A DNA stretch of 64,000 bases from NCBI RefSeq assembly GCF_018128905.1, contig NZ_CP063808.1, forward strand, positions 7,254,001-7,318,000. The letters are read 5' to 3'. Each line of letters starts with the position of its first letter. Within the stretch, counting starts at the first letter, position 1. The notes under the pieces are model-generated. The model ran no database searches and was not told the DNA's origin. It saw only the letters and a list, made by a program, of their open reading frames with translations. This document shows, one piece after another, positions 1 through 64,000 of the stretch. Both the position numbers and the translations under genes were made by a program. Source of the DNA: Streptomyces sp. A2-16. GTDB lineage: Bacteria; Actinomycetota; Actinomycetes; Streptomycetales; Streptomycetaceae.

Positions 1-450
1 CGGCGCCTTGGACGCCTCGGGTCCGTCGAAGGTGGCGAAGGCGGCCGGGCGGGGCGCGAAGTGGGTCAGGTACTCGCGCAGGGTGTGCAGGTAGAAGTCG
101 GTGTGCTTGGCGGCTCCGTCGTACTGGTTGTCCCAGTCGTCGACGAAGATCCCGCTGTGGACGTAGCGCACCCAGGCCCGTCGGCCCTCGTCACGGGGTT
201 CGACGGTGTAGTCGAGCTGGTTGAGGGTCTGCTCGGAGATGCCCTCGACGTCCTCGACGCGGTTGGTGTAGCGGTGCGGCGGGTCCCAGGCGGTGACCTT
301 GGACCCGAAGGGGCCGGTGCCGCCGACGCGGGGCTCGGGCGGCTCCATCGGCCACAGATAGCCGCCGGTTCCGGTGGTGATCGCCTCCCACACCTGCTCG
401 GGGGTGGCGTCGACCTCGAACTCGCGGGCGATCTCGAACTCCTTGGACAT
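1..450 (-). CDS. SRPBCC / AHSA1-family protein (3' end cut by window)
   Basis: The frame is open from the ATG at 448-450 to the left window edge, about 150 residues, with no stop. It begins MSKEFEIAREFEVDATPEQV, the typical first strand of the SRPBCC (Bet v1-like) fold, followed by VWEAITTGTGGYLWPMEPPE and a later FDGPEA close to the edge. Proteins of this family (AHSA1/polyketide cyclase-like) bind hydrophobic ligands in a cavity; the actual ligand cannot be read from sequence. Only 3 bases separate it from the ArsR-like gene upstream, so the two are almost certainly cotranscribed and translationally coupled. An ArsR-type regulator next to an AHSA1 protein is a common actinobacterial pair, inferred to be a ligand-responsive module. 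Confidence 0.8.
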   Translation of the reverse strand, partial: MSKEFEIAREFEVDATPEQVWEAITTGTGGYLWPMEPPEPRVGGTGPFGSKVTAWDPPHRYTNRVEDVEGISEQTLNQLDYTVEPRDEGRRAWVRYVHSGIFVDDWDNQYDGAAKHTDFYLHTLREYLTHFAPRPAAFATFDGPEASKAP

Positions 451-453
451 GAT

Positions 454-1077
454 CTACTCCAACTCGGTCTGCACTGTGTGCTCGGACTGCTCGGACTGCT
501 TGAGCGTCGGGTGGACCGCCACGACGATCCGGTGGTCACGGCCGCCCTCGGCGTCCGGGGCGTCGTACTTGCGGATCAGGGCGGTGACTCCCGCCGTCAA
601 CTCCTCGATGAACGCGGCCCGTTCGGCGGCGGAGGCGAAGCGGACCTCGCCGTCCAGCGCGTAGGTCGCCAGCCGTTTGCGGGCCTTGGCCGCGCCGGTG
701 ATCAACTGGCCGACGTCCCGCACCAGTCGGGCCCCCAGCGCGAGGAGCCAGCGCGCGGAGAGCTGGTCGCGGAAGCGGTCCGGGTCGGGCTGCACGGCGG
801 CGAGGGCGAGCGGTGAGATCACGTACGACGCCGCGGTCGCCCGCATCAGCCGCTCGGTGACGTTGCCCTTGCGGCGCTCCCCCGCGAGCTCGACCAGGCC
901 GTGCCGCTCCAGGGCCTTGAGGTGGTAGTTCACCTTCTGCCGGGGCAGCCCGACCTTGCCGGCCAGCATGGCGGCCGACGCGGGGCCGGACGCCAGCTCG
1001 GCGAGCAGCCTCGCTCGTATGGGGTCCAGGGAGGCGGCTGCGGCCTCGGGGTCCTCGATCACGGTCACGTCCAGCAT
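454..1077 (-). CDS. ArsR-like winged-helix transcriptional regulator
   Basis: This 207-residue protein has an N-terminal winged helix (about residues 15-75): LDPIRARLLAELASGP, then MLAGKVGLPRQKVNYHLKAL as helix-turn-helix and a wing around LVELAGERRKGN. The remaining 130 residues are helical and carry no Cys-based metal site, so this is not a classical metal sensor. It lies 3 bases upstream of the AHSA1-family gene and probably controls the pair; autoregulation is inferred. The upstream 80 bases hold an A-rich stretch (1096-1106) but no operator that I could define. Confidence 0.85.
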   Translation of the reverse strand: MLDVTVIEDPEAAAASLDPIRARLLAELASGPASAAMLAGKVGLPRQKVNYHLKALERHGLVELAGERRKGNVTERLMRATAASYVISPLALAAVQPDPDRFRDQLSARWLLALGARLVRDVGQLITGAAKARKRLATYALDGEVRFASAAERAAFIEELTAGVTALIRKYDAPDAEGGRDHRIVVAVHPTLKQSEQSEHTVQTELE

Positions 1078-1158
1078 GGGTCCACCGTCTCACCGAAAAC
1101 TTTTTTTGTCCAGACGGTTCGAGTGTTCGGTGAGCGGTCGGCGCCGAGCGGACCGGGC

Positions 1159-1860
1159 TCAGTCGGGAACCAGGCCCAGGGCGTGGTCGTACCGGCTGAC
1201 CACGCTGCTCTTCAGCCCCGGCCAGGTCTGCACGCGCTTCCAGCGGTCCGTCGCCGAGCCGATCCCGTCCCCCGGTGCGGCGAGGGCGTCGAGGTGGGCC
1301 TGGGCGCTCTCCCACTCGGCGTAGTTGAGGATGCGGGTGCCGTCGGTGCCGAGGTGGAAGTGGCCGCTGATGCCGCCGTGGTGCGGGTGGGGTTCGTCCT
1401 CCAGCGCCTCGACGACGGCGTCGACCCAGGCGCGCTGCCGGTCGGGGTCGGGACCCTCGAACTCGATGTCCACGATCACGATGCACCCCGGGACCCGAGG
1501 GGCACCCTCCTGGACGACGCTGCGGTAGTGCCGGTAGCGGCCGAGCCCCAGCCGCTCGATGCCCGGGACCGCGGTGTCGATCTCGTCGACCCGCTCCAGT
1601 CGCCGGGTCCGCGCGAAGGCGTCGTAGGCCTGCTCGTCCGTCCACTGCGAGTAGTGCAGGAGGCTCGCGGTGTCGTGTCCGGTGTAGACGTGGTAGCCGA
1701 GGAGTCCGTCGGCGGGCCACGGCCGGCGCTCCCAGGCACCGGCGACGGCCTCGACGGTCTCCCGCTGCCGCAGCGGGTTGCCGACCCGCCAGGTGCTGAA
1801 GAGGGATGCGCCGACCTCGGGGCGGGTGAGGTCGGGGTGGGTGTCGGTTCGTCGGGTCAT
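1159..1860 (-). CDS. Tandem antibiotic-biosynthesis-monooxygenase (ABM)-fold protein
   Basis: The product is 233 residues from the ATG at 1858-1860. I chose this start because AGGAGG lies 8 bases upstream; a start 45 bases further up is possible in frame but has no comparable ribosome binding site. The sequence looks like two dimeric alpha/beta-barrel (ABM) repeats. The first contains LLGYHVYTGHDTASLLHYSQ followed by WTDEQAYDAF; the second contains IVIVDIEFEGPDPDRQRAWV and later ILNYAEWESAQAH. The W..E/D..A pattern after a beta strand is characteristic of ABM proteins, which act as small monooxygenases or heme/ligand-binding proteins. The function here is unknown. It stands alone, between an ArsR-like unit and an envelope-protein pair. 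Confidence 0.7.
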   Translation of the reverse strand: MTRRTDTHPDLTRPEVGASLFSTWRVGNPLRQRETVEAVAGAWERRPWPADGLLGYHVYTGHDTASLLHYSQWTDEQAYDAFARTRRLERVDEIDTAVPGIERLGLGRYRHYRSVVQEGAPRVPGCIVIVDIEFEGPDPDRQRAWVDAVVEALEDEPHPHHGGISGHFHLGTDGTRILNYAEWESAQAHLDALAAPGDGIGSATDRWKRVQTWPGLKSSVVSRYDHALGLVPD

Positions 1861-2044
1861 GCGCGGGGCCTCCTCGGATCGCTGTGCGATGCGGACATCC
1901 CTCACCCTTCAACCTCAACCATGATTCAGGTCAAGTCGGCGGTTCGGGAGGTGGTTTCGGGAGAGCCACTACGGCACGGACGGGCAGGCCGACGACGAGC
2001 CGAGGTGAAGTGACCCTCCCCCCCCCGGCGGCCGCAGGGTACGC

Positions 2045-2090
2045 ACGGACGTGGGCGGCACCCGTGCTTCCGGGTGCCGCCCACGTCCGT
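2045..2090 (-). terminator. 20-bp perfect hairpin after the DUF3618 gene
   Basis: Arms 2045-2064 and 2071-2090 are perfectly complementary with a 6-base loop. It lies 17 bases beyond the stop of the minus-strand gene ending at 2108. There is no T tract on either strand, as is usual for GC-rich actinobacterial terminators. Confidence 0.8.
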
Positions 2091-2107
2091 TTCGCGAGTA
2101 CGGTGGC

Positions 2108-2602
2108 CTACTTCTTCGGGTACCGCCACGACACGACGACGACCGCGGCCACGACCGCGCCGACGATCAGCACCGGCCGAGGATGCCGTACGGCCGCCAT
2201 GACCAGGGGCCGGGCCGGCTGGGGCACGCTGCGCTCCGCCCTCCGCTCCAGCGTGCGTCCCGTCCCGGCCGCGTTGCCCTGGGTGAGCTTTCCGGCCCTC
2301 AGCGTCCGGTCCTGGACCTGGTGGCCCGCCTGCGTGGCCCGGTCGTGAACCTTGTGGCCGGCCTGCGTGGCCCTCTCCTGCACGGTGTGTCCGGCCTGCG
2401 CCGCGCTGCTGCGCAGCTGCACGGTCATGGCACCCGCCTTGTCCCTGAGATCTGCCGCACGGGCCCGCGCACGGCCCTTCACATCCATCTTTCCTGCCAA
2501 CTCCTCCACCGTGTCGCCGAGTTCGCTACGGGTCCGCTCGATCTGCTGCCGCAGTTCCTCGGGCCCCTTCGCCCCCGTCACGGGGGGCTCGCTGTTCGTC
2601 AT
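2108..2602 (-). CDS. DUF3618 membrane-tethered helical protein
   Basis: The product is 164 residues, starting at the ATG at 2600-2602, which overlaps the stop of the upstream gene by 4 bases. Residues about 10-45 form the DUF3618 signature (GPEELRQQIERTRSELGDTV followed by EELAGKMDV). A helical middle section contains three imperfect heptad-like repeats of the type TQAGHKVHDRA. A single C-terminal membrane helix (PVLIVGAVVAAVVVVSWRY) ends in basic residues. DUF3618 proteins are common partners of holin-X proteins in actinobacteria and are thought to be cell-envelope proteins; the role is not known. Confidence 0.85.
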   Translation of the reverse strand: MTNSEPPVTGAKGPEELRQQIERTRSELGDTVEELAGKMDVKGRARARAADLRDKAGAMTVQLRSSAAQAGHTVQERATQAGHKVHDRATQAGHQVQDRTLRAGKLTQGNAAGTGRTLERRAERSVPQPARPLVMAAVRHPRPVLIVGAVVAAVVVVSWRYPKK

Positions 2603-3018
2603 CGGTGCGCCCTTTCCCTGATCTCCTCGACGTCCGCCTTGACGCTGCCGAGGGCCTCCTCGGGCGTCGGAGGCGCGGCACGGCGCAACTGGGCCCGGCC
2701 GGTCGCGGCGAGCACGCCCGCGATCACGAACAGCACGGCGGTCACGATCAGCGCCGAGGCCCACACCGACAGCACCAGTGCGAGTGCGGCGGTGGCCGTT
2801 CCGGCCAGGGCGAGCAGTCCCGCGTAGGCGAAGGCGCCGGCGGCACCGAGCAGCCCGCCGCCCTTTCCGGCCCGCCGGCCCTTCTCGGCCAGCTCCTCCT
2901 TCGCTAGGGCGACTTCCTGCCGTACCAGCCGGGAGACCTGTTCGGTGGCTTGTCCGACGAGTTCGCCCACCGAGTGATGTTCGTCGTGCGCCGGCCTGTG
3001 GGCCGTGGTTCCGGTCAC
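2599..3018 (-). CDS. Phage-holin-X-like (DUF1469) membrane protein
   Basis: The protein has 139 residues. It has a soluble amphipathic N-terminus with the conserved VSRLVRQEVALAKEELAEKG, then two hydrophobic hairpin helices (about residues 56-83 and 86-107), and a short charged tail. This is the layout of the actinobacterial holin-X family (PF07332), which despite the name is usually not phage-borne. It overlaps the downstream DUF3618 gene by 4 bases, so the two are one translationally coupled envelope module. There are no phage genes around, so I do not read it as a lysis gene. Confidence 0.85.
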   Translation of the reverse strand: MTGTTAHRPAHDEHHSVGELVGQATEQVSRLVRQEVALAKEELAEKGRRAGKGGGLLGAAGAFAYAGLLALAGTATAALALVLSVWASALIVTAVLFVIAGVLAATGRAQLRRAAPPTPEEALGSVKADVEEIRERAHR

Positions 3019-3069
3019 GTGTTCCGCCTCCTCTCGGTCGGAACACCCGGGTACCCGGCCCGGCGTCCA

Positions 3070-3762
3070 CTACCCCTGCGGGCCGCCGTCCGGGCCGCGC
3101 TGCCCGAGCCGGGCCAGCTGGCTCTGGAACCAGTCGAGCCGGGCCTGCAACAGGGCCGCTTCGGCGGCGAGTTCGGGCACCCCGAGCTCCTCGGGCAGCT
3201 CCGGGTCGCCGAGCACGGGCGCGGCGGCGGGCCGTGCCACCACCCGCAGCCCCTCCCCGGCGAGCCGGGCGAACCCGGCGAGCGAGACGGCCGTACGGCC
3301 GCGCAGACAGCCCGCGCAGGAGGGGGTCAGGGCCCGCCAGCCGGGTCTGCCCCAGCCGGCGTCGGCGAGGACGGCCGCGACCGTGCCGCAGGCGCAGGGG
3401 CCGACGGTCGCGGTCCGCACCCGTTGGCGGGCGTAGCGGAAGCCGAGCTCGAAGCGGAGGTAGCGGCCGAGGACCAGGACGTCCAGGAGGACGGCGGTGC
3501 GGTGCTCGGCCGTGCACAGCAGTGCCTCGGCCGCCGCGCGGTCGTGCACGCAGTGGAAGCCGCAGTCGCAGCGGCGGTTCGGTGCCCGGTGCCGCAGGCC
3601 GTAGACGCAGGACGCGTCGGCCAGGACTCCGTACGGCAGCGCGCCGCCGAGCGACACTCCGGTGAACCCGGCCCGGGTGCCGTCCTGGGACAGCACCGGG
3701 TGGGCGATCTTGTATCCGGTCGGCGGCTCCGTCGGGCGTTCCTCCGGCAGCCGCAGTCTCAT
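3070..3762 (-). CDS. Cys-rich putative metal-binding protein, function unknown
   Basis: The protein has 230 residues from the ATG at 3760-3762; that start overlaps the stop of the small upstream gene by 4 bases. Its most striking feature is several cysteine clusters: RRCDCGFHCVHDR, GPCACG and SCAGCLRG, with further single Cys residues. This pattern suggests one or two zinc or Fe-S sites. The C-terminal 50 residues are helical and end DWFQSQLARLG. I do not recognise the family. It is not a membrane protein and has no export signal. It is cotranscribed with a 42-residue acidic peptide and divergent from dapA. Confidence 0.75.
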   Translation of the reverse strand: MRLRLPEERPTEPPTGYKIAHPVLSQDGTRAGFTGVSLGGALPYGVLADASCVYGLRHRAPNRRCDCGFHCVHDRAAAEALLCTAEHRTAVLLDVLVLGRYLRFELGFRYARQRVRTATVGPCACGTVAAVLADAGWGRPGWRALTPSCAGCLRGRTAVSLAGFARLAGEGLRVVARPAAAPVLGDPELPEELGVPELAAEAALLQARLDWFQSQLARLGQRGPDGGPQG

Positions 3763-3887
3763 CGGGCCGCCGGAACCTCTTCGGGAGCCTTCAGTTCCTT
3801 GATCTCCTCGGGGAGCTCGAGCTCCTCCTCGTGGAGCTCCGGCCGCTCTTCCGCGACTCCGGTGGCGAGTGCCTTGCCGAGCTTCAT
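3759..3887 (-). CDS. Small acidic protein (42 aa) coupled to the Cys-rich gene
   Basis: The ORF runs from the ATG at 3885-3887 and has GGAGG 4 bases upstream. It begins MKLGKALATGVAEERPELHE and continues with a run of Glu-rich heptads ending LKAPEEVPAAR. Its stop overlaps the start of the Cys-rich gene (ATGA), which argues that it is translated. About a third of its residues are Glu. The function is unknown; it could be a partner or leader peptide for the Cys-rich protein. Confidence 0.6.
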   Translation of the reverse strand: MKLGKALATGVAEERPELHEEELELPEEIKELKAPEEVPAAR

Positions 3888-4039
3888 GACGCCTCCAGGA
3901 CCAGGGGTCGTGCACCGTCCTGACCATGGTGACCCATGCGAGGTCGTTTTGGACATAGGACCTTTTCGCAGCATCCCTTACCGGTACACCGTAGAAGAAT
4001 TAAGTGGAGCTTCACGGTTGCCCGGCCGAGACTACGCGT

Positions 4040-4933
4040 ATGACGACAATCGCCCCGCCCTTCGGCCGCGCCCTCTGCGCCATGATCACGCCTTTCACCG
4101 AGGAGGGCGCGCTCGATCTCGACGGCGCTCAGCGACTGGCCGCGCACCTGGTGGCCGAGGGCTGCGACGGTCTCGTGCTGTCCGGCACGACCGGCGAGTC
4201 GCCGACCACGACGGACGCTGAGAAGGCGGCGCTGGTGACGGCGGTGCGGGAGGCAGTGGGCGAGGGGCCGTCGGTCGTGGCCGGGGTGGGCACCTTCGAC
4301 ACCCGGCACACCGTGGAACTGGCCCTGGCCGCCGAGAAGGCGGGCGCCGACGGGGTCCTGGTGGTCAGCCCCTACTACAGCAGGCCGCCCCAGGACGCGC
4401 TGGAGGCACACTTCCGGGAGATCACGGACGCCTGCGGACTGCCCGTCATGCTCTACGACATCCCGTCCCGCACCGGCACCCGCATCGAGCCGGAGACGAT
4501 GATCCGGCTCGCCGAGCACCCCCGGATCGTCGCGGTCAAGGACTGCTCCTACGACCTTCTCGGCACCCAGAAGGTCCTGAACCGCACGGAGTTGGCGTAC
4601 TACGCGGGCTGCGACGAGCACATCCTCGCCCTGTACGCGGTGGGCGCGGCGGGCTACGTCAGCACGGTGGCCAACGTGGTCCCGGACCGGCTCCGGGCGA
4701 TCCTGGAGATGTTCGAGGCGGGCGACACCCCCGTGTCCGCCCGCCTCCAACAACGGGCCACGCCGCTGATCGAGGCGATGATGTCGGCGGGCCTGCCCGG
4801 CACGGTCACTGCCAAGGCCCTCCTCAACGCGCTCGGTCTCCCCGCGGGCCCGGTCCGCGCCCCGCTGCGGCCCGCCGGCCGGAAGGCGACCGACGGGCTG
4901 CTCGCGGAGTACGAACGGTTCGTGGCCGCCTGA
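4040..4933 (+). CDS. dapA: 4-hydroxy-tetrahydrodipicolinate synthase
   Basis: It condenses pyruvate with aspartate-semialdehyde in the lysine/diaminopimelate pathway. The 297-residue TIM barrel shows the substrate loop SGTTGESPT (48-56), the catalytic Tyr139 in MLYDIPSRTG and the Schiff-base Lys167 in IVAVKDCS. I chose the ATG at 4040; an ATG at 4004 is in frame, but family alignment starts at MTTIAPPFGR. No good ribosome binding site precedes 4040, so a leaderless or weakly initiated mRNA is possible. Its stop is directly adjacent to the stop of the convergent gene at 4934, leaving no intergenic base. A second lysine-pathway gene, dapD, lies 2.3 kb away but is separately transcribed. Confidence 0.93.
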   Translation: MTTIAPPFGRALCAMITPFTEEGALDLDGAQRLAAHLVAEGCDGLVLSGTTGESPTTTDAEKAALVTAVREAVGEGPSVVAGVGTFDTRHTVELALAAEKAGADGVLVVSPYYSRPPQDALEAHFREITDACGLPVMLYDIPSRTGTRIEPETMIRLAEHPRIVAVKDCSYDLLGTQKVLNRTELAYYAGCDEHILALYAVGAAGYVSTVANVVPDRLRAILEMFEAGDTPVSARLQQRATPLIEAMMSAGLPGTVTAKALLNALGLPAGPVRAPLRPAGRKATDGLLAEYERFVAA

Positions 4934-6160
4934 TCAGGGCTGGGCGAAGAGCGGCTTCCAGCGTCCGGCGTCGCCGTCGTTCCCCTGCCGGAAGCCGCTG
5001 AGCGGGGTCTCCTTGTCGCCGCCGATGGTGACCAGCACGAGCCGCTGATGGAACTCGTTCTTGTCGTTCTTGCCGATGTCCCAGGCGATGAGCTGCTTGT
5101 TGCCCACCCAGGCGAGCAACTGCTGCCCGCGCACCTCGGTCTTCTCACCGGACACGGCGTCGACGACCCACGAGGACGTCTTCCACTTCTTGCCCGCGAA
5201 GTCACCGGCGACGAGCTCGCCGTTCGGCGACTTCCCCGCCTCGACGAACCACTCCAGGTGCTTCTCGTTCGCGGGCGTGGGGACCTTGTGGCCCTTGAGG
5301 TCCCAGAACTCCTTGCCGATGTCCCCCATGGGGTTCCCGGACCAGGCGTACCGGCCGTCGTCGGTGAGGGCGAAGTCCTGGCGGGTGTTGAGGAAGGTGC
5401 CCGCGAGCTTGCCGTCGTCGGCGGCGAGCTTCACCTCGCTCCAGGCGCCCTTCCCGGAGGCCACGTCGAGGACGTAGAAGCCGGTGCGGCTCGACGTCCA
5501 TTCCTGGCCCCATTCGGAGTCGCCCTGTGTCTTGACCCGCAGATCGGGGTTCTTGGTGTAGGTCGTGGCGATCAGCCTGCGGCCGTCGCGGGAGAAGGCG
5601 AGCCCGCCGACCCCGTGATCGACCGGGATCCACCGCTCGACCTTGCCGGTGGTCAGGTCCAGCAGGCCGATCCGTGAGGTGGGCAGGTCCTGTTCGAGGA
5701 CGGCGGCGGTCTTCGCGCCGGGAGCGACGGCGACCCAGGACCAGTCCGCGGTCTTGGCGTACTTGCCGGTCCTCGGGTTCAGCAGATGGTAGGTGCGCTG
5801 GTAGACGGCGGTCTCCGCGGTCTTCTTGACCGTCTCCGGGATGAAGTACCCGGCCAGGGCCGTGCCCCCGACGGAGATCTCGTCGCGCGGCGGCGACTGG
5901 TCGGGGTGGGCCCTGGTCTTCTTCTCGACCACGGTGCCGCCGCCGCCCGAGGGCCGTACGTCCTCCTTGCCGGAGTCCAGCAGCGGCACCCCGATCCCGA
6001 CGGTGATCGCGGCCACCGCGGCCACGGCGGCGGCCGCGATCCTTCGGTTGCGCCGACGGCGCCGGACGGCGAACACCCGGTCGGCGAACCCCGCCGGTGT
6101 CAGGGGCTGTTCGGCGGCCTGCTCGCGCAGAGCGTCGCGCACGATGTCGTCGACGTTCAC
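4934..6160 (-). CDS. Membrane-anchored protein with extracytoplasmic beta-propeller-like domain, sigma-factor partner
   Basis: The protein has 408 residues. An N-terminal cytoplasmic segment (1-40) with a short helical part ends in a basic cluster RRRRRNRR. A single membrane helix spans 41-61. The outer part has repeated blade-like units such as GGLAFSRDGRRLIATTYT and ALTDDGRYAWSGN, resembling TolB/WD-type propellers. The start codon overlaps the stop of the SigE-family sigma gene (4 bases), so sigma and membrane protein are made together. By analogy with ECF sigma/anti-sigma pairs, it probably restrains or senses for that sigma factor. No zinc-binding anti-sigma motif (HxxxCxxC) is present, so this role is inferred from context. 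Confidence 0.75.
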   Translation of the reverse strand: MNVDDIVRDALREQAAEQPLTPAGFADRVFAVRRRRRNRRIAAAAVAAVAAITVGIGVPLLDSGKEDVRPSGGGGTVVEKKTRAHPDQSPPRDEISVGGTALAGYFIPETVKKTAETAVYQRTYHLLNPRTGKYAKTADWSWVAVAPGAKTAAVLEQDLPTSRIGLLDLTTGKVERWIPVDHGVGGLAFSRDGRRLIATTYTKNPDLRVKTQGDSEWGQEWTSSRTGFYVLDVASGKGAWSEVKLAADDGKLAGTFLNTRQDFALTDDGRYAWSGNPMGDIGKEFWDLKGHKVPTPANEKHLEWFVEAGKSPNGELVAGDFAGKKWKTSSWVVDAVSGEKTEVRGQQLLAWVGNKQLIAWDIGKNDKNEFHQRLVLVTIGGDKETPLSGFRQGNDGDAGRWKPLFAQP

Positions 6161-6726
6161 GGACGCACCTCCACGGGCGAGTAGTCACGGGTGTCGGACC
6201 GCTCGGCCTCCGCGGGCCCGAGGGCGGCCAGTTCGGGAGCGAGCTGACGCAGCCGGGCCAGCGAGCGATGGGTGGTGGACCGCACGGTGCCGACCGAGCA
6301 GCCCAGCAGCCGGGCCACGTCGGCCTCGGGCAGGTCCTCGAAGTAGCGCAGCACCAGCACGGTGCGCTGGCGGGCGGTGAGCCGGGACAGGGCCTCGCGC
6401 ATCACCAGGCGCAGTTCGGCCGCGGCGGCGGTGTCGGCGCCCGGGTCGCCGGTGCCCGGCGGTTCGGGAGGCTCGGCGACGCTGACCTCGCGCCTGGGCC
6501 ACTTCAGCCGCCAGCGGCTGACCTGCTGACGGTAGAGGACCTGCCGTACGTAGGCCTCCGGCTCGTCGATCTTCTGCCACCGCCCGGCCGCCTTCACCAG
6601 GGCGTTCTGCAGCAGGTCCTCTCCGGCGTGCCGGTCTCCCCCGCACAGCAGCACGGCGGTCTTCAGCAGGGCGGACGACCTGGTGTCCACGAAGTCCCGG
6701 AAACTCTCCAGCCCTTCGGCATTCAT
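6157..6726 (-). CDS. SigE-family ECF RNA polymerase sigma factor
   Basis: The product is 189 residues from the ATG at 6724-6726. A GTG two codons upstream would collide with the ribosome binding site AGAAGG, so the ATG is preferred. Sigma region 2 is around SFRDFVDTRSSALLKTAVLL and GGDRHAGEDLLQNALVKAAG. Region 4 contains RTVLVLRYFEDLPEADVARL and the recognition helix CSVGTVRSTTHRSLARL. No region 3 is present. This matches the actinobacterial SigE-family (TIGR02983) ECF group, whose members often pair with an N-terminally anchored WD/propeller protein, as here. The target promoter is unknown; autoregulation is likely but I did not find a clear conserved motif. Confidence 0.88.
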   Translation of the reverse strand: MNAEGLESFRDFVDTRSSALLKTAVLLCGGDRHAGEDLLQNALVKAAGRWQKIDEPEAYVRQVLYRQQVSRWRLKWPRREVSVAEPPEPPGTGDPGADTAAAAELRLVMREALSRLTARQRTVLVLRYFEDLPEADVARLLGCSVGTVRSTTHRSLARLRQLAPELAALGPAEAERSDTRDYSPVEVRP

Positions 6727-6815
6727 CGTCACCTTCTCTTCCCCGGCGACGCCTGTGCGCCGCCCCTCCGACCCTTGTGACGCGTGCGGCGGCCCGCCGC
6801 TATGCCACCACCACG

Positions 6816-6858
6816 AAAAAAAGTCGCCGTGGAGGAACGGGGTCCTCCACGGCGACTT
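6816..6858 (-). terminator. Textbook rho-independent terminator with T tract
   Basis: A 16-bp perfect stem (6821-6836 with 6843-6858) with a 6-base loop is followed on the minus strand by seven T (6816-6822 read as A on the plus strand). It ends transcription of the small secreted gene. Such a long T tract is unusual in Streptomyces. Confidence 0.92.
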
Positions 6859-6865
6859 CCACCGG

Positions 6866-6904
6866 GTGCTGCGGGTCAGTGCTGCGGGTCAGTTCTGCGG
6901 GTCA
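6866..6904 (-). repeat. Three tandem 13-bp repeats carrying the stop codon
   Basis: Units 6866-6878, 6879-6891 and 6892-6904 read GTGCTGCGGGTCA (the third has T at position 3). On the minus strand each starts TGACCCGCAG, so the stop codon of the secreted-protein gene lies in the unit at 6892-6904 and is followed by two further copies that lead directly into the terminator. Confidence 0.9.
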
Positions 6905-7117
6905 GTTCCAGGAGTACCCGTCGCCGATCAGCAGCAGGTGCTCCAGCACGTCCTCCATCGGGTCGTCCACCTGGCCGACGTTGACCAGGCCGATCCGGGG
7001 GCCGTTGTGCGAGCCGGTGTTGGTCTCGTCGGCGTGCGCGCTGCCGGCGGGCACGAGACACACCGTGGCGAGGACCGTCAGTCCACGTGCCACGGCCCTC
7101 TTCCGCACATTCCTCAT
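6902..7117 (-). CDS. Small secreted protein (71 aa), function unknown
   Basis: The ATG at 7115-7117 is preceded by GAGGGG at good distance; an upstream in-frame ATG exists but adds an unlikely Arg-rich extension. The product starts MRNVRKRAVARGLTVLATVC and ends its signal peptide around PAGSAHA (about residue 30), leaving a mature chain of about 41 residues, DETNTGSHNGPRIGLVNVGQ and onwards, ending GDGYSWN. It lacks cysteine in the mature part. The size and export signal recall small surface-active or aerial-hypha proteins of Streptomyces, but it has no chaplin or rodlin signature. The 3' end carries a tandem repeat and a strong terminator, so it is a self-contained and possibly highly expressed unit. 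Confidence 0.75.
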   Translation of the reverse strand: MRNVRKRAVARGLTVLATVCLVPAGSAHADETNTGSHNGPRIGLVNVGQVDDPMEDVLEHLLLIGDGYSWN

Positions 7118-7244
7118 CGCTCGACCCCTCGTTCGTCGTTTCGGCGGCTGATCGGACTCTGCGTCCACCCGTTCATCTGCCGAAACACTCGCGAGGTCAC
7201 GGTGAGTAACCCGTAAGTGATCTTCGTCCTGGCCCGGGAGCGGC

Positions 7245-8234
7245 TCAGTTGTGGCTGTGCAGGACGTCGTTGAGGCCGCCCCAGACCGCGTTGTTCGGGC
7301 GGGCCTCGACCGTGCCGGTGACCGAGTTGCGGCGGAAGAGGATGTTCGAGGCGCCGCTGAGCTCGCGGGCCTTGACGATCTGGCCGTCGGGCATGGTGAC
7401 CCGGGTGCCCGCAGTGACGTAGAGACCGGCCTCGACGACGCACTCGTCGCCGAGCGCGATGCCGACGCCCGCCTCGGCGCCGATCAGGCAGCGCTCGCCG
7501 ATGGTGATGCGGACGTTGCCGCCGCCGGAGAGGGTGCCCATGGTGGAGGCGCCGCCGCCGATGTCCGAGCCGTCGCCGACCACGACACCGGCGGAGATGC
7601 GGCCCTCGACCATGGACGTGCCGAGGGTGCCCGCGTTGAAGTTGACGAAGCCCTCGTGCATCACGGTGGTGCCCGCGGCGAGGTGCGCGCCGAGGCGGAC
7701 CCGGTCGGCGTCGGCGATGCGGACGCCCTTGGGGGCCACGTAGTCCGTCATGCGCGGGAACTTGTCGACGCTCGTCACCGCGAGGTGCAGGCCCTCGGTG
7801 CGGGCGTTGAGGCGCACCTTCTCGATCTCGTCGACGGCGACCGGGCCGAGCGAGGTCCAGGCGACGTTGGGCAGGAGACCGAAGATGCCGTCGAGGCTCT
7901 GGCCGTGCGGCTGGACCAGGCGGTGCGAGAGCAGGTGCAGCCGCAGGTAGGCGTCGTGGGTGTCGAGCGGCTTCTCGTCGAGGGAGGCGATGACCGTGCG
8001 AACCGCGATCACCTCGACGCCCCGGCGGGCGTCCGGACCGATCGCCTTGGCGGCGCCTTCGCCGAGCAGTTCCACGGCCCGGTCGGCGGACAGCCGCTCG
8101 GTACCGGCCGGCCCGGGCTCGGCGGAGAGCTCGGGAGCGGGGAACCAGGTGTCGAGAACGGTGCCGTCGGCGGCGACGGTGGCGAGGCCTGCGGCGATGG
8201 CGCCGGTGGTGCGCGGAGCAGTCGTGTCGGTCAT
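7245..8234 (-). CDS. dapD: 2,3,4,5-tetrahydropyridine-2,6-dicarboxylate N-succinyltransferase
   Basis: This enzyme succinylates tetrahydrodipicolinate in the succinylase branch of lysine/DAP synthesis. The 329-residue protein has an N-terminal helical domain and a left-handed beta-helix of hexapeptide repeats from about residue 165: [20 protein letters not shown], then [20 protein letters not shown] and [18 protein letters not shown]. The length matches the long actinobacterial DapD type. The ATG at 8232-8234 is followed by [17 protein letters not shown]. It is monocistronic. The succinylase route fits with dapA upstream and with other Streptomyces. Confidence 0.93.
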
Positions 8235-8447
8235 GAGGGAAACCTAACCGCCGGGAGCCACGGGACGCGAACCCGCACCCGAGCCGTCTCGGTTTCTGGG
8301 CGACCCAGCAGGTCCCACCCGGTCTCCCCGCCCTCGAAGACACCGGGTCCCCGGGCCGCGCACCCAGCCGCGAGGCCCGGCAGAAGCCGGACAACCACCC
8401 AGCCCCAACCCTCCGGAAGGCTCCCGGGACACGGCACGCGCACCCCC

Positions 8448-9005
8448 TCAGGACATCGACCGCACCCCCTCCGGGATCACCCGTGCCAGCACCTCCCGCG
8501 CGTACCCCTCGTCGTACGGTGCCCCCGTCAGCAGCACCTGGAGACAGATGCCGTCCATCAGCGCGACCAGCGCCCGTGCCGTGACCGGGTCCGTGCGGTG
8601 GGCGAGGCGATCGGCGAGGTCGTCGGCCCATTCGGCGGCGACGGGGCGCAGGGCGGGTCGGCGCAGGGCGGCGAGATAGAGCTCGTACTCCAGCTCGACG
8701 CCGGTGCGGTCGCCGCCGAGCCAGTCACCGAGTACGCGGGCGAGGCCGACGGCGAGGTCGGCACCGGGGTCGTCGAGCGTGCCGTGCGCGGCGACCGCCT
8801 TGGCGAAGCCCTCGCTGGCCTGGCGCAGCGCGGCGACCATCAGCTCGTCGAGGCTCTTGAAGTGGTACGTCGTCGACCCGAGCGGTACGTCGGCCTCCGC
8901 GGCGGCGCTGCGGTGGCTGAGCCCCGCGAGCCCCTTCTGCCCCACGACCCGGATGGCCGCGTCGATGATCCGCTGCCGGCGCTCGGGGTCGTGCCGCCGG
9001 GCCAT
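8448..9005 (-). CDS. TetR-family transcriptional repressor of the adjacent SMR pump
   Basis: The protein has 185 residues. The N-terminal TetR DNA-binding domain is clear: RRQRIIDAAIRVVGQKGLAG, then LSHRSAAAEADVPLGSTTYH and FKSLDELM. The C-terminal ligand domain is variable, as usual. Its ATG shares one base with the stop of the SMR gene upstream (TGATG), so the two are one operon. The arrangement implies drug-responsive autoregulation of the efflux gene. A candidate operator lies at 9327-9340. This gene is not needed for dapD, which has its own start 214 bases downstream. Confidence 0.9.
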   Translation of the reverse strand: MARRHDPERRQRIIDAAIRVVGQKGLAGLSHRSAAAEADVPLGSTTYHFKSLDELMVAALRQASEGFAKAVAAHGTLDDPGADLAVGLARVLGDWLGGDRTGVELEYELYLAALRRPALRPVAAEWADDLADRLAHRTDPVTARALVALMDGICLQVLLTGAPYDEGYAREVLARVIPEGVRSMS

Positions 9006-9325
9006 CAGTGCGCCCCGCCGAGGTTCAGGACCACGACCCCCACGATGATCAGCGCGATCCCGGCGGCCTTGGTGACCGTCATCCCCTCCCCGAGGAAGAC
9101 CATCCCGATCGAGGCGATCGCGGCGGTGCCGACCCCGGCCCAGATCGCGTAGGCGGTGCCGACCGACACCGTCTTCAGCGTCTGGGCGAGCAGCGCGAAG
9201 GAGAGCACATAGCCGAGCACGGTCAGCAGCGAGGGCCCGAGCCGGCTGAAGCCCTCGGTGTACTTCATGGCCGTGGTCGCTCCGACCTCGGCGGCGATGG
9301 CTCCGGCGAGCAGCAGGTATCCCAT
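9005..9325 (-). CDS. Small multidrug resistance (SMR/EmrE-type) exporter
   Basis: The protein has 106 residues and four membrane helices. It starts MGYLLLAGAIAAEVGATTAM; the membrane-embedded Glu (E13 here) is the proton/drug-coupling residue of the family. The GxxxAYAIW motif appears as VGTAYAIWAGVG and the dimerisation helix 4 near GIALIIVGVVVLN. SMR proteins export lipophilic cations or guanidinium as dimers in the membrane. No ribosome binding site is visible before the ATG at 9323-9325, which suggests a leaderless transcript. The downstream TetR gene overlaps it. Confidence 0.92.
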   Translation of the reverse strand: MGYLLLAGAIAAEVGATTAMKYTEGFSRLGPSLLTVLGYVLSFALLAQTLKTVSVGTAYAIWAGVGTAAIASIGMVFLGEGMTVTKAAGIALIIVGVVVLNLGGAH

Positions 9326-9326
9326 G

Positions 9327-9340
9327 TGTACAAGCGTACA
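9327..9340 (-). promoter_or_regulatory. Inverted repeat, candidate TetR operator
   Basis: TGTAC (9327-9331), AAGC spacer and GTACA (9336-9340) form a perfect inverted repeat one base upstream of the SMR start codon. Its position over the likely promoter start site suits repression by the TetR regulator encoded by the second gene of the operon. Confidence 0.5.
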
Positions 9341-9591
9341 TAACGGCGCCCGGTCATGAGCCCGTACGGGACAAGCGGGGCAGAGGTGAGCACATCACCA
9401 CTCCCGCCGCCCAACTGGGCACGACCGAGGGCCCACTGAGCGGCGAATGTGGAAACGGGCCGGTTCAAAGGGCTGCTCGGGACGGCCTGAAACCACTAGT
9501 GTTCACCCGCAACCACCTGTGTTTCACCATTCACATACCGCGCCACCACAGCAGCGGCACGTCGCACCGCGCCGCGCCGGAGGAACAGCGC

Positions 9592-10407
9592 ATGCCCGAA
9601 GACAAGTCCCGGCCGCCCCAGGACCGCCCCTGGGAGAACGGCTGGACGTTGGACACCTCCCGTACGCCCGGCACCAGACGGCTCTATCTGGCCGGGGCGA
9701 TGGCGGTGGCCACGATCGTCGCCTGTGTCGCGGCGATAGCCGCCACCGACAACGGAGATGACAACTCGTCAAAAACCGCGCGTGACGAGGGAGGCCTGAT
9801 CTCCTTCTCCTCGCAGCCCGCGACGACCACCGCGCCGCAGGGCGACAGCGGCCTGTCCTCGGTGTCCCCCACTCCCCGGGGACCCCGGCAGCAGGGCACC
9901 GGCCCCACCGTCGCGGTCACGACCTCCCCGAAGCCGCCCAAACCCACCGCGTCCAAGGGCGGTTCGTCGAAGCCGAAGCCCTCCGCGACCTACCGTTCGT
10001 TCCGCTCGGTCAACTACCCCAGCCGCTTCTGGCACGTGGACGACGGCTATGTGGGCCTGGACCCGGTCAGCGGCTCGCAGTCCCGCGAGGACGCCACCTT
10101 CAAGCAGGTCAAGGGGCTGGCGGACGGCTCCTGTTACTCGTTCACCACCCGTGACGGCACGTACCTGCGCCACCGCAGCTTCGTGCTCCGGGCGGAACGA
10201 AACGACGGCTCGTCCCTTTTCAAGCAGGACGCCACGTTCTGCCTCCGGGACGCCGCCTACACCGGTGGCGCGAAGATGCTGGAGTCGGTGAACTACCCCG
10301 GTTACTTCCTGCGCCACAAGAACTTCGTGATCCGCCTGGAACGCTTCGAGTACAGCTCGCAGTATCTGTCGGACTCGTCGTTCCAGCTGGTGGGCGGCCT
10401 GGCCTGA
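9592..10407 (+). CDS. Membrane-anchored AbfB-domain (arabinofuranose-binding) protein
   Basis: The protein has 271 residues. The ATG at 9592 follows GGAGGAA. A cytoplasmic N-terminus of 30 residues leads to one membrane helix (31-51, LYLAGAMAVATIVACVAAIA), then an extended Ser/Thr/Pro-rich linker (52-138), and a C-terminal AbfB beta-trefoil-like domain (about 140-271). The domain shows its three repeats: FRSVNYPSRFWHVDDGYVGL, YLRHRSFVLRAERNDGSS and ESVNYPGYFLRHKNFVIRLE. AbfB domains bind arabinofuranose side chains in arabinoxylan. There is no catalytic domain, so it is a surface lectin-like receptor rather than an enzyme. The linker resembles cell-wall-spanning segments. Confidence 0.82.
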   Translation: MPEDKSRPPQDRPWENGWTLDTSRTPGTRRLYLAGAMAVATIVACVAAIAATDNGDDNSSKTARDEGGLISFSSQPATTTAPQGDSGLSSVSPTPRGPRQQGTGPTVAVTTSPKPPKPTASKGGSSKPKPSATYRSFRSVNYPSRFWHVDDGYVGLDPVSGSQSREDATFKQVKGLADGSCYSFTTRDGTYLRHRSFVLRAERNDGSSLFKQDATFCLRDAAYTGGAKMLESVNYPGYFLRHKNFVIRLERFEYSSQYLSDSSFQLVGGLA

Positions 10408-10420
10408 GCCGTCCCCGAGA

Positions 10421-10464
10421 ACGTGAGAGCGGCGGCACCCCCGAAGGTGCCGCCGCTCTCGCGT
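10421..10464. terminator. Bidirectional hairpin between the AbfB gene and the suf operon end
   Basis: The arms 10425-10438 and 10447-10460 pair perfectly and extend with one G-T wobble to 10421/10464; the loop is 8 bases. It lies between two convergent genes. Confidence 0.85.
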
Positions 10465-10474
10465 GTGCGCTCGC

Positions 10475-10807
10475 TCAGACGTTGAACCCGAGCGCCCGAA
10501 GCTGCTCGCGTCCGTCGTCCGTGATCTTGTCCGGTCCCCACGGCGGCATCCACACCCAGTTGATGCGGAGTTCGCTGACGAGGCCGTCCGTGGCGGACTT
10601 GGCCTGGTCCTCGATGACGTCCGTCAGCGGACAGGCCGCCGAGGTCAGGGTCATGTCGAGGGTCGCGATGTTCGCGTCGTCGATGTGGATGCCGTAGATC
10701 AGGCCGAGGTTGACGACGTCGATGCCCAGCTCGGGGTCGACGACGTCGTACAGGGCCTCGCGGATCTCTTCCTCGGAGGCCGGCTTCATCTCAATGGTCT
10801 CGCTCAT
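10475..10807 (-). CDS. SufT-like (DUF59/MIP18) iron-sulfur assembly factor
   Basis: The product is 110 residues from the ATG at 10805-10807, which overlaps the sufU stop by 4 bases. The DUF59 core is typical: EEEIREALYDVVDPELGIDV, then NLGLIYGIHI and the conserved Cys in SAACPLTDVIEDQAK. DUF59 proteins assist in Fe-S cluster delivery and are often the last gene of suf operons in actinobacteria. It likely supports maturation of specific cluster-containing enzymes; the partner cannot be told from sequence. Confidence 0.88.
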   Translation of the reverse strand: MSETIEMKPASEEEIREALYDVVDPELGIDVVNLGLIYGIHIDDANIATLDMTLTSAACPLTDVIEDQAKSATDGLVSELRINWVWMPPWGPDKITDDGREQLRALGFNV

Positions 10808-11268
10808 GCCGTCTTCCTTTCGGCGTCGGCGCCCAGCGCCTGGGCCGTCGCGTCCTTCCACGCCATCCAGCTGAGGAGGGCGCACTTGACCCGGGCCGGG
10901 TACTTGGAGACACCGGCGAACGCGACCGCGTCCTCCAGCACCTCCTCCATCGCGTCGTCGGGCTCGATCCTGCCCTTCGACTGCATCAGCTCCAGGAAGG
11001 TCTCCTGAACCCGCTGCGCGTCCGCCAGGTCCTTGCCGACCAGCAGATCGTTCAGCACGGACGCGCTGGCCTGGCTGATCGAGCAGCCCTGGCCCTCGTA
11101 GGAGACGTCCTCGATCCTCGTGCCGTCGTACTTCACACGCAGGGTGATCTCGTCGCCGCACGTCGGGTTCACGTGGTGCACCTCGGCGTCGCCATCCCGG
11201 AGACCACGCCCGTGCGGGTGCTTGTAGTGGTCCAGGATGACTTCCTGGTACATCGAGTCCAGCTTCAT
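10804..11268 (-). CDS. sufU: SufU Fe-S assembly protein / sulfurtransferase partner of SufS
   Basis: The protein has 154 residues. Cluster or zinc ligands are visible: C37 and D39 in NPTCGDE, C62 in GQGCSISQAS and C129 in RVKCALLSW. The long insertion between C62 and C129, absent from IscU, is the SufU hallmark. In Gram-positives, SufU is a zinc-dependent sulfurtransferase that takes persulfide from SufS. It follows sufS after 17 bases and overlaps the SufT-like gene by 4 bases. Confidence 0.92.
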   Translation of the reverse strand: MKLDSMYQEVILDHYKHPHGRGLRDGDAEVHHVNPTCGDEITLRVKYDGTRIEDVSYEGQGCSISQASASVLNDLLVGKDLADAQRVQETFLELMQSKGRIEPDDAMEEVLEDAVAFAGVSKYPARVKCALLSWMAWKDATAQALGADAERKTA

Positions 11269-11285
11269 GCGATAGCCCGTTCCCG

Positions 11286-12542
11286 TCAGCCGAAGAAGTT
11301 CCGTACGTGCTCCAGACCCTCGACCAGTGCGTCGATCTCGGCCGGAGTGGAGTACAGATAGAACGACGCTCGCGTGGTCGCGGGAATTCCGTACCGGAGG
11401 CAGACCGGCCGCGCGCAGTGGTGGCCGACCCGGACCGCGATGCCCTCCTCGTCGAGAACCTGGCCCACGTCGTGCGGGTGGATGTCGCCGAGCGTGAAGG
11501 AGATCGCCGCGCCCCGGTCCTCGGCCGTGGTCGGGCCGATGATCCTGAGGTCCGGGACCTCCGCCAGGCGCTTCACCGCGTACTCGGTCAGCGCGTGCTC
11601 ATGGGCGAGGACCTTGTCCATGCCGATCGAGTTGAGGTAGTCGATCGCCGCGCCCAGGCCCACCGCCTGCGCGATCGGGGGCGTGCCCGCCTCGAACTTG
11701 TGCGGCGCCGGGGCGTACGTCGACGAGTGCATCGACACGGTCTCGATCATCTCGCCGCCGCCGAGGAACGGGGGCAGGTCCTCCAGGAGTTCCTGCCGTC
11801 CCCACAGCACGCCGATGCCCGTCGGACCGCACATCTTGTGGCCGGTGAAGGCCACGAAGTCGGCCTGAAGCGCCTGCACGTCCACCGGCATGTGCGGGGC
11901 CGCCTGGGAGGCGTCGATGCAGACCAGCGCGCCGACCTCCTGCGCACGGCGGATGATCGTCTCGACCGGGTTGACCGTGCCCAGGATGTTCGACACCAGC
12001 ACGAAGGAGACGATCTTCGTCTTCTCGGTGATGATCTCGTCGATGTTGGAGAGGTCGAGGCGGCCGTCGTCGGTCAGCCCGAACCACTTCAGCTTCGCGC
12101 CCGTGCGCTGCGACAGCAGCTGCCACGGCACGATGTTGGAGTGGTGCTCCATCTCCGTGATGACGATCTCGGTCTCGGAGTCCACGCGGTAGGGCTCGTC
12201 GGCCCAGCCCAGCATGTTCGCCACGAGGTTGAGCGACTCGGAGGCGTTCTTGGTGAAGATCACCTCGTCGCGCGAGGGCGCGTTGATGAACTCGGCGACC
12301 TTGTCGCGCGCGCCCTCGTACAGCGCCGTGGCCTCCTCGGCGAGCACATGCACACCGCGGTGGACGTTGGCGTTGTAGCGCTCGTAGTACTCGCTCAGGG
12401 CGTCCAGCACCTGGCGCGGCTTCTGCGAGGTCGCCGCGTTGTCCAGGTAGACGAGCTTCCGGTCGTCGTGGACCAGGCGGTCCAGGATCGGGAAGTCCTT
12501 GCGGATCGCCTCTGTGTCGAGGAGGCCCGGCAGCTGTGTCAC
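11286..12542 (-). CDS. sufS: Cysteine desulfurase SufS
   Basis: A 418-residue PLP enzyme that frees sulfur from L-cysteine as a persulfide. The PLP Lys lies in VAFTGHKMCGPTGIGVLWG, and the catalytic Cys in AVRVGHHCARPVCLRYG. The N-terminus contains the substrate-binding VYLDNAATSQKPRQVLDAL. The short active-site loop and RxGHHCAxP context identify the group II (SufS/CsdB) class rather than IscS. The ATG overlaps the sufC stop by 4 bases, supporting the operon. Confidence 0.95.
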   Translation of the reverse strand: MTQLPGLLDTEAIRKDFPILDRLVHDDRKLVYLDNAATSQKPRQVLDALSEYYERYNANVHRGVHVLAEEATALYEGARDKVAEFINAPSRDEVIFTKNASESLNLVANMLGWADEPYRVDSETEIVITEMEHHSNIVPWQLLSQRTGAKLKWFGLTDDGRLDLSNIDEIITEKTKIVSFVLVSNILGTVNPVETIIRRAQEVGALVCIDASQAAPHMPVDVQALQADFVAFTGHKMCGPTGIGVLWGRQELLEDLPPFLGGGEMIETVSMHSSTYAPAPHKFEAGTPPIAQAVGLGAAIDYLNSIGMDKVLAHEHALTEYAVKRLAEVPDLRIIGPTTAEDRGAAISFTLGDIHPHDVGQVLDEEGIAVRVGHHCARPVCLRYGIPATTRASFYLYSTPAEIDALVEGLEHVRNFFG

Positions 12543-13303
12543 TCGGATGCGCCACCCTTCGTGTAAACCTCGTAGCCCTCGTTCTCCAGCTTGTCGGCGA
12601 GCTCGGCGCCGCCGGACTCGACGATGCGTCCGCCGGAGAAGACGTGGACGAAGTCGGGCTTGATGTAGCGCAGGATGCGCGTGTAGTGCGTGATCAGCAG
12701 GGTGCCGACCTCACCGGTCTCACGGACGCGGTTGACGCCCTCGGAAACGATCCGCAGCGCGTCGACGTCCAGGCCGGAGTCCGTCTCGTCGAGGATCGCG
12801 ACCTTCGGCTTGAGCAGTTCGAGCTGGAGGATCTCGTGGCGCTTCTTCTCACCGCCGGAGAAGCCCTCGTTGACGTTGCGCTCGGCGAAGGAGGGGTCCA
12901 TGTTGAGGCGCTCCATGGCCTCCTTGACCTCCTTCACCCAGGTGCGCAGCTTGGGGGCCTCGCCGCGGATGGCGGTGGCGGAGGTGCGCAGGAAGTTGGA
13001 GACCGAGACGCCGGGGACCTCGACGGGGTACTGCATCGCCAGGAACAGGCCCGCGCGGGCGCGCTCGTCGACCTCCATCTCCAGGACGTCCTCGCCGTCG
13101 AGGGTGACGGTGCCGCCGGTGATGGTGTACTTCGGGTGACCCGCGAGGGAGTAGGCGAGAGTCGACTTGCCGGAGCCGTTGGGGCCCATGATGGCGTGCG
13201 TCTCGCCCTGCTTCACGGTCAGGTCGACACCCTTGAGGATCTCCTTCGTGGCGTTGTCGGCCTCGACGGTGACGTGCAGGTCTCGGATTTCAAGCGTTGC
13301 CAT
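12539..13303 (-). CDS. sufC: SufC ATPase of the SufBCD scaffold
   Basis: This is a 254-residue ABC-type ATPase. It shows Walker A GPNGSGKSTLAYSL, the SufC-specific signature FSGGEKKRHEILQLEL and Walker B LKPKVAILDETDSGLD. SufC hydrolyses ATP to open SufB-SufD and drive cluster assembly; it is cytosolic and does not transport. It sits between the Rieske-type ferredoxin and sufS. The first residues MATLEIRDLHVTVE are typical. Confidence 0.95.
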   Translation of the reverse strand: MATLEIRDLHVTVEADNATKEILKGVDLTVKQGETHAIMGPNGSGKSTLAYSLAGHPKYTITGGTVTLDGEDVLEMEVDERARAGLFLAMQYPVEVPGVSVSNFLRTSATAIRGEAPKLRTWVKEVKEAMERLNMDPSFAERNVNEGFSGGEKKRHEILQLELLKPKVAILDETDSGLDVDALRIVSEGVNRVRETGEVGTLLITHYTRILRYIKPDFVHVFSGGRIVESGGAELADKLENEGYEVYTKGGASE

Positions 13304-13310
13304 GGGTGCC

Positions 13311-13628
13311 TCAGGACTCCTGGGTGAGGGAGACGAGCACGTCGTCCCCTTCGATCTTTACGGGGTATACGGGGACGGGGCGCGTCGCGGGGAGGCCGGA
13401 CGGCTTGCCGGTGCGCAGGTCGAAGCTGGAGCCGTGCAGCCAGCACTCGATCTGGCAGTCCTCCACCTCGCCCTCGGAGAGCGAGACGTTCGCGTGGGAG
13501 CAGATGTCGTGGATCGCGAACACCTCCCCCTCGGTCTGCACGACCGAGACCGGCGTGCCGTCGAGTTCCACCCGCTTCGGGGTGTCCTCCTCCAGCTCGC
13601 TCAGCCCGCAGGCGCGTACGTAGGCCAT
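13311..13628 (-). CDS. Rieske [2Fe-2S] ferredoxin of the suf operon
   Basis: The product is 105 residues from the ATG at 13626-13628, which shares a base with the sufD stop (TGATG). The Rieske ligands are C43/H45 in CSHANVSL and C62/H65 in CWLHGSSF, with 16 residues between them. It resembles ferredoxin subunits of bacterial non-heme dioxygenases, but its place inside the suf operon is conserved in actinobacteria and points to electron supply for cluster assembly or repair. It is not linked to any oxygenase here. Confidence 0.9.
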   Translation of the reverse strand: MAYVRACGLSELEEDTPKRVELDGTPVSVVQTEGEVFAIHDICSHANVSLSEGEVEDCQIECWLHGSSFDLRTGKPSGLPATRPVPVYPVKIEGDDVLVSLTQES

Positions 13629-14809
13629 CAGACGGTGGCCTCCAGCTCCTCGTCGATCTTCACGAGAAGGCGCTCTTCGATGTCGTCGACACCGATCTGC
13701 TGGACCAGCTCCGCGAAGAAGCCGCGGACCACCAGACGGCGGGCCTCGTCGGCCGGGATGCCGCGGGCCATCAGGTAGAAGAGCTGCTCGTCGTCGAAGC
13801 GGCCGGTCGCCGAGGCGTGGCCGGCGCCGACGATCTCGCCGGTCTCGATCTCGAGGTTCGGCACGGAGTCGACCCGGGCGCCGTCGGTGAGGACGAGGTT
13901 GCGGTTCATCTCGTAGGTGTCGGTGCCCTCGGCCTTGGCCTCGATGAGCACGTCGCCGATCCACACCGCGTGGGCGCCCTCGCCCTGGAGCGCGCCCTTG
14001 TAGGCGACGTTCGACTTGCAGTGCGGGGTGTTGTGGTCGACCAGGAGGCGGTGCTCCTGGTGCTGGCCGGCGTCGGTGAAGTACAGGCCGAACAGCTCGG
14101 CCTCGCCACCGGTGCCGGCGTAGGCGACGCGCGGGTGCAGCCGGACGAGGTCGCCGCCGAAGGTGACCACGAACGACTTGAAGGTGGCGTCGCGGCCGAT
14201 CAGCGCGTTGTGCTGGGCCACGTGCACGGCCTTGTCGTCCCAGTCCTGGACGGAGACGACGGTCAGCTTGGCGCCGTCGCCCAGGACGTAGTCGACGTTG
14301 GCGGCGAGCACCGCGTCACCGGTGTGGTCGATGACCACGACGGCCTCGGCGAAGGCGCCCAGCTCGATCACCTGGTGGGCGAAGGCGGTGCCGCCCTCGC
14401 CGTGCACGGCGATCCGGATGGGCTCGGTGAGGACCGTCTCCTTGGGGACGGTGATCACGCCGGCCTTCTCGAACGCGGAGTACGCCTGGGCGGCGATCCG
14501 GTCCACCGGGGTACCGGCCCTGCCGAGGCGGGCGTCGCCGCGGTCGACGGTCTCGACGGTGACGCCCTCGGGGGCGTCCACGTCGACCTTCAGGCCGCCG
14601 TCGGTCGCGACGGCGGTGCCGTCGTGCAGCCCGCGCAGGCGCTCCAGCGGGGTGAACCGCCATTCCTCCTCGCGACCGTGCGGGACCGGGAAGTCCGCCA
14701 CGTCGAAGGAGGGGGGCGCGCTCATGCGCGTGGCGACGGTCGACTCGGCGGCCACCGCGATCTGGCCCGCGGTGGTGGACCCCACGGGGATGTTCTGAGC
14801 CTCAGCCAT
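13628..14809 (-). CDS. sufD: SufD, Fe-S cluster scaffold subunit
   Basis: The protein has 393 residues. The N-terminus has a variable helical region, then the parallel beta-helix core (VVVIDHTGDAVLAANVDYVL and neighbours) and the conserved C-terminal SufB/D block with GRFDDEQLFYLMARGIPADE and VVRGFFAELVQQI. SufD pairs with SufB and SufC2; the complex is the de novo scaffold. The absence of the SufB-specific extra N-terminal domain separates it from SufB. It follows sufB after 59 bases. Confidence 0.94.
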   Translation of the reverse strand: MAEAQNIPVGSTTAGQIAVAAESTVATRMSAPPSFDVADFPVPHGREEEWRFTPLERLRGLHDGTAVATDGGLKVDVDAPEGVTVETVDRGDARLGRAGTPVDRIAAQAYSAFEKAGVITVPKETVLTEPIRIAVHGEGGTAFAHQVIELGAFAEAVVVIDHTGDAVLAANVDYVLGDGAKLTVVSVQDWDDKAVHVAQHNALIGRDATFKSFVVTFGGDLVRLHPRVAYAGTGGEAELFGLYFTDAGQHQEHRLLVDHNTPHCKSNVAYKGALQGEGAHAVWIGDVLIEAKAEGTDTYEMNRNLVLTDGARVDSVPNLEIETGEIVGAGHASATGRFDDEQLFYLMARGIPADEARRLVVRGFFAELVQQIGVDDIEERLLVKIDEELEATV

Positions 14810-14868
14810 GGCTGTCGGTCTGCTCTCTTCCTACGTCAGAAATATGCCGCTGCTTCTCGAAGGACGGG

Positions 14869-16293
14869 TCAGCCGACCGCGCCTTCCATCTGCAGCTCGA
14901 TCAGCCGGTTGAGCTCCAGCGCGTACTCCATCGGCAGTTCCTTGGCGATGGGCTCGACGAAGCCGCGCACGATCATGGCCATCGCCTCGAACTCGGTCAT
15001 GCCGCGGCTCATCAGGTAGAAGAGCTGGTCGTCACTGACCTTGGAGACGGTCGCCTCGTGGCCCATGGACACGTCGTCCTCGCGGACGTCCACGTAGGGG
15101 TAGGTGTCGGAGCGGGAGATGGTGTCGACGAGCAGCGCGTCGCACAGCACGTTGGACTTGGAGCCGTGGGCGCCCTCGCCGATCTCGACGAGACCGCGGT
15201 AGGACGTACGGCCGCCACCGCGCGCGACGGACTTCGACACGATGTTGGACGACGTGTTCGGCGCCATGTGGACCATCTTGGAGCCGGCGTCCTGGTGCTG
15301 GCCCTCGCCCGCGAAGGCAATGGAGAGGGTCTCGCCCTTGGCGTGCTCGCCCATCAGGTAGACGGCCGGGTACTTCATGGTGACCTTGGAGCCGATGTTG
15401 CCGTCGATCCACTCCATGGTCGCGCCCTCGTACGCCACGGCGCGCTTGGTGACCAGGTTGTAGACGTTGTTCGACCAGTTCTGGATGGTCGTGTAACGGC
15501 AGCGGGCGTTCTTCTTGACGATGATCTCGACGACCGCGGAGTGCAGCGAGTCCGACTTGTAGATCGGCGCGGTACAGCCCTCGACGTAGTGCACGTAGGC
15601 ACCCTCGTCGACGATGATCAGCGTCCGCTCGAACTGGCCCATGTTCTCGGTGTTGATCCGGAAGTAGGCCTGGAGCGGGATCTCGACGTGCACGCCCTTC
15701 GGCACGTAGATGAAGGAGCCGCCGGACCACACCGCGGTGTTGAGCGACGCGAACTTGTTGTCGCCGACCGGGATGACGGTGCCGAAGTACTCCTTGAAGA
15801 GCTCCGGGTGCTCCTTGAGAGCGGTGTCGGTGTCGAGGAAGATGACGCCCTGCTCCTCCAGGTCCTCACGGATCTGGTGGTAGACGACCTCGGACTCGTA
15901 CTGGGCCGCGACACCGGCGACGAGGCGCTGCTTCTCCGCCTCGGGGATGCCGAGCTTGTCGTACGTGTTCTTGATGTCCTCGGGCAGGTCCTCCCAGGAC
16001 TCCGCCTGCTTCTCCGTGGAGCGCACGAAGTACTTGATGTTGTCGAAGTCGATGCCGGAGAGGTCGGAGCCCCAGTTCGGCATGGGCTTCTTGTCGAACA
16101 GCCGCAGGCCCTTGAGACGGAGCTTGGTCATCCACTCCGGCTCGGACTTCTTCGCGGAGATGTCCCGGACGACGTCCTCATTGATGCCGCGCTTGGCAGA
16201 GGCACCAGCCACGTCGGAGTCGGCCCAGCCGTATTCGTAGTTGCCCAGACCCTCGAGCTCGGGGTGGGCAGTCTCCTCGATGGGGAGTGTCAT
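14869..16293 (-). CDS. sufB: SufB, Fe-S cluster scaffold subunit
   Basis: The protein has 474 residues. SufB-specific blocks are present: the N-terminal [20 protein letters not shown], the core [40 protein letters not shown] and the C-terminal [20 protein letters not shown]. The ATG overlaps the stop of the sufR-like gene by 4 bases. This is the main scaffold protein, and its position as first structural gene fits the canonical actinobacterial sufRBDCSU order. Confidence 0.96.
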
Positions 16294-17033
16294 GCGGGGT
16301 TCCTCCCGGCGGTGCTTGCAGATGCGTTATGGGTGTTCTTGGAAATCTTTGGGATGAATGTCGTACAGACGCCGTCACCGTGGGCGATGGTTGCAAGTCG
16401 CTGGACGTGTGTCCCGAGCAGCTGCGAGAAGATCTCCGTCTCGGCGTCGCACAGCTGCGGGAATTTCTCCGCGACATGGGCCACCGGGCAGTGATGCTGG
16501 CAGAGCTGCTCGCCGACCGGTGCGCTGCGCGCCGTAGCAGCGTACCCGTCCGCGCTCAGGGCCTTGGCCAGGGCTTCGGTGCGCTCCTCGGGGGCGGCGG
16601 ACTCGACGGCCTTGCGGTACTCCTCGGCCTGCGCGGCGATCCTGGCACGCGCGAAGGCGACGACCGCCTCGTCCCCGCCGAAGCGCTCCTGGATCCAGAG
16701 CAGAGCGTCCGCGGCGAGCTTGTCGTAGGACTGGTCGAAGGCGTCCCGGCCGCAGTCGGTGAGCGCGAAGACCTTGGCGGGCCGGCCACGCGTCCGCGCG
16801 CCGTACACCCGCTGCTCCCGCGCCTCCACCACATCGTCGGCCACGAGCGCGTCCAGATGGCGCCGTACGGCCGCCGGGGTCAGCCCCAGCCGCCCGGCCA
16901 GTTCGGTGACGGTCGACGGGCCGTGGTCCAGGATGGATCGCGCGACGCGGTTGCGGGTGGACCGCTCACCGGTCGCGAGCTCCTCCTGAGGGGCCCCCGT
17001 GGGGGTCTCCCGAGCCTCGCCGACGTTTTTCAC
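16290..17033 (-). CDS. sufR: SufR-like Fe-S sensing repressor of the suf operon
   Basis: The product is 247 residues from GTG at 17031-17033; a TTG 36 bases upstream is in frame but would overlap the -35 of the promoter I propose. The winged helix is at residues about 26-95: [20 protein letters not shown], then [20 protein letters not shown]. The C-terminal third carries a Cys/His group ([18 protein letters not shown], then PQLCDAE), the likely Fe-S site of SufR proteins. It would bind DNA with cluster and release it when clusters are lacking. It is the first gene of the operon, hence autoregulated. Confidence 0.9.
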
Positions 17034-17039
17034 AACGCC

Positions 17040-17069
17040 ATTGTTGCGTAATTCCTCAGGGCCGGGCAA
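17040..17069 (-). promoter_or_regulatory. Candidate leaderless promoter of the suf operon
   Basis: On the minus strand, TTGCCC (17064-17069) and AACAAT (17040-17045) are separated by 18 bases. The latter ends 6 bases before the GTG of sufR, so transcription would begin at the start codon itself. No ribosome binding site precedes that GTG at normal spacing, in line with a leaderless mRNA. Confidence 0.5.
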
Positions 17070-17104
17070 GCCGCGTCCGACCCGTGGATGGTGCCTTACA
17101 TCAC

Positions 17105-17123
17105 TTAGGCATCCCTAACCTGA
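17105..17123. promoter_or_regulatory. Iron-box-like (DmdR/IdeR-type) sequence upstream of sufR
   Basis: The 19 bases start TTAGG and end CTAACCTGA. They match the known DmdR/IdeR box (TTAGGTTAGGCTAACCTAA) at 13 of 19 positions, with both outer arms intact and the centre different. It lies about 70 bases upstream of the sufR start and may add iron control to the operon. Confidence 0.45.
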
Positions 17124-17138
17124 CCTGGGAAAACGATC

Positions 17139-17152
17139 TTTGATCGATCAAA
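17139..17152. promoter_or_regulatory. 14-bp perfect palindrome in the sufR/AAC(3) divergent region
   Basis: TTTGATCGATCAAA is perfectly self-complementary and lies 42 bases upstream of the acetyltransferase start and about 105 bases upstream of sufR. It could be an operator for either direction; no regulator is assigned. Confidence 0.35.
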
Positions 17153-17193
17153 CCGGTGGCATTCGGCGCTCCTGTCGGGGACACTGCCGAACC

Positions 17194-18051
17194 ATGCCGA
17201 CACCACCTCCCACCGGCCCACTTGTCACCCGCGACACCCTCGCCGGACAGCTGCGCGAGCTGGGTGTCCGCAGGGGCGAGATCCTTCTCGTCCACTCCTC
17301 CCTGAAGGCCCTCGGCTGGGTCTGCGGAGGCCCGGTCGCGGTGGTTCAGGCCCTCCTCGACACCCTCGGCCCGGACGGCACCCTGGTGGTCCCCACCCAG
17401 ACCGGCGACCTCTCCGACCCGGCGGTGTGGAGCAACCCGCCGGTCCCCGAGGACTGGTGGGAGACCATCCGCGCCACCATGCCCGCCTACGACCCCCTCG
17501 TCACGCCCTCGCGCGGGGTGGGGGTGATCCCGGAGACCGTGCGCACCTGGCCCGGTGCCGTGCGCAGCGCGCACCCCCAGACCTCCTTCGCGGCCCTGGG
17601 CGCACGCGCGCGTGAGGTCGTGGACGGCCACGCCCTGGACTGCCGCCTGGGCGAGCACAGCCCGCTGGCCCGCCTGGAGGCCCTCCACGCGCGCGTGCTG
17701 CTCCTCGGCGCCGGCTACGACACCTGCACGAGCTTCCACCTCGCCGAGTACCGCGTCCCGAACCCGCGCGTGAAGGTCGGCCGCCCGGGACCGAAGGGCT
17801 GGGAGGTGGTCACGGAGGTCTCGATCAGCTCGGACCGCTTCGACGAACTGGGGTACGACTTCGAGCGGGACAGCGACGCCGTCGTACGGGGAAGGGCGGG
17901 CGCGGCCGACACCCGGCTGTTCCCGGTGGCGGACGCCGTGCGGTACGCGCAGCGGTGGCTGGCGCTGCACCGCTCGTACGAGGACGTGCCCGGAAATGCG
18001 CCGGGTGGAGATCCTGCACCCGCCCGTCGGCGGCGCGGGCCCCGAACCTAG
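17194..18051 (+). CDS. AAC(3)-family aminoglycoside N-acetyltransferase
   Basis: The protein has 285 residues. It uses acetyl-CoA to acetylate the 3-amino group of aminoglycosides or a related substrate. Family landmarks are GEILLVHSSLKALGWVCGG (near residue 30), GTLVVPTQTGDLSDP, RTWPGAVRSAHPQTSFAALG and LLLGAGYDTCTSFHLAEYR. Similar chromosomal genes occur in many Streptomyces and need not confer resistance. There is no biosynthetic cluster nearby, so this is not a self-resistance gene by context. The C-terminal tail overlaps the next promoter's -10. Confidence 0.88.
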   Translation: MPTPPPTGPLVTRDTLAGQLRELGVRRGEILLVHSSLKALGWVCGGPVAVVQALLDTLGPDGTLVVPTQTGDLSDPAVWSNPPVPEDWWETIRATMPAYDPLVTPSRGVGVIPETVRTWPGAVRSAHPQTSFAALGARAREVVDGHALDCRLGEHSPLARLEALHARVLLLGAGYDTCTSFHLAEYRVPNPRVKVGRPGPKGWEVVTEVSISSDRFDELGYDFERDSDAVVRGRAGAADTRLFPVADAVRYAQRWLALHRSYEDVPGNAPGGDPAPARRRRGPRT

Positions 18052-18054
18052 ACT
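18049..18054 (+). promoter_or_regulatory. -10 element for a leaderless ABC-transporter mRNA
   Basis: TAGACT is 7 bases upstream of the ATG at 18062, the spacing expected when transcription starts at the A of ATG. No ribosome binding site is present between them. The element overlaps the stop codon (TAG) of the preceding gene. Confidence 0.55.
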
Positions 18055-18061
18055 CGGGCCC

Positions 18062-18985
18062 ATGCGAAGTGAGCCCGTGGTCCAGGTCCACGCCCTGGTG
18101 AAGCGGTACGGCACGAAGACCGCCGTGGACGGCCTCGACCTGGTGGCCCGGGCGGGCGTGACCGCTGTGCTCGGGCCCAACGGCGCCGGCAAGACGACGA
18201 CGGTCGAGACCTGCGAGGGCTACCGGAAGCCGGACTCCGGCACGGTACGGGTCCTGGGGCTCGACCCGGTGCGGCAGGCCCGTGAGCTGCACCCGAGGAT
18301 CGGCGTGATGCTCCAGTCCGGGGGCGTGTACTCGGGCGCCCGGGCCGACGAGATGCTGCGGCACATGGCGAGCCTGCACGCCCACCCGCTCGACGTGGAC
18401 GCGCTGATCGAGCGCCTGGGCCTGGGCGGTTGCGGCAGGACGACGTACCGGCGCCTGTCCGGCGGCCAGCAGCAGCGCCTGGCGCTCGCCATGGCCGTGG
18501 TCGGCCGCCCGGAGCTGGTCTTCCTGGACGAGCCGACGGCGGGCCTCGACCCGCAGGCCCGCCGGTCCACCTGGGACCTGGTCCGGGACCTGCGCACGGA
18601 CGGCGTCTCGGTCATCCTCACCACGCACTACATGGACGAGGCCGAGCAGCTCGCCGACGACGTGGCGATCATCGACGGCGGCCGGGTCATCGCCCAGGGC
18701 ACGCCCGAGGAGCTGTGCCGGGGCGGAGCCGAGAACACCCTGCGCTTCACGGGCCGCCCCGGACTCGACGTCGGGTCCCTCCTCAAGGCGCTCCCCGCCG
18801 ACTGCACGGCGGCGGAACTGACCCCCGGCTCCTACCGGGTCGTCGGCAAGGTCAATCCCCAGCTCCTGGCGACGGTGACGTCCTGGTGCGCCCAGCACGG
18901 AGTCATGCCGGAGAGGATCTCGGTGGAACGGCACACCCTGGAAGACGTCTTCCTGGAGCTCACGGGTAAGGAACTGCGCGCATGA
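18062..18985 (+). CDS. ABC exporter ATP-binding protein (DrrA-type)
   Basis: The protein has 307 residues. It shows Walker A LGPNGAGKTTTVETCEGY, the signature RLSGGQQQRLALAM and Walker B LVFLDEPTAGLDPQARRS, followed by the H-loop LTTHYMDEAEQ. The C-terminal 80 residues are the DrrA-like extension. The ATG sits in a leaderless arrangement (see 18049). It is coupled by a 4-base overlap to the permease gene, so the two form an ABC-2 exporter. The substrate is unknown; drugs, lipids or antibiotics are typical for the class. Confidence 0.92.
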   Translation: MRSEPVVQVHALVKRYGTKTAVDGLDLVARAGVTAVLGPNGAGKTTTVETCEGYRKPDSGTVRVLGLDPVRQARELHPRIGVMLQSGGVYSGARADEMLRHMASLHAHPLDVDALIERLGLGGCGRTTYRRLSGGQQQRLALAMAVVGRPELVFLDEPTAGLDPQARRSTWDLVRDLRTDGVSVILTTHYMDEAEQLADDVAIIDGGRVIAQGTPEELCRGGAENTLRFTGRPGLDVGSLLKALPADCTAAELTPGSYRVVGKVNPQLLATVTSWCAQHGVMPERISVERHTLEDVFLELTGKELRA

Positions 18986-19752
18986 CGGCCACCGGTCTCT
19001 ACACCCCGAAGCCGGGGGCGGCCCCCCTGGGCCGCATGATCACGACCCAGGCCGTGCTGGAGACGAAGATGCTGCTCCGCAACGGCGAGCAGCTGCTGCT
19101 GACGGTGGTGATCCCCACCCTCGTACTGGTCCTGTTCAGCTCGGTGGACATCATCGACACGGGCGGGGCCAAGGCGGTGGACTTCCTCGCCCCCGGCGTC
19201 CTGGCCCTCGCGGTCATGTCCACGGCCTTCACCGGCCAGGCCATCGCCACCGGCTTCGAGCGCCGCTACGGCGTCCTGAAGCGCCTGGCCTCCTCCCCGC
19301 TCCCCCGCTGGGCCCTGATGACGGCGAAGACGGCGTCGGTCCTGGTGACGGAGATCCTGCAAGTGGTGTTGCTCACGGTCATCGCCCTGACCCTGGGCTG
19401 GTCCCCGCACGGCAACCCCTTCGCCGTCGCCCTGCTCCTGCTCCTCGGCACGGCGGCCTTCTCGGGCCTCGGTCTCCTCATGGCCGGCACCCTCAAAGCC
19501 GAAGCCACCCTGGCCGCGGCCAACCTGGTCTTCCTGCTCCTCCTGGTCAGCGGCGGGGTCATCATCCCCCTGGACCAGTTCTCCCAGACCACTCAGGACG
19601 TCCTGAGCCTGCTGCCGATCACGGCCCTGTCGGACGGCCTGCGGGATGTGTTGCAGCACGGGGCCGGGATGCCGTGGGGCGATCTGGGGATCCTGGCGGT
19701 GTGGGGGGGCGTGGGGCTGGCGCTGGCCGGGAAGTTCTTCCGCTGGGAGTGA
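18982..19752 (+). CDS. ABC-2 type exporter permease (DrrB-type)
   Basis: The protein has 256 residues and six predicted membrane helices (e.g. LLLTVVIPTLVLVLFSSVDI, FLAPGVLALAVMSTAFTGQA, VVLLTVIALTLGW and LVFLLLLVSGGVIIPL). The cytoplasmic EGRRYGVLKRLAS-like motif appears as ERRYGVLKRLASSPL, standard for ABC-2 permeases. It overlaps the ATPase gene by 4 bases. The tail, GKFFRWE, is also typical. It would work with the ATPase as a dimeric exporter. Confidence 0.92.
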   Translation: MTATGLYTPKPGAAPLGRMITTQAVLETKMLLRNGEQLLLTVVIPTLVLVLFSSVDIIDTGGAKAVDFLAPGVLALAVMSTAFTGQAIATGFERRYGVLKRLASSPLPRWALMTAKTASVLVTEILQVVLLTVIALTLGWSPHGNPFAVALLLLLGTAAFSGLGLLMAGTLKAEATLAAANLVFLLLLVSGGVIIPLDQFSQTTQDVLSLLPITALSDGLRDVLQHGAGMPWGDLGILAVWGGVGLALAGKFFRWE

Positions 19753-19781
19753 CTTTCCCGGGGAACGGGAAGAGTCGCCCA

Positions 19782-21905
19782 ATGTTCGAGTCCGCGGATT
19801 CGTCGAGTGTGCGAGCTCTCCAGCCCCTGCTGCACGACGTGGTGATCTGCGTCGCGGCCCCGTCCTTCGTCGCCTCCCCACGGGACGGGCAACTGCGCGG
19901 GCTGCGCGCGGACGGGTTCTACGGCCATGACCGCAGGCTGCTGCACACCGCGTGCCTGCTGGTGAACGGCCGGGAGCCCGAGCCGATAGGGCTCCAGCAA
20001 CTGGGCCCGGACCGGGTGCGTTTCACTTCCGTCCACCGCTATCGCGGAGCCCGCACGGACGACCCCACGGTGATCATCGAGCGAGTGCGCACGGCCGGGG
20101 AGGGCGAGACCGTCCTGCTGCGGAACGTCGGCGTCACGACCCGTCGATTACACGTCGAGCTGGCCCTCGCCACCGACCTCGCGGACATCGCTCTCGTCAA
20201 GCGCGGCGACGCGGAGACCGCCGTACGCTCCACCGTCCTGCCGGACGCGACCGGCCTGGAATGGCGGACGGCCACGGCCCGCGCAGCGGTCCGCGCCACG
20301 GGCGACGGCATGGTGCCGGAGGTCACCGACGGCCCGGAGGGCGGCACGTTCGCCTGGCCCCGGGTGCTGCTCAGACCCGGCGAGACCCGGCGGATCAGGC
20401 TCGACGTCGTCGGCGGGACCGTCCCCGCTCCGCCCGGTCACCCGGACGCCCCCCGCTCCCCGGCGCCCTGGGCCGAACCCGTCGTACGGGGCGACCGCCG
20501 CCTGGTGGAGCTGGTGCGCCACGGCCTCGGCGACCTGAGCGCGCTGCGTCTGGCGGATCCCGACCGCCTGGACCCCGAGGACCAGTTCATCGCGGCGGGA
20601 TGCCCCTGGTACCTGACGCTTTTCGGTCGCGATTCCATCTGGTCGGCGCGGATGATGCTGCCCCTGGGCACCGATCTGGCCCGCGGCACGCTGTGGGCGC
20701 TGGCCCGGCGTCAGGGCACGGCGCACGACGTGTTCCGGGAGGAGGCGCCGGGCCGCATCCTCCACGAACTGCGTCCGGCTGACGCCCAGCACGGCCATGG
20801 TCTGCGTCTGCCCTCCCGGTACTACGGCTCGGTCGACGCGACCCCCCTCTTCGTGTCCCTGCTGGCGGAGGCCTGGCACTGGGGGCTGCCGGACGCGGAG
20901 ACGGACGCTCTGCTGCCGTACGCGGAACGCGCCATGGACTGGGTCGTGGAGACGAGCAACGACGACGAGGACGGCTTCCTGCGCTACTACCCACGCGCCG
21001 GCGGACTGCTTCACCAGTCGTGGAAGGACAGCGAGGACGCGGTGCGGGACGCGGCGGGCCGCCGTATCGAGCCGCCGCTGGCGCTGTGCGAGGTACAGGG
21101 ATACGCCTACGAGGCGGCGACCGGGCTGGCAGCGCTGCTGGCGTCCCGGGGCCGCTTCGAGGCGTCCGCGCGTCTGCGCACCTGGGCGGAGTCGCTGCGC
21201 AAACGCTTCGCCGACGCGTTCTGGCTGCCGTCCCCGCAGGGGCCGGCCTCCCGCTATGTCGCCATCGCGGTGGGGCGGGGCCGGAAACCGGTCAGCGGCC
21301 CCGCGTCCAACATGGGCCAGCTGCTGTCCACCGGCATCCTGGACGCACAGGGCTGCCAGGACGTGGCGGCGTGGCTGGCCGCGAGCGAGCTGAACTCCGG
21401 CTGGGGACTGCGCAGCCGCTCCGCGGAGCTGGGCGGATACAACCCGATGAGCTACCACGGCGGTTCGGTCTGGACGCATGACACGGCGATAGCGATCCAC
21501 GGCCTCTGCGCGGCGGGCTGCGACACCGAGGCATACACCCTCGCGGACGGCCTCCTGGACGCCGCGACCCACTTTGGCTACCGCATGCCGGAACTCTACG
21601 GCGGCGACCACCGCACCCCCGGCTCACCCGCACCCCTGGCATACCCGGCCGCCTGCCGCCCGCAGGGCTGGTCGGCCGCCTCGGGTGTGGCGCTCCTCGC
21701 CGCGCTGCTCGGGCTGCGTCCCGACGCCTCGGAGCGGACGCTGCGGATCCGTCCCATGCCGGCGGACCTCATCGGACCGCTGTCCGTACAGGGCCTGCGG
21801 CTGGCAGGGGAACCGCTCAGGATCCGGACGGCACGCTCGGGCGAGGTGGAGGTGACGGGACTGCCCGTGGGCTGGACGCACTCCGCCGGACGACCGCACG
21901 GGTGA
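19782..21905 (+). CDS. Glycogen-debranching-like (GH63/amylo-1,6-glucosidase-type) protein
   Basis: The protein has 707 residues. An N-terminal glycogen-debranching domain (about 15-210: FVASPRDGQLRGLRADGFYG and later EPEPIGLQQLGPDRVR) is joined to an (alpha/alpha)6 barrel with the typical WYLTLFGRDSIWSARMM, YVAIAVGRGRK, LNSGWGLRSRSAE and YNPMSYHGGSVWTHDTAIAI blocks. The Asp/Glu residues expected for catalysis in such barrels appear in GRDSIWS and WKDSEDAVRD. The natural substrate is uncertain. A GT4 glycosyltransferase lies convergently behind it and overlaps its end by 89 bases; this suggests a linked role in an alpha-glucan or trehalose-type sugar. Confidence 0.85.
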   Translation: MFESADSSSVRALQPLLHDVVICVAAPSFVASPRDGQLRGLRADGFYGHDRRLLHTACLLVNGREPEPIGLQQLGPDRVRFTSVHRYRGARTDDPTVIIERVRTAGEGETVLLRNVGVTTRRLHVELALATDLADIALVKRGDAETAVRSTVLPDATGLEWRTATARAAVRATGDGMVPEVTDGPEGGTFAWPRVLLRPGETRRIRLDVVGGTVPAPPGHPDAPRSPAPWAEPVVRGDRRLVELVRHGLGDLSALRLADPDRLDPEDQFIAAGCPWYLTLFGRDSIWSARMMLPLGTDLARGTLWALARRQGTAHDVFREEAPGRILHELRPADAQHGHGLRLPSRYYGSVDATPLFVSLLAEAWHWGLPDAETDALLPYAERAMDWVVETSNDDEDGFLRYYPRAGGLLHQSWKDSEDAVRDAAGRRIEPPLALCEVQGYAYEAATGLAALLASRGRFEASARLRTWAESLRKRFADAFWLPSPQGPASRYVAIAVGRGRKPVSGPASNMGQLLSTGILDAQGCQDVAAWLAASELNSGWGLRSRSAELGGYNPMSYHGGSVWTHDTAIAIHGLCAAGCDTEAYTLADGLLDAATHFGYRMPELYGGDHRTPGSPAPLAYPAACRPQGWSAASGVALLAALLGLRPDASERTLRIRPMPADLIGPLSVQGLRLAGEPLRIRTARSGEVEVTGLPVGWTHSAGRPHG

Positions 21906-23124
21906 GGCGATCCCATGGCCACCGCCGACGCGGAACCGACCGGAGCGCCTTCGCGTACGCGCTGATCAGCGGAGGCAGACACCGGTGTTCGAGGTCGAAG
22001 TCCTCCCGCACCCGCCGACGCGCGGCGATGCCGACCTCCCTGGCCGTGTCCGGGGAGCGCAGCAGCTGGACGAGGCAGTCGGCCAAGCTCTCGGCGTCCC
22101 CGGGGGCGACTAGGAACCCGGACACGCCGTGCTCCCCGATACCCTCCGCGAGACCCCCCACGTCGGTGGCGATCACGGGGCGGGCCGAGCACATCGCCTC
22201 GAGCGCGGCGAGCCCCATGGGTTCGGCGAACAGGGAGGGACACACCACCACCCGCGCCCGGCGATACAGCTCGGCCATCCCGTCCACACCCGCACGTTCG
22301 AAACGAACTCGATCGGTTTCCGGAAGGAATTTCGCCCATTCCTGCACGGAATCACGGAATCCGACCTTCTCTCCATGGAAATCGACCGAGTCCGGGGTGT
22401 CCATCAGGACCAAGTACGGCCGGACCGCAAGATCCTGCTTGATGACCTTGGCCATGGCCTTCACCGCCATCTCCGCGCCTTTGTCGGGAATGAGACGGGC
22501 CGGCAGAAGAATGACGGCCTCGTCGCCCTCGGACGGATCGGTGAGTTCCGGAACCTGCAGATAGGGCTCGGTGTCAATACCCAGGTACATCGGGTTGGCA
22601 CAGCGCACACCCAACACGTCCGCGCAGGCCCGCCGCAGGAATTCGGAGACCGCGAAGTGGACGTCGAACCGGCCGCAGGGCTTTGCCAGCCGTACGCTCG
22701 CAGGCTCCCTCCAGATACTGTGGTAAGTGTGCAACAGGACCAGCCCCATGGAGTCCCGGAGGTCGAGCAGGGCCTCGGCCGGAGCCGACGAGAAGTGGTG
22801 CAGATTGTGACCGTGCACCAGCCGGATCCCCCGCCCGGACAACTCCTCGCGGAACCAGTCCCGCAGAGCCTGCCGCTCCGCACCGTCCCCTGTGGCCCGT
22901 GACAGGTCGAGTCCGGGATGCCGCAGTACCTCGATCCCGTCCCCGGGCGGCGTCCTCGCATCGGGCGTCCCCGTGAACACCGTCACCCTGTGCCCGTGTC
23001 GGGCGAGCAGCCGGGAACAGTTCCACAGGTAGGACTCGACCCCGCCGACCGTGGGCGGAAATGCCCAATGGACCAGCGCGATGTCCAGCCCTTCAGGGGT
23101 CCGTGAACCGCTCTCCTGTCCCAT
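21817..23124 (-). CDS. GT4-family glycosyltransferase
   Basis: The protein has 435 residues with the GT-B fold. The N-terminal VHWAFPPTVGGVESYLWNC (nucleotide/acceptor side) and the C-terminal donor-site E-x7-E in LFAEPMGLAALEAM identify GT4. A GGLAEGIGEHGVSGFLV block follows. The last 30 residues (RAVVRRSASS and a Ser/Pro-rich tail) are unlike the family and lie in the part that overlaps the debranching gene on the other strand; the true C-terminus might be shorter in function. It probably makes a glucosyl- or mannosyl-linked metabolite. There is no regulator nearby. Confidence 0.88.
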   Translation of the reverse strand: MGQESGSRTPEGLDIALVHWAFPPTVGGVESYLWNCSRLLARHGHRVTVFTGTPDARTPPGDGIEVLRHPGLDLSRATGDGAERQALRDWFREELSGRGIRLVHGHNLHHFSSAPAEALLDLRDSMGLVLLHTYHSIWREPASVRLAKPCGRFDVHFAVSEFLRRACADVLGVRCANPMYLGIDTEPYLQVPELTDPSEGDEAVILLPARLIPDKGAEMAVKAMAKVIKQDLAVRPYLVLMDTPDSVDFHGEKVGFRDSVQEWAKFLPETDRVRFERAGVDGMAELYRRARVVVCPSLFAEPMGLAALEAMCSARPVIATDVGGLAEGIGEHGVSGFLVAPGDAESLADCLVQLLRSPDTAREVGIAARRRVREDFDLEHRCLPPLISAYAKALRSVPRRRWPWDRLTRAVVRRSASSPRAVPSPPPRPSVPSGS

Positions 23125-23357
23125 TGCCGCCTCCGGGCGCCCTCGTCACCGCGCTCGGGCCACACCCGGAAACGGCAGAACAAACCTCCGCGAGCCGGGA
23201 TCGTATTGCACGGCACGGCTCGCCGTTCGCCTCTTTAACGAAACGGTTGCCCACCGGTTGCGAAGAAGAGAAGAAGGGGAAACTGAAGATTAGATGACAT
23301 TCACCCTCAAACGCGAGTGTGCGCTCGCGCTGAGGCGGAGCGACTTCGGGGGGTCGC

Positions 23358-25988
23358 ATGCGGTCGTGGGTGGTCACGTTATCCGCTGGTACGGGGGCCG
23401 GGGTGGCCGCCTTTCTCTCCGTGGCGGTCAAGGCCGCCGACTCCGGGGAGCCGCTGTTGTGGGTGCTGGCCGCGGGCGCCGCCCTCGTCATCGGCCTGAC
23501 GGGCGGGGTCGCGGCGCATGTGGCGCGCAGGACAGCGGACGACCCACCGGCCAAGGCGGTCGGCCCGGGGCAGGGCCCGCCCAACAACCTCCCCATGCTC
23601 AGCATGTACTTCACGGGTCGCGTCGCGGAGAAGGATGCCATCGTGGCCGTCCTGAAGAGGCCCGCCCGGGGGTGGCGGCAGAAGGACGAACGTCCCGTGC
23701 CCCGGCTGTGCGTGCTCTACGGAGCGACCGGTGCCGGCAAGTCGCAGCTCGCCGTGTCCTACGCCCACCGCGAGCTGAGCAGGCACACCCTGACCTGGTG
23801 GCTCAACGCCTCCCGGCCCGACACCCTGCGCACCGAACTCCTGGAGTTCGCCCAGTACGTGGGCATCCCGGACCAGGAGAGCAAGAACGTCGTCCTGATG
23901 AACCTGTGGAGCAGGCTGCGCGAGCAGCGGGGCTGGCTGCTCGTCTACGACGGATGGCCCACCTACGACGACTCGATGCGCAGTCTGCTGCCCTCCGAGG
24001 GCGACGGCGAAGTACTCATCACCACCCAGCAGCACCAGGGCTGGACCGGCCTGCGGTCCGCCCCGGTGGAGCTGCGGGCCTTCCCGGAGCAGGAGGGCGT
24101 CGAGTTCCTGCGGCGTCGGTTCGGCATCGCGCCCGAGCAGCTGACCGACGGGGACCGCCGGGCACTGACCGCGCTGGGCCACGAGCTGGGTTGGCTGCCG
24201 CTGGCCCTCGACCAGGCCGCGGCCTACATCGCGCAGGCCGAGATCACCGTGGCCGAGTACCTGCGTGACCTGCCGGGTGGGGCCTCGGTGGAGGGCACCT
24301 TCCGGCTCTCCATCGCTCGGGTCTCGGAGGCCTCACCCGCCGCCGTGGACCTGCTGCGCCTGTGCGCGTTCCTGGCCTCCGAGGACGTCCAGAGGACGAC
24401 ACTCACCCAGCACCGGTCCGTCCTGCCCGCCCGTCTGCGCACCGTCATGGCCGACCCCGTCACCTTCACCCGGGAGGTGCTGCTGCTGGTGGACCACTCC
24501 TTGCTGACCCGCAGCGGTGACTGGCGCAAGGGATCGGCCGCGTACGGCATGCACCCACGGGTGCAGACCCTGATCCACGACGGGCTGAGCCTGGCCGAAC
24601 GCCTGGAGTGGTCCCAGGCGGCGGTCCGTCTCGTGGAGGCCTGCTTCCCGGCGACCCCGGACCTGCTGGCGTCCCGGCCCACGTGTGAGCGGCTGATGCC
24701 CCACGTCGAGGCGGCCATCGACAAGCTGGCCTGGGGCGACGACGCAGACGGCGGGCTCGGCGCCTCGCAGGACCCCGAGGCGCTGGCCCGTCTGCTGCAC
24801 CGCGTGGGCACGTACCAGGAGCACCGCTGCGACTGGGTGCGGGCCCTCAACTTCTTCGAGCAGGAAGCTGAACTCCGCGAGTTCGGGGACGACCACGAAC
24901 TCGCCCGCGCCTCCGCCCGGTACGCCGTGGCCCGCCAGCACTACCTGCTGGCGGCGCTGGACGACGCCGAGCGGGAGTGCCGTCGGGCGCTGGATCTGTG
25001 CGAGGGACATGAGGAAGAGGCGTTCCTGCGATTACGGGCCCAGTGCCAGCGACAGCTGGGCGGCATCATGCGCGAGTACAACCGCTTCCCGGAGGCCCTG
25101 GAGGCAGTGCAGACGGCCGTGAAGATCTACGAAGGGCAGACCTGGCGGGAGGAGAGCCTCGACTGGGCCGTCGCCGAGCAGGAGATCGGTCTGGTCCATC
25201 GCAACGCGGGACAGCTCGCCCAGGCGGTCGTCCACTACGAGCGCGCCAAGGAGCGGATCCCCAGCCGCGGGAACCAGGAGCCTCCGGAGTACACGCTCTT
25301 CCGCGCCATGCTGCAGCGCGACCTCGGCATCGTCGCCCAGGACCGCGGGCAGCTCGAACCGGCGGAGGAGTCGCTGACCACGGCGCTGGAGATGTTCGGG
25401 GCGCACCGGGGGCCGGAGGACTTCGAGACCGCCCAGGTGGCCAAGTTCCTCGCCGATGTGCTGCGCCGGCGCGCCGAACAGGACCGGGAGCAGGCGCGGC
25501 GCACCCTGCAACCCGTGCGTCGCCTCGATCTGCTGCGCCGGGCCCGCTCGGAGCTGGCCCGCGCCGACGCGATCCTCGGCCCGGTGGTGGAACTGCACAG
25601 CAAGCGCAGCGAGGCCGAGGAGCACAAGTACGCGGCCTGTCTCAACAAGCTGGGCTCTCTCCGGCTCGCGCAGGGGCGGATCTCCGAGGCGCGACGCACC
25701 CTCGAGCGGGCCGAGGAGATCTACCGGCGTTCCTACGGCGAGCGGCACTACTACCGCGCGAAGTCGCTGACCCGGCTCGGGCCGGTGCTGCGCGCCGAGG
25801 GCCGGGGCGCGGACGCCGAGCGGGTACTCAGGGACGCGGGAGAGATCTTCCGTACCGCGCTCGGCTGCGACCACCCCGTCCTGATGGCCGTGTACGAGCA
25901 TTTGGCCGCATGTGTCGCGGACCGGGGCGCCCAGGCGGAGGCCGCCCGGCTCAGGGCCGAAGCGGAACGCATCCGCCGGTCCCTGTGA
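23358..25988 (+). CDS. Membrane-anchored STAND (NB-ARC/TPR) ATPase
   Basis: The protein has 876 residues from the ATG at 23358, with GGGGGG as ribosome binding site 4 bases upstream. Two N-terminal membrane helices (about 5-24 and 33-55) are followed by an NB-ARC/AP-ATPase: Walker A YGATGAGKSQLAVSY (Lys128), Walker B WLLVYDG (193-199), the GxP motif GWLPLALDQAAAY (278-290) and an MHD-like AYGMHPRVQTLIHDG (residues 396-410). A TPR array fills about residues 470-870 (repeats such as ARYAVARQHYLLAALDDAER and NKLGSLRLAQGRISEARRTL). STAND ATPases sense a ligand with the repeats, oligomerise and trigger an effector; some are antiphage. Here the only effector candidate is the membrane hairpin. It stands alone. 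See findings. Confidence 0.85.
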   Translation: MRSWVVTLSAGTGAGVAAFLSVAVKAADSGEPLLWVLAAGAALVIGLTGGVAAHVARRTADDPPAKAVGPGQGPPNNLPMLSMYFTGRVAEKDAIVAVLKRPARGWRQKDERPVPRLCVLYGATGAGKSQLAVSYAHRELSRHTLTWWLNASRPDTLRTELLEFAQYVGIPDQESKNVVLMNLWSRLREQRGWLLVYDGWPTYDDSMRSLLPSEGDGEVLITTQQHQGWTGLRSAPVELRAFPEQEGVEFLRRRFGIAPEQLTDGDRRALTALGHELGWLPLALDQAAAYIAQAEITVAEYLRDLPGGASVEGTFRLSIARVSEASPAAVDLLRLCAFLASEDVQRTTLTQHRSVLPARLRTVMADPVTFTREVLLLVDHSLLTRSGDWRKGSAAYGMHPRVQTLIHDGLSLAERLEWSQAAVRLVEACFPATPDLLASRPTCERLMPHVEAAIDKLAWGDDADGGLGASQDPEALARLLHRVGTYQEHRCDWVRALNFFEQEAELREFGDDHELARASARYAVARQHYLLAALDDAERECRRALDLCEGHEEEAFLRLRAQCQRQLGGIMREYNRFPEALEAVQTAVKIYEGQTWREESLDWAVAEQEIGLVHRNAGQLAQAVVHYERAKERIPSRGNQEPPEYTLFRAMLQRDLGIVAQDRGQLEPAEESLTTALEMFGAHRGPEDFETAQVAKFLADVLRRRAEQDREQARRTLQPVRRLDLLRRARSELARADAILGPVVELHSKRSEAEEHKYAACLNKLGSLRLAQGRISEARRTLERAEEIYRRSYGERHYYRAKSLTRLGPVLRAEGRGADAERVLRDAGEIFRTALGCDHPVLMAVYEHLAACVADRGAQAEAARLRAEAERIRRSL

Positions 25989-26054
25989 CCGATGCCTCAG
26001 GGGCCGCCACCCGGAAACGACGACCCTCGTGAAAGCGTGCACAAGCAACGCCCC

Positions 26055-26060
26055 TACGAT
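26055..26060 (+). promoter_or_regulatory. -10 element of leaderless ctaA mRNA
   Basis: TACGAT lies exactly 7 bases before the GTG at 26068, so the mRNA would begin at that codon. An ATG at 26059 in the same frame falls within the -10 element and is not likely to be used. Confidence 0.55.
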
Positions 26061-26067
26061 GGACGGC

Positions 26068-27081
26068 GTGCCAAACGTGACCCGTGCCGACGCCGTAGCG
26101 GCCGTCCGCAACCCCCTCGCCTTCATCGCCGCACGCTGGACCCCGACTCCCCGGACGGTTCAGCGGGCGGCTCTCGCCGCGCTCGTCATGGCGGTGGTCA
26201 TCGTGGTCACCGGTGGCGCGGTGCGGCTGACCGGGTCGGGACTCGGGTGTCCGACCTGGCCCAAGTGCACCGACGACTCGCTGACCGCGACCAGCGCGAT
26301 GGGCGTGCACGGGGCGATCGAGTTCGGCAACCGGATGCTGACGTACGTGCTGTGTGCCGCCGTCGGGTGGGCCATCATCGCCGCGCGGTCGGAGAAGCCG
26401 CGCCGGCGCAGCCTCACCCGGCTCGGCTGGGCGCAGTTCTGGATCGTGATGAGCAACGCGATCCTCGGCGGGATCGTCGTGCTCGTGGGTCTGAACCCGT
26501 ACACCGTCGCCGCCCACTTCGTCGCGACCACCGCCCTGATCACCGTCGCCGCGGTGATGTGGCAGCGCACCCGCGAGGGTGACACGGCCCCCCGCCCACT
26601 GGTCGGCAAGCCGGTGCAGCAGCTGGTGTGGTTCATGATCGCGGCCGCCGCCCTGCTGATCCTGGTCGGCACGGTCGTGACCGGCGCCGGGCCGCACGCC
26701 GGTGACTCCAGCGAGGTCGAGCGGATGCCGCTGGACTGGGAGACGGTGGCCAAGGTGCACGCGGTCCTGGCCTGGATCGTGGTGTCGCTGACCTTCGCCC
26801 TGTGGTTCATCCTCAAGGCGGTCGACGCCCCCAAGAACCCCCTGGACCGCACCCGCGACCTCTTCCTGGTCCTCCTCTCCCAGGGCGTCATCGGCTACGT
26901 CCAGTACTTCACCGACCTGCCCGAGTTCCTGGTCGGCCTGCACATGCTCGGCTCGGCCCTGGTGTGGATCGCGGTCCTGCGCGTCCTGCTGGCCCTGCGG
27001 GAACGCCCCGAGGGGGAGCTGCCCGAGGTACCGGTTCAGCCGTACGCCGCCACCAGCTCGTCGATCGCCGGGCCCAAGTAG
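26068..27081 (+). CDS. ctaA: Heme A synthase
   Basis: The enzyme oxidises heme O to heme A for the aa3 cytochrome oxidase. The 337-residue protein has eight membrane helices with the heme-binding histidines: MGVHGAIEFGNRML, VAAHFVATTALITV, VAKVHAVLAWIVV and VGLHMLGSALVWIA. The extracellular Cys loop is LGCPTWPKCTDD. I chose the GTG at 26068 over the ATG at 26059 because of the leaderless -10. The partner enzyme gene, ctaB, is at 29457. Its last 46 bases overlap the convergent nucleotidyltransferase gene. The extra region beyond the eighth helix is short and Pro-rich. Confidence 0.95.
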   Translation: MPNVTRADAVAAVRNPLAFIAARWTPTPRTVQRAALAALVMAVVIVVTGGAVRLTGSGLGCPTWPKCTDDSLTATSAMGVHGAIEFGNRMLTYVLCAAVGWAIIAARSEKPRRRSLTRLGWAQFWIVMSNAILGGIVVLVGLNPYTVAAHFVATTALITVAAVMWQRTREGDTAPRPLVGKPVQQLVWFMIAAAALLILVGTVVTGAGPHAGDSSEVERMPLDWETVAKVHAVLAWIVVSLTFALWFILKAVDAPKNPLDRTRDLFLVLLSQGVIGYVQYFTDLPEFLVGLHMLGSALVWIAVLRVLLALRERPEGELPEVPVQPYAATSSSIAGPK

Positions 27082-27755
27082 GTCCGGGTCAGCGCGGCCC
27101 TGTTCTCGACGGCGGGCGCGGGATCGCCGTAGCGGCGCCCCCGGATGTCCGCCACCACCTCCACCGGCGCCCCGAGCCCGGGCAGCAGTTCCAGTGCCTC
27201 CCGCTTCGAGATCAGCCGGCCCTCGCGCAGGGTCACGGTCGCGCGGGCGAAGGTCACCAGCCCCAGGTCGACCCACACATCGCGGGTCCACAGCGGGGCG
27301 TTGTCGACGGCCGGGCGCCAGAAGTCCCGCTGGTCGCGGACCACGAAGTCGGCCAGCTCACGGTCCGACACCGGTGGCAGCAGGTCCACCGGCGGCCTCC
27401 CGTGCAGCACCCGCCCGAAGGCGTGCAGTTCCCGCCGGGTGACCGGGGTGACCGGCCGCTTGAACAGCTCCTCGTGCGCCCAGGTGAGGTGGCGGCGGTC
27501 CATGTCCGCCGAGGGTGTCAGGTAGGTGCAGTGGAGCTGCCCGGACAGCGGCTCGGCCCGCAGCCGCGCGTGCAGCGTCGCCAGCCGCCACACCGTACGG
27601 GGCGTGAGCGCGGGGAGTACGGCGATCAGGTCGAGGTCGCTGCGGCCCTCCTGGTAGTCGCCGCCTGCCAGCGAGCCGTGGGCCCAGACGGCGACGGGGT
27701 GGAGCGGGGCGAGCCCGGCGAGGAAGCGGTCCAGTAACGCGTCGGTCTGCTGCAT
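27036..27755 (-). CDS. Nucleotidyltransferase-domain (aminoglycoside adenylyltransferase-like) protein
   Basis: The protein has 239 residues. The nucleotidyltransferase core is near the N-terminus: AVWAHGSLAGGDYQEGRSDL, then DLIAVLP, i.e. the GS-x10-DxD metal-binding pattern. The C-terminal helical half resembles the DUF4111-type extension of ANT(9)/ANT(3'')-like enzymes. It may adenylylate an antibiotic or a protein; there is no resistance context. The last 46 bases overlap the end of ctaA on the opposite strand. Confidence 0.75.
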   Translation of the reverse strand: MQQTDALLDRFLAGLAPLHPVAVWAHGSLAGGDYQEGRSDLDLIAVLPALTPRTVWRLATLHARLRAEPLSGQLHCTYLTPSADMDRRHLTWAHEELFKRPVTPVTRRELHAFGRVLHGRPPVDLLPPVSDRELADFVVRDQRDFWRPAVDNAPLWTRDVWVDLGLVTFARATVTLREGRLISKREALELLPGLGAPVEVVADIRGRRYGDPAPAVENRAALTRTYLGPAIDELVAAYG

Positions 27756-27790
27756 GAGGCCATCCTGTACAGCTCACGCCGCCGGCCGGT

Positions 27791-27868
27791 ACACCCCGCG
27801 CGTCACTCCAGCCCGAACACCCCGCACATCACTCCAGCCCGCACACCCCGCACATCACTCCAGCCCGT
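27791..27868 (-). repeat. Three tandem 26-bp repeats containing the stop of the amidohydrolase gene
   Basis: Units 27791-27816, 27817-27842 and 27843-27868 share ACACCCCGC at the start and ACTCCAGCCCG towards the end; the first differs by a few bases. The third unit contains the minus-strand stop codon (27855-27857). Each copy repeats the last codons of the gene (GLE plus stop), so the 3' end of the gene is present three times. Confidence 0.9.
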
Positions 27869-28961
27869 ACACCCTGCGCGCGTTCCCCGCCGCGATCAGC
27901 CCGGCCACCCGCTGCGCGTCCGCCAGCGACCAGGACCCCTCGGCAACCCAGCCGCCCAGCACCCGGGCCAGCGCCTCGCGGAACAGCCGGGCGCCCACCA
28001 CGTGCAGTTCGGGCAGGCTGTGGGCTCCGCTGGAGAAGAGGATCTTGCCGAAGGGGGCCAGTTCCAGGATCTCCGCGAGCACCGTCGCCGCGCGGGCGCC
28101 GGTGCGCACGAGGGCCGCTCCGGAGTCGGCGTAGACGTGCGGGAAGACCCCGGCGAGATGGGCGGCGTGCCGGTGGTAGGGGTAGCTGTGCAGCAGGACG
28201 AGGTCGGTGCCGAGACCCGCGGTGGCCCGCACGAAGTCGGTGAGCAGGACGGGGTCGGTGCGATCGATGCGCAGGCCCGGCTCGCCGAGCCCGGCGTGCA
28301 GCTGAAGGGGCAGGCCCGAGGCGGCCGCGCTCCACAGCAGGTGTCGCAGGAGCACGGGGTCGGACAGTTCACCGCCCACCCTGCGGCCCGCCAGCCACCG
28401 GCCGGCCGCGCCGCGCACCTCTCCGGGGCCCGGGGGCTCGGGTGCGAGCGCCAGACCGTGCCGTACGCCCGCCACCGACGTGAAGGCGACCGCGCCCACG
28501 GCGGCCCCGTGCACCGACTCGGCGAGGTTGGCGAGGAAGGACTCGACGGTGCCGGAGGTGTCGGCGACCTGTTCGGCCAGGAGCTCCAGGCGCACGATCT
28601 CGCGGGTCTCGGCGTCCGCCGCGGAGGCCAGTTCGGTGGGGTTGGTGAGGTCGCCGGGCAGCCCCGTGTCGACCAGATACGTGGTGATCCCGCTCCCGCG
28701 AAGGAGCCTGCGCCCCGCTTCCAGCACGCCCAGCTCACGGCGCCGGGCCAGATAGCGGGCGGGCGGACAGTGCGGTTCCAGGCCGAGCAGGGGCGGGCAC
28801 CAACGTCGTACGGCGAAACCCGTCTGGGTGTCGAACAGGGTGGTCCCCGGGGCGGGCGGGCCCTCGGTGCGCGCCAGCTGGGCCTCGAAGGTGCCGAGAC
28901 CCAGCTCCGTTCTCAGTACGCCGTGGCAGTACTGGTCCACGAGGGACGGCGTTTCGATCAT
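27855..28961 (-). CDS. Amidohydrolase-family protein (TIM barrel)
   Basis: The protein has 368 residues. It begins MIETPSLVDQYCHG, where the usual HxH metal site is replaced by a single QYCHG. Other barrel motifs include LPLQLHAGLGEPGL (metal His), DLVLLHSYPYHRHAAHLAGV and GKILFSSGAHSLPELHVVGA, a terminal Ser-Ser-Gly instead of the common Asp. It resembles the FluG/amidohydrolase-2 (TIM) type, with several catalytic metal ligands altered, so enzymatic activity is uncertain. The stop codon lies within a tandem repeat (27791). It is followed by a nucleotidyltransferase gene. Confidence 0.72.
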   Translation of the reverse strand: MIETPSLVDQYCHGVLRTELGLGTFEAQLARTEGPPAPGTTLFDTQTGFAVRRWCPPLLGLEPHCPPARYLARRRELGVLEAGRRLLRGSGITTYLVDTGLPGDLTNPTELASAADAETREIVRLELLAEQVADTSGTVESFLANLAESVHGAAVGAVAFTSVAGVRHGLALAPEPPGPGEVRGAAGRWLAGRRVGGELSDPVLLRHLLWSAAASGLPLQLHAGLGEPGLRIDRTDPVLLTDFVRATAGLGTDLVLLHSYPYHRHAAHLAGVFPHVYADSGAALVRTGARAATVLAEILELAPFGKILFSSGAHSLPELHVVGARLFREALARVLGGWVAEGSWSLADAQRVAGLIAAGNARRVYGLE

Positions 28962-29064
28962 CCGGGCTCCCGTGAGCGGACCGTGTGCGCTTACTACACG
29001 TCCTAACGGGTGAACCGGTCACGAGGTGTTGGTCTCACACACCCCGTGCGAAACGCCGATTGTC

Positions 29065-29397
29065 TCAGCCGTTGCTCGGGCCGCCGACCTGGATTCCGGC
29101 CATCCGGCTCCACTCGTACGGGCCCGTCCTCACCTTGGCGGCGAACTCGCCGTCGAAGTCCTCGTGGACCGTGATGCCGGACTTCTCGACGGCCTTCTCG
29201 GCGATCTCGTACGAGGGGGCCACCAGGTCGCCCCAGCCGCCGTCCTCGCCGACGAGGACGATCCGGGCGCCGCGCTCGCCGATGTAGGCCAGCTGGCCCT
29301 CGGCGCCGCCGTGCTCCTTGGAGAAGGCGCTGATCTGCTTGGCGAGCCGGGCCACCTTGCGCTCGGCCTTCGCGTCAACCTGCTGCGTGTCTGCCAT
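29065..29397 (-). CDS. Conserved hypothetical protein (110 aa)
   Basis: The ATG at 29395-29397 begins MADTQQVDAKAERKVARLAK. The remaining chain has a helix with basic charge and an alpha/beta section, HGGAEGQLAYIGERGARIVL and GDLVAPSYEIAEKAVEKSGI, ending near AKVRTGPYEWSRMAG. I do not recognise a characterised domain. It lies 60 bases downstream of ctaB and may be in the same transcript. Confidence 0.75.
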   Translation of the reverse strand: MADTQQVDAKAERKVARLAKQISAFSKEHGGAEGQLAYIGERGARIVLVGEDGGWGDLVAPSYEIAEKAVEKSGITVHEDFDGEFAAKVRTGPYEWSRMAGIQVGGPSNG

Positions 29398-29456
29398 GAC
29401 CAGGATGCTACCGACGGGTAAAGCCGACGGCGACGTGACCCTTGCCTCAGGGACGC

Positions 29457-30404
29457 CTAGCGCAGGAACGGGTCCACCGCGACCGCGAGGAAGAGGATCG
29501 ACACATAGGTGATCGACCAGTGGAACAGCCGCATCTCCTTGAGCTTCGCGCCCGTCACCTCGGCCTTGGCGCGGTTCTGCAGCCCATGCGCCTCCCACAG
29601 CCAGAAGCCGCCGGAGAGCAGTGCGACCGCCGTGTAGAACCAGCCGGTGTAGCCGAGCGGCTGGAGCAGCAGCGACACCCCGACCATCACCCAGCTGTAG
29701 AGGACGATCTGCCTGGCGACCACCTTGTTGGAGGCCACGACCGGCAGCATCGGCACGCCCACGCGCGCGTAGTCCTCCTTCACCTTCATGGACAGCGGCC
29801 AGTAGTGCGGCGGCGTCCAGAAGAACATGACGAGGAAGAGGACGACCGGCGCCCACGACATGGAGTTCGTGACCGACGACCAGCCGATGAGGACCGGCAG
29901 GCAGCCGGCGATGCCGCCCCACACGATGTTCTGCGAGGTACGGCGCTTGAGGATCATCGTGTAGACGACGACGTAGAAGAGCAGCGCTCCGAGCGACAGC
30001 CAGGCGGACAGCCAGTTGACGGCGAGACCGAACAGGAGCGTCGAGACGACCGCCAGCGTGATGCCGAAGGCGAGGCACTCACGCGGTGACACCATTCCGG
30101 TGACGAGGGGACGCTGCGAGGTGCGGTCCATGAGCGCGTCGATGTCGCGGTCGATGTACATGTTGAGCGCGTTGGCGCCGCCCGCGGAGAGATAGCCGCC
30201 GACACAGGTGAGCAGGACCAGCTTCAGGTCCGGCACACCCTGCTGCGCCAGGAACATCACCGGAACGGTGGTGATCAGCAGCAGCTCGATGATCCGGGGC
30301 TTGGTCAGCGCCACGAATGCCTTGACACGGGCCCCGAACGGCCGGTGACTCGAGCTCTTGCTCTCCCCCAGCACTCCGGCTGGACGGGATTCGACGGCCG
30401 TCAC
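29457..30404 (-). CDS. ctaB: Heme O synthase (protoheme IX farnesyltransferase)
   Basis: The enzyme attaches farnesyl to protoheme, giving heme O for ctaA. The 315-residue UbiA-type prenyltransferase has about nine membrane helices. The two Asp-rich sites are [20 protein letters not shown] and [17 protein letters not shown] prefer the GTG at 30402-30404 because AGGGG ends 5 bases upstream; a GTG two codons earlier touches the ribosome binding site. ctaB diverges from the tkt operon across about 360 bases. Confidence 0.94.
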
Positions 30405-30763
30405 GCACACCCCTACAGAGACATCCCAGCAAGCCTCACCCGTGTGAAGTCCCGGTAAAGGCTCGCGCGTACCACGCCACTGTAGACGTTGCCCATACCC
30501 CGATATTCGCGGGGGTCGGGTCGTGTCCGAGGACGCCCCCGGAAGAGCTCAGCGGTACTCGGTTGAGCACTCGGACGAGCGGCTGCGTATTCAGTTGCCA
30601 AGTGCGGTCCGGGCCAGTCGGGAGGCGGATGTCCGTGAGGCCCGGCAGTCTGGAATGACTCGAAAAAACGCACGTACTTGCGGGGGTAGGCTCGACAACG
30701 GCCGGGCGTCCCGTGCACCGGCATTCGACATGCGTGACATGTGGAGAGGAGCCCTGACCCAGG
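30405..30763. other. Divergent ctaB / tkt regulatory region
   Basis: No gene is evident. A TAGGCT element at 30687-30692 could be a -10 for tkt, leaving an untranslated leader of about 65 bases; a matching -35 is not clear. GGAG at 30747-30750 is the best candidate ribosome binding site for tkt, 13 bases from the GTG. I see no riboswitch-like fold. Confidence 0.5.
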
Positions 30764-32851
30764 GTGAGCACCAAGCCGACCACCACAGACCTCGAGTGGA
30801 CCGAGTTGGACCAGCGGGCCGTCGACACCGCCCGCGTCCTGGCCGCCGACGCCGTACAGAAGGTCGGAAACGGCCATCCGGGTACGGCGATGAGCCTGGC
30901 TCCCGCCGCCTACACCCTCTTCCAGAAGGTGATGCGGCACGACCCGGCCGACCCGGACTGGGTCGGGCGCGACCGCTTCGTGCTGTCCGCCGGCCACTCG
31001 TCCCTGACCCTCTACACCCAGCTCTACCTGGCCGGTTTCGGCCTGGAGCTGGACGACCTCAAGGCCTTCCGCACCTGGGGCTCGAAGACCCCGGGTCACC
31101 CGGAGTACGGCCACACCAAGGGCGTCGAGACCACCACCGGTCCGCTCGGCCAGGGTGTCGCCAATGCGGTGGGCATGGCGATGGCCGCCCGCTACGAGCG
31201 CGGTCTGTTCGACCCGGAGGCCCCCGAGGGCACCTCCCCCTTCGACCACTACGTCTTCGCCATCGCCGGTGACGGCTGCCTCCAGGAGGGCATCTCCGCC
31301 GAGGCGTCCTCGATGGCCGGCCACCAGAAGCTCGGCAACCTGATCCTGCTGTGGGACGACAACCACATCTCGATCGAGGGCGACACCGAGACGGCCGTCT
31401 CCGAGGACACCGTCAAGCGGTACGAGGCGTACGGCTGGCACGTGCAGCGTGTCGCGCCGCAGGCCAACGGCGACCTCGACCCGGCCGCGATCTTCGAGGC
31501 GATCCAGAAGGCCAAGGCGGTCACCGACCGGCCGTCCTTCATCGCGATGCGCTCGATCATCGCCTGGCCCGCCCCGAACGCGCAGAACACCGAGGCCGCC
31601 CACGGCTCGGCGCTCGGCGACGACGAGGTCGCGGCGACCAAGCGGGTGCTGGGCTTCGACCCGGAGCAGTCCTTCGAGGTCGCGGACGAGGTCATCGAGC
31701 ACACCCGCGGGGCGCTGGAGCGCGGCCGTCAGGCGCGGGCCGAGTGGGAGAAGTCCTTCCAGGAGTGGCGGAGCAACAACCCCGAGCGCGCGGCCGAGTT
31801 CGAGCGGGTCGCCGCGGGTGAGCTGCCCAAGGACTGGGAGTCCTCGATCCCGGTGTTCGAGCCCGGCAAGGGTGTCGCCACCCGTGCCGCGTCCGGCAAG
31901 GTCCTGCAGGCCCTCGGCGCCGTGATCCCCGAGCTGTGGGGCGGCTCCGCCGACCTCGCGGGTTCGAACAACACGACGATCGACAAGAACAGCTCGTTCC
32001 TCCCGGCGGACAACCCGCTGCCGGAGGCCGACCCGTACGGCCGCACGATCCACTTCGGCATCCGCGAGCACTCCATGGCCGCGGAGATGAACGGCATCGC
32101 GCTGCACGGCAACACCCGCATCTACGGCGGTACGTTCCTCGTCTTCTCCGACTACATGCGCAACGCCGTCCGGCTCTCGGCGTTGATGCACCTGCCGGTG
32201 ACGTACGTGTGGACGCACGACTCCATCGGTCTCGGCGAGGACGGCCCGACGCACCAGCCGGTCGAGCACCTGGCCTCGCTGCGCGCGATCCCGGGCCTGA
32301 ACGTGGTCCGCCCGGCGGACGCCAACGAGACGGCGATCGCCTGGCGCGAGATCCTCAAGCGCTGGACGAAGGAGTTCGGCAAGGGCGCCCCGCACGGCCT
32401 CGCGCTGACCCGTCAGGGCGTGCCGACGTACGAGCCCAACGAGGACGCGGTCAAGGGCGGTTACGTCCTGTTCGAGGCCTCCACCGGGACGCCCGAGGTG
32501 ATCCTCATCGCCACCGGTTCCGAGGTGCACGTCGCCGCCGAGGCCCGGGAGCGGCTGGAAGCCGACGGTGTACCGACGCGGGTCGTCTCCATGCTGTCCG
32601 TGGAGTGGTTCGAGGAGCAGGACCAGGGGTACCGGGACAGCGTCCTTCCCCCGGCCGTGAGGGCCCGTGTCGCGGTCGAGGCGGGGATCGGTCTCACCTG
32701 GCACAAGTACGTCGGGGACGCCGGTCGCATCGTTTCCCTGGAGCACTTCGGTGCTTCCGCAGACGGCAAGCTCCTCTTCCAGGAGTTCGGTTTCACTGCG
32801 GAGAACGTGGCCGCGAAGGCCCGGGAATCCCTGGCCGCCGCCCAGCGCTGA
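30764..32851 (+). CDS. tkt: Transketolase
   Basis: The thiamine-diphosphate enzyme exchanges two-carbon units between pentose and triose/hexose phosphates. The 695-residue protein has the N-terminal HPGTAMSLAPAAYTLF, the ThDP motif GDGCLQEGISAEASS (with N in WDDNHISIEG) and the transketolase signature GIREHSMAAEMNGIALHGNT. The start is GTG, followed by STKPTTTDLEWTELDQRAV. It heads the tkt-tal-zwf-opcA-pgl operon, transcribed away from ctaB. Confidence 0.96.
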   Translation: MSTKPTTTDLEWTELDQRAVDTARVLAADAVQKVGNGHPGTAMSLAPAAYTLFQKVMRHDPADPDWVGRDRFVLSAGHSSLTLYTQLYLAGFGLELDDLKAFRTWGSKTPGHPEYGHTKGVETTTGPLGQGVANAVGMAMAARYERGLFDPEAPEGTSPFDHYVFAIAGDGCLQEGISAEASSMAGHQKLGNLILLWDDNHISIEGDTETAVSEDTVKRYEAYGWHVQRVAPQANGDLDPAAIFEAIQKAKAVTDRPSFIAMRSIIAWPAPNAQNTEAAHGSALGDDEVAATKRVLGFDPEQSFEVADEVIEHTRGALERGRQARAEWEKSFQEWRSNNPERAAEFERVAAGELPKDWESSIPVFEPGKGVATRAASGKVLQALGAVIPELWGGSADLAGSNNTTIDKNSSFLPADNPLPEADPYGRTIHFGIREHSMAAEMNGIALHGNTRIYGGTFLVFSDYMRNAVRLSALMHLPVTYVWTHDSIGLGEDGPTHQPVEHLASLRAIPGLNVVRPADANETAIAWREILKRWTKEFGKGAPHGLALTRQGVPTYEPNEDAVKGGYVLFEASTGTPEVILIATGSEVHVAAEARERLEADGVPTRVVSMLSVEWFEEQDQGYRDSVLPPAVRARVAVEAGIGLTWHKYVGDAGRIVSLEHFGASADGKLLFQEFGFTAENVAAKARESLAAAQR

Positions 32852-32884
32852 CGCTCACATACGACACGTAGGAGATGTAATTCC

Positions 32885-34003
32885 ATGACAGACGCACTCA
32901 AGCGCCTCTCCGAGGAAGGCGTGGCGATCTGGCTGGACGACCTGTCGCGCAAGCGGATCACGTCCGGCAACCTCGCCGAGCTGATCGACCAGCAGCACGT
33001 CGTGGGCGTCACCACCAACCCGTCGATCTTCCAGAAGGCGATCTCCGAGGGCGACGGCTACGACCAGCAGCTCTCCGACCTGGCCTTCCGCAAGGTGTCC
33101 GTCGAAGAGGCCCTCCGCATGATCACGACGGCGGACGTCCGGGACGCCGCCGACATCCTGCGCCCGGTGTTCGACGCGACCAACGGTCAGGACGGCCGGG
33201 TGTCGATCGAGGTCGACCCGCGCCTGGCGCACAACCTCAAGGCGACCGTCGCCGAGGCCAAGCAGCTCGCCTGGCTGGTCGACCGCCCCAACACCCTCAT
33301 CAAGATCCCGGCCACCCAGGCGGGCATTCCCGCGATCACCGAGGTCATCGGCCTCGGCATCAGCGTCAACGTCACGCTGATCTTCTCGCTGGAGCGCTAC
33401 CGCCTGGTCATGGACGCCTTCCTGGCCGGCCTGGAGAAGGCCAAGGAGCGGGGTCTGGACCTGTCGAAGATCCACTCCGTGGCGTCCTTCTTCGTGTCCC
33501 GTGTGGACACCGAGATCGACAAGCGCATCGACGCGCTCGGCACCGACGAGGCCAAGGCCGCCCGCGGCAAGGCCGGTGTCGCCAACGCCCGCCTCGCCTA
33601 CCAGGCGTACGAGGAGGTCTTCTCGGGCGAGCGCTGGTCGAAGCTGGAGAACGCCGGCGCGAACAAGCAGCGTCCGCTGTGGGCCTCGACCGGCGTCAAG
33701 GACAAGGCGTACAAGGACACGCTGTACGTCGACGAGCTGGTGGCGCCGAACACGGTGAACACCATGCCGGAGGCGACCCTGTTCGCCACCGAGGACCACG
33801 GGCAGATCCGCGGCAACACGATCGCCGGCACGTACGAGCAGGCCCGCGCCGACCTCGACGCCGTCGAGAAGCTCGGGATCAGCTACGACGAGGTGGTCCA
33901 GCTCCTGGAGGACGAGGGCGTCGAGAAGTTCGAGGCGGCCTGGAACGACCTGCTCAAGTCGACCGAGGCGGAGCTCCAGCGCCTCGCCCCCTCGGAGGGC
34001 TGA
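32885..34003 (+). CDS. tal: Transaldolase
   Basis: A 372-residue TIM barrel of the long (TalB/TalAPgi-type) actinobacterial class. The N-terminal [13 protein letters not shown] and the Schiff-base Lys140 in [12 protein letters not shown] are clear. It moves a dihydroxyacetone unit between sugar phosphates. The gene has AGGAG at good distance before the ATG and follows tkt after 33 bases in the same operon. Confidence 0.96.
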
Positions 34004-34007
34004 AATC

Positions 34008-35531
34008 TTGTCGAGCAGCAATCCGCTGCGTGACCCTGCCGACCGACGGCTCCCGCGTATCGCGGGGCCGTCGGGCCTGGTCATCTTCGGCGTCACGGGC
34101 GATTTGTCACGAAAGAAGCTCATGCCCGCCGTGTACGACCTCGCGAACCGGGGTCTGTTGCCGCCGGGCTTCTCGCTGGTCGGCTTCGCACGGCGGGACT
34201 GGGAGCACGAGGACTTCGCGGAAGTCGTCCACGACGCCGTCAAGGAGCACGCCCGGACGCCGTTCCGCGAGGAGGTCTGGCAGCAGCTCATCCAGGGGAT
34301 GCGCTTCGTCCAGGGCACCTTCGACGACGACGACTCGTTCGAGCGGCTGCGCGACACCATCGACGAACTCGACAAGGCACAGGGCACCGGCGGCAACTTC
34401 GCCTTCTACCTGTCCGTGCCGCCGTCCGCCTTCCCCGTGGTGATCCAGCAGCTGAAGAAGCACCGGCTGGCCGACCAGTCGAGCGGGTCCTGGCGCCGCG
34501 CGGTCATCGAGAAGCCCTTCGGCCACGACCTGAAGTCGGCCGAGGAGCTCAACGCGACCGTCGAGGAGGTCTTCGCCCCGGACCAGGTCTTCCGCATCGA
34601 CCACTACCTGGGCAAGGAGACCGTCCAGAACATCCTGGCGCTGCGCTTCGCCAACACGATGTTCGAGCCGATCTGGAACCGGTCCTTCGTGGACCACGTG
34701 CAGATCACGATGGCCGAGGACATCGGCATCGGCGGCCGCGCCGGGTACTACGACGGCATCGGCGCCGCCCGTGACGTCATCCAGAACCACCTGCTCCAGC
34801 TGATGGCCCTCACGGCCATGGAGGAGCCGGCCTCCTTCGACGCGGACGCGCTGGCCGCGGAGAAGACCAAGGTGCTCGGCGCGGTGAAGCTGCCGAAGGA
34901 CCTGGGCCGGGACACCGTGCGCGGACAGTACGCGGCGGGCTGGCAGGGCGGCGCGAAGGCGGTCGGCTACCTCGAAGAGGACGGCATCGACCCCCAGTCG
35001 AAGACCGACACCTACGCGGCCATCAAGGTGGAGATCGACAACCGCCGCTGGGCGGGCGTCCCCTTCTACCTGCGCACCGGCAAGCGCCTGGGCCGCCGGG
35101 TCACCGAGATCGCGGTGGTCTTCCAGCGGGCCCCGCACTCCCCCTTCGACACGACGGCCACCGAGGAGCTCGGCTCCAACGCGATCGTCATCCGCGTCCA
35201 GCCCGACGAGGGCGTCACCGTCCGCTTCGGCTCCAAGGTGCCGGGCACCTCGATGGAGATCCGGGACGTGTCCATGGACTTCGCCTACGGCGAGTCGTTC
35301 ACGGAGTCGTCCCCCGAGGCGTACGAGCGGCTGATCCTCGACGTGCTGCTCGGCGACTCGAACCTCTTCCCTCGCACGGAGGAGGTCGAGCTGTCCTGGA
35401 AGATCCTCGACCCGATCGAGGAGTACTGGGACACGAACGGCAGGCCCGCCCAGTACCCCGCGGGGACCTGGGGCCCGGTCGAGGCGGACGAAATGCTCGC
35501 ACGAGAGGGACGGAGCTGGCGCCGGCCATGA
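34008..35531 (+). CDS. zwf: Glucose-6-phosphate 1-dehydrogenase
   Basis: The 507-residue enzyme makes NADPH and 6-phosphogluconolactone. It shows the NADP fold VIFGVTGDLSRKKLMPAVYD and the active-site RIDHYLGKE (residues 196-204). The start is the rare TTG at 34008, supported by GGAGGG 9 bases upstream and by the family's N-terminus (SSSNPLRDPADRRLPRIAG). It overlaps opcA by 4 bases. Streptomyces often carries two copies; this copy sits in the pentose-phosphate operon. Confidence 0.95.
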   Translation: MSSSNPLRDPADRRLPRIAGPSGLVIFGVTGDLSRKKLMPAVYDLANRGLLPPGFSLVGFARRDWEHEDFAEVVHDAVKEHARTPFREEVWQQLIQGMRFVQGTFDDDDSFERLRDTIDELDKAQGTGGNFAFYLSVPPSAFPVVIQQLKKHRLADQSSGSWRRAVIEKPFGHDLKSAEELNATVEEVFAPDQVFRIDHYLGKETVQNILALRFANTMFEPIWNRSFVDHVQITMAEDIGIGGRAGYYDGIGAARDVIQNHLLQLMALTAMEEPASFDADALAAEKTKVLGAVKLPKDLGRDTVRGQYAAGWQGGAKAVGYLEEDGIDPQSKTDTYAAIKVEIDNRRWAGVPFYLRTGKRLGRRVTEIAVVFQRAPHSPFDTTATEELGSNAIVIRVQPDEGVTVRFGSKVPGTSMEIRDVSMDFAYGESFTESSPEAYERLILDVLLGDSNLFPRTEEVELSWKILDPIEEYWDTNGRPAQYPAGTWGPVEADEMLAREGRSWRRP

Positions 35532-36760
35532 AGACAGACCTCACCGACACCACCGCCAGCAAGATCAACAAGGCGCTGGTCAAGGCGCGCCGGGCCATCG
35601 GCACACCGGCCGTCGGCATGGTGCTCACGCTGGTCATCGTCACCGACGAGGAGAACGCCTACGACGCCCTCAAGGCCGCCGGAGACGCGTCCCGCGAGCA
35701 CCCCTCGCGCACGCTGGTGGTCATCAAGCGGGTGTCGCGCAGTCCTCGTGACCGCACCCAGTCCCGCCTCGACGCCGAGGTGCGGGTGGGCGCGGACGCG
35801 GGCACCGGCGAGACGGTGGTGCTGCGGCTGTACGGCGAGGTGGCCGACCACGCCCAGTCGGTCGTCCTGCCGCTGCTGCTGCCGGACGCGCCGGTCGTCG
35901 TCTGGTGGCCGGTGGACGCGCCGCTCGACCCGGCCGGGGACCCGCTGGGTGCGCTCGCCCAGCGGCGGGTGACCGACACGTACGCCTCCGAGCAGCCGGT
36001 GCGCGAGCTGACGGCGCGCGCCGAGACCTACGCCCCGGGCGACACCGACCTCTCCTGGACCCGGATCACCCCGTGGCGCTCGATGCTGGCCGCCGCGCTC
36101 GACCAGGTCACCTGCGAGGTGGAGGCCGTCGAGGTGGAGGGCGAGGAGTTCAACCCGAGCTGCGAGCTGCTGGCGATGTGGCTGGCGGACCGGCTGGACG
36201 TGCCGGTGAAGCGGTCGCTGTCCGGCGGCCCCGGTCTGACGGCCGTACGCCTGCACACGGACAGCGGTCCGATCGTGCTGGACCGTGCGGACGGCTCGCT
36301 CGCCACGCTCTCCATCCAGGGGCAGCCGGACCGTGCGGTGGCGCTCAAGCGCCGGGACACGGCCGAGCTGATCGCGGAGGAGCTGCGCAGGCTGGACCCG
36401 GACGACACGTACGCCTCCGCGCTGCGGTTCGGGGTGGAACGGCTGAACCCGTCGGCGCCCTTTCCGGGACCGTCGGCGCCCTTTCGGGAACCGGCTCCCA
36501 AAGGAGAACCCGGATCCGTCGCGGACAAGCCCGTCGGCGACGAATCCGCCGCCGAGGGGTCCGGCGCCGCAGAGTCCTCCTCCGGGGAGCCCGTCTCCGG
36601 AGGATCCGCTGGATCCGCTGGATCCGGAGCTTCCGCGGAGCTCGCCGTCAAGGCCCCTGTCGAGGGCCCTGCGAAAGCTCCCCGGGCGGAAGGGGCGCCG
36701 TCGGCATCGCTGAAGCCGGTCCCCTCCGGCCTGACCGGGAACGGGAAGGCGGCGAAGTGA
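35528..36760 (+). CDS. opcA: OpcA, G6PDH assembly/activator protein, with long disordered tail
   Basis: OpcA is needed for active G6PDH oligomers in cyanobacteria and actinobacteria. The folded part (about 1-305) contains MVLTLVIVTDEENAYDALKA, VVWWPVDAPLDPAG and FNPSCELLAMWLADRLDVPV. Residues about 310-410 form an unusual Pro/Ala/Ser/Gly/Glu-rich tail with two copies of an APFPG/REP-like unit and GGSAGSAGSGAS. OpcA homologues usually end near 310-350 residues, so the tail is an extension. It overlaps zwf and pgl by 4 bases each. Confidence 0.93.
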   Translation: MKTDLTDTTASKINKALVKARRAIGTPAVGMVLTLVIVTDEENAYDALKAAGDASREHPSRTLVVIKRVSRSPRDRTQSRLDAEVRVGADAGTGETVVLRLYGEVADHAQSVVLPLLLPDAPVVVWWPVDAPLDPAGDPLGALAQRRVTDTYASEQPVRELTARAETYAPGDTDLSWTRITPWRSMLAAALDQVTCEVEAVEVEGEEFNPSCELLAMWLADRLDVPVKRSLSGGPGLTAVRLHTDSGPIVLDRADGSLATLSIQGQPDRAVALKRRDTAELIAEELRRLDPDDTYASALRFGVERLNPSAPFPGPSAPFREPAPKGEPGSVADKPVGDESAAEGSGAAESSSGEPVSGGSAGSAGSGASAELAVKAPVEGPAKAPRAEGAPSASLKPVPSGLTGNGKAAK

Positions 36761-37539
36761 GCACCCCGCAGCTGGTCGTGCACCACGACAAGGAGCTGAT
36801 GGCCCAGGCCGCCGCGGCCCGCCTGATCACCAGGATCGTGGACGCGCAGGCCTCCCGGGGCTCCGCGTCGGTGGTCCTCACCGGCGGCCGCAACGGCAAC
36901 GGTCTGCTCGCCGCCCTGGCCTCGGCGCCCGCCCGGGACGCCGTCGACTGGGGCCGTCTGGACCTGTGGTGGGGCGACGAGCGCTTCCTGCCCGAGGGCG
37001 ACCCGGAGCGCAATGTCACGCAGGCCCGCGAGGCCCTGCTGGACGCCGTACCGCTGGACCCGAAGCGCGTGCACGCCATGCCGGCGTCGGACGGCCCCCA
37101 CGGCGCGGACGTCGAGGCCGCGGCGGCGGCCTACGCCGAGGAGCTGGCCCGTGCGGCCGGTCCCGAGAACCACGGCGCGGTCCCGACCTTCGACGTGCTG
37201 ATGCTGGGCGTCGGCCCGGACACCCATGTGGCGTCCCTGTTCCCGGAGCTGCCCGCGGTCCGGGAGACCGAGCGCACGGTCGTCGGTGTGCACGGCGCGC
37301 CGAAGCCCCCGCCGACCCGGGTGACGCTGACGCTGCCCGCGATCCGCGCGGCACGCGAGGTGTGGCTGCTCGCGGCCGGCGAGGACAAGGCGCAGGCCGC
37401 GGCGATCGCCCTGTCCGGCGCGGGGGAGATCCAGGCCCCGGCGGCGGGGGCGCGCGGCCGGGCCCGCACCCTGTGGCTGCTGGACTCGGCGGCGGCGTCC
37501 CAGCTGCCGAGGTCGCTGTATCCACCGGCCTCGCCGTAA
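36757..37539 (+). CDS. pgl: 6-phosphogluconolactonase
   Basis: It hydrolyses 6-phosphogluconolactone produced by Zwf. The 260-residue protein starts at GTG 36757, which overlaps the opcA stop (GTGA). The N-terminal LTGGRNGNGLLAAL and the family motifs WGRLDLWWGDERFLPEGDPE and FDVLMLGVGPDTHVASLFPE are clear. The GGGNDGHV sequence of the classic motif is replaced by GVGPDTHV. It ends the operon. Confidence 0.95.
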   Translation: MSTPQLVVHHDKELMAQAAAARLITRIVDAQASRGSASVVLTGGRNGNGLLAALASAPARDAVDWGRLDLWWGDERFLPEGDPERNVTQAREALLDAVPLDPKRVHAMPASDGPHGADVEAAAAAYAEELARAAGPENHGAVPTFDVLMLGVGPDTHVASLFPELPAVRETERTVVGVHGAPKPPPTRVTLTLPAIRAAREVWLLAAGEDKAQAAAIALSGAGEIQAPAAGARGRARTLWLLDSAAASQLPRSLYPPASP

Positions 37540-37575
37540 CACCCGTTTCGCGTACGGCGGTCGACGCCGGGTCCC

Positions 37576-38203
37576 TCAGAAGGGGCCCGGCGTCGTCGCG
37601 ACGTCGGGGAAGACGTAGTTCTGCCAGTCCTCCGGCTCCCTGCGGATCTCCCGGAGCAGGTTCGAGAACACCGGAGCGTCGAAGAGCACGCCGTTGCAGT
37701 CGGCGTCCTCATTGGCCTTCTCGGACGCCTTCATGAAGGCCCGGTACTTCATGCCCTTCACCGCCGAGTCGAACGCCGGGCCCCGCAACCCGTCGACACG
37801 CTCGGCCAGTTCGAGCAGACGGTCATGGGTGAAGCCGTCCTCGGACTCCTCGGGCTGGTGGCGGCAGAGCACTTGGTGGTGCTCCGCGAACCTGCCCTCC
37901 GCCGGCGCCGCCCGCAGGGCGTTGACCGCCTTCTCCGAACCGCTGCCGCCGACCCTGTCGTCCAGGAAGGACGCCAGGGACTCGGTCCTCGTCTCCCCCC
38001 GTACGGTCGCCTCCCGCAGCTCCGGGCCGCCGCCGGTGGACTCGAACTCCTCGTAGACCGGGCACCTCGGGTCCTCGTAGAGGTGCACCCCTCACCGGCG
38101 CGTGCGGGTTGCCGACGGTGATCGTCGTGCCGTCGGCACCGAGCTTCTCCGGAACCGCCTCCAGACCGCTGTAGGCGCCCCCGCCGTGACCGGCACGGGG
38201 CAT
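37576..38203 (-). pseudogene. Frameshifted DsbA-like thioredoxin-fold gene
   Basis: Two frames are needed to rebuild one protein. In the first frame, from the ATG at 38201-38203, comes a segment ending EKLGADGTTITVGNPHAPV. In the second, from about 38088, the typical continuation HLYEDPRCPVYEEFE and the rest of a DsbA-like fold follow to 37576. The break coincides with a four-base run of C (38088-38091; G on the coding strand); removing one base would restore a single frame. In addition the CPxC active site is CPVY, without the second Cys, no export signal is present, and the cis-Pro region is not recognisable. It is 38 bases downstream of pgi. Either it is decayed or the run contains a sequencing error. 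Confidence 0.7.
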
Positions 38204-38241
38204 GGGCACGGAAAACGCACAGCAGTTCCGGCCGGGGTGGC

Positions 38242-39897
38242 TCACTGGCGTCCGCGCAGCTCCCGGTACGTCGCCACCAGGGCCTTCGTGGACGCGTCCA
38301 GGCCCGGCACCTCGACGCCCTCGGTGAGCGCCGGCTCGACGCGCTTGGCGAGGACCTTGCCGAGCTCGACGCCCCACTGGTCGAAGGAGTCGATGTTCCA
38401 GACGGCGCCCTGGACGAACACCTTGTGCTCGTAGAGGGCGATGAGCTGGCCCAGGACCGAGGGGGTCAGTTCGCGGGCCAGGATCGTCGTCGTGGGGTGG
38501 TTGCCCTGGAACGTCTTGTGCGGGACCAGCTCCTCGGCCACACCCTCCGCCCGCACCTCGTCCGGTGTCTTGCCGAAGGCCAGCGCCTGGGTCTGGGCGA
38601 AGAAGTTCGCCATCAGCAGGTCGTGCTGGGCCTTGAGCCCGTCGCTCAGCTCCTCCACCGGCTCGGCGAAGCCGATGAAGTCCGCGGGGATGAGCTTGGT
38701 GCCCTGGTGGATCAACTGGTAGTAGGCGTGCTGCCCGTTGGTGCCGGGCGTGCCCCACACCACCGGTCCGGTCTGCCACTCGACCGGCCGACCGTCGCGC
38801 TGCACCGACTTGCCGTTGGACTCCATGTCCAGCTGCTGGAGATAGGCGGTGAACTTCGACAGGTAGTGGCTGTACGGCAGTACGGCGTGCGACTGGGCGT
38901 CGTGGAAGTTGCCGTACCAGATGCCCAGCAGGCCCAGCAGCAGCGGCACGTTGGCCTCGGCCGGGGCGGTGCGGAAGTGCTCGTCGACGAGGTGGAAGCC
39001 GTCGAGCATCTCGCGGAAGCGGTCGGGGCCGATGGCGATCATCAGGGAGAGACCGATCGCCGAGTCGAAGGAGTAGCGGCCGCCGACCCAGTCCCAGAAC
39101 TCGAACATGTTGTCCGGGTCGATGCCGAACTCCGCCACCTTCCCGGCGTTGGTCGACAGGGCCACGAAGTGCCGGGCGACGGCTTCCTGGCCGGCCTTGA
39201 GCTCGTCGAGCAGCCAGGCGCGGGCCGAGGTGGCGTTGGTGATCGTCTCGATGGTGGTGAAGGTCTTGGAGGCGATGACGAAGAGCGTCTCCGCCGCGTC
39301 CAGGTCGCGGGTGGCCTCGTGCAGGTCGGCGCCGTCGACGTTGGACACGAAGCGGACGGTGAGGTCGCGGTCGGTGAAGCCGCGCAGCACCTCGTAGGCC
39401 ATCGCGGGACCGAGGTCGGAGCCGCCGATGCCGATGTTGACGACGTTCTTGATCCGCTTGCCGGTGTGCCCGGTCCACTCACCGGAACGGACCCGGCCCG
39501 CGAAGTCGCTCATCCTGTCGAGCACGGCGTGCACCTGAGGCACGACGTTCTCGCCGTCGACCTCGATCACCGCGTCGCGCGGGGCCCGCAGCGCGGTGTG
39601 CAGCACGGCCCGGTCCTCGGTCGTGTTGATCTTCTCGCCTCGGAACATGGCGTCCCTGAGCCCGAACACATCGGTCGCGGCGGCGAGTTCGCGCAGCAGC
39701 CGCAGCGTCTCGTCGGTGACCAGGTGCTTGGAGTAGTCGACGTACAGGTCACCGACCCGCAGTGCGTACTCGGTGCCGCGGCCGGGATCGGCGGCGAAGA
39801 GCTCCCTCAGCCGCACCTCGCCGAGCTCCTCGCGGTGCTCGGCCAGCGCGGTCCACTCGGGCGTCCGGTTGAGCCTGGTACGGCCGTCTGCGTTCAT
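38242..39897 (-). CDS. pgi: Glucose-6-phosphate isomerase
   Basis: The 551-residue enzyme interconverts glucose-6-P and fructose-6-P, linking the pentose operon to glycolysis. It shows the conserved block [20 protein letters not shown], the [18 protein letters not shown] loop with active-site His, and the C-terminal [19 protein letters not shown]. The start is the ATG at 39895-39897. It is upstream of the DsbA-like pseudogene. Its promoter must lie in the 729-base spacer to rbpA. Confidence 0.96.
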
Positions 39898-40216
39898 GTC
39901 CGACTTCAGCCTTCTTTCGTGCCTGTCCCAGCTGGTCCAACCTAGTTGATCAACGCGGGGCGCGAGCCGTACCGACTGCGGCGCCGACCGCACCAACAGG
40001 TACGTGCGCGCGGAGCGCGGGTATCAGCGGGACGGCGAAACAGCACGAGGAGGGGCACCGCGGACAGGATCGGGCCGTTCGTCCTTCGTCCCGGCTCGGG
40101 CGGGTCGAGCTGGGACATGCCGCTCGCGGGAGACCGGGGCAGGCGGCCGTGGACGGTGATCGCGGGCGGCGATGAGGAGCAGAGTTCGGTCAGGGGCCCG
40201 GCGAGGAGGGGCCGCC

Positions 40217-40273
40217 GCGCGGCACGGCGCCGAAGGCCGAAGCCCTACTGCGCGGCACGGCGCCGAAGGCCGA
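40217..40273. repeat. 24-bp perfect direct repeat, 33-bp period
   Basis: Copies at 40217-40240 and 40250-40273 are identical (GCGCGGCACGGCGCCGAAGG and four more bases) and separated by 9 bases. Confidence 0.85.
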
Positions 40274-40415
40274 GGGCCCTGACGCGCACCACATTTCCGT
40301 CCCCCGCGCACCGCAGCCGTCCGTACCGTCCCCCGCGCCACGCGGGCGCACACCCGCCCCCGGCCTCGACCGGCGTCCACCGGCGGGGGCCGACAGCTGC
40401 GCCCGCCATCGCCCA

Positions 40416-40581
40416 GACGGGCCGACGGTCGTGCCCGGCGGGCAGCGGTCGTGCTCGGCGGGCAGGCAGTCATGCCCGGCGGGCGGACAATCGTGCCCGT
40501 CGGGCCGACGGACATGCCAGGGGGCCGGCGGTCATACCAGGGGCGCCGGCGCTCATGCCCAGCGGGCCGGCGGTCGTGAAA
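40416..40581. repeat. Eight degenerate 20-21-bp tandem units
   Basis: Consecutive units start at 40416, 40437, 40457, 40478, 40499, 40520, 40540 and 40561. The consensus is close to GGCGGGCCGACGGTCATGCC. Units differ at several positions, so the array is old or under weak selection. The 20/21-base alternation excludes a coding repeat. Confidence 0.75.
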
Positions 40582-40626
40582 ACGGTTCCGGCCAGGCACC
40601 CCTGGTACCCGGCCGGCATTCGACTC

Positions 40627-40962
40627 CTAGATCTCGCCCCGCAGCTTGGCGAGCGCCTCGGCGAGGATCGCCTCGCCGTCCGCGTCGCTGCGCCGCTCCC
40701 GTACGTACGCGAGGTGCGTCTTGTACGGCTCGGTGCGCGGCGGGTCCGGCGGGTTGTCCCGGTCCTGTCCGGCGGGAAAGCCGCAGCGCGGACAGTCCCA
40801 GGTGTCGGGGACCTGCGCGTCGCTGGCGAAGCTGGGCTGCGTCTCATGCCCGTTGGAGCACCAGAAGGAGATGCGCAGCCGGGGCGCGGACTCGCCCCGC
40901 TCGGCCTCGCCCATCGGCCCCGCCCCGACCCGGCTACCTCGGATCGCGTTGCCACTTGCCAC
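40627..40962 (-). CDS. rbpA: RNA polymerase-binding protein RbpA
   Basis: RbpA binds the housekeeping sigma factor and RNA polymerase and stimulates open-complex formation; it also lowers rifampicin sensitivity. The 111-residue protein has the flexible N-terminus MASGNAIRGSRVGAGPMGEA, the zinc/core domain with SFWCSNGHE and WDCPRCGFPAGQDRD, a basic linker and the C-terminal sigma-interacting helix YKTHLAYVRERRSDADGEAI. The start is the ATG at 40960-40962. Streptomyces may carry more than one RbpA-like gene; the sequence here is close to full family consensus. Confidence 0.93.
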   Translation of the reverse strand: MASGNAIRGSRVGAGPMGEAERGESAPRLRISFWCSNGHETQPSFASDAQVPDTWDCPRCGFPAGQDRDNPPDPPRTEPYKTHLAYVRERRSDADGEAILAEALAKLRGEI

Positions 40963-41029
40963 GGTCGTAACTCCCTGCGTGATGGTGCCGCGAAGCGAGT
41001 CGGCGTTGTCGCTTCGTTGCGAGCGCCTC

Positions 41030-41058
41030 AGTCTACGTAAGGCCCAACGCGCGTCCAG
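41030..41058 (-). promoter_or_regulatory. Candidate housekeeping promoter of rbpA
   Basis: On the minus strand CTGGAC (41053-41058) and TAGACT (41030-41035) are 17 bases apart. This is close to the HrdB consensus and would leave a leader of about 60 bases before rbpA. Confidence 0.5.
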
Positions 41059-41177
41059 TGATTGGAGTTACCGCCCCCACACCTAGACGCAAGCCCCATG
41101 ATAGGCCGCGCTCAGGTGCGCGTACCGAACATGGGGCCTTACGTGCGGAATGTACGTGCTGTGTGTGGCGTGGCCGC

Positions 41178-41414
41178 TCAGCTGTTCGTCTTCATGAGGA
41201 GACCGAGCACGATGATGCACGCGAACCACAGCAGACCGACCACGATGGTGATCCGGTCAAGGTTGCGCTCGGCGACCGAAGAGCCGCCGACGGAGGACTG
41301 CATACCGCCACCGAACATGTCGGAGAGGCCGCCGCCCTTGCCCTTGTGCATGAGCACCAGCAGCATCATCAGGCCGCTGAAGATGATCAGGGCGATCGAG
41401 AACCCCATAACCAC
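41178..41414 (-). CDS. secG: Protein-export membrane protein SecG
   Basis: A 78-residue two-helix membrane protein of the SecYEG translocon. It has the helix IALIIFSGLMMLLVLMHKGK, the conserved cytoplasmic GGGLSDMFGGGMQSSVGGSS and the second helix ITIVVGLLWFACIIVLGLLM. I choose GTG at 41412-41414, as GAGAGAG lies 8 bases upstream; an ATG two codons later is the alternative. It lies downstream of tpiA, as in other actinobacteria. Confidence 0.94.
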   Translation of the reverse strand: MVMGFSIALIIFSGLMMLLVLMHKGKGGGLSDMFGGGMQSSVGGSSVAERNLDRITIVVGLLWFACIIVLGLLMKTNS

Positions 41415-41448
41415 GGCTGGACCAACTCTCTCGGATTCGGATGAACGA

Positions 41449-41479
41449 CGGGGGCACGGCCTTAAGGGCCATGCCCCCG
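41449..41479 (-). terminator. Hairpin between tpiA and secG
   Basis: The arms 41449-41461 and 41467-41479 pair with one G-T wobble in minus-strand RNA. It may attenuate read-through from tpiA into secG. Confidence 0.65.
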
Positions 41480-41511
41480 CAAGGGTACGACGGATCGCCG
41501 CTACGGCCTAC

Positions 41512-42288
41512 TCACTGGTCCCGGAAGCGCACGATCTTGACGAACTCATCGGCGTCCAGAGAGGCACCGCCCACCAGAGCGCCGTCGATGTCGGCCTGCG
41601 CCATGATCTCGGCGACGTTGCCGGCCTTGACGGAGCCGCCGTACTGGATGCGGACCTGGTCGGCCAGCTCCTGGGTGTACAGCTCGGCGACCTTGCCGCG
41701 GATGGCGGCGCAGACCTCCTGCGCGTCCTCGGCGCCGCAGACCTTGCCGGTGCCGATGGCCCACACGGGCTCGTAGGCGATGACGACGGACTCGGCCTGC
41801 TCGGCCGGGAGGTCCTTCAGGCCGCCCTCGACCTGGGCGAGGGTGTGCGAGACGTGGTTGCCCGCCTCGCGGACGTCCAGCTCCTCGCCGACGCACAGGA
41901 TCGGGGTGAGGCCGTGCTTGTAGGCGGCCTTGACCTTGGCGTTGACGAGCTCGTCGGTCTCGGCGTGGTACTGCCTGCGCTCGGAGTGGCCGACCGCCAC
42001 GTACGTGCACTTCAGCTTGGCGAGCATCGAGCCCGAGATCTCGCCGGTGTAGGCACCGGAGTCGTGCGCCGAGAGGTCCTGGGCGCCGTACTTGATCTTG
42101 AGCTTGTCGCCGTCGACCAGGGTCTGCACGGAGCGCAGATCGGTGAAGGGCGGCAGGACGGCGACCTCGACGGCCTCGTAGTCCTTGTCCGAGAGGGCGA
42201 AGGCGAGCTTCTGGACGTGCGCGATGGCCTCGAGGTGGTTGAGGTTCATCTTCCAGTTGCCCGCCATGATCGGCGTACGAGTGGTCAT
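41512..42288 (-). CDS. tpiA: Triose-phosphate isomerase
   Basis: A 258-residue TIM barrel interconverting DHAP and glyceraldehyde-3-P. The substrate Lys13 (GNWKMNLN), His101 ([12 protein letters not shown]) and catalytic Glu173 ([10 protein letters not shown]) are present, and the phosphate loop appears as [11 protein letters not shown]. It follows pgk after 6 bases. The strong hairpin at 41449 is behind it. Confidence 0.96.
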
Positions 42289-42294
42289 GCGGGG

Positions 42295-43506
42295 TCAGTC
42301 CTCCAGTGCGGCGAGGCCGGGGAGCGTCTTGCCCTCGAGGTATTCGAGGGAGGCGCCGCCACCGGTCGAGATGTGTCCGAACGCGTTCTCGTCGAAGCCC
42401 AGGATCCGGACGGCCGCGGCGGAGTCGCCGCCGCCGACGACCGTGAAGGCCGAGGAGTCGAGGAGAGCCTGGGCGACCGCCTTGGTGCCCTCGGCGAATT
42501 CGGGGTGCTCGAAGACGCCCATCGGGCCGTTCCAGAAGACGGTGGCGGCGTCGGTGATCTTCGAGGCGTACAGCTTGCCGGAGGCCGGGCCGATGTCCAG
42601 GCCCATCCGGTCGGCCGGGATGGCCTCCGCGGCGACGGTGGTGGCGTCGGCCGGGGCCTTGGTCTTCAGGTCCGGGAAGGCGGGGGCGACCACCGCGTCG
42701 ACCGGCAGGACCAGCTCGACGCCGGTCTTCTCGGCGCGCTCGATGTACTCCAGGACCGCCGGGATCTGGTCCTCCTGGAGGAGGGAGGCGCCGACCTCGT
42801 GGCCCTTGGCCTTGAGGAAGGTGAAGGCCATGCCGCCGCCGATGAGGATGCGGTCGGCCTTGCCGAGCAGCTCGTCGATGACGGCGAGCTTGTCGGAGAC
42901 CTTGGCGCCGCCGAGCACGACCACGTAGGGCCGCTGGACCTCGTCGGTGAGCTTCTTCAGGACGCCGACCTCGGTGGCGATCAGGTAGCCGGCGTAGTGC
43001 GGCAGCCGGGCCGGGAGGTCGAACACCGAAGCGTGCTTGCGGTGCACCGCACCGAAACCGTCGCCGACGTACACGTCCGCGAGAGCGGCCAGCTGGTCCG
43101 CGAACTCGCCGCGCTCGGTGTCGTCCTTGGAGGTCTCGCCCGCGTTGAAGCGCAGGTTCTCGATGACCGCGACCTGGCCGGGCTGCAGGCCGTTCACCGC
43201 GTCGTGGGCGGCGGGGCCGACGGTGTCCTGGGCGAAGGCCACGGGGGCGCCCAGGAGTTCACCGAGCCGCTCGGCGGCCGGAAGCAGGGAGAAGGCCGGG
43301 TCCGGCGCGCCCTTGGGGCGGCCCAGGTGCGAGGCCACGACCACCTTGGCGCCCGCGTCCGCGAGGGCCTTGACGGTGGGCAGGACGGCGCGGATGCGGC
43401 CGTCGTCGGTGATGACGCCGTCGGCGAGCGGCACGTTGAGGTCGGCGCGGACGAAGACCCGCTTGCCGTCCACGCCTTCGGCGAGAAGTTCGTCGATCGT
43501 CTTCAT
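42295..43506 (-). CDS. pgk: Phosphoglycerate kinase
   Basis: The 403-residue enzyme makes ATP from 1,3-bisphosphoglycerate. Typical blocks are KRVFVRADLNVPLADG, VVVASHLGRPKGAPD, KVSDKLAVIDELLGKADRIL with GGGMAFTFLKA, and the C-terminal GGGDSAAAVRILGFDE. The start is the ATG at 43504-43506. It lies between gap and tpiA; a strong hairpin separates it from gap, so it may have its own promoter or be attenuated. Confidence 0.96.
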   Translation of the reverse strand: MKTIDELLAEGVDGKRVFVRADLNVPLADGVITDDGRIRAVLPTVKALADAGAKVVVASHLGRPKGAPDPAFSLLPAAERLGELLGAPVAFAQDTVGPAAHDAVNGLQPGQVAVIENLRFNAGETSKDDTERGEFADQLAALADVYVGDGFGAVHRKHASVFDLPARLPHYAGYLIATEVGVLKKLTDEVQRPYVVVLGGAKVSDKLAVIDELLGKADRILIGGGMAFTFLKAKGHEVGASLLQEDQIPAVLEYIERAEKTGVELVLPVDAVVAPAFPDLKTKAPADATTVAAEAIPADRMGLDIGPASGKLYASKITDAATVFWNGPMGVFEHPEFAEGTKAVAQALLDSSAFTVVGGGDSAAAVRILGFDENAFGHISTGGGASLEYLEGKTLPGLAALED

Positions 43507-43562
43507 GAGGGAACTCCTGGTGAGGGTGCTCTGATCGTACGAGGGCTGTTCTGCACGTGAGT

Positions 43563-43602
43563 CAGGGCCCGGGCGGCGCGTCCCTGCGCCGCCCGGGCCC
43601 TG
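43563..43602 (-). terminator. 17-bp perfect hairpin between gap and pgk
   Basis: Arms 43563-43579 and 43586-43602 are perfectly complementary with a 6-base loop. It lies about 30 bases after the gap stop and about 57 bases before pgk, so gap can be expressed separately from pgk-tpiA. Confidence 0.85.
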
Positions 43603-43631
43603 CTCTCACATCGAAATGCCTGCTCTGTGGA

Positions 43632-44852
<1,221 letters not shown>

Positions 44853-47804
44853 TCACCCGCGGACGGCCGCGAGCGCCTTTCTGACGAGGGCCGTGCGGTC
44901 GGCCGCCGAGGTGACGTGCTCCAGGCCGAAGCCCAGCAGCACGGTGTCGTCCGTGGTGACCGCGCCGTACGTCTTGAACAGCTCTCCGGCGCGCCCCCAG
45001 TCCTTGACGACCGCGGGGCTGCCCGCGGGCGGTCCGGGCACGCTCCACGCGCCGAGCGAGGTCTCGAAGCCCTCGGTCTCCACGGCCTGGCCACCGATGA
45101 CCACGGACGCGTTGTCGGCGAGGACACCGCGGCCGCCGGACCCCGGGTCCGTGATGTAGCTGAGGGAGACCTCGACCTTCTTGCCCGCGTAGGCGGACAG
45201 GTCGAAGGAGACCTCCTGCCAGCCTGCCGACGCCCCGGTGAGGCTGTTCCACTGGCCGCTGGTGCCGGTGGCCGTGCAGCCGCCGGCGCCCTGGGTCAGA
45301 TACCGCTTGAGCGCGGGGTGGGCCGCGATGAAGAACCCGGCCTCGCACTCGGCGGGTACGGCGGTGCTGGTGGCGCCGTTCTTCTCCGGGAGGGTGGTCC
45401 AGTCGTCGGCCCCGGCGGTGTGCGCCTCCAGGACGGCGTGGTCGTAGCCCTCCTCGGTGTCCCACAGCAGCCGGGTGCGCAGGGTGGGCGCCTGCGCCGC
45501 GGTCACCTGGGTGAGGTCGACGGTGCGGGTGAGGCGGTTCCAGGCGTAGTCGCTGTGCGTGACGGCCGCCATGGAGGAGCCCTCGTACGGTCCGTACGGG
45601 TTGGGCGTGCCGGGGTAGGCGCCGGCTCCCGCGCTCGCGAACTGCGGGAAGGTCGCCACGGGCAGGTTGTCCGAGGTGACGCTGAAGGATCCGGCCGCGT
45701 CCAGCGGGTTGCCGGGGGCGGCGCCGAGGCTCGCGCCGGTCCCGGCGAGCTTGCCGGCGCCCTGGAAGGCGGTGGCGCCCGGCAGGGTCGTCCGCGTGTA
45801 GGCGCCCAGGTAGTACTGGCTGAAGTCGTTGGACAGCGTGCCGCCGCCCAGGTCGACGCTGCCGCCGGCCCGCTCGCCCGCCTCGATCAGCTTGCCGCCC
45901 TCGTTGAGGAAGGCGCGCAGCTGGAGCTGGGTGGGGTTGCCCGGGACGGTCGCGCCCGTGTAGTGCACGACCGACTTGAAGTGGTCCAGCACCCCGAGCG
46001 CGTCGGGCGCGCCCTGGGCGGCGACGTTCCAGACGATCGCCTGACGGCCGGCCGCCTTGAGCGCGTCGACGTAGGTCTGCGCCTGTGCGGCGGTCGCGCC
46101 CTCCTCGGCGACCACGAGCACGTCCGCGCGCGGCCGCTGGGCGACCGTGTACGTGAAGTGCGTGCTGGAGGCGGGCTTTCCGCTCTTCGGCCGGCCGGTG
46201 AACCAGACCTCGACCTTGTCGCCCGGGTCGGCGTCCTCCACCTCGGCCCGGTACTCGTCGAAGTAGAGGTTGTCCTCACCGCCGTAGGTCTCGCCGCCCT
46301 TCCAGGCCCGGAGATCCCGCTCGTGCGTACGGCCGCCGTTGACGCGGTACTTGAGCTCCTTGTCGCGCACGGACCTGCGTACGACGACGGAGACCTCCTG
46401 GTCCGCGCCGCGCGCGTAGGACGTGGTGAACGTCTTCGGGGTGAAGTCGGCGGCGTTCAGGCCGAGCGAGGACTTCGGCCGGTCGGGCCGGGCGGCGGAC
46501 TCGGCGACGGAGAGCGCGAAGGGGATGTTCTTCTCGAACTCCTGCTGGATCAGCTTCTCGTCGTCCGGGAAGTTGAAGACCGACTGGCAGTCGGCGGCGT
46601 TCCACTGGTCGTTCGGGTCGAGGTCCGAGGCGGTCTGGCAGGTCGACATCTCGGGGGTGAACATCGCCAGGCCGTTGACGTTCGACGCGTGGCCGTCCGC
46701 CTCGCCGTTGGTGGTGTACAGCTCCGAGGAGACCTGCGGACGGTAGCCGGGGATCGCGGAGTTGTCCGGGGTGCCTGCGAGCGCCTTGTAGAGGACGTCG
46801 TCGGGCGTGTCGGTGGCCACCTGCCAGCCGACGCCGTAGAGGAGGAGTTCGGCGGCGGAGTGGTAGTTGATGCCGTACGTGAAGCCGATCCGCTTCTCGA
46901 AGGCGTCCAGGGCCTTGGTCTCGGGCTCGGAGGACGGGCTCGTGCCGCGGTAGGTCTCGCTGGTGGGGTTGGGGGACGAACCCTCGTTGTCGTAGCCCCA
47001 CTTGTAGGAGAAGTTGCGGTTGAGGTCGACTCCGTCGCCGACGGCGATGGTGCCGTCGCCGTTGTTGTCGCGCAGGTTCTTGCGCCACAGGCGGTTGTCG
47101 GCGTTCTGGAAGGTGTAGTCGTAGCCGTCCGGGTTGGCCGACAGGACGAACCACAGCTCGGTGGAGTCGACGATCTTCCTGAGCCGCTTGTCGGTCCTGT
47201 AACCGTCGACGTAGTGGTGGAGCAGCCGCCTGGTCATCTCCGGCGTGATCCACTCGCGCGCGTGCTGGTTGGACATGTAGAGCACGGAGGGCTTGGAGCC
47301 GTCCTTGGACTTCTTCGCGTTCTTGGTCAGTTTGAGCGCGAGGATGTCCTGGCCCTTCACCGTCTTGCCGATGGAGACGACCTTGGTGAGGCCGGGGTTG
47401 GCCCGGGCGGTGGCGAGGAGTTCCTCCCGCAGCCCGCCGCTTCCGCTGTACGGCCGGAACACGCCCTCGGCGGCCTTGTCCACGCGGGCCTCGGCCTTGG
47501 CGGTCAGGGTGTGCTCGGTGAGCTCGACACCCTGCTTCTCGAGTTTCCGGGCCTCCTGGTCGGTGAGGTAGACCTCGACCGTGGCGGTGCCCTTCGCGGG
47601 CACCTGCTCGCTCAGTTCGTGTCCGTCCTGCCCGGCGGCCAGCAGCAGGGGTACCTGCCCGCTGGTCACCTCGGCCCGGAAGACCTTGACTTCGTTCGGA
47701 TCAGGAGAACCTGCGCTCTCCGCGGCCTGGGCGACGGGCACGAGGCCCGCGCCGCCGAGGAGGAGTGCGCCAACAGCGAGGATCGGTCTCGCTCTTCGTC
47801 TCAT
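44853..47804 (-). CDS. Large secreted M14-family zinc carboxypeptidase
   Basis: The protein has 983 residues. The ATG at 47802-47804 has AAGGGGGG upstream. A signal peptide (RPILAVGALLLGGAGLVPVA, cut near AQA) is followed by a propeptide-like region. The M14 domain has zinc ligands H181 and E184 (NQHAREW), H315 (YHSAAEL) and a catalytic Glu385 (TPEMST). Behind it, two or more beta-rich modules follow, including a TrxA-independent GATAAQAQTYVDALKAAG segment that looks like a Rossmann-type insertion, and a terminal jelly-roll with VEVSLSYITDPGSGGRG. It would remove C-terminal residues from extracellular peptides. Confidence 0.9.
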   Translation of the reverse strand: MRRRARPILAVGALLLGGAGLVPVAQAAESAGSPDPNEVKVFRAEVTSGQVPLLLAAGQDGHELSEQVPAKGTATVEVYLTDQEARKLEKQGVELTEHTLTAKAEARVDKAAEGVFRPYSGSGGLREELLATARANPGLTKVVSIGKTVKGQDILALKLTKNAKKSKDGSKPSVLYMSNQHAREWITPEMTRRLLHHYVDGYRTDKRLRKIVDSTELWFVLSANPDGYDYTFQNADNRLWRKNLRDNNGDGTIAVGDGVDLNRNFSYKWGYDNEGSSPNPTSETYRGTSPSSEPETKALDAFEKRIGFTYGINYHSAAELLLYGVGWQVATDTPDDVLYKALAGTPDNSAIPGYRPQVSSELYTTNGEADGHASNVNGLAMFTPEMSTCQTASDLDPNDQWNAADCQSVFNFPDDEKLIQQEFEKNIPFALSVAESAARPDRPKSSLGLNAADFTPKTFTTSYARGADQEVSVVVRRSVRDKELKYRVNGGRTHERDLRAWKGGETYGGEDNLYFDEYRAEVEDADPGDKVEVWFTGRPKSGKPASSTHFTYTVAQRPRADVLVVAEEGATAAQAQTYVDALKAAGRQAIVWNVAAQGAPDALGVLDHFKSVVHYTGATVPGNPTQLQLRAFLNEGGKLIEAGERAGGSVDLGGGTLSNDFSQYYLGAYTRTTLPGATAFQGAGKLAGTGASLGAAPGNPLDAAGSFSVTSDNLPVATFPQFASAGAGAYPGTPNPYGPYEGSSMAAVTHSDYAWNRLTRTVDLTQVTAAQAPTLRTRLLWDTEEGYDHAVLEAHTAGADDWTTLPEKNGATSTAVPAECEAGFFIAAHPALKRYLTQGAGGCTATGTSGQWNSLTGASAGWQEVSFDLSAYAGKKVEVSLSYITDPGSGGRGVLADNASVVIGGQAVETEGFETSLGAWSVPGPPAGSPAVVKDWGRAGELFKTYGAVTTDDTVLLGFGLEHVTSAADRTALVRKALAAVRG

Positions 47805-47941
47805 GAGCCCCCCTTGCGGTGGTCCGCCACAGCAGCGAACAGATGCCAGGCTCATGACAGTTCATGATCCAGTCAAGGGCGCCTCACGGATACGCAAACG
47901 CCGACCCCCGGATGCACCAGCACCGGTGCCCGGATGCGCGG

Positions 47942-47982
47942 ACGCCGGTGCCTGCGCCCCAAGCGGGCGTCGGCACCGGCGT
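47942..47982 (-). terminator. Hairpin downstream of whiA
   Basis: Arms 47942-47952 and 47972-47982 are perfectly complementary, and an inner short stem occupies part of the loop. It lies 13 bases after the whiA stop. Confidence 0.7.
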
Positions 47983-47994
47983 GGTGAGGGAACG

Positions 47995-48984
47995 TCAGCC
48001 GACCAGGTTGTCGGCCATCTCCTCGGTGATGCTGGACTCCGTGCCCGGGATGCCCAGGTCGGAGGCGCGCTTGTCGGCCATCGCGAGCAGCCGGCGGATA
48101 CGGCCGGCCACGGCGTCCTTGGTCAGCGGCGGGTCGGCGAGCGCGCCCAGCTCCTCCAGGGAGGCCTGCTTGTGGTCCATCCGCAGGCGCCCGGCGGCGG
48201 CGAGGTGCTCGGGCACGTCGTCGGCGAGGATCTCCAGCGCCCGCTGGACCCGGGCTCCGGCGGCGACGGCCGCACGCGCGGAGCGGCGGAGGTTGGCGTC
48301 GTCGAAGTTGGCTAGCCGGTTCGCGGTGGCCCGCACCTCGCGGCGCATCCGGCGCTCCTCCCAGGCGAGCACCGACTCGTGGGCGCCGAGGCGGGTCAGC
48401 AGCGCGCCGATCGCGTCGCCGTCGCGCACGACCACCCGGTCGACCCCGCGGACCTCGCGCGCCTTGGCGGCGATCGAGAGCCTGCGCGCGGCGCCGACGA
48501 GGGCGAGCGCTGCCTCCGGACCCGGGCAGGTCACCTCCAGGGAGGAGGAGCGGCCGGGTTCGGTGAGCGAGCCGTGCGCCAGGAAGGCCCCGCGCCAGGC
48601 GGCCTCGGCGTCACAGGTGGCACCGGAGACGACCTGCGGGGGCAGACCCCGGATCGGCCGGCCACGGCCGTCGACCAGGCCGGTCTGGCGGGCCAGCTGG
48701 TCACCGCCGGCCACGACCCGCACGACGTAACGCGATCCGCGGCGCAGTCCGCCCGGTGCCATCACGATCAGCTCGGAGCTGTGGCCGAAGATCTCCAGAA
48801 TGTCCCGCTTGAGACGGCGGGCCGCCATCGCGGTGTCCAGCTCCGCCTCGATCACAATGCGCCCGCTCACCAGGTGGAGGCCGCCGGCGAACCGCAGAAT
48901 GGCGGAGACCTCCGCCTTTCTGCAGCAGGTCCGGGTGACGGGAAGCCGGGAGATCTCATCCTTCACCGCTGCCGTCATCGCCAT
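47995..48984 (-). CDS. whiA: Sporulation regulator WhiA
   Basis: WhiA is needed for septation and sporulation in Streptomyces aerial hyphae. The 329-residue protein has a homing-endonuclease-like N-terminal domain ([39 protein letters not shown]) and a C-terminal helix-turn-helix ([20 protein letters not shown]). It overlaps the YvcK-type gene by 10 bases. Its placement behind yvcK and rapZ is conserved in Gram-positives. WhiA is a transcription factor, not a nuclease. Confidence 0.97.
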
Positions 48985-50042
48985 GGGCCGATCCTTCCAT
49001 GCATCCGAAAAATACGGTCGTACGCGGCGGCCAACAGCTCCGGGTCGTGCCTCGGGGTCCCGTCGGGCCGGGCCACCGGCGCCAGCTCGACCGCGGCGCC
49101 GAACCGCTTGGCGGCATCGGTCAGCGAATCCCGGTCGGGCACAGCGGCCTGATCGGCCAGCACCACGTCCAGGGCGAGTTTAGGGGCGTGTCGTCCCAAA
49201 ACCTCCAAATGACGCTGCGGGGAGAAGCCATCGGTTTCTCCCGGCTGCGGAGCGAGGTTCAGGGAGAGTACCCGGCGCGCCTTCGTCTGCGTGAGCGCGT
49301 CCAGCAGTTCGGGCACCAGCAGGTGCGGGATGACCGAGGAGAACCACGAGCCGGGGCCGAGGACCACCCAGTCCGCGTCCCGGACGGCCTCGACCGCCTC
49401 GGGGACCGCGGGCGGGTCGTGCGGCACGACGTGCACCGACTGCACCTCGCCCGGGGTCAGGGCCACGGTCGCCTGCCCCCGTACGGTGTCCACGTCCTCG
49501 GGCCGCTCCGGATCGTGCCCCTTGACCAGGGCCTGGAGCTCCAGGGGTACGGCGGACATGGGCAGCACACGGCCGTGCGCGCCCAGGAGCCTGCCGACCA
49601 GGTCGAGGGCCTGGACGTGGTCGCCGAGCTGCTCCCACAGGGCGACGATCAGCAGGTTGCCGACCGCGTGTTCGTGCAGGTCGCCCTTGGACTGGAAGCG
49701 GTGCTGGATGACCCGGGCCCAGGTCTGGCCCCATTCGTCGTCGCCGCACAGCGCGGCCAGCGCCTTGCGCAGGTCGCCGGGCGGCAGCACGCCCAGCTCG
49801 TCGCGCAGGCGCCCGCTGGAGCCGCCGTCGTCGGCCACGGTGACGACGGCGGTGAGGTCGCCGGTGATCCGGCGCAGGGCGGCGAGCGAGGCGGACAGGC
49901 CCATGCCGCCGCCGAGCGCGACCACCTTGGGCTGGGCGCCGCGCCGGCGGGGCCTGGCACCCCGGGCCTCGACGGGTCGGGCCGCCCGCCCCTCTGGGAC
50001 GGCCCGGCGCAGCCTGCTCAGCCGGGGACTGCGTGCGGTCAT
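48975..50042 (-). CDS. yvcK: YvcK/GlmR-type gluconeogenesis factor
   Basis: The protein has 355 residues. The N-terminal [40 protein letters not shown] and the central [20 protein letters not shown] blocks identify the UPF0052/CofD-like family; members bind UDP-GlcNAc and link carbon state to cell-wall precursor supply. An N-terminal Arg-rich extension of about 38 residues is specific to this group. It overlaps rapZ by 4 bases and whiA by 10. Confidence 0.92.
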
Positions 50043-50998
50043 TCCCGTCCCATGTCCCGGTGCACGACCACCGTCTCCACACCCTCGGCCGCGAGCCGGG
50101 CGGCGAGCTTCTCCGAGGTGGCGACCGAGCGGTGCTTGCCGCCGGTGCAGCCGATGGCGATGGTCACGTACCGCTTGCCCTCGCGGCGGTAGCCGGCCGC
50201 GATCAGGCGCAGCAGCTCGGCGTAGCGGTCGAGGAACTCCTTGGCGCCGGGCTGATTGAAGACGTACGCCGACACCTCCTCGTTGAGGCCGGTGAAGGGG
50301 CGCAGCTCCGGGACCCAGTGCGGGTTGGGCAGGAACCGCATGTCCGCGACCAGGTCGGCGTCGACCGGCAGGCCGTACTTGAAGCCGAAGGACATGACGG
50401 TGGCGCGGAGCTCGGGCTCCTCCTCGCCGGCGAACTGGGCGTCCATCTTGGCGCGCAGCTCGTGGACGTTGAGGCTGGAGGTGTCGATGACCAGGTCGGC
50501 GTCGCCGCGCAGCTCGCGCAGGAGCTCGCGCTCGGCGTCGATGCCGTCGACGATGCGGCCGTCGCCCTGGAGGGGGTGCGGGCGGCGCACGGACTCGAAG
50601 CGGCGCACCAGGGCCTCGTCGGAGGACTCCAGGAAGACGATCCGCCGGGTGACGTGCTTGGCCTCCAGGTCGGCGAGGGACTCGCGGAGGTTGTCGAAGA
50701 AGCGCCGGCCGCGGACGTCGACGACCACCGCGATCCGGGCGACGTTGCCCTGGGATCGGGCGCCGAGCTCCACCATGGTGGGGATCAGCGCCGGCGGGAG
50801 GTTGTCGACGACGAACCAGCCGAGGTCCTCCAGACACTTCGCGGCGGTGGAACGGCCGGCGCCGGACATGCCGGAGATGATCACCAGCTCGGGGATGGCC
50901 GCCTCCGGGACTCCGCCCGCGTCGAGGGTCGTGCCCGTACTCACCTGTGCGTCGTCTCCGCTCTGGTCCTGTTGTTCTTCGTGCTCGTTCACATTCAT
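50039..50998 (-). CDS. rapZ: RapZ-like nucleotide-binding protein
   Basis: The protein has 319 residues. After an acidic N-terminus of about 35 residues, the P-loop [20 protein letters not shown] and [20 protein letters not shown] follow. The C-terminal domain has [40 protein letters not shown] and [17 protein letters not shown]. RapZ proteins are RNase adapters in enterobacteria; in actinobacteria the role is not settled. It forms a conserved operon with uvrC, yvcK and whiA. Confidence 0.93.
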
Positions 50999-53049
50999 GT
51001 CTCCTGCCCCCGTCGTTCGTCCGGGGCGCCCGCCGTCACGGGATCCCCACCGGAACCCGTGGTGCCGGGTTCCTCCTCATCCATGATCTCTCCAGTCGCC
51101 GTGTTGACGGCGGGCGCGGCCGGGGCCGCCTGGGCGAGGGCCACGGCGATCGTCTCGGCCGTCTTGCGGCCTATGCCGGGGACCTCGCAGATCTGGTCGA
51201 TGGTGGCGGATCGTAGTTTCTTCAAGGACCCGAAATGTTTCAGCAGGGCCTGCTTGCGCGTGTCCCCGAGTCCGGGGACGTCGTCGAGCGGGCTCGACCG
51301 GAAGCGCTGGGCCCGCTTGGTGCGCTGGTAGGTGATCGCGAAGCGGTGGGCCTCGTCACGGACCCGCTGCAGAAGGTACAGGCCTTCGCTGGTGCGGGGC
51401 AGCACGACCGGGTCGTCCTCGTCCGGCAGCCAGACCTCCTCCAGGCGCTTGGCGAGGCCACAGACGGCGATGTCGTCGATGCCGAGCTCGTCCAGCGCCT
51501 TCTTGGCGGCGGCGACCTGGGGCTGTCCGCCGTCGACGACGACGAGCTGGGGCGGGTAGGCGAACTTCTTGGGGCGGCCGTCCTCGTCCTTCAGGCCGTT
51601 CTCGGGGGCGCCCTCCTCGGGGAGGTCCTCCACCCACTCCCCCGTCTTCTCCTTCTCGGCGAGATAGCGCCGGAAGCGGCGGGAGATCACCTCGTGCATG
51701 GAACGGACGTCGTCCTGACCTGCGAAGCCCTTGATCTGGAAGCGGCGGTACTCGCTCTTGCGCTGGAGGCCGTCCTCGAAGACGACCATGGACGCGACCA
51801 CGTCGTCGCCCTGGAGGTGGGAGATGTCGTAGCACTCGATGCGGAGCGGGGCACTGTCCAGGTCGAGGGCCTCGGCGATCTCCTCCAGGGCACGCGAGCG
51901 CGTGGTCAGGTCGGAGGCGCGCTTGGTCTTGTGCAGGGCGAGCGCCTGGAGGGCGTTGCGCTGCACGGTCTCCATGAGGGCCTTCTTGTCGCCGCGCTGC
52001 GGGATGCGCAGGGAGACACCCGAGCCGCGGCGTCCGGCGAGCCACTCCTGGACGGGCTCGACCGGCTCGGGCAGGGCCGGGACGAGGACCTCCTTGGGGA
52101 CCGAGTCGCCCTTCTCCTCGCCGTAGAGCTGCTGGAGGGCGTGCTCGACGAGGGCGCCGGTGGTGATCTCCTCGACCTTGTCGGTGACCCAGCCGCGCTG
52201 TCCGCGCACGCGTCCGCCGCGGACGTGGAAGATCTGGACGGCGGCCTCCAGCTCGTCCTCGGCGACCGCGATCAGGTCGGCGTCGGTCGCGTCGGCGAGC
52301 ACGACCGCGCTCTTCTCCATGGCCTTCTTCAGGGCCCCTATGTCGTCGCGCAGGCGGGCCGCCCGCTCGTACTCCATCTCCTCGGCCGCGTCCGTCATCT
52401 GCTGCTCGAGACGGCGGATGTAGGTGCCGGTGCGGCCGGCCATGAAGTCGCAGAAGTCCTCGGCCAGGTCGCGGTGTTCCTCGGCGGAGACGCGGTCGAC
52501 ACAGGGCGCCGAGCACTTGCCGATGTAGCCGAGGAGGCAGGGGCGGCCGGTGCGGGCGGCGTTCTTGAAGACGCCGGCGGAGCAGGTGCGGACGGGGAAG
52601 ACGCGCAGCAGGAGATCCACGGTGTCGCGGATCGCCCACGCGTGCCCGTACGGCCCGAAGTACCGCACGCCCTTGCGTTTCTGGCCGCGCATCACCTGCA
52701 CACGGGGGAACTCCTCGTTCATCGTCACCGCGAGGTACGGGTAGCTCTTGTCGTCGCGGTACTTGACGTTGAACCGGGGGTCGAACTCCTTGATCCAGGA
52801 GTACTCCAGCTGCAGGGCCTCGACCTCCGTGGACACCACGGTCCACTCCACGGACGCGGCCGTGGTCACCATCGTGCGGGTGCGGGGGTGCAGGCTCGCC
52901 AGGTCCTGGAAGTAGTTCGCCAGGCGCTGGCGCAGGCTCTTCGCCTTTCCGACGTAGATCACCCGGCGGTGCTCGTCGCGGAACCTGTACACCCCGGGGG
53001 AGTCCGGGATCTCCCCTGGTTTGGGGCGGTAGCTGGAGGGGTCGGCCAT
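50995..53049 (-). CDS. uvrC: UvrC, excinuclease ABC subunit C
   Basis: The 684-residue nuclease makes both incisions during nucleotide excision repair. The N-terminal GIY-YIG domain has [20 protein letters not shown]; a UVR motif is [20 protein letters not shown]; the C-terminal RNase H-like domain has [14 protein letters not shown]; two HhH motifs are [20 protein letters not shown] and [17 protein letters not shown]. It precedes and overlaps rapZ by 4 bases, showing the conserved uvrC-rapZ linkage. uvrA is 8 kb to the right. Confidence 0.97.
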
Positions 53050-53135
53050 GTCTCACACCCTACTGGCGGGAACTGACACTCCGGTCGGCCTGTGGACAAC
53101 CCCGGCCATGTCCCGGGGTGATCCACAGCGGACGC

Positions 53136-53810
53136 CTAGCGGGACTCCAGGAAGGTGAGAACGGCCAGGACCCGGCGGTGGTCGTCGGTGTCCTCGGTGA
53201 GGCCGAGTTTGCCGAGGATGCTGCGGACGTGTTTCTCGACGGTGCCCTCGGTGACCCACAGACGGCGGCCGATGCCCGCGTTGGAGCGGCCCTCGGCCAT
53301 TAGGGCGAGGACCTCGCGCTCGCGGGCGCTCAGGTGGGCGAGGGGGTCGTCGCGGCGCTGGGCCGAGAACAGTTCCTGCACCAGGGAGGGGTCGACGACC
53401 GAGCCGCCGCGGTGGATGCGCTCCAGGGCCTCGATGAACTCGTCGACGACCGTGACCCGGCTCTTGAGGAGGTAGCCGACCTTGCGGCCGCTCGCCAGCA
53501 GCTCCAGGGCGTCCTCGACCTCGACGAACGCCGACAGGACGAGGATGCCGGTGTCGGGGTGGCGCTCACGGATCGTGCGGGCCGCCTTGAGGCCCTCGGT
53601 CGAGTGGTCCGGGGGCATCCTGATGTCGACGATCGCCAGTTCGGGGCGCTCCTCGTCGACCAGTTCCAGGAGCCGGACCGCGTCACCGGCCTGGCCCGCG
53701 ACCTGGTATCCGACGCGCTCGCACAGACTGGCCAGGCCCTCCCTGAGCAGGATGTCGTCGTCGGCGAGGACGACCCGCCCCCGCGCCGGCTGCTGTGCTG
53801 CGTCGTCCAT
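53136..53810 (-). CDS. NarL/LuxR-type response regulator
   Basis: The product is 224 residues from the ATG at 53808-53810; longer frames upstream have no family sequence. The receiver has the acidic pair in VVLADDDILLREGL, the phospho-acceptor Asp in LAIVDIRMPPDHS and the Lys in GYLLKSRVT. The LuxR helix-turn-helix is LSAREREVLALMAEGRSNAG followed by the recognition helix around TEGTVEKHVRSIL. It is encoded on the same strand as the histidine kinase at 54348, with 537 bases between them, and is its likely partner. Confidence 0.9.
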   Translation of the reverse strand: MDDAAQQPARGRVVLADDDILLREGLASLCERVGYQVAGQAGDAVRLLELVDEERPELAIVDIRMPPDHSTEGLKAARTIRERHPDTGILVLSAFVEVEDALELLASGRKVGYLLKSRVTVVDEFIEALERIHRGGSVVDPSLVQELFSAQRRDDPLAHLSAREREVLALMAEGRSNAGIGRRLWVTEGTVEKHVRSILGKLGLTEDTDDHRRVLAVLTFLESR

Positions 53811-53990
53811 GACCCCGGCCCCCTCGCCCGGCCCGCGCGATGCGCGTCGTCCAAGGTCGGAGCTCCCCCGGCCCCGCCCGCTGCCTGCGTCCCAACAGCC
53901 TGCCCCACCCATGGGGTTACGGCTAGCCGGAAGCGGAATTGGAGGCCTGCCGTGACGACGTGCGGACATCTCCGGGCGATGCTCTAGGCA

Positions 53991-54218
53991 GTGCAGATGC
54001 AGTCCGACCGGCCGTCCCGGGCGAGGGACGCGAGGTCGCACGGCCGAAGGGTGCTGGACATGCGGCGGACACGGATCGAGAAGCGGCGGCCGGTCCGTGC
54101 CCGCCGGTACCCGGAGGAGACGTACGGCCCGGTCGGCGTCCTGGACCCCAGGGACCCGGACATCGTGCGCGCCAAGCGCCTGCGGGCCGCACAGCACGGC
54201 GGGACCCACCGCCTCTAG
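53991..54218 (+). CDS. Small basic protein (about 75 aa), uncertain
   Basis: An open frame starts at ATG 53991 or, more likely, at the ATG at 54060. The C-terminal part PVRARRYPEETYGPVGVLDP, then RDPDIVRAKRLRAAQ has a non-random composition with repeated basic residues, unlike noncoding background. No clear ribosome binding site is visible. It lies antisense to nothing and sits between the regulator and the kinase genes. It may be a small nucleoid- or ribosome-associated protein, but this is a guess. Confidence 0.4.
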   Translation: MQMQSDRPSRARDARSHGRRVLDMRRTRIEKRRPVRARRYPEETYGPVGVLDPRDPDIVRAKRLRAAQHGGTHRL

Positions 54219-54347
54219 AGCCGGACGGATGCCTCTCCGTCCGACAGGACCGCCCGGAGCGTACGCGACGTCACCCAGTTCAGGCTCCCCCACCTGGACG
54301 AACTCCCCGGCGTGCGCCCCGGGCGGTCACCGGTCCGCCTTGGGCGG

Positions 54348-57089
54348 TCACGAGTCCGGCGAGGGCGCGGCCAGGGGCAGCCGCACGTCCACGGTCGTGC
54401 CCTCGCCGGGCAGCCCGGAGACGGCCAGCTTCCCGCCGATCGCCTCGACCCGGTCGATGAGCCCGATCAGGCCGGAGCCGCTCCCCGGCTCGGCGCCTCC
54501 GACGCCGTCGTCGCGGACGGTCAGTTCGAGGACACCGTCCCTGATCCGCGCCACCACCTCCGCCACGCGCGCGTGCGCGTGCTTCGCCACATTGGTCAGG
54601 CACTCGGAGGCCACGTAGTAGGCGGCCACCTCCAGCTGCTCCGGAAGGCGCCCCGCCGGCAGCCGCAGGTCGAGTTCGACGGGTACGGCGGAGCGGCGGG
54701 CCAGTGAGCGCAGGGCGGGCCCCAGTCCGCCCTTGGACAGGATCGCCGGGTGGATGCCCCGGGCCACCTGGAGCAGGTCCTGGAACGCGTCGTCGAGCCC
54801 CTTGCCGACGTGCGCCAGTTGCTCCGCGAGCTCGGAGGACGGGTCGGTCACCAGGGTCTCGGCGAGCCGCAGGTCCAGTTGGAGGGCCACGAGCCGCTGC
54901 TGGACCCCGTCGTGCAGATCCCGCTCGATGCGCCGCCGTGAGGCGTCCCCGGCGGCGACCACGCGCGCGCGTGAGGCGGTCAGCTGGGCACGGCTGTCGG
55001 CGTTGGCGATGGCCGTGGCGGCGAGTTCGGTGAAGTCGGCCAGCCGTGACTCGGTGCCCGCGGGCAGCACCTCCAGCGGCGAGGCCGCGAGGACGAAGCC
55101 CCACAGCCGGTCGTCGACGACGATGGGCGCGCCCACGGCATGACCGACGTGGGCCTCGCACCGGGTCCGGGTCACCTCGTCCATCGCCTGCTGTCCCGCT
55201 GCCCTGCGCGCCTCGCGGGTGGCCTCCTCGAGTTCCTCCGGGATGCCGAGCACGGTCCCGAGGACCGTCCGGCTGCCGTCGGCCTCCTGCCGCAGCACGG
55301 CCGCGGTGGTGTCCAGCAGGCCCCCCACCTCCTCGGCCACCCGCGCGAACACCTGGGACGGCGGGGCACCGTGGGCCACCAGGGTGGCGACCCGGCGCAG
55401 GGCGGCCTGTTCCCGCGCGGCACGGCGGCTCTCGGTGACATCGCGGGCGGTGGCGTAGACGAGGCCCTGTTCCGGGACCGGCCGGGCGCTCCACTCCAGC
55501 CAGCACTCGGTGCCGTCCGCGCGCAGGTAGCGGTTCTCGAACTCGGCCACCTCGACACCGCTCGCGAGCCGCGCGAGGGCTGCCCGCGTGGTGTCCCGGT
55601 CCTCCTCGTGCACGAACTCGATGAACGGCCTCGCCAGGAGCGTCTCGCGCGGGTGGCCAAGGGTGCGCTCGAAGGCCGGGTTGACCCGCTTGAAGTAGCC
55701 GTCGACCCCGCTGATGCAGAGCAGGTCCAGGGAGAGGTCGAAGATGCTCGCCAGTTCCTGCTCGGCGTCCTCGCGCCGCCCGTGCGCCGCCGCGAAGGAG
55801 GCCATGGTGTCGTTCATGCCGCCGAGCAGCTGGCTCCAGGTGCCCTCGAAGGAGGCCTCGTCGGCGCGGTGTTCGAGGCGGTTGTGGTCGATCGCCGTGT
55901 TCATGGCGCGGATCTCGGTGGCCAGCCGCTCCGTGGTCACCCGCAGTTCACGGAAGGTGTCGGCGACCTCGCCCAGTTCGTCCCGGCCCGTGTACCGGAT
56001 GTCGTACGAGAGATCGCCGCACGACAGTGCCCGGGCGCCCGCGGAGACCTGGGCGAGGGGCCGGGTGATGGACCGGCTGAGCGCGAGGGCGAGGAAGGTG
56101 ACGGCGGCGAGGACGGCGAGGGAGACGGCGGGCTCGCGCACCGCGCGGGTCTCCGCCTCGCGGCGGTCGTGGCCCGCCGTGGCGTCGAGTGCGCGCGCGG
56201 CCCGGTCCTGGATGGCGCGCAGGGAGTCGAGGCGCGCGCCGGAGTCGGCGAGCCATTGCTCGTACGAGGGCCATCGGGCAGTCTCCGGGGTGTCGGTGGC
56301 CAGCAGGTCGCGGACCTCGCGGACGGCCCGGCCGGGGTCCTGGAACTGGATGAGGTGCAGCCGGGTCCGCAGCTCGGCGGAGGTGTTCTCGCGGAAGGCG
56401 TCCAGCTGGGCGCTCTCCAGGGCGGGCCAGCGTCCGGCGCCGGTGGGGCGGCCGGCGGGCCCGGCGAGCAGGGCGGCGACCTCCGTCTGCTCCCGTTCGG
56501 CGGCCTCGATGGCCCGCAGGAGGGCGAGGTGGGCGTCCGCCGCGCGGCCCGAGGCCCGGGTGGGGCGGGCGGATTCGAGTGCGGTGACGTCGGCGAGCAG
56601 GGTGTCCTGGACGTGCGCGTACCGGTCGGCGATGTCGGGGCCGGTGAGCGAGCCGGTGGCCGTCCGGGCGCGCAGGGAGTGCAGTTGACGGCCGAGGGTG
56701 TCGAGGTCGCCGGGGACGTCGGAGCCCGGCCATGAGGCAGCGCGGGCCAGGGCACCCGCCAGGACCCGGTCGGTGGCCCGTTCGGCCTCGGTCCGTTCCG
56801 CGCGCGTGGCGGGCCCGGGGCGCAGCCTGGCCTTGACGGCGGCGAGCCTCTCGCGTGCGACGGCGCCGGCGACCTCGGTCGCCGCGAACGACACTCCGGT
56901 CGCGGTGTGGAAGTCGCGCAGGGTCCGCGCCTCCCGCCACTGGGCCACAGAGCTGAACGCGGTGAGGACCAGCAGCCCGGTCACCGGCAGCAGGACCAGC
57001 AGCATCAGTTTCCGGCGGACGCGCAGCCGCGCGAGAAGCGGGACGCGATGCGGGGTCCGGGGCCTTCGTCCGAGAGGTGAGCGGCGCAT
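54348..57089 (-). CDS. Multidomain sensor histidine kinase (NIT-HAMP-PAS-GAF-HisKA_3)
   Basis: The protein has 913 residues. A first membrane helix (about 28-48, LMLLVLLPVTGLLVLTAFSS) is followed by an extracellular nitrate-sensor-like helical domain (to about 320), a second helix (AVSLAVLAAVTFLALAL), HAMP, a PAS domain (FDLSLDLLCISGVDGYFKRV and later RYLRADGTECWLEWSARPV), a GAF domain with ETAAVLRQ-like core, and a NarX/DesK-type kinase. The phospho-acceptor His lies in RRRIERDLHDGVQQRLVALQ (about residue 720) and the ATP-binding part ends in GSGLIGLIDRVEAIGGKLAV. It probably pairs with the NarL-type regulator at 53136. The ligand is unknown; the NIT-like domain is assigned by position and helicity. 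Confidence 0.88.
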   Translation of the reverse strand: MRRSPLGRRPRTPHRVPLLARLRVRRKLMLLVLLPVTGLLVLTAFSSVAQWREARTLRDFHTATGVSFAATEVAGAVARERLAAVKARLRPGPATRAERTEAERATDRVLAGALARAASWPGSDVPGDLDTLGRQLHSLRARTATGSLTGPDIADRYAHVQDTLLADVTALESARPTRASGRAADAHLALLRAIEAAEREQTEVAALLAGPAGRPTGAGRWPALESAQLDAFRENTSAELRTRLHLIQFQDPGRAVREVRDLLATDTPETARWPSYEQWLADSGARLDSLRAIQDRAARALDATAGHDRREAETRAVREPAVSLAVLAAVTFLALALSRSITRPLAQVSAGARALSCGDLSYDIRYTGRDELGEVADTFRELRVTTERLATEIRAMNTAIDHNRLEHRADEASFEGTWSQLLGGMNDTMASFAAAHGRREDAEQELASIFDLSLDLLCISGVDGYFKRVNPAFERTLGHPRETLLARPFIEFVHEEDRDTTRAALARLASGVEVAEFENRYLRADGTECWLEWSARPVPEQGLVYATARDVTESRRAAREQAALRRVATLVAHGAPPSQVFARVAEEVGGLLDTTAAVLRQEADGSRTVLGTVLGIPEELEEATREARRAAGQQAMDEVTRTRCEAHVGHAVGAPIVVDDRLWGFVLAASPLEVLPAGTESRLADFTELAATAIANADSRAQLTASRARVVAAGDASRRRIERDLHDGVQQRLVALQLDLRLAETLVTDPSSELAEQLAHVGKGLDDAFQDLLQVARGIHPAILSKGGLGPALRSLARRSAVPVELDLRLPAGRLPEQLEVAAYYVASECLTNVAKHAHARVAEVVARIRDGVLELTVRDDGVGGAEPGSGSGLIGLIDRVEAIGGKLAVSGLPGEGTTVDVRLPLAAPSPDS

Positions 57090-57549
57090 GGCAGTGCCTC
57101 AGGCGCTGCCGATTCTGTGGGTGGTGCCGTTGGGTTCCGTCATGCGAGACACCCCTTTGTGGAGGCCACGTTCATGCGTCCGCGCGGGGAACGGTCGATC
57201 CGGCCCCGCCCGGCCCCTTCAGCATGCCCGCGAACTCCCCCGCAGTCCACGGGAGAACGCCTCCGTGATCGCCGGATACGCGGGCGTCCGCGGCCAGGCC
57301 CACGCCGTCCGCCAGCTGCTCGATGAACAGGCGCCCGGCACCGCCCTCGGCGTACTCCGGCGAGAGCGCGACCGCGCAGTGCGGGGCCGGGATCGCGCCG
57401 TTGGCTGACCTCGCGCTGCGCCGGGTGAGGGGGCACCGGCCGATCCGGCACAGGACTTGGGCACGTTCCCGGTGCCGGGAAGCAAACCACCGCGACTCTT
57501 TCCGGGTAGCCGGAAGGCGCGATCCCCGGCTGGTTGGGACCCTGTCCGC
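57090..57549. other. 460-bp divergent region between the sensor kinase and the orphan receiver
   Basis: It should hold promoters for both flanking genes; I could not assign -35/-10 elements with confidence. It also contains the possible DUF397-like remnant described at 57172. The stretch 57090-57170 has no coding look. Confidence 0.5.
57172..57402 (-). pseudogene. Possible DUF397-like remnant without a start codon
   Basis: The frame ending at the TGA at 57172-57174 encodes CAVALSPEYAEGGAGRLFIE, then QLADGVGLAADARVSGD and HGGVLPWTAGEFAGMLKG. The second half resembles the end of DUF397 domains (GxVxVRDSKDPxGPVLxFTPxxWxxFL). Third-position GC is high, as in real genes. I find no ATG or GTG at a plausible place, and a GTG exists only in another frame (near 57430), so it may be a frameshifted or truncated gene. 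DUF397 proteins often work beside HTH regulators in Streptomyces. Confidence 0.35.
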
Positions 57550-57924
57550 ATGTCCATGCGCTGTCTTCTCGTCGATGACAGCATCCGGTTCCTGGAGGCC
57601 GCGCGACGCCTGCTGGAACGCGACGGGATACCGGTCGTCGGCGTCGCACTGTCGGGTGCCGAGGCCCTGGTACGGGCCGCGGAGCTGACCCCTGACCTCG
57701 TGCTGGTCGATCTCGATCTCGACGGCGAGAGCGGCTTCGACGTGGCGGCGGAACTGGCCCGCAGAGCTTCCTGCGCCATCGTCCTGATCTCCACGCACGC
57801 GCTGGAGGACTTCGAGGAACTCATCGCCGACAGCCCGGCGCGCGGGTTCCTGACCAAGTCGGCGCTGTCGGCGCGGGCCATCAGGGAGTTGCTGGGCGGC
57901 GACGGGGACGCCCCCGCCACCTGA
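57550..57924 (+). CDS. Stand-alone receiver-domain protein
   Basis: The product is 124 residues from the ATG at 57550; a second ATG is two codons on. It is a CheY-like receiver without an output domain: the acidic pair RCLLVDDSIRFLEAARRLL, the phospho-acceptor site LVLVDLDLDGESGFDVA, Ser/Thr in VLISTHALEDFE and the Lys in RGFLTKSALSARAIREL. It is divergent from the histidine kinase at 57089 and could act as phosphate sink, connector or antagonist of the NarL-type regulator. No ribosome binding site is evident. Confidence 0.85.
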   Translation: MSMRCLLVDDSIRFLEAARRLLERDGIPVVGVALSGAEALVRAAELTPDLVLVDLDLDGESGFDVAAELARRASCAIVLISTHALEDFEELIADSPARGFLTKSALSARAIRELLGGDGDAPAT

Positions 57925-58135
57925 TCGGGCGGGTCGGCAACCGGCCGGGAGTATGCCGCCGTTCGGCGGCAGGTGTTGTCGGGACTTGGTCAACACGCTT
58001 CAATGCGGGGGAACTCGGGACCGGGAACGACGGCGTACGGATGTGAAGCCTCCCCCGGCACTGCCACGGACGGCCCCGGGGCACCCTCACGAACGGCCTG
58101 ACCAGCCGCCCGGACCTGTACAGAAAGGCCCCTGC

Positions 58136-59113
58136 ATGCCGCACGCACAGCACGCGGACGTCGCGACCTTCGCCGACGCGGAACTGGACTCGGCCCTGCG
58201 CGGCGGCCCCTTCCACGTCGCGCTGCGCGCCGCGATCGCCGCCCGGGGGCTGCCGCTCCAGCGCGTCCAGCACCATCTGTCGCGCTTCGGGGTCAAGGTC
58301 GGCGTCACCAGCCTGAGTTACTGGCAGCAGGGCGCCCGGCGCCCGCAGCGTCCCGAGTCGCTGCGGGCCGTACGGGCACTGGAGGAGATCCTCCAGCTGC
58401 CGGAGGAGTCGCTGATCCGGCTGCTCGCCGAGGACGAGGGCCGCTCGGCCGCCGAGCGGCCCGCGACCCGTTCCTACCGCTCCCTCCTCGCGGCCTCGGA
58501 CGTCCTCGAACAGCTCCTCGCCGAGCTGGACTCGCCGCGCGACGACGGGCTGCACACCCTCGGCCACCACGAGCGGATAGACATCGGGGCGCGCCGCGAG
58601 CTGCGCAGCCGCGAGTCGCACCACATCGTGCGCGCCCACCGCGAGGGCGTCGACCGGTACATCGCCGTCCACCACGGCGACCCGGGGTGCGCGCCGGAGC
58701 GCATGAGCGTGCACGCCCTGGAGAACTGCCGTACGGGACGCGTGCGTTCGCACCACGACACCGGGGTGCTCGTGGCCGAGCTGCTTCTCGACGCCCGGCT
58801 GCGGGCGGGTGACACCTTCCTGTTCCGCTACCGCGTCGAGGACGGCACGGCCGGGGTGTCGCGCGAGTACGTCCGGGGCTTCGGCTCACCAGGCGGGCAG
58901 TACGCGCTCCAGGTCCGCTTCGACGAGAACGCCCTGCCGCTGCGCTGCCACCGCTTCGCCCAGCACTCCCCCGCCGCGCCCCGCAGCGGCCGCCAGGAAC
59001 TGGCCCTCACCGGCCACCACCACTCGGTGCACCTGGTCGAGCCGCGGGTGCGGACGGGGGTGGTGGGGATCGGGTGGGACTGGGAGCAGCGGGCGGTGCC
59101 GACGGACCGGTGA
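58136..59113 (+). CDS. HTH (XRE-like) regulator with unknown C-terminal domain
   Basis: The product is 325 residues from the ATG at 58136, with AAAGG upstream. The N-terminal HTH runs from FHVALRAAIAARGLPLQRVQ to VTSLSYWQQGARRPQRPESL, with SYWQQGARRP typical of a small Streptomyces family. The second half (about 130-325) has a beta-rich fold with REGVDRYIAVHHGDPGCAPE and RVRSHHDTGVLVAELLLDA and no recognised domain. It follows the orphan receiver by 211 bases and precedes the LacI-type operon. Ligand and targets are unknown. Confidence 0.75.
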   Translation: MPHAQHADVATFADAELDSALRGGPFHVALRAAIAARGLPLQRVQHHLSRFGVKVGVTSLSYWQQGARRPQRPESLRAVRALEEILQLPEESLIRLLAEDEGRSAAERPATRSYRSLLAASDVLEQLLAELDSPRDDGLHTLGHHERIDIGARRELRSRESHHIVRAHREGVDRYIAVHHGDPGCAPERMSVHALENCRTGRVRSHHDTGVLVAELLLDARLRAGDTFLFRYRVEDGTAGVSREYVRGFGSPGGQYALQVRFDENALPLRCHRFAQHSPAAPRSGRQELALTGHHHSVHLVEPRVRTGVVGIGWDWEQRAVPTDR

Positions 59114-59116
59114 CCG

Positions 59117-59142
59117 CGTAAACGCTTGCGCAAGCGTTTACG
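59117..59142 (+). promoter_or_regulatory. 26-bp perfect palindromic operator in front of the LacI-family gene
   Basis: Positions 59117-59142 are fully self-complementary; the centre is GCTTGCGCAAGC with AAACG/CGTTT flanks. It fits LacI/GalR-type operators (AAACGnnnnCGTTT family) and lies 80 bases before the regulator's ATG, suggesting autoregulation of the regulator-kinase operon. Confidence 0.85.
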
Positions 59143-59222
59143 TGCGCCGCTGGATGGGATACCTTCCGGGCCGAGGGCCACCGTTCCGGTGCCCCGTGGG
59201 CACTGCTCCGGGAGGGGATCCG

Positions 59223-60398
59223 ATGCCGACCATGGCCGACGTGGCACGCAGCGCCGGGGTGTCCGTGGCGACCGTCTCGCACGTCCTCAACGGGACCCGA
59301 CCTGTCCTGCCCCACACCCGCCAGGCCGTGCTGGACGCCGTCGACGAACTCGGCTACACCCCCAACACCCTGGCCCGCTCCCTGGTCACCTCCCGCACCC
59401 GCTCCATCGGGCTCGCGGTGTCGGCGATCAGCAACCCGTACTTCACGGAGATCCTCCAGGGCGTCGAGGCGAGCGCTCTGGAACACGGCTACAGCCTGCT
59501 CATCGCCGATCCGCACGACGACCCCGACCACGAGCGCAAGGTCGTCCAGCTGCTGCACGAGAGACGCGTGGACGGCATGATCGTCGCGCCCTCGGCGGAT
59601 CCGCGCGAGCTCGTCTCCTACCTCGGGCGCCACGAGGTCCCGACCGTGTTCCTCGACCGGGTGGTCGCCGTCCCCGAGGACGGCCCGCAGCGCTTCGACC
59701 AGGTCTGCGCCGAGAACACCGGGCCGACGGCCGGGCTGGTCACCCATCTCGCCGGACTCGGCCACCGGCGCATCGGGCTGGTGGCCGGCCTGCCAGGGCT
59801 CAGCACCACCGCCGAACGGATCTCCGGATACCGACAGGGCCTGACGGCCGCCGGTCTCCCCTACGACGATCACCTCGTCGCCCACGGCGACTCCGAGTCG
59901 GCCGGAGCCGAGCGCGCGACCGCCGCCCTGCTCTCCCTCGCCGCCCCGCCCACCGCCCTCGTCACCGCCAACAACGCGATGACCATCGGAACCCTGCGCG
60001 CCCTGCGCGAGCGCGGTCTTTCGGTGCCGGACGACCTCGCCCTGTGCTGCTTCGACGACTTCGCCTGGGCCGACCTGTTCTCGCCCCGGCTCACCGCGAT
60101 CGCCCAGCCCAGCAGAGAGATCGGCGCCCAGGCGGTCCGGGTGCTCCTGGAACGCCTCGAGGCGCCGGACCGACCGGCCCGGACCGTGCGCCTGGACTGC
60201 GCGTTCGTCCACCGGACGTCGTGCGGGTGTGCGGAGACCGGGGCGCAGGAGCACGGCCGTCCCGCGCGGCGGTCCGAGCCCTCGCAACCGTCACATCGCG
60301 CCCAGCCCACGCAGCCCTCCCGGCTCACGCAGCCCGCGCAGCCCTCGCAGCCCTCGCAGCCCTCGCAGCCCTCGCAGTCGAAAGGAACCGTCTCGTGA
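59223..60398 (+). CDS. LacI-family sugar regulator
   Basis: The protein has 391 residues, with GGGAGGGG before the ATG. The HTH is MADVARSAGVSVATVSHVLN followed by the hinge helix SLVTSRTRSIG. The periplasmic-binding-protein-like domain (about 60-340) has GLAVSAISNPYFTEILQGVE and DFAWADLFSPRLTAIAQPSR. The last 40 residues are a low-complexity tail of Gln, Pro and Ser with four PSQ repeats. It overlaps the sugar kinase gene by 4 bases, so it probably represses that gene and itself via 59117-59142. The sugar is unknown; fructose-like or ribose-like is plausible. Confidence 0.93.
   Translation: MPTMADVARSAGVSVATVSHVLNGTRPVLPHTRQAVLDAVDELGYTPNTLARSLVTSRTRSIGLAVSAISNPYFTEILQGVEASALEHGYSLLIADPHDDPDHERKVVQLLHERRVDGMIVAPSADPRELVSYLGRHEVPTVFLDRVVAVPEDGPQRFDQVCAENTGPTAGLVTHLAGLGHRRIGLVAGLPGLSTTAERISGYRQGLTAAGLPYDDHLVAHGDSESAGAERATAALLSLAAPPTALVTANNAMTIGTLRALRERGLSVPDDLALCCFDDFAWADLFSPRLTAIAQPSREIGAQAVRVLLERLEAPDRPARTVRLDCAFVHRTSCGCAETGAQEHGRPARRSEPSQPSHRAQPTQPSRLTQPAQPSQPSQPSQPSQSKGTVS
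60341..60376 (+). repeat. Four perfect 9-bp tandem repeats in the regulator gene
   Basis: GCCCTCGCA is repeated from 60341, 60350, 60359 and 60368. It encodes the Pro-Ser-Gln repeats at the regulator's C-terminus and is expected to change copy number in frame. Confidence 0.92.
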
Positions 60399-61306
60399 TC
60401 GTCGTCGCCGGTGAGGCCCTGATCGATCTGGTACCGCAGGGCCCAGGTGCCCTCGCGGTGCTCAAGCCGGCACTCGGCGGCGGCCCCTACAACACCGCCG
60501 TGGCCCTCGGGCGACTCGGCTCCCCCACCGCCTTCTGTTCCCGCACCTCGCTCGACGCCTTCGGCGAGGCGCTGCTCGACGGGCTGCGGGAGGCGGGAGT
60601 GGAGGTGTCCGCCGTGCAGCGCGGGCCGGAACCCACCACGCTCGCCGTCGCCACGATCGACACCGACGGCTCGGCCGCCTACTCCTTCTACGTCGACGGC
60701 ACCGCCGACCGTCTGTTCACGGCTCCCGCCGCGCTCCCGTCCGGCACGCGCGCGGTGTCCTTCGGCACCTGTTCGCTCGTCCTGGAACCGGGGGCGAGCG
60801 CGTACGAGGAGCTGCTGCGGACCGCTGCCGCGCAGGGCGTGTTCACGGCGCTCGACCCGAACATCCGGGCCGGGCTGATCCCCGACGCGGACGCCTACCG
60901 GGCCCGGTTCAAGAGCTGGCTGCCGTCGGTGTCCCTGCTCAAGCTCTCCGAGGAGGACGCGCTGTGGCTAGGCGGCACCCCGCGCGAGTGGCTGGCCTCG
61001 GGACCCTCGGCCGTGGTGATCACCCATGGCGGTGACGGGCTGACCGTGTTCACCCGGGACGGGGCGGTGCTCCCGGTGCCGGGCGAGAAGGTCGACGTCG
61101 TGGACACGATCGGCGCCGGCGACACGGTGAACGCGGCCCTGCTGCACGGCCTGGCCACCCTGGACGCGCTGTCCCCGGACGCGCTCGCCGGCCTTGGCGT
61201 CGAGGACTGGACCCGGCTGCTGCGGTTCGCGGCCCGCGCGGCGGCGATCACGTGCTCACGCGCGGGGGCGCAGCCGCCGTATGCGTCGGAACTGGGTGAG
61301 CTGTAG
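60395..61306 (+). CDS. PfkB-family sugar kinase (fructokinase/ribokinase-like)
   Basis: The 303-residue kinase starts at GTG 60395, which overlaps the regulator's stop (GTGA), with AAAGGAA upstream. PfkB signature 1 is seen in LGGGPYNTAVALGRLGSPT, and signature 2 in VDTIGAGDTVNAALLHGL, which has the catalytic Asp in GAGD. It phosphorylates a sugar, probably fructose by similarity to fructokinases. Induction by the sugar through the LacI-type regulator is inferred. Confidence 0.92.
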   Translation: MIVVAGEALIDLVPQGPGALAVLKPALGGGPYNTAVALGRLGSPTAFCSRTSLDAFGEALLDGLREAGVEVSAVQRGPEPTTLAVATIDTDGSAAYSFYVDGTADRLFTAPAALPSGTRAVSFGTCSLVLEPGASAYEELLRTAAAQGVFTALDPNIRAGLIPDADAYRARFKSWLPSVSLLKLSEEDALWLGGTPREWLASGPSAVVITHGGDGLTVFTRDGAVLPVPGEKVDVVDTIGAGDTVNAALLHGLATLDALSPDALAGLGVEDWTRLLRFAARAAAITCSRAGAQPPYASELGEL

Positions 61307-61353
61307 GTGTCGAGGAGAGCGGTGACAGTGCCGGTCCCGGTGCCTGTGCCATG

Positions 61354-61400
61354 ACGAAGCAGCGGTGCCGCGGGAAGTCTCCGCGGCACCGCTGCTTCGT
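61354..61400. terminator. 20-bp perfect bidirectional hairpin between pfkB-type gene and uvrA
   Basis: Arms 61354-61373 and 61381-61400 are perfectly complementary with a 7-base loop. It serves two convergent genes. Confidence 0.9.
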
Positions 61401-61436
61401 GTGTTCCTGATGTGTCCGGGCCGGCGGGCCCGTGTC

Positions 61437-64000
<2,564 letters not shown>

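Follow-up and report, generated by a model that had tools for sequence, protein, structure and literature searches.

The closest described relatives of the gene considered here are BdbD of Bacillus subtilis (3eu3/3eu4), the DsbA/DsbG-like proteins of Mycobacterium tuberculosis (4ihu, 4k6x and 4jr4) and Sli-DsbA of Streptomyces lividans (SLIV_28015). According to the accessible part of its description (PMC6657201), Sli-DsbA is a lipoprotein thiol-disulfide oxidoreductase with a Cys-X-X-Cys motif, found with BdbD as query, the deficiency of which affected agarase as well as alpha-amylase, the latter more strongly than did deficiency in the other three enzymes. The ancestral gene of the locus described below resembles Sli-DsbA in being a lipoprotein gene of this kind; by contrast, Sli-DsbA is, in that same part of the source, intact and functional in S. 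lividans, whereas the gene studied here is broken.

The window, that is the whole stretch of 64,000 nucleotides analysed, is part of a Streptomyces chromosome; in the 9.8 Mb genome, assembled in two contigs, it occupies positions 7254001-7318000 of contig 1. We consider the copy of the gene that it carries between pgi and pgl to be a pseudogene, an ordinary dead gene, with a probability of about 0.95.

The locus and its intact relatives

The neighbouring genes, which we take to be zwf, opcA and pgl on the forward strand and pgi, secG and tpi on the reverse strand, occur in an order that recurs at related loci; the names pgl and pgi are presumed from the sequence and the gene order. In S. coelicolor, SCO1935-SCO1942 form a pentose phosphate cluster according to the part of PMC4848846 that is accessible, and the neighbourhood in the window would be the counterpart of this cluster. 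The features of the locus are collected in Table 1.

Table 1. Coordinates of features at the pgi-pgl junction, numbered within the window
Feature	Position	Strand	Basis or remark
Pseudogene of a DsbA/BdbD-like lipoprotein (Thioredoxin_4 family)	37576..38203	-	Syntenic intact orthologues (L034 and L035), DNA alignments
N-terminal remnant, frame 1 (ATG 38203)	38092..38203	-	Past 38092 the frame runs on out of register to the stop at 37823
C-terminal remnant, second frame, 170 codons and stop	37576..38088	-	Stop at 37576-37578
pgl (6-phosphogluconolactonase, presumed), convergent neighbour	36757..37539	+	Sequence and gene order
pgi (glucose-6-phosphate isomerase, presumed), upstream neighbour	38242..39996	-	Longest ORF; the real start may be internal
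GC-rich hairpin between the convergent genes	37563..37594	.	Folding; one arm reaches into the pseudogene's last codons
Deletion junction, 109 nt relative to RP5T	38198..38199	-	Start codon, lipoprotein signal and, read by eye, the ribosome site are lost
Run of four (C on +, G on -), frame change	38088..38091	-	Net +1 base relative to two intact relatives
Former active site CPxC, now CPVY	38053..38064	-	CPxC in 25/25 relatives; private change C72Y
3-nt deletion junction	37979..37980	-	Alignment with intact relatives
69-nt deletion junction	37705..37706	-	Residues ~190-212 lost: GTPT (cis-Pro) loop and following strand

Intact positional orthologues were found in Streptomyces sp. RP5T (L034, 254 codons) and in S. 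pseudovenezuelae (L035, 255 codons), both with a LAGC lipobox, CPVC and GTPT in one frame and both at junctions where pgi, the lipoprotein gene and pgl adjoin one another. The predicted structure of the RP5T protein (mean pLDDT 86.0, pTM 0.82) is nearest, by Foldseek, to the M. tuberculosis DsbG/DsbA-like proteins, staphylococcal DsbA and BdbD. Against BdbD and the M. tuberculosis entries listed above, the Foldseek probability is 1.00, with E-values of 1.7e-8 to 9.3e-8 for the best chains, sequence matches at E 1.7e-7 to 1.9e-5 and only 19-24% identity in the structural alignments. The ancestral gene would have lain directly behind pgi and its product would have been an exported, lipid-anchored thiol-disulfide oxidoreductase of the DsbA/BdbD type, the enzymatic role of the intact protein being a presumed one. 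Unlike BdbD and the M. tuberculosis proteins, the window copy has neither the full active site nor the cis-Pro loop; the RP5T and S. pseudovenezuelae genes, at the same place, differ from it in retaining the start, the lipobox, CPVC, GTPT and a single frame.

Searching the contigs of the genus with six peptides from the window piece returned 25 loci, with GTPT in 24 and the lipobox pattern in 22 (the other three have GTGC, SSGC and STGC, read by eye).

Lesions of the window copy

Aligned at the DNA level with RP5T and S. pseudovenezuelae, the window copy carries five lesions (Table 1), and this supports the original prediction of a gene in decay, made from the sequence of the window. That prediction had placed the two halves of the protein in different frames meeting at a run of four C, and the sequence bears this out. 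The frame opening at the ATG encodes 126 aa and carries the N-terminal part (...GTTITVGNPHAP), and the second frame, of 170 codons, is still open. The C-terminal 170-aa piece matches the protein of Streptomyces sp. RP5T, the gene of which is intact at the same pgi/pgl junction, at 74%, and that of S. pseudovenezuelae at 70% identity, while the upstream piece lies in the other frame and matches the RP5T protein from residue 25, where the N-terminal match begins, to residue 70; because both pieces match in this way, the two-frame split goes beyond chance. The run of four at the junction could be taken as a site of programmed frameshifting joining the two frames, an idea of negligible probability, as the intact relatives read through in a single frame and the window has no recognisable start or signal upstream.

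The original prediction also described an active site reduced to CPVY and a missing export signal. Both hold: neither frame opens with anything like an export signal when read by eye, and the alignment places the signal codons within the 5' deletion. Relative to S. pseudovenezuelae this deletion amounts to 112 nt, which the aligner splits into 60 (38198/38199) and 52 (38180/38181). The 3-nt and 69-nt internal deletions are additions to the earlier description, visible only through the relatives; the strand lost after the GTPT loop, the loop with the cis-Pro role, is 203-206 in the predicted structure of the intact RP5T protein. In the alignment with S. pseudovenezuelae, two one-base gaps near 37617-37623 compensate each other; they are absent against RP5T and were set aside as an alignment effect.

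Compared with a functional DsbA/BdbD-like oxidoreductase, the window copy thus has CPVY for CPxC, no GTPT, which went with the 69-nt deletion, and no signal codons for export or a membrane anchor (alignment and reading by eye). Its C-terminal piece, the part covered by the profile scores, reaches 21.9 and 22.6 bits on PF13462 (Thioredoxin_4), under the cut-off of 23.2, compared with 73.5 and 74.7 bits for the intact RP5T and S. pseudovenezuelae proteins; in NCBIfam the window piece has no matches and the intact proteins only matches under the cut-off. Homology and synteny with intact copies together with disabling lesions are what is expected of a pseudogene of this family, and all of these are seen here.

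The original prediction had also allowed for a protein that was already altered, with a sequencing error in the run added to it. The altered protein stands, four of the lesions being independent of the run, and a single-base error in the run itself is possible, the sequence coming from one assembly. Its further expectation of three C as the intact state does not exactly match the two intact relatives, in which the run is shorter than three and the neighbouring base differs. If the frame break were a mere sequencing error, favoured by the GC-rich run and the single assembly, the gene might encode an altered but useful protein in one frame. We judge this very improbable: the start, the signal, the second cysteine and the cis-Pro loop are absent whatever the length of the run, and a possible error there is immaterial since these were lost independently of it. 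In addition, about 66 kb of genome G140, in four pieces, was set against the window, keeping 51 ORFs of G140, a figure that includes several antisense shadows and is not a gene count; four of them were split and none was read, by eye, as a break within a gene. The split matches near 53.8 kb and 59.1 kb come from ORF starts called too far upstream, that near 53.1 kb belongs to an ORF shadowing the genes next to it, and that at 30.4-30.9 kb covers both the starts of two divergent genes and the space between them and lacks the GC pattern of coding sequence. In the same comparison, positions ~19750-26050 of the window had no matching ORF in the syntenic G140 stretch, which suggests a variable segment.

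Returning to the pseudogene, the start, the signal and the cis-Pro loop were lost in this lineage by deletion and the second active-site cysteine by a point change, while the gain of one base split the reading frame. A working product is not expected. We infer both the independence of these lesions and the order in which they arose.

Recurrent loss in the clade

To follow the gene among relatives, 52 loci were examined, of which 21 had both pgi and pgl and 31 were dropped, one of the two genes not being found in the stretch. A tree was built on the pgi and pgl codons of 19 loci plus the window, leaving out the locus of the window itself and a duplicate of the RP5T contig. The loci come from samples of 295 (first) and 392 (later) genomes of the genus, and junctions were retrieved with a preference for highly similar pgl or for a match already known, so that the following counts of states in the clade are not frequencies in the genus.

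The window falls inside a clade of nine rows (support 100/99), in which the gene is intact in two (RP5T and S. pseudovenezuelae), decayed in three (the window, G140 and G234) and erased in four (G200, G291, G141 and G221), where 87-123 nt separate the aligned ends of pgi and pgl. Decayed G234 is sister to intact S. pseudovenezuelae (100/98), and decayed G140 to erased G141 (95/89). The deletion ends differ among the three decayed copies, and for this reason their deletions are best read, from the sequences, as independent; the second active-site cysteine was also lost differently in each, by C72Y in the window, C72R in G234 and a deletion in G140. The G221 junction keeps a 22-nt scar of signal-peptide codons; of 1000 shuffles, preserving base composition only and not dinucleotides, 0 reached its score against RP5T, 0 against S. 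pseudovenezuelae and 1 against G234. The G200 junction was not counted as having a scar: against RP5T 3 of 1000 shuffles equalled its score, but against the other two references 588 and 79 of 1000 did. G291 and G141 have 7 nt ahead of the hairpin, too short for scar testing. The hairpin sequence itself is retained in all four erased junctions; in the window, a pattern scan for terminators found nothing, and the hairpin was not called as one.

Of the rows that fall outside this clade, 11 in all, five carry the gene (S. antibioticus, GKU 895, G245, G111 and G020), and in six it was not found (G313, G062, G261, G177, G314 and G366). We count at least three losses in the clade, a lower bound and not an exact number because the place of the window in the clade is unsettled and 9 of 17 inner branches are open.

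Two side observations concern the flanking genes. The pgi gene appears as two tblastn pieces in L104 (G291), near 1892-1895, and in L131 (G177), near 1550-1573, which may reflect either a broken pgi frame or a misassembly. At L127 (G111) and L135 (G020), and also in G117, G033, G016, G151 and G387, the lipoprotein gene follows pgi and pgl is about 10-16 kb away; something probably lies between the lipoprotein gene and pgl there that is missing from the window.

Substitution counts

The private N/S ratio is 0.66 for the window (23 changes), 0.37 for G140, 1.0 for G234, 0.59 for RP5T and 0.42 for S. pseudovenezuelae. Pairwise, the window gives 0.53 with RP5T, 0.58 with S. pseudovenezuelae, 0.60 with G140 and 0.90 with G234; the two intact copies give 0.47 between them (0.54 when restricted to the 159 codons that four rows share), and the pgi and pgl control 0.12-0.20. 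These counts are small, do not separate the window copy from the intact copies and on their own are no demonstration that selection on it is relaxed; the decay may be recent, or the gene may always have been loosely constrained.

A ratio of 0.66, not clearly 1, and 170 codons still open are what one would cite for the 170-aa (or the 126-aa) frame being a new cytosolic protein with no redox function and under selection. This seems to us a shade less probable even than a mere sequencing error, as the 69-nt deletion cuts the thioredoxin core, the gene is broken or erased in further lineages of the clade, and the ratio is no sign of new constraint because the intact copies have similar ones.

Other DsbA-like genes and relation to Sli-DsbA

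The original prediction called for an intact copy to be looked for elsewhere in the genome. A second copy of the same gene was not found there; two further intact DsbA-like genes were, 39% and 37% identical over the matched part, lying about 153 kb and 185 kb away with open frames, CPAC/GTPT and CPVC/GTPT, and a membrane segment in both (by eye). Another match in the same genome (L004) is weak (E 3.9e-4). The two paralogues may cover the role of the lost gene.

The numbering of S. coelicolor genes would put SLIV_28015 near pgl-pgi. Three of the four S. lividans enzymes have close locus numbers (28015, 27535 and 27370) in the accessible part of PMC6657201, like the gene and the two paralogues here, although the fit in spacing is rough, the locus numbers there being about 96 and 33 steps of five apart, against 153 and 31 kb here. 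From its position, and comparing locus numbers and not sequences, it is plausible that the ancestral gene is the orthologue of Sli-DsbA. In the portions accessible of the literature on Streptomyces DsbA pseudogenes and on SLIV_28015/SCO1940/SCO1941, we found no description of this decay.

As for annotation, the 170-aa frame is to be recorded as a pseudogene rather than as a protein. Close relatives show the gene at this junction intact, broken or erased, a clean small example of gene decay, and the junction marks strains that live without this Dsb lipoprotein. A broader reading, speculative and in our opinion rather doubtful, is that this Streptomyces clade is repeatedly and independently discarding a pgi-linked DsbA lipoprotein that, if orthologous, is highly important for secreted enzymes in S. 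lividans; in that case the task of forming disulfides would have passed to the DsbA-like proteins that are left, or else the substrates secreted would have changed.
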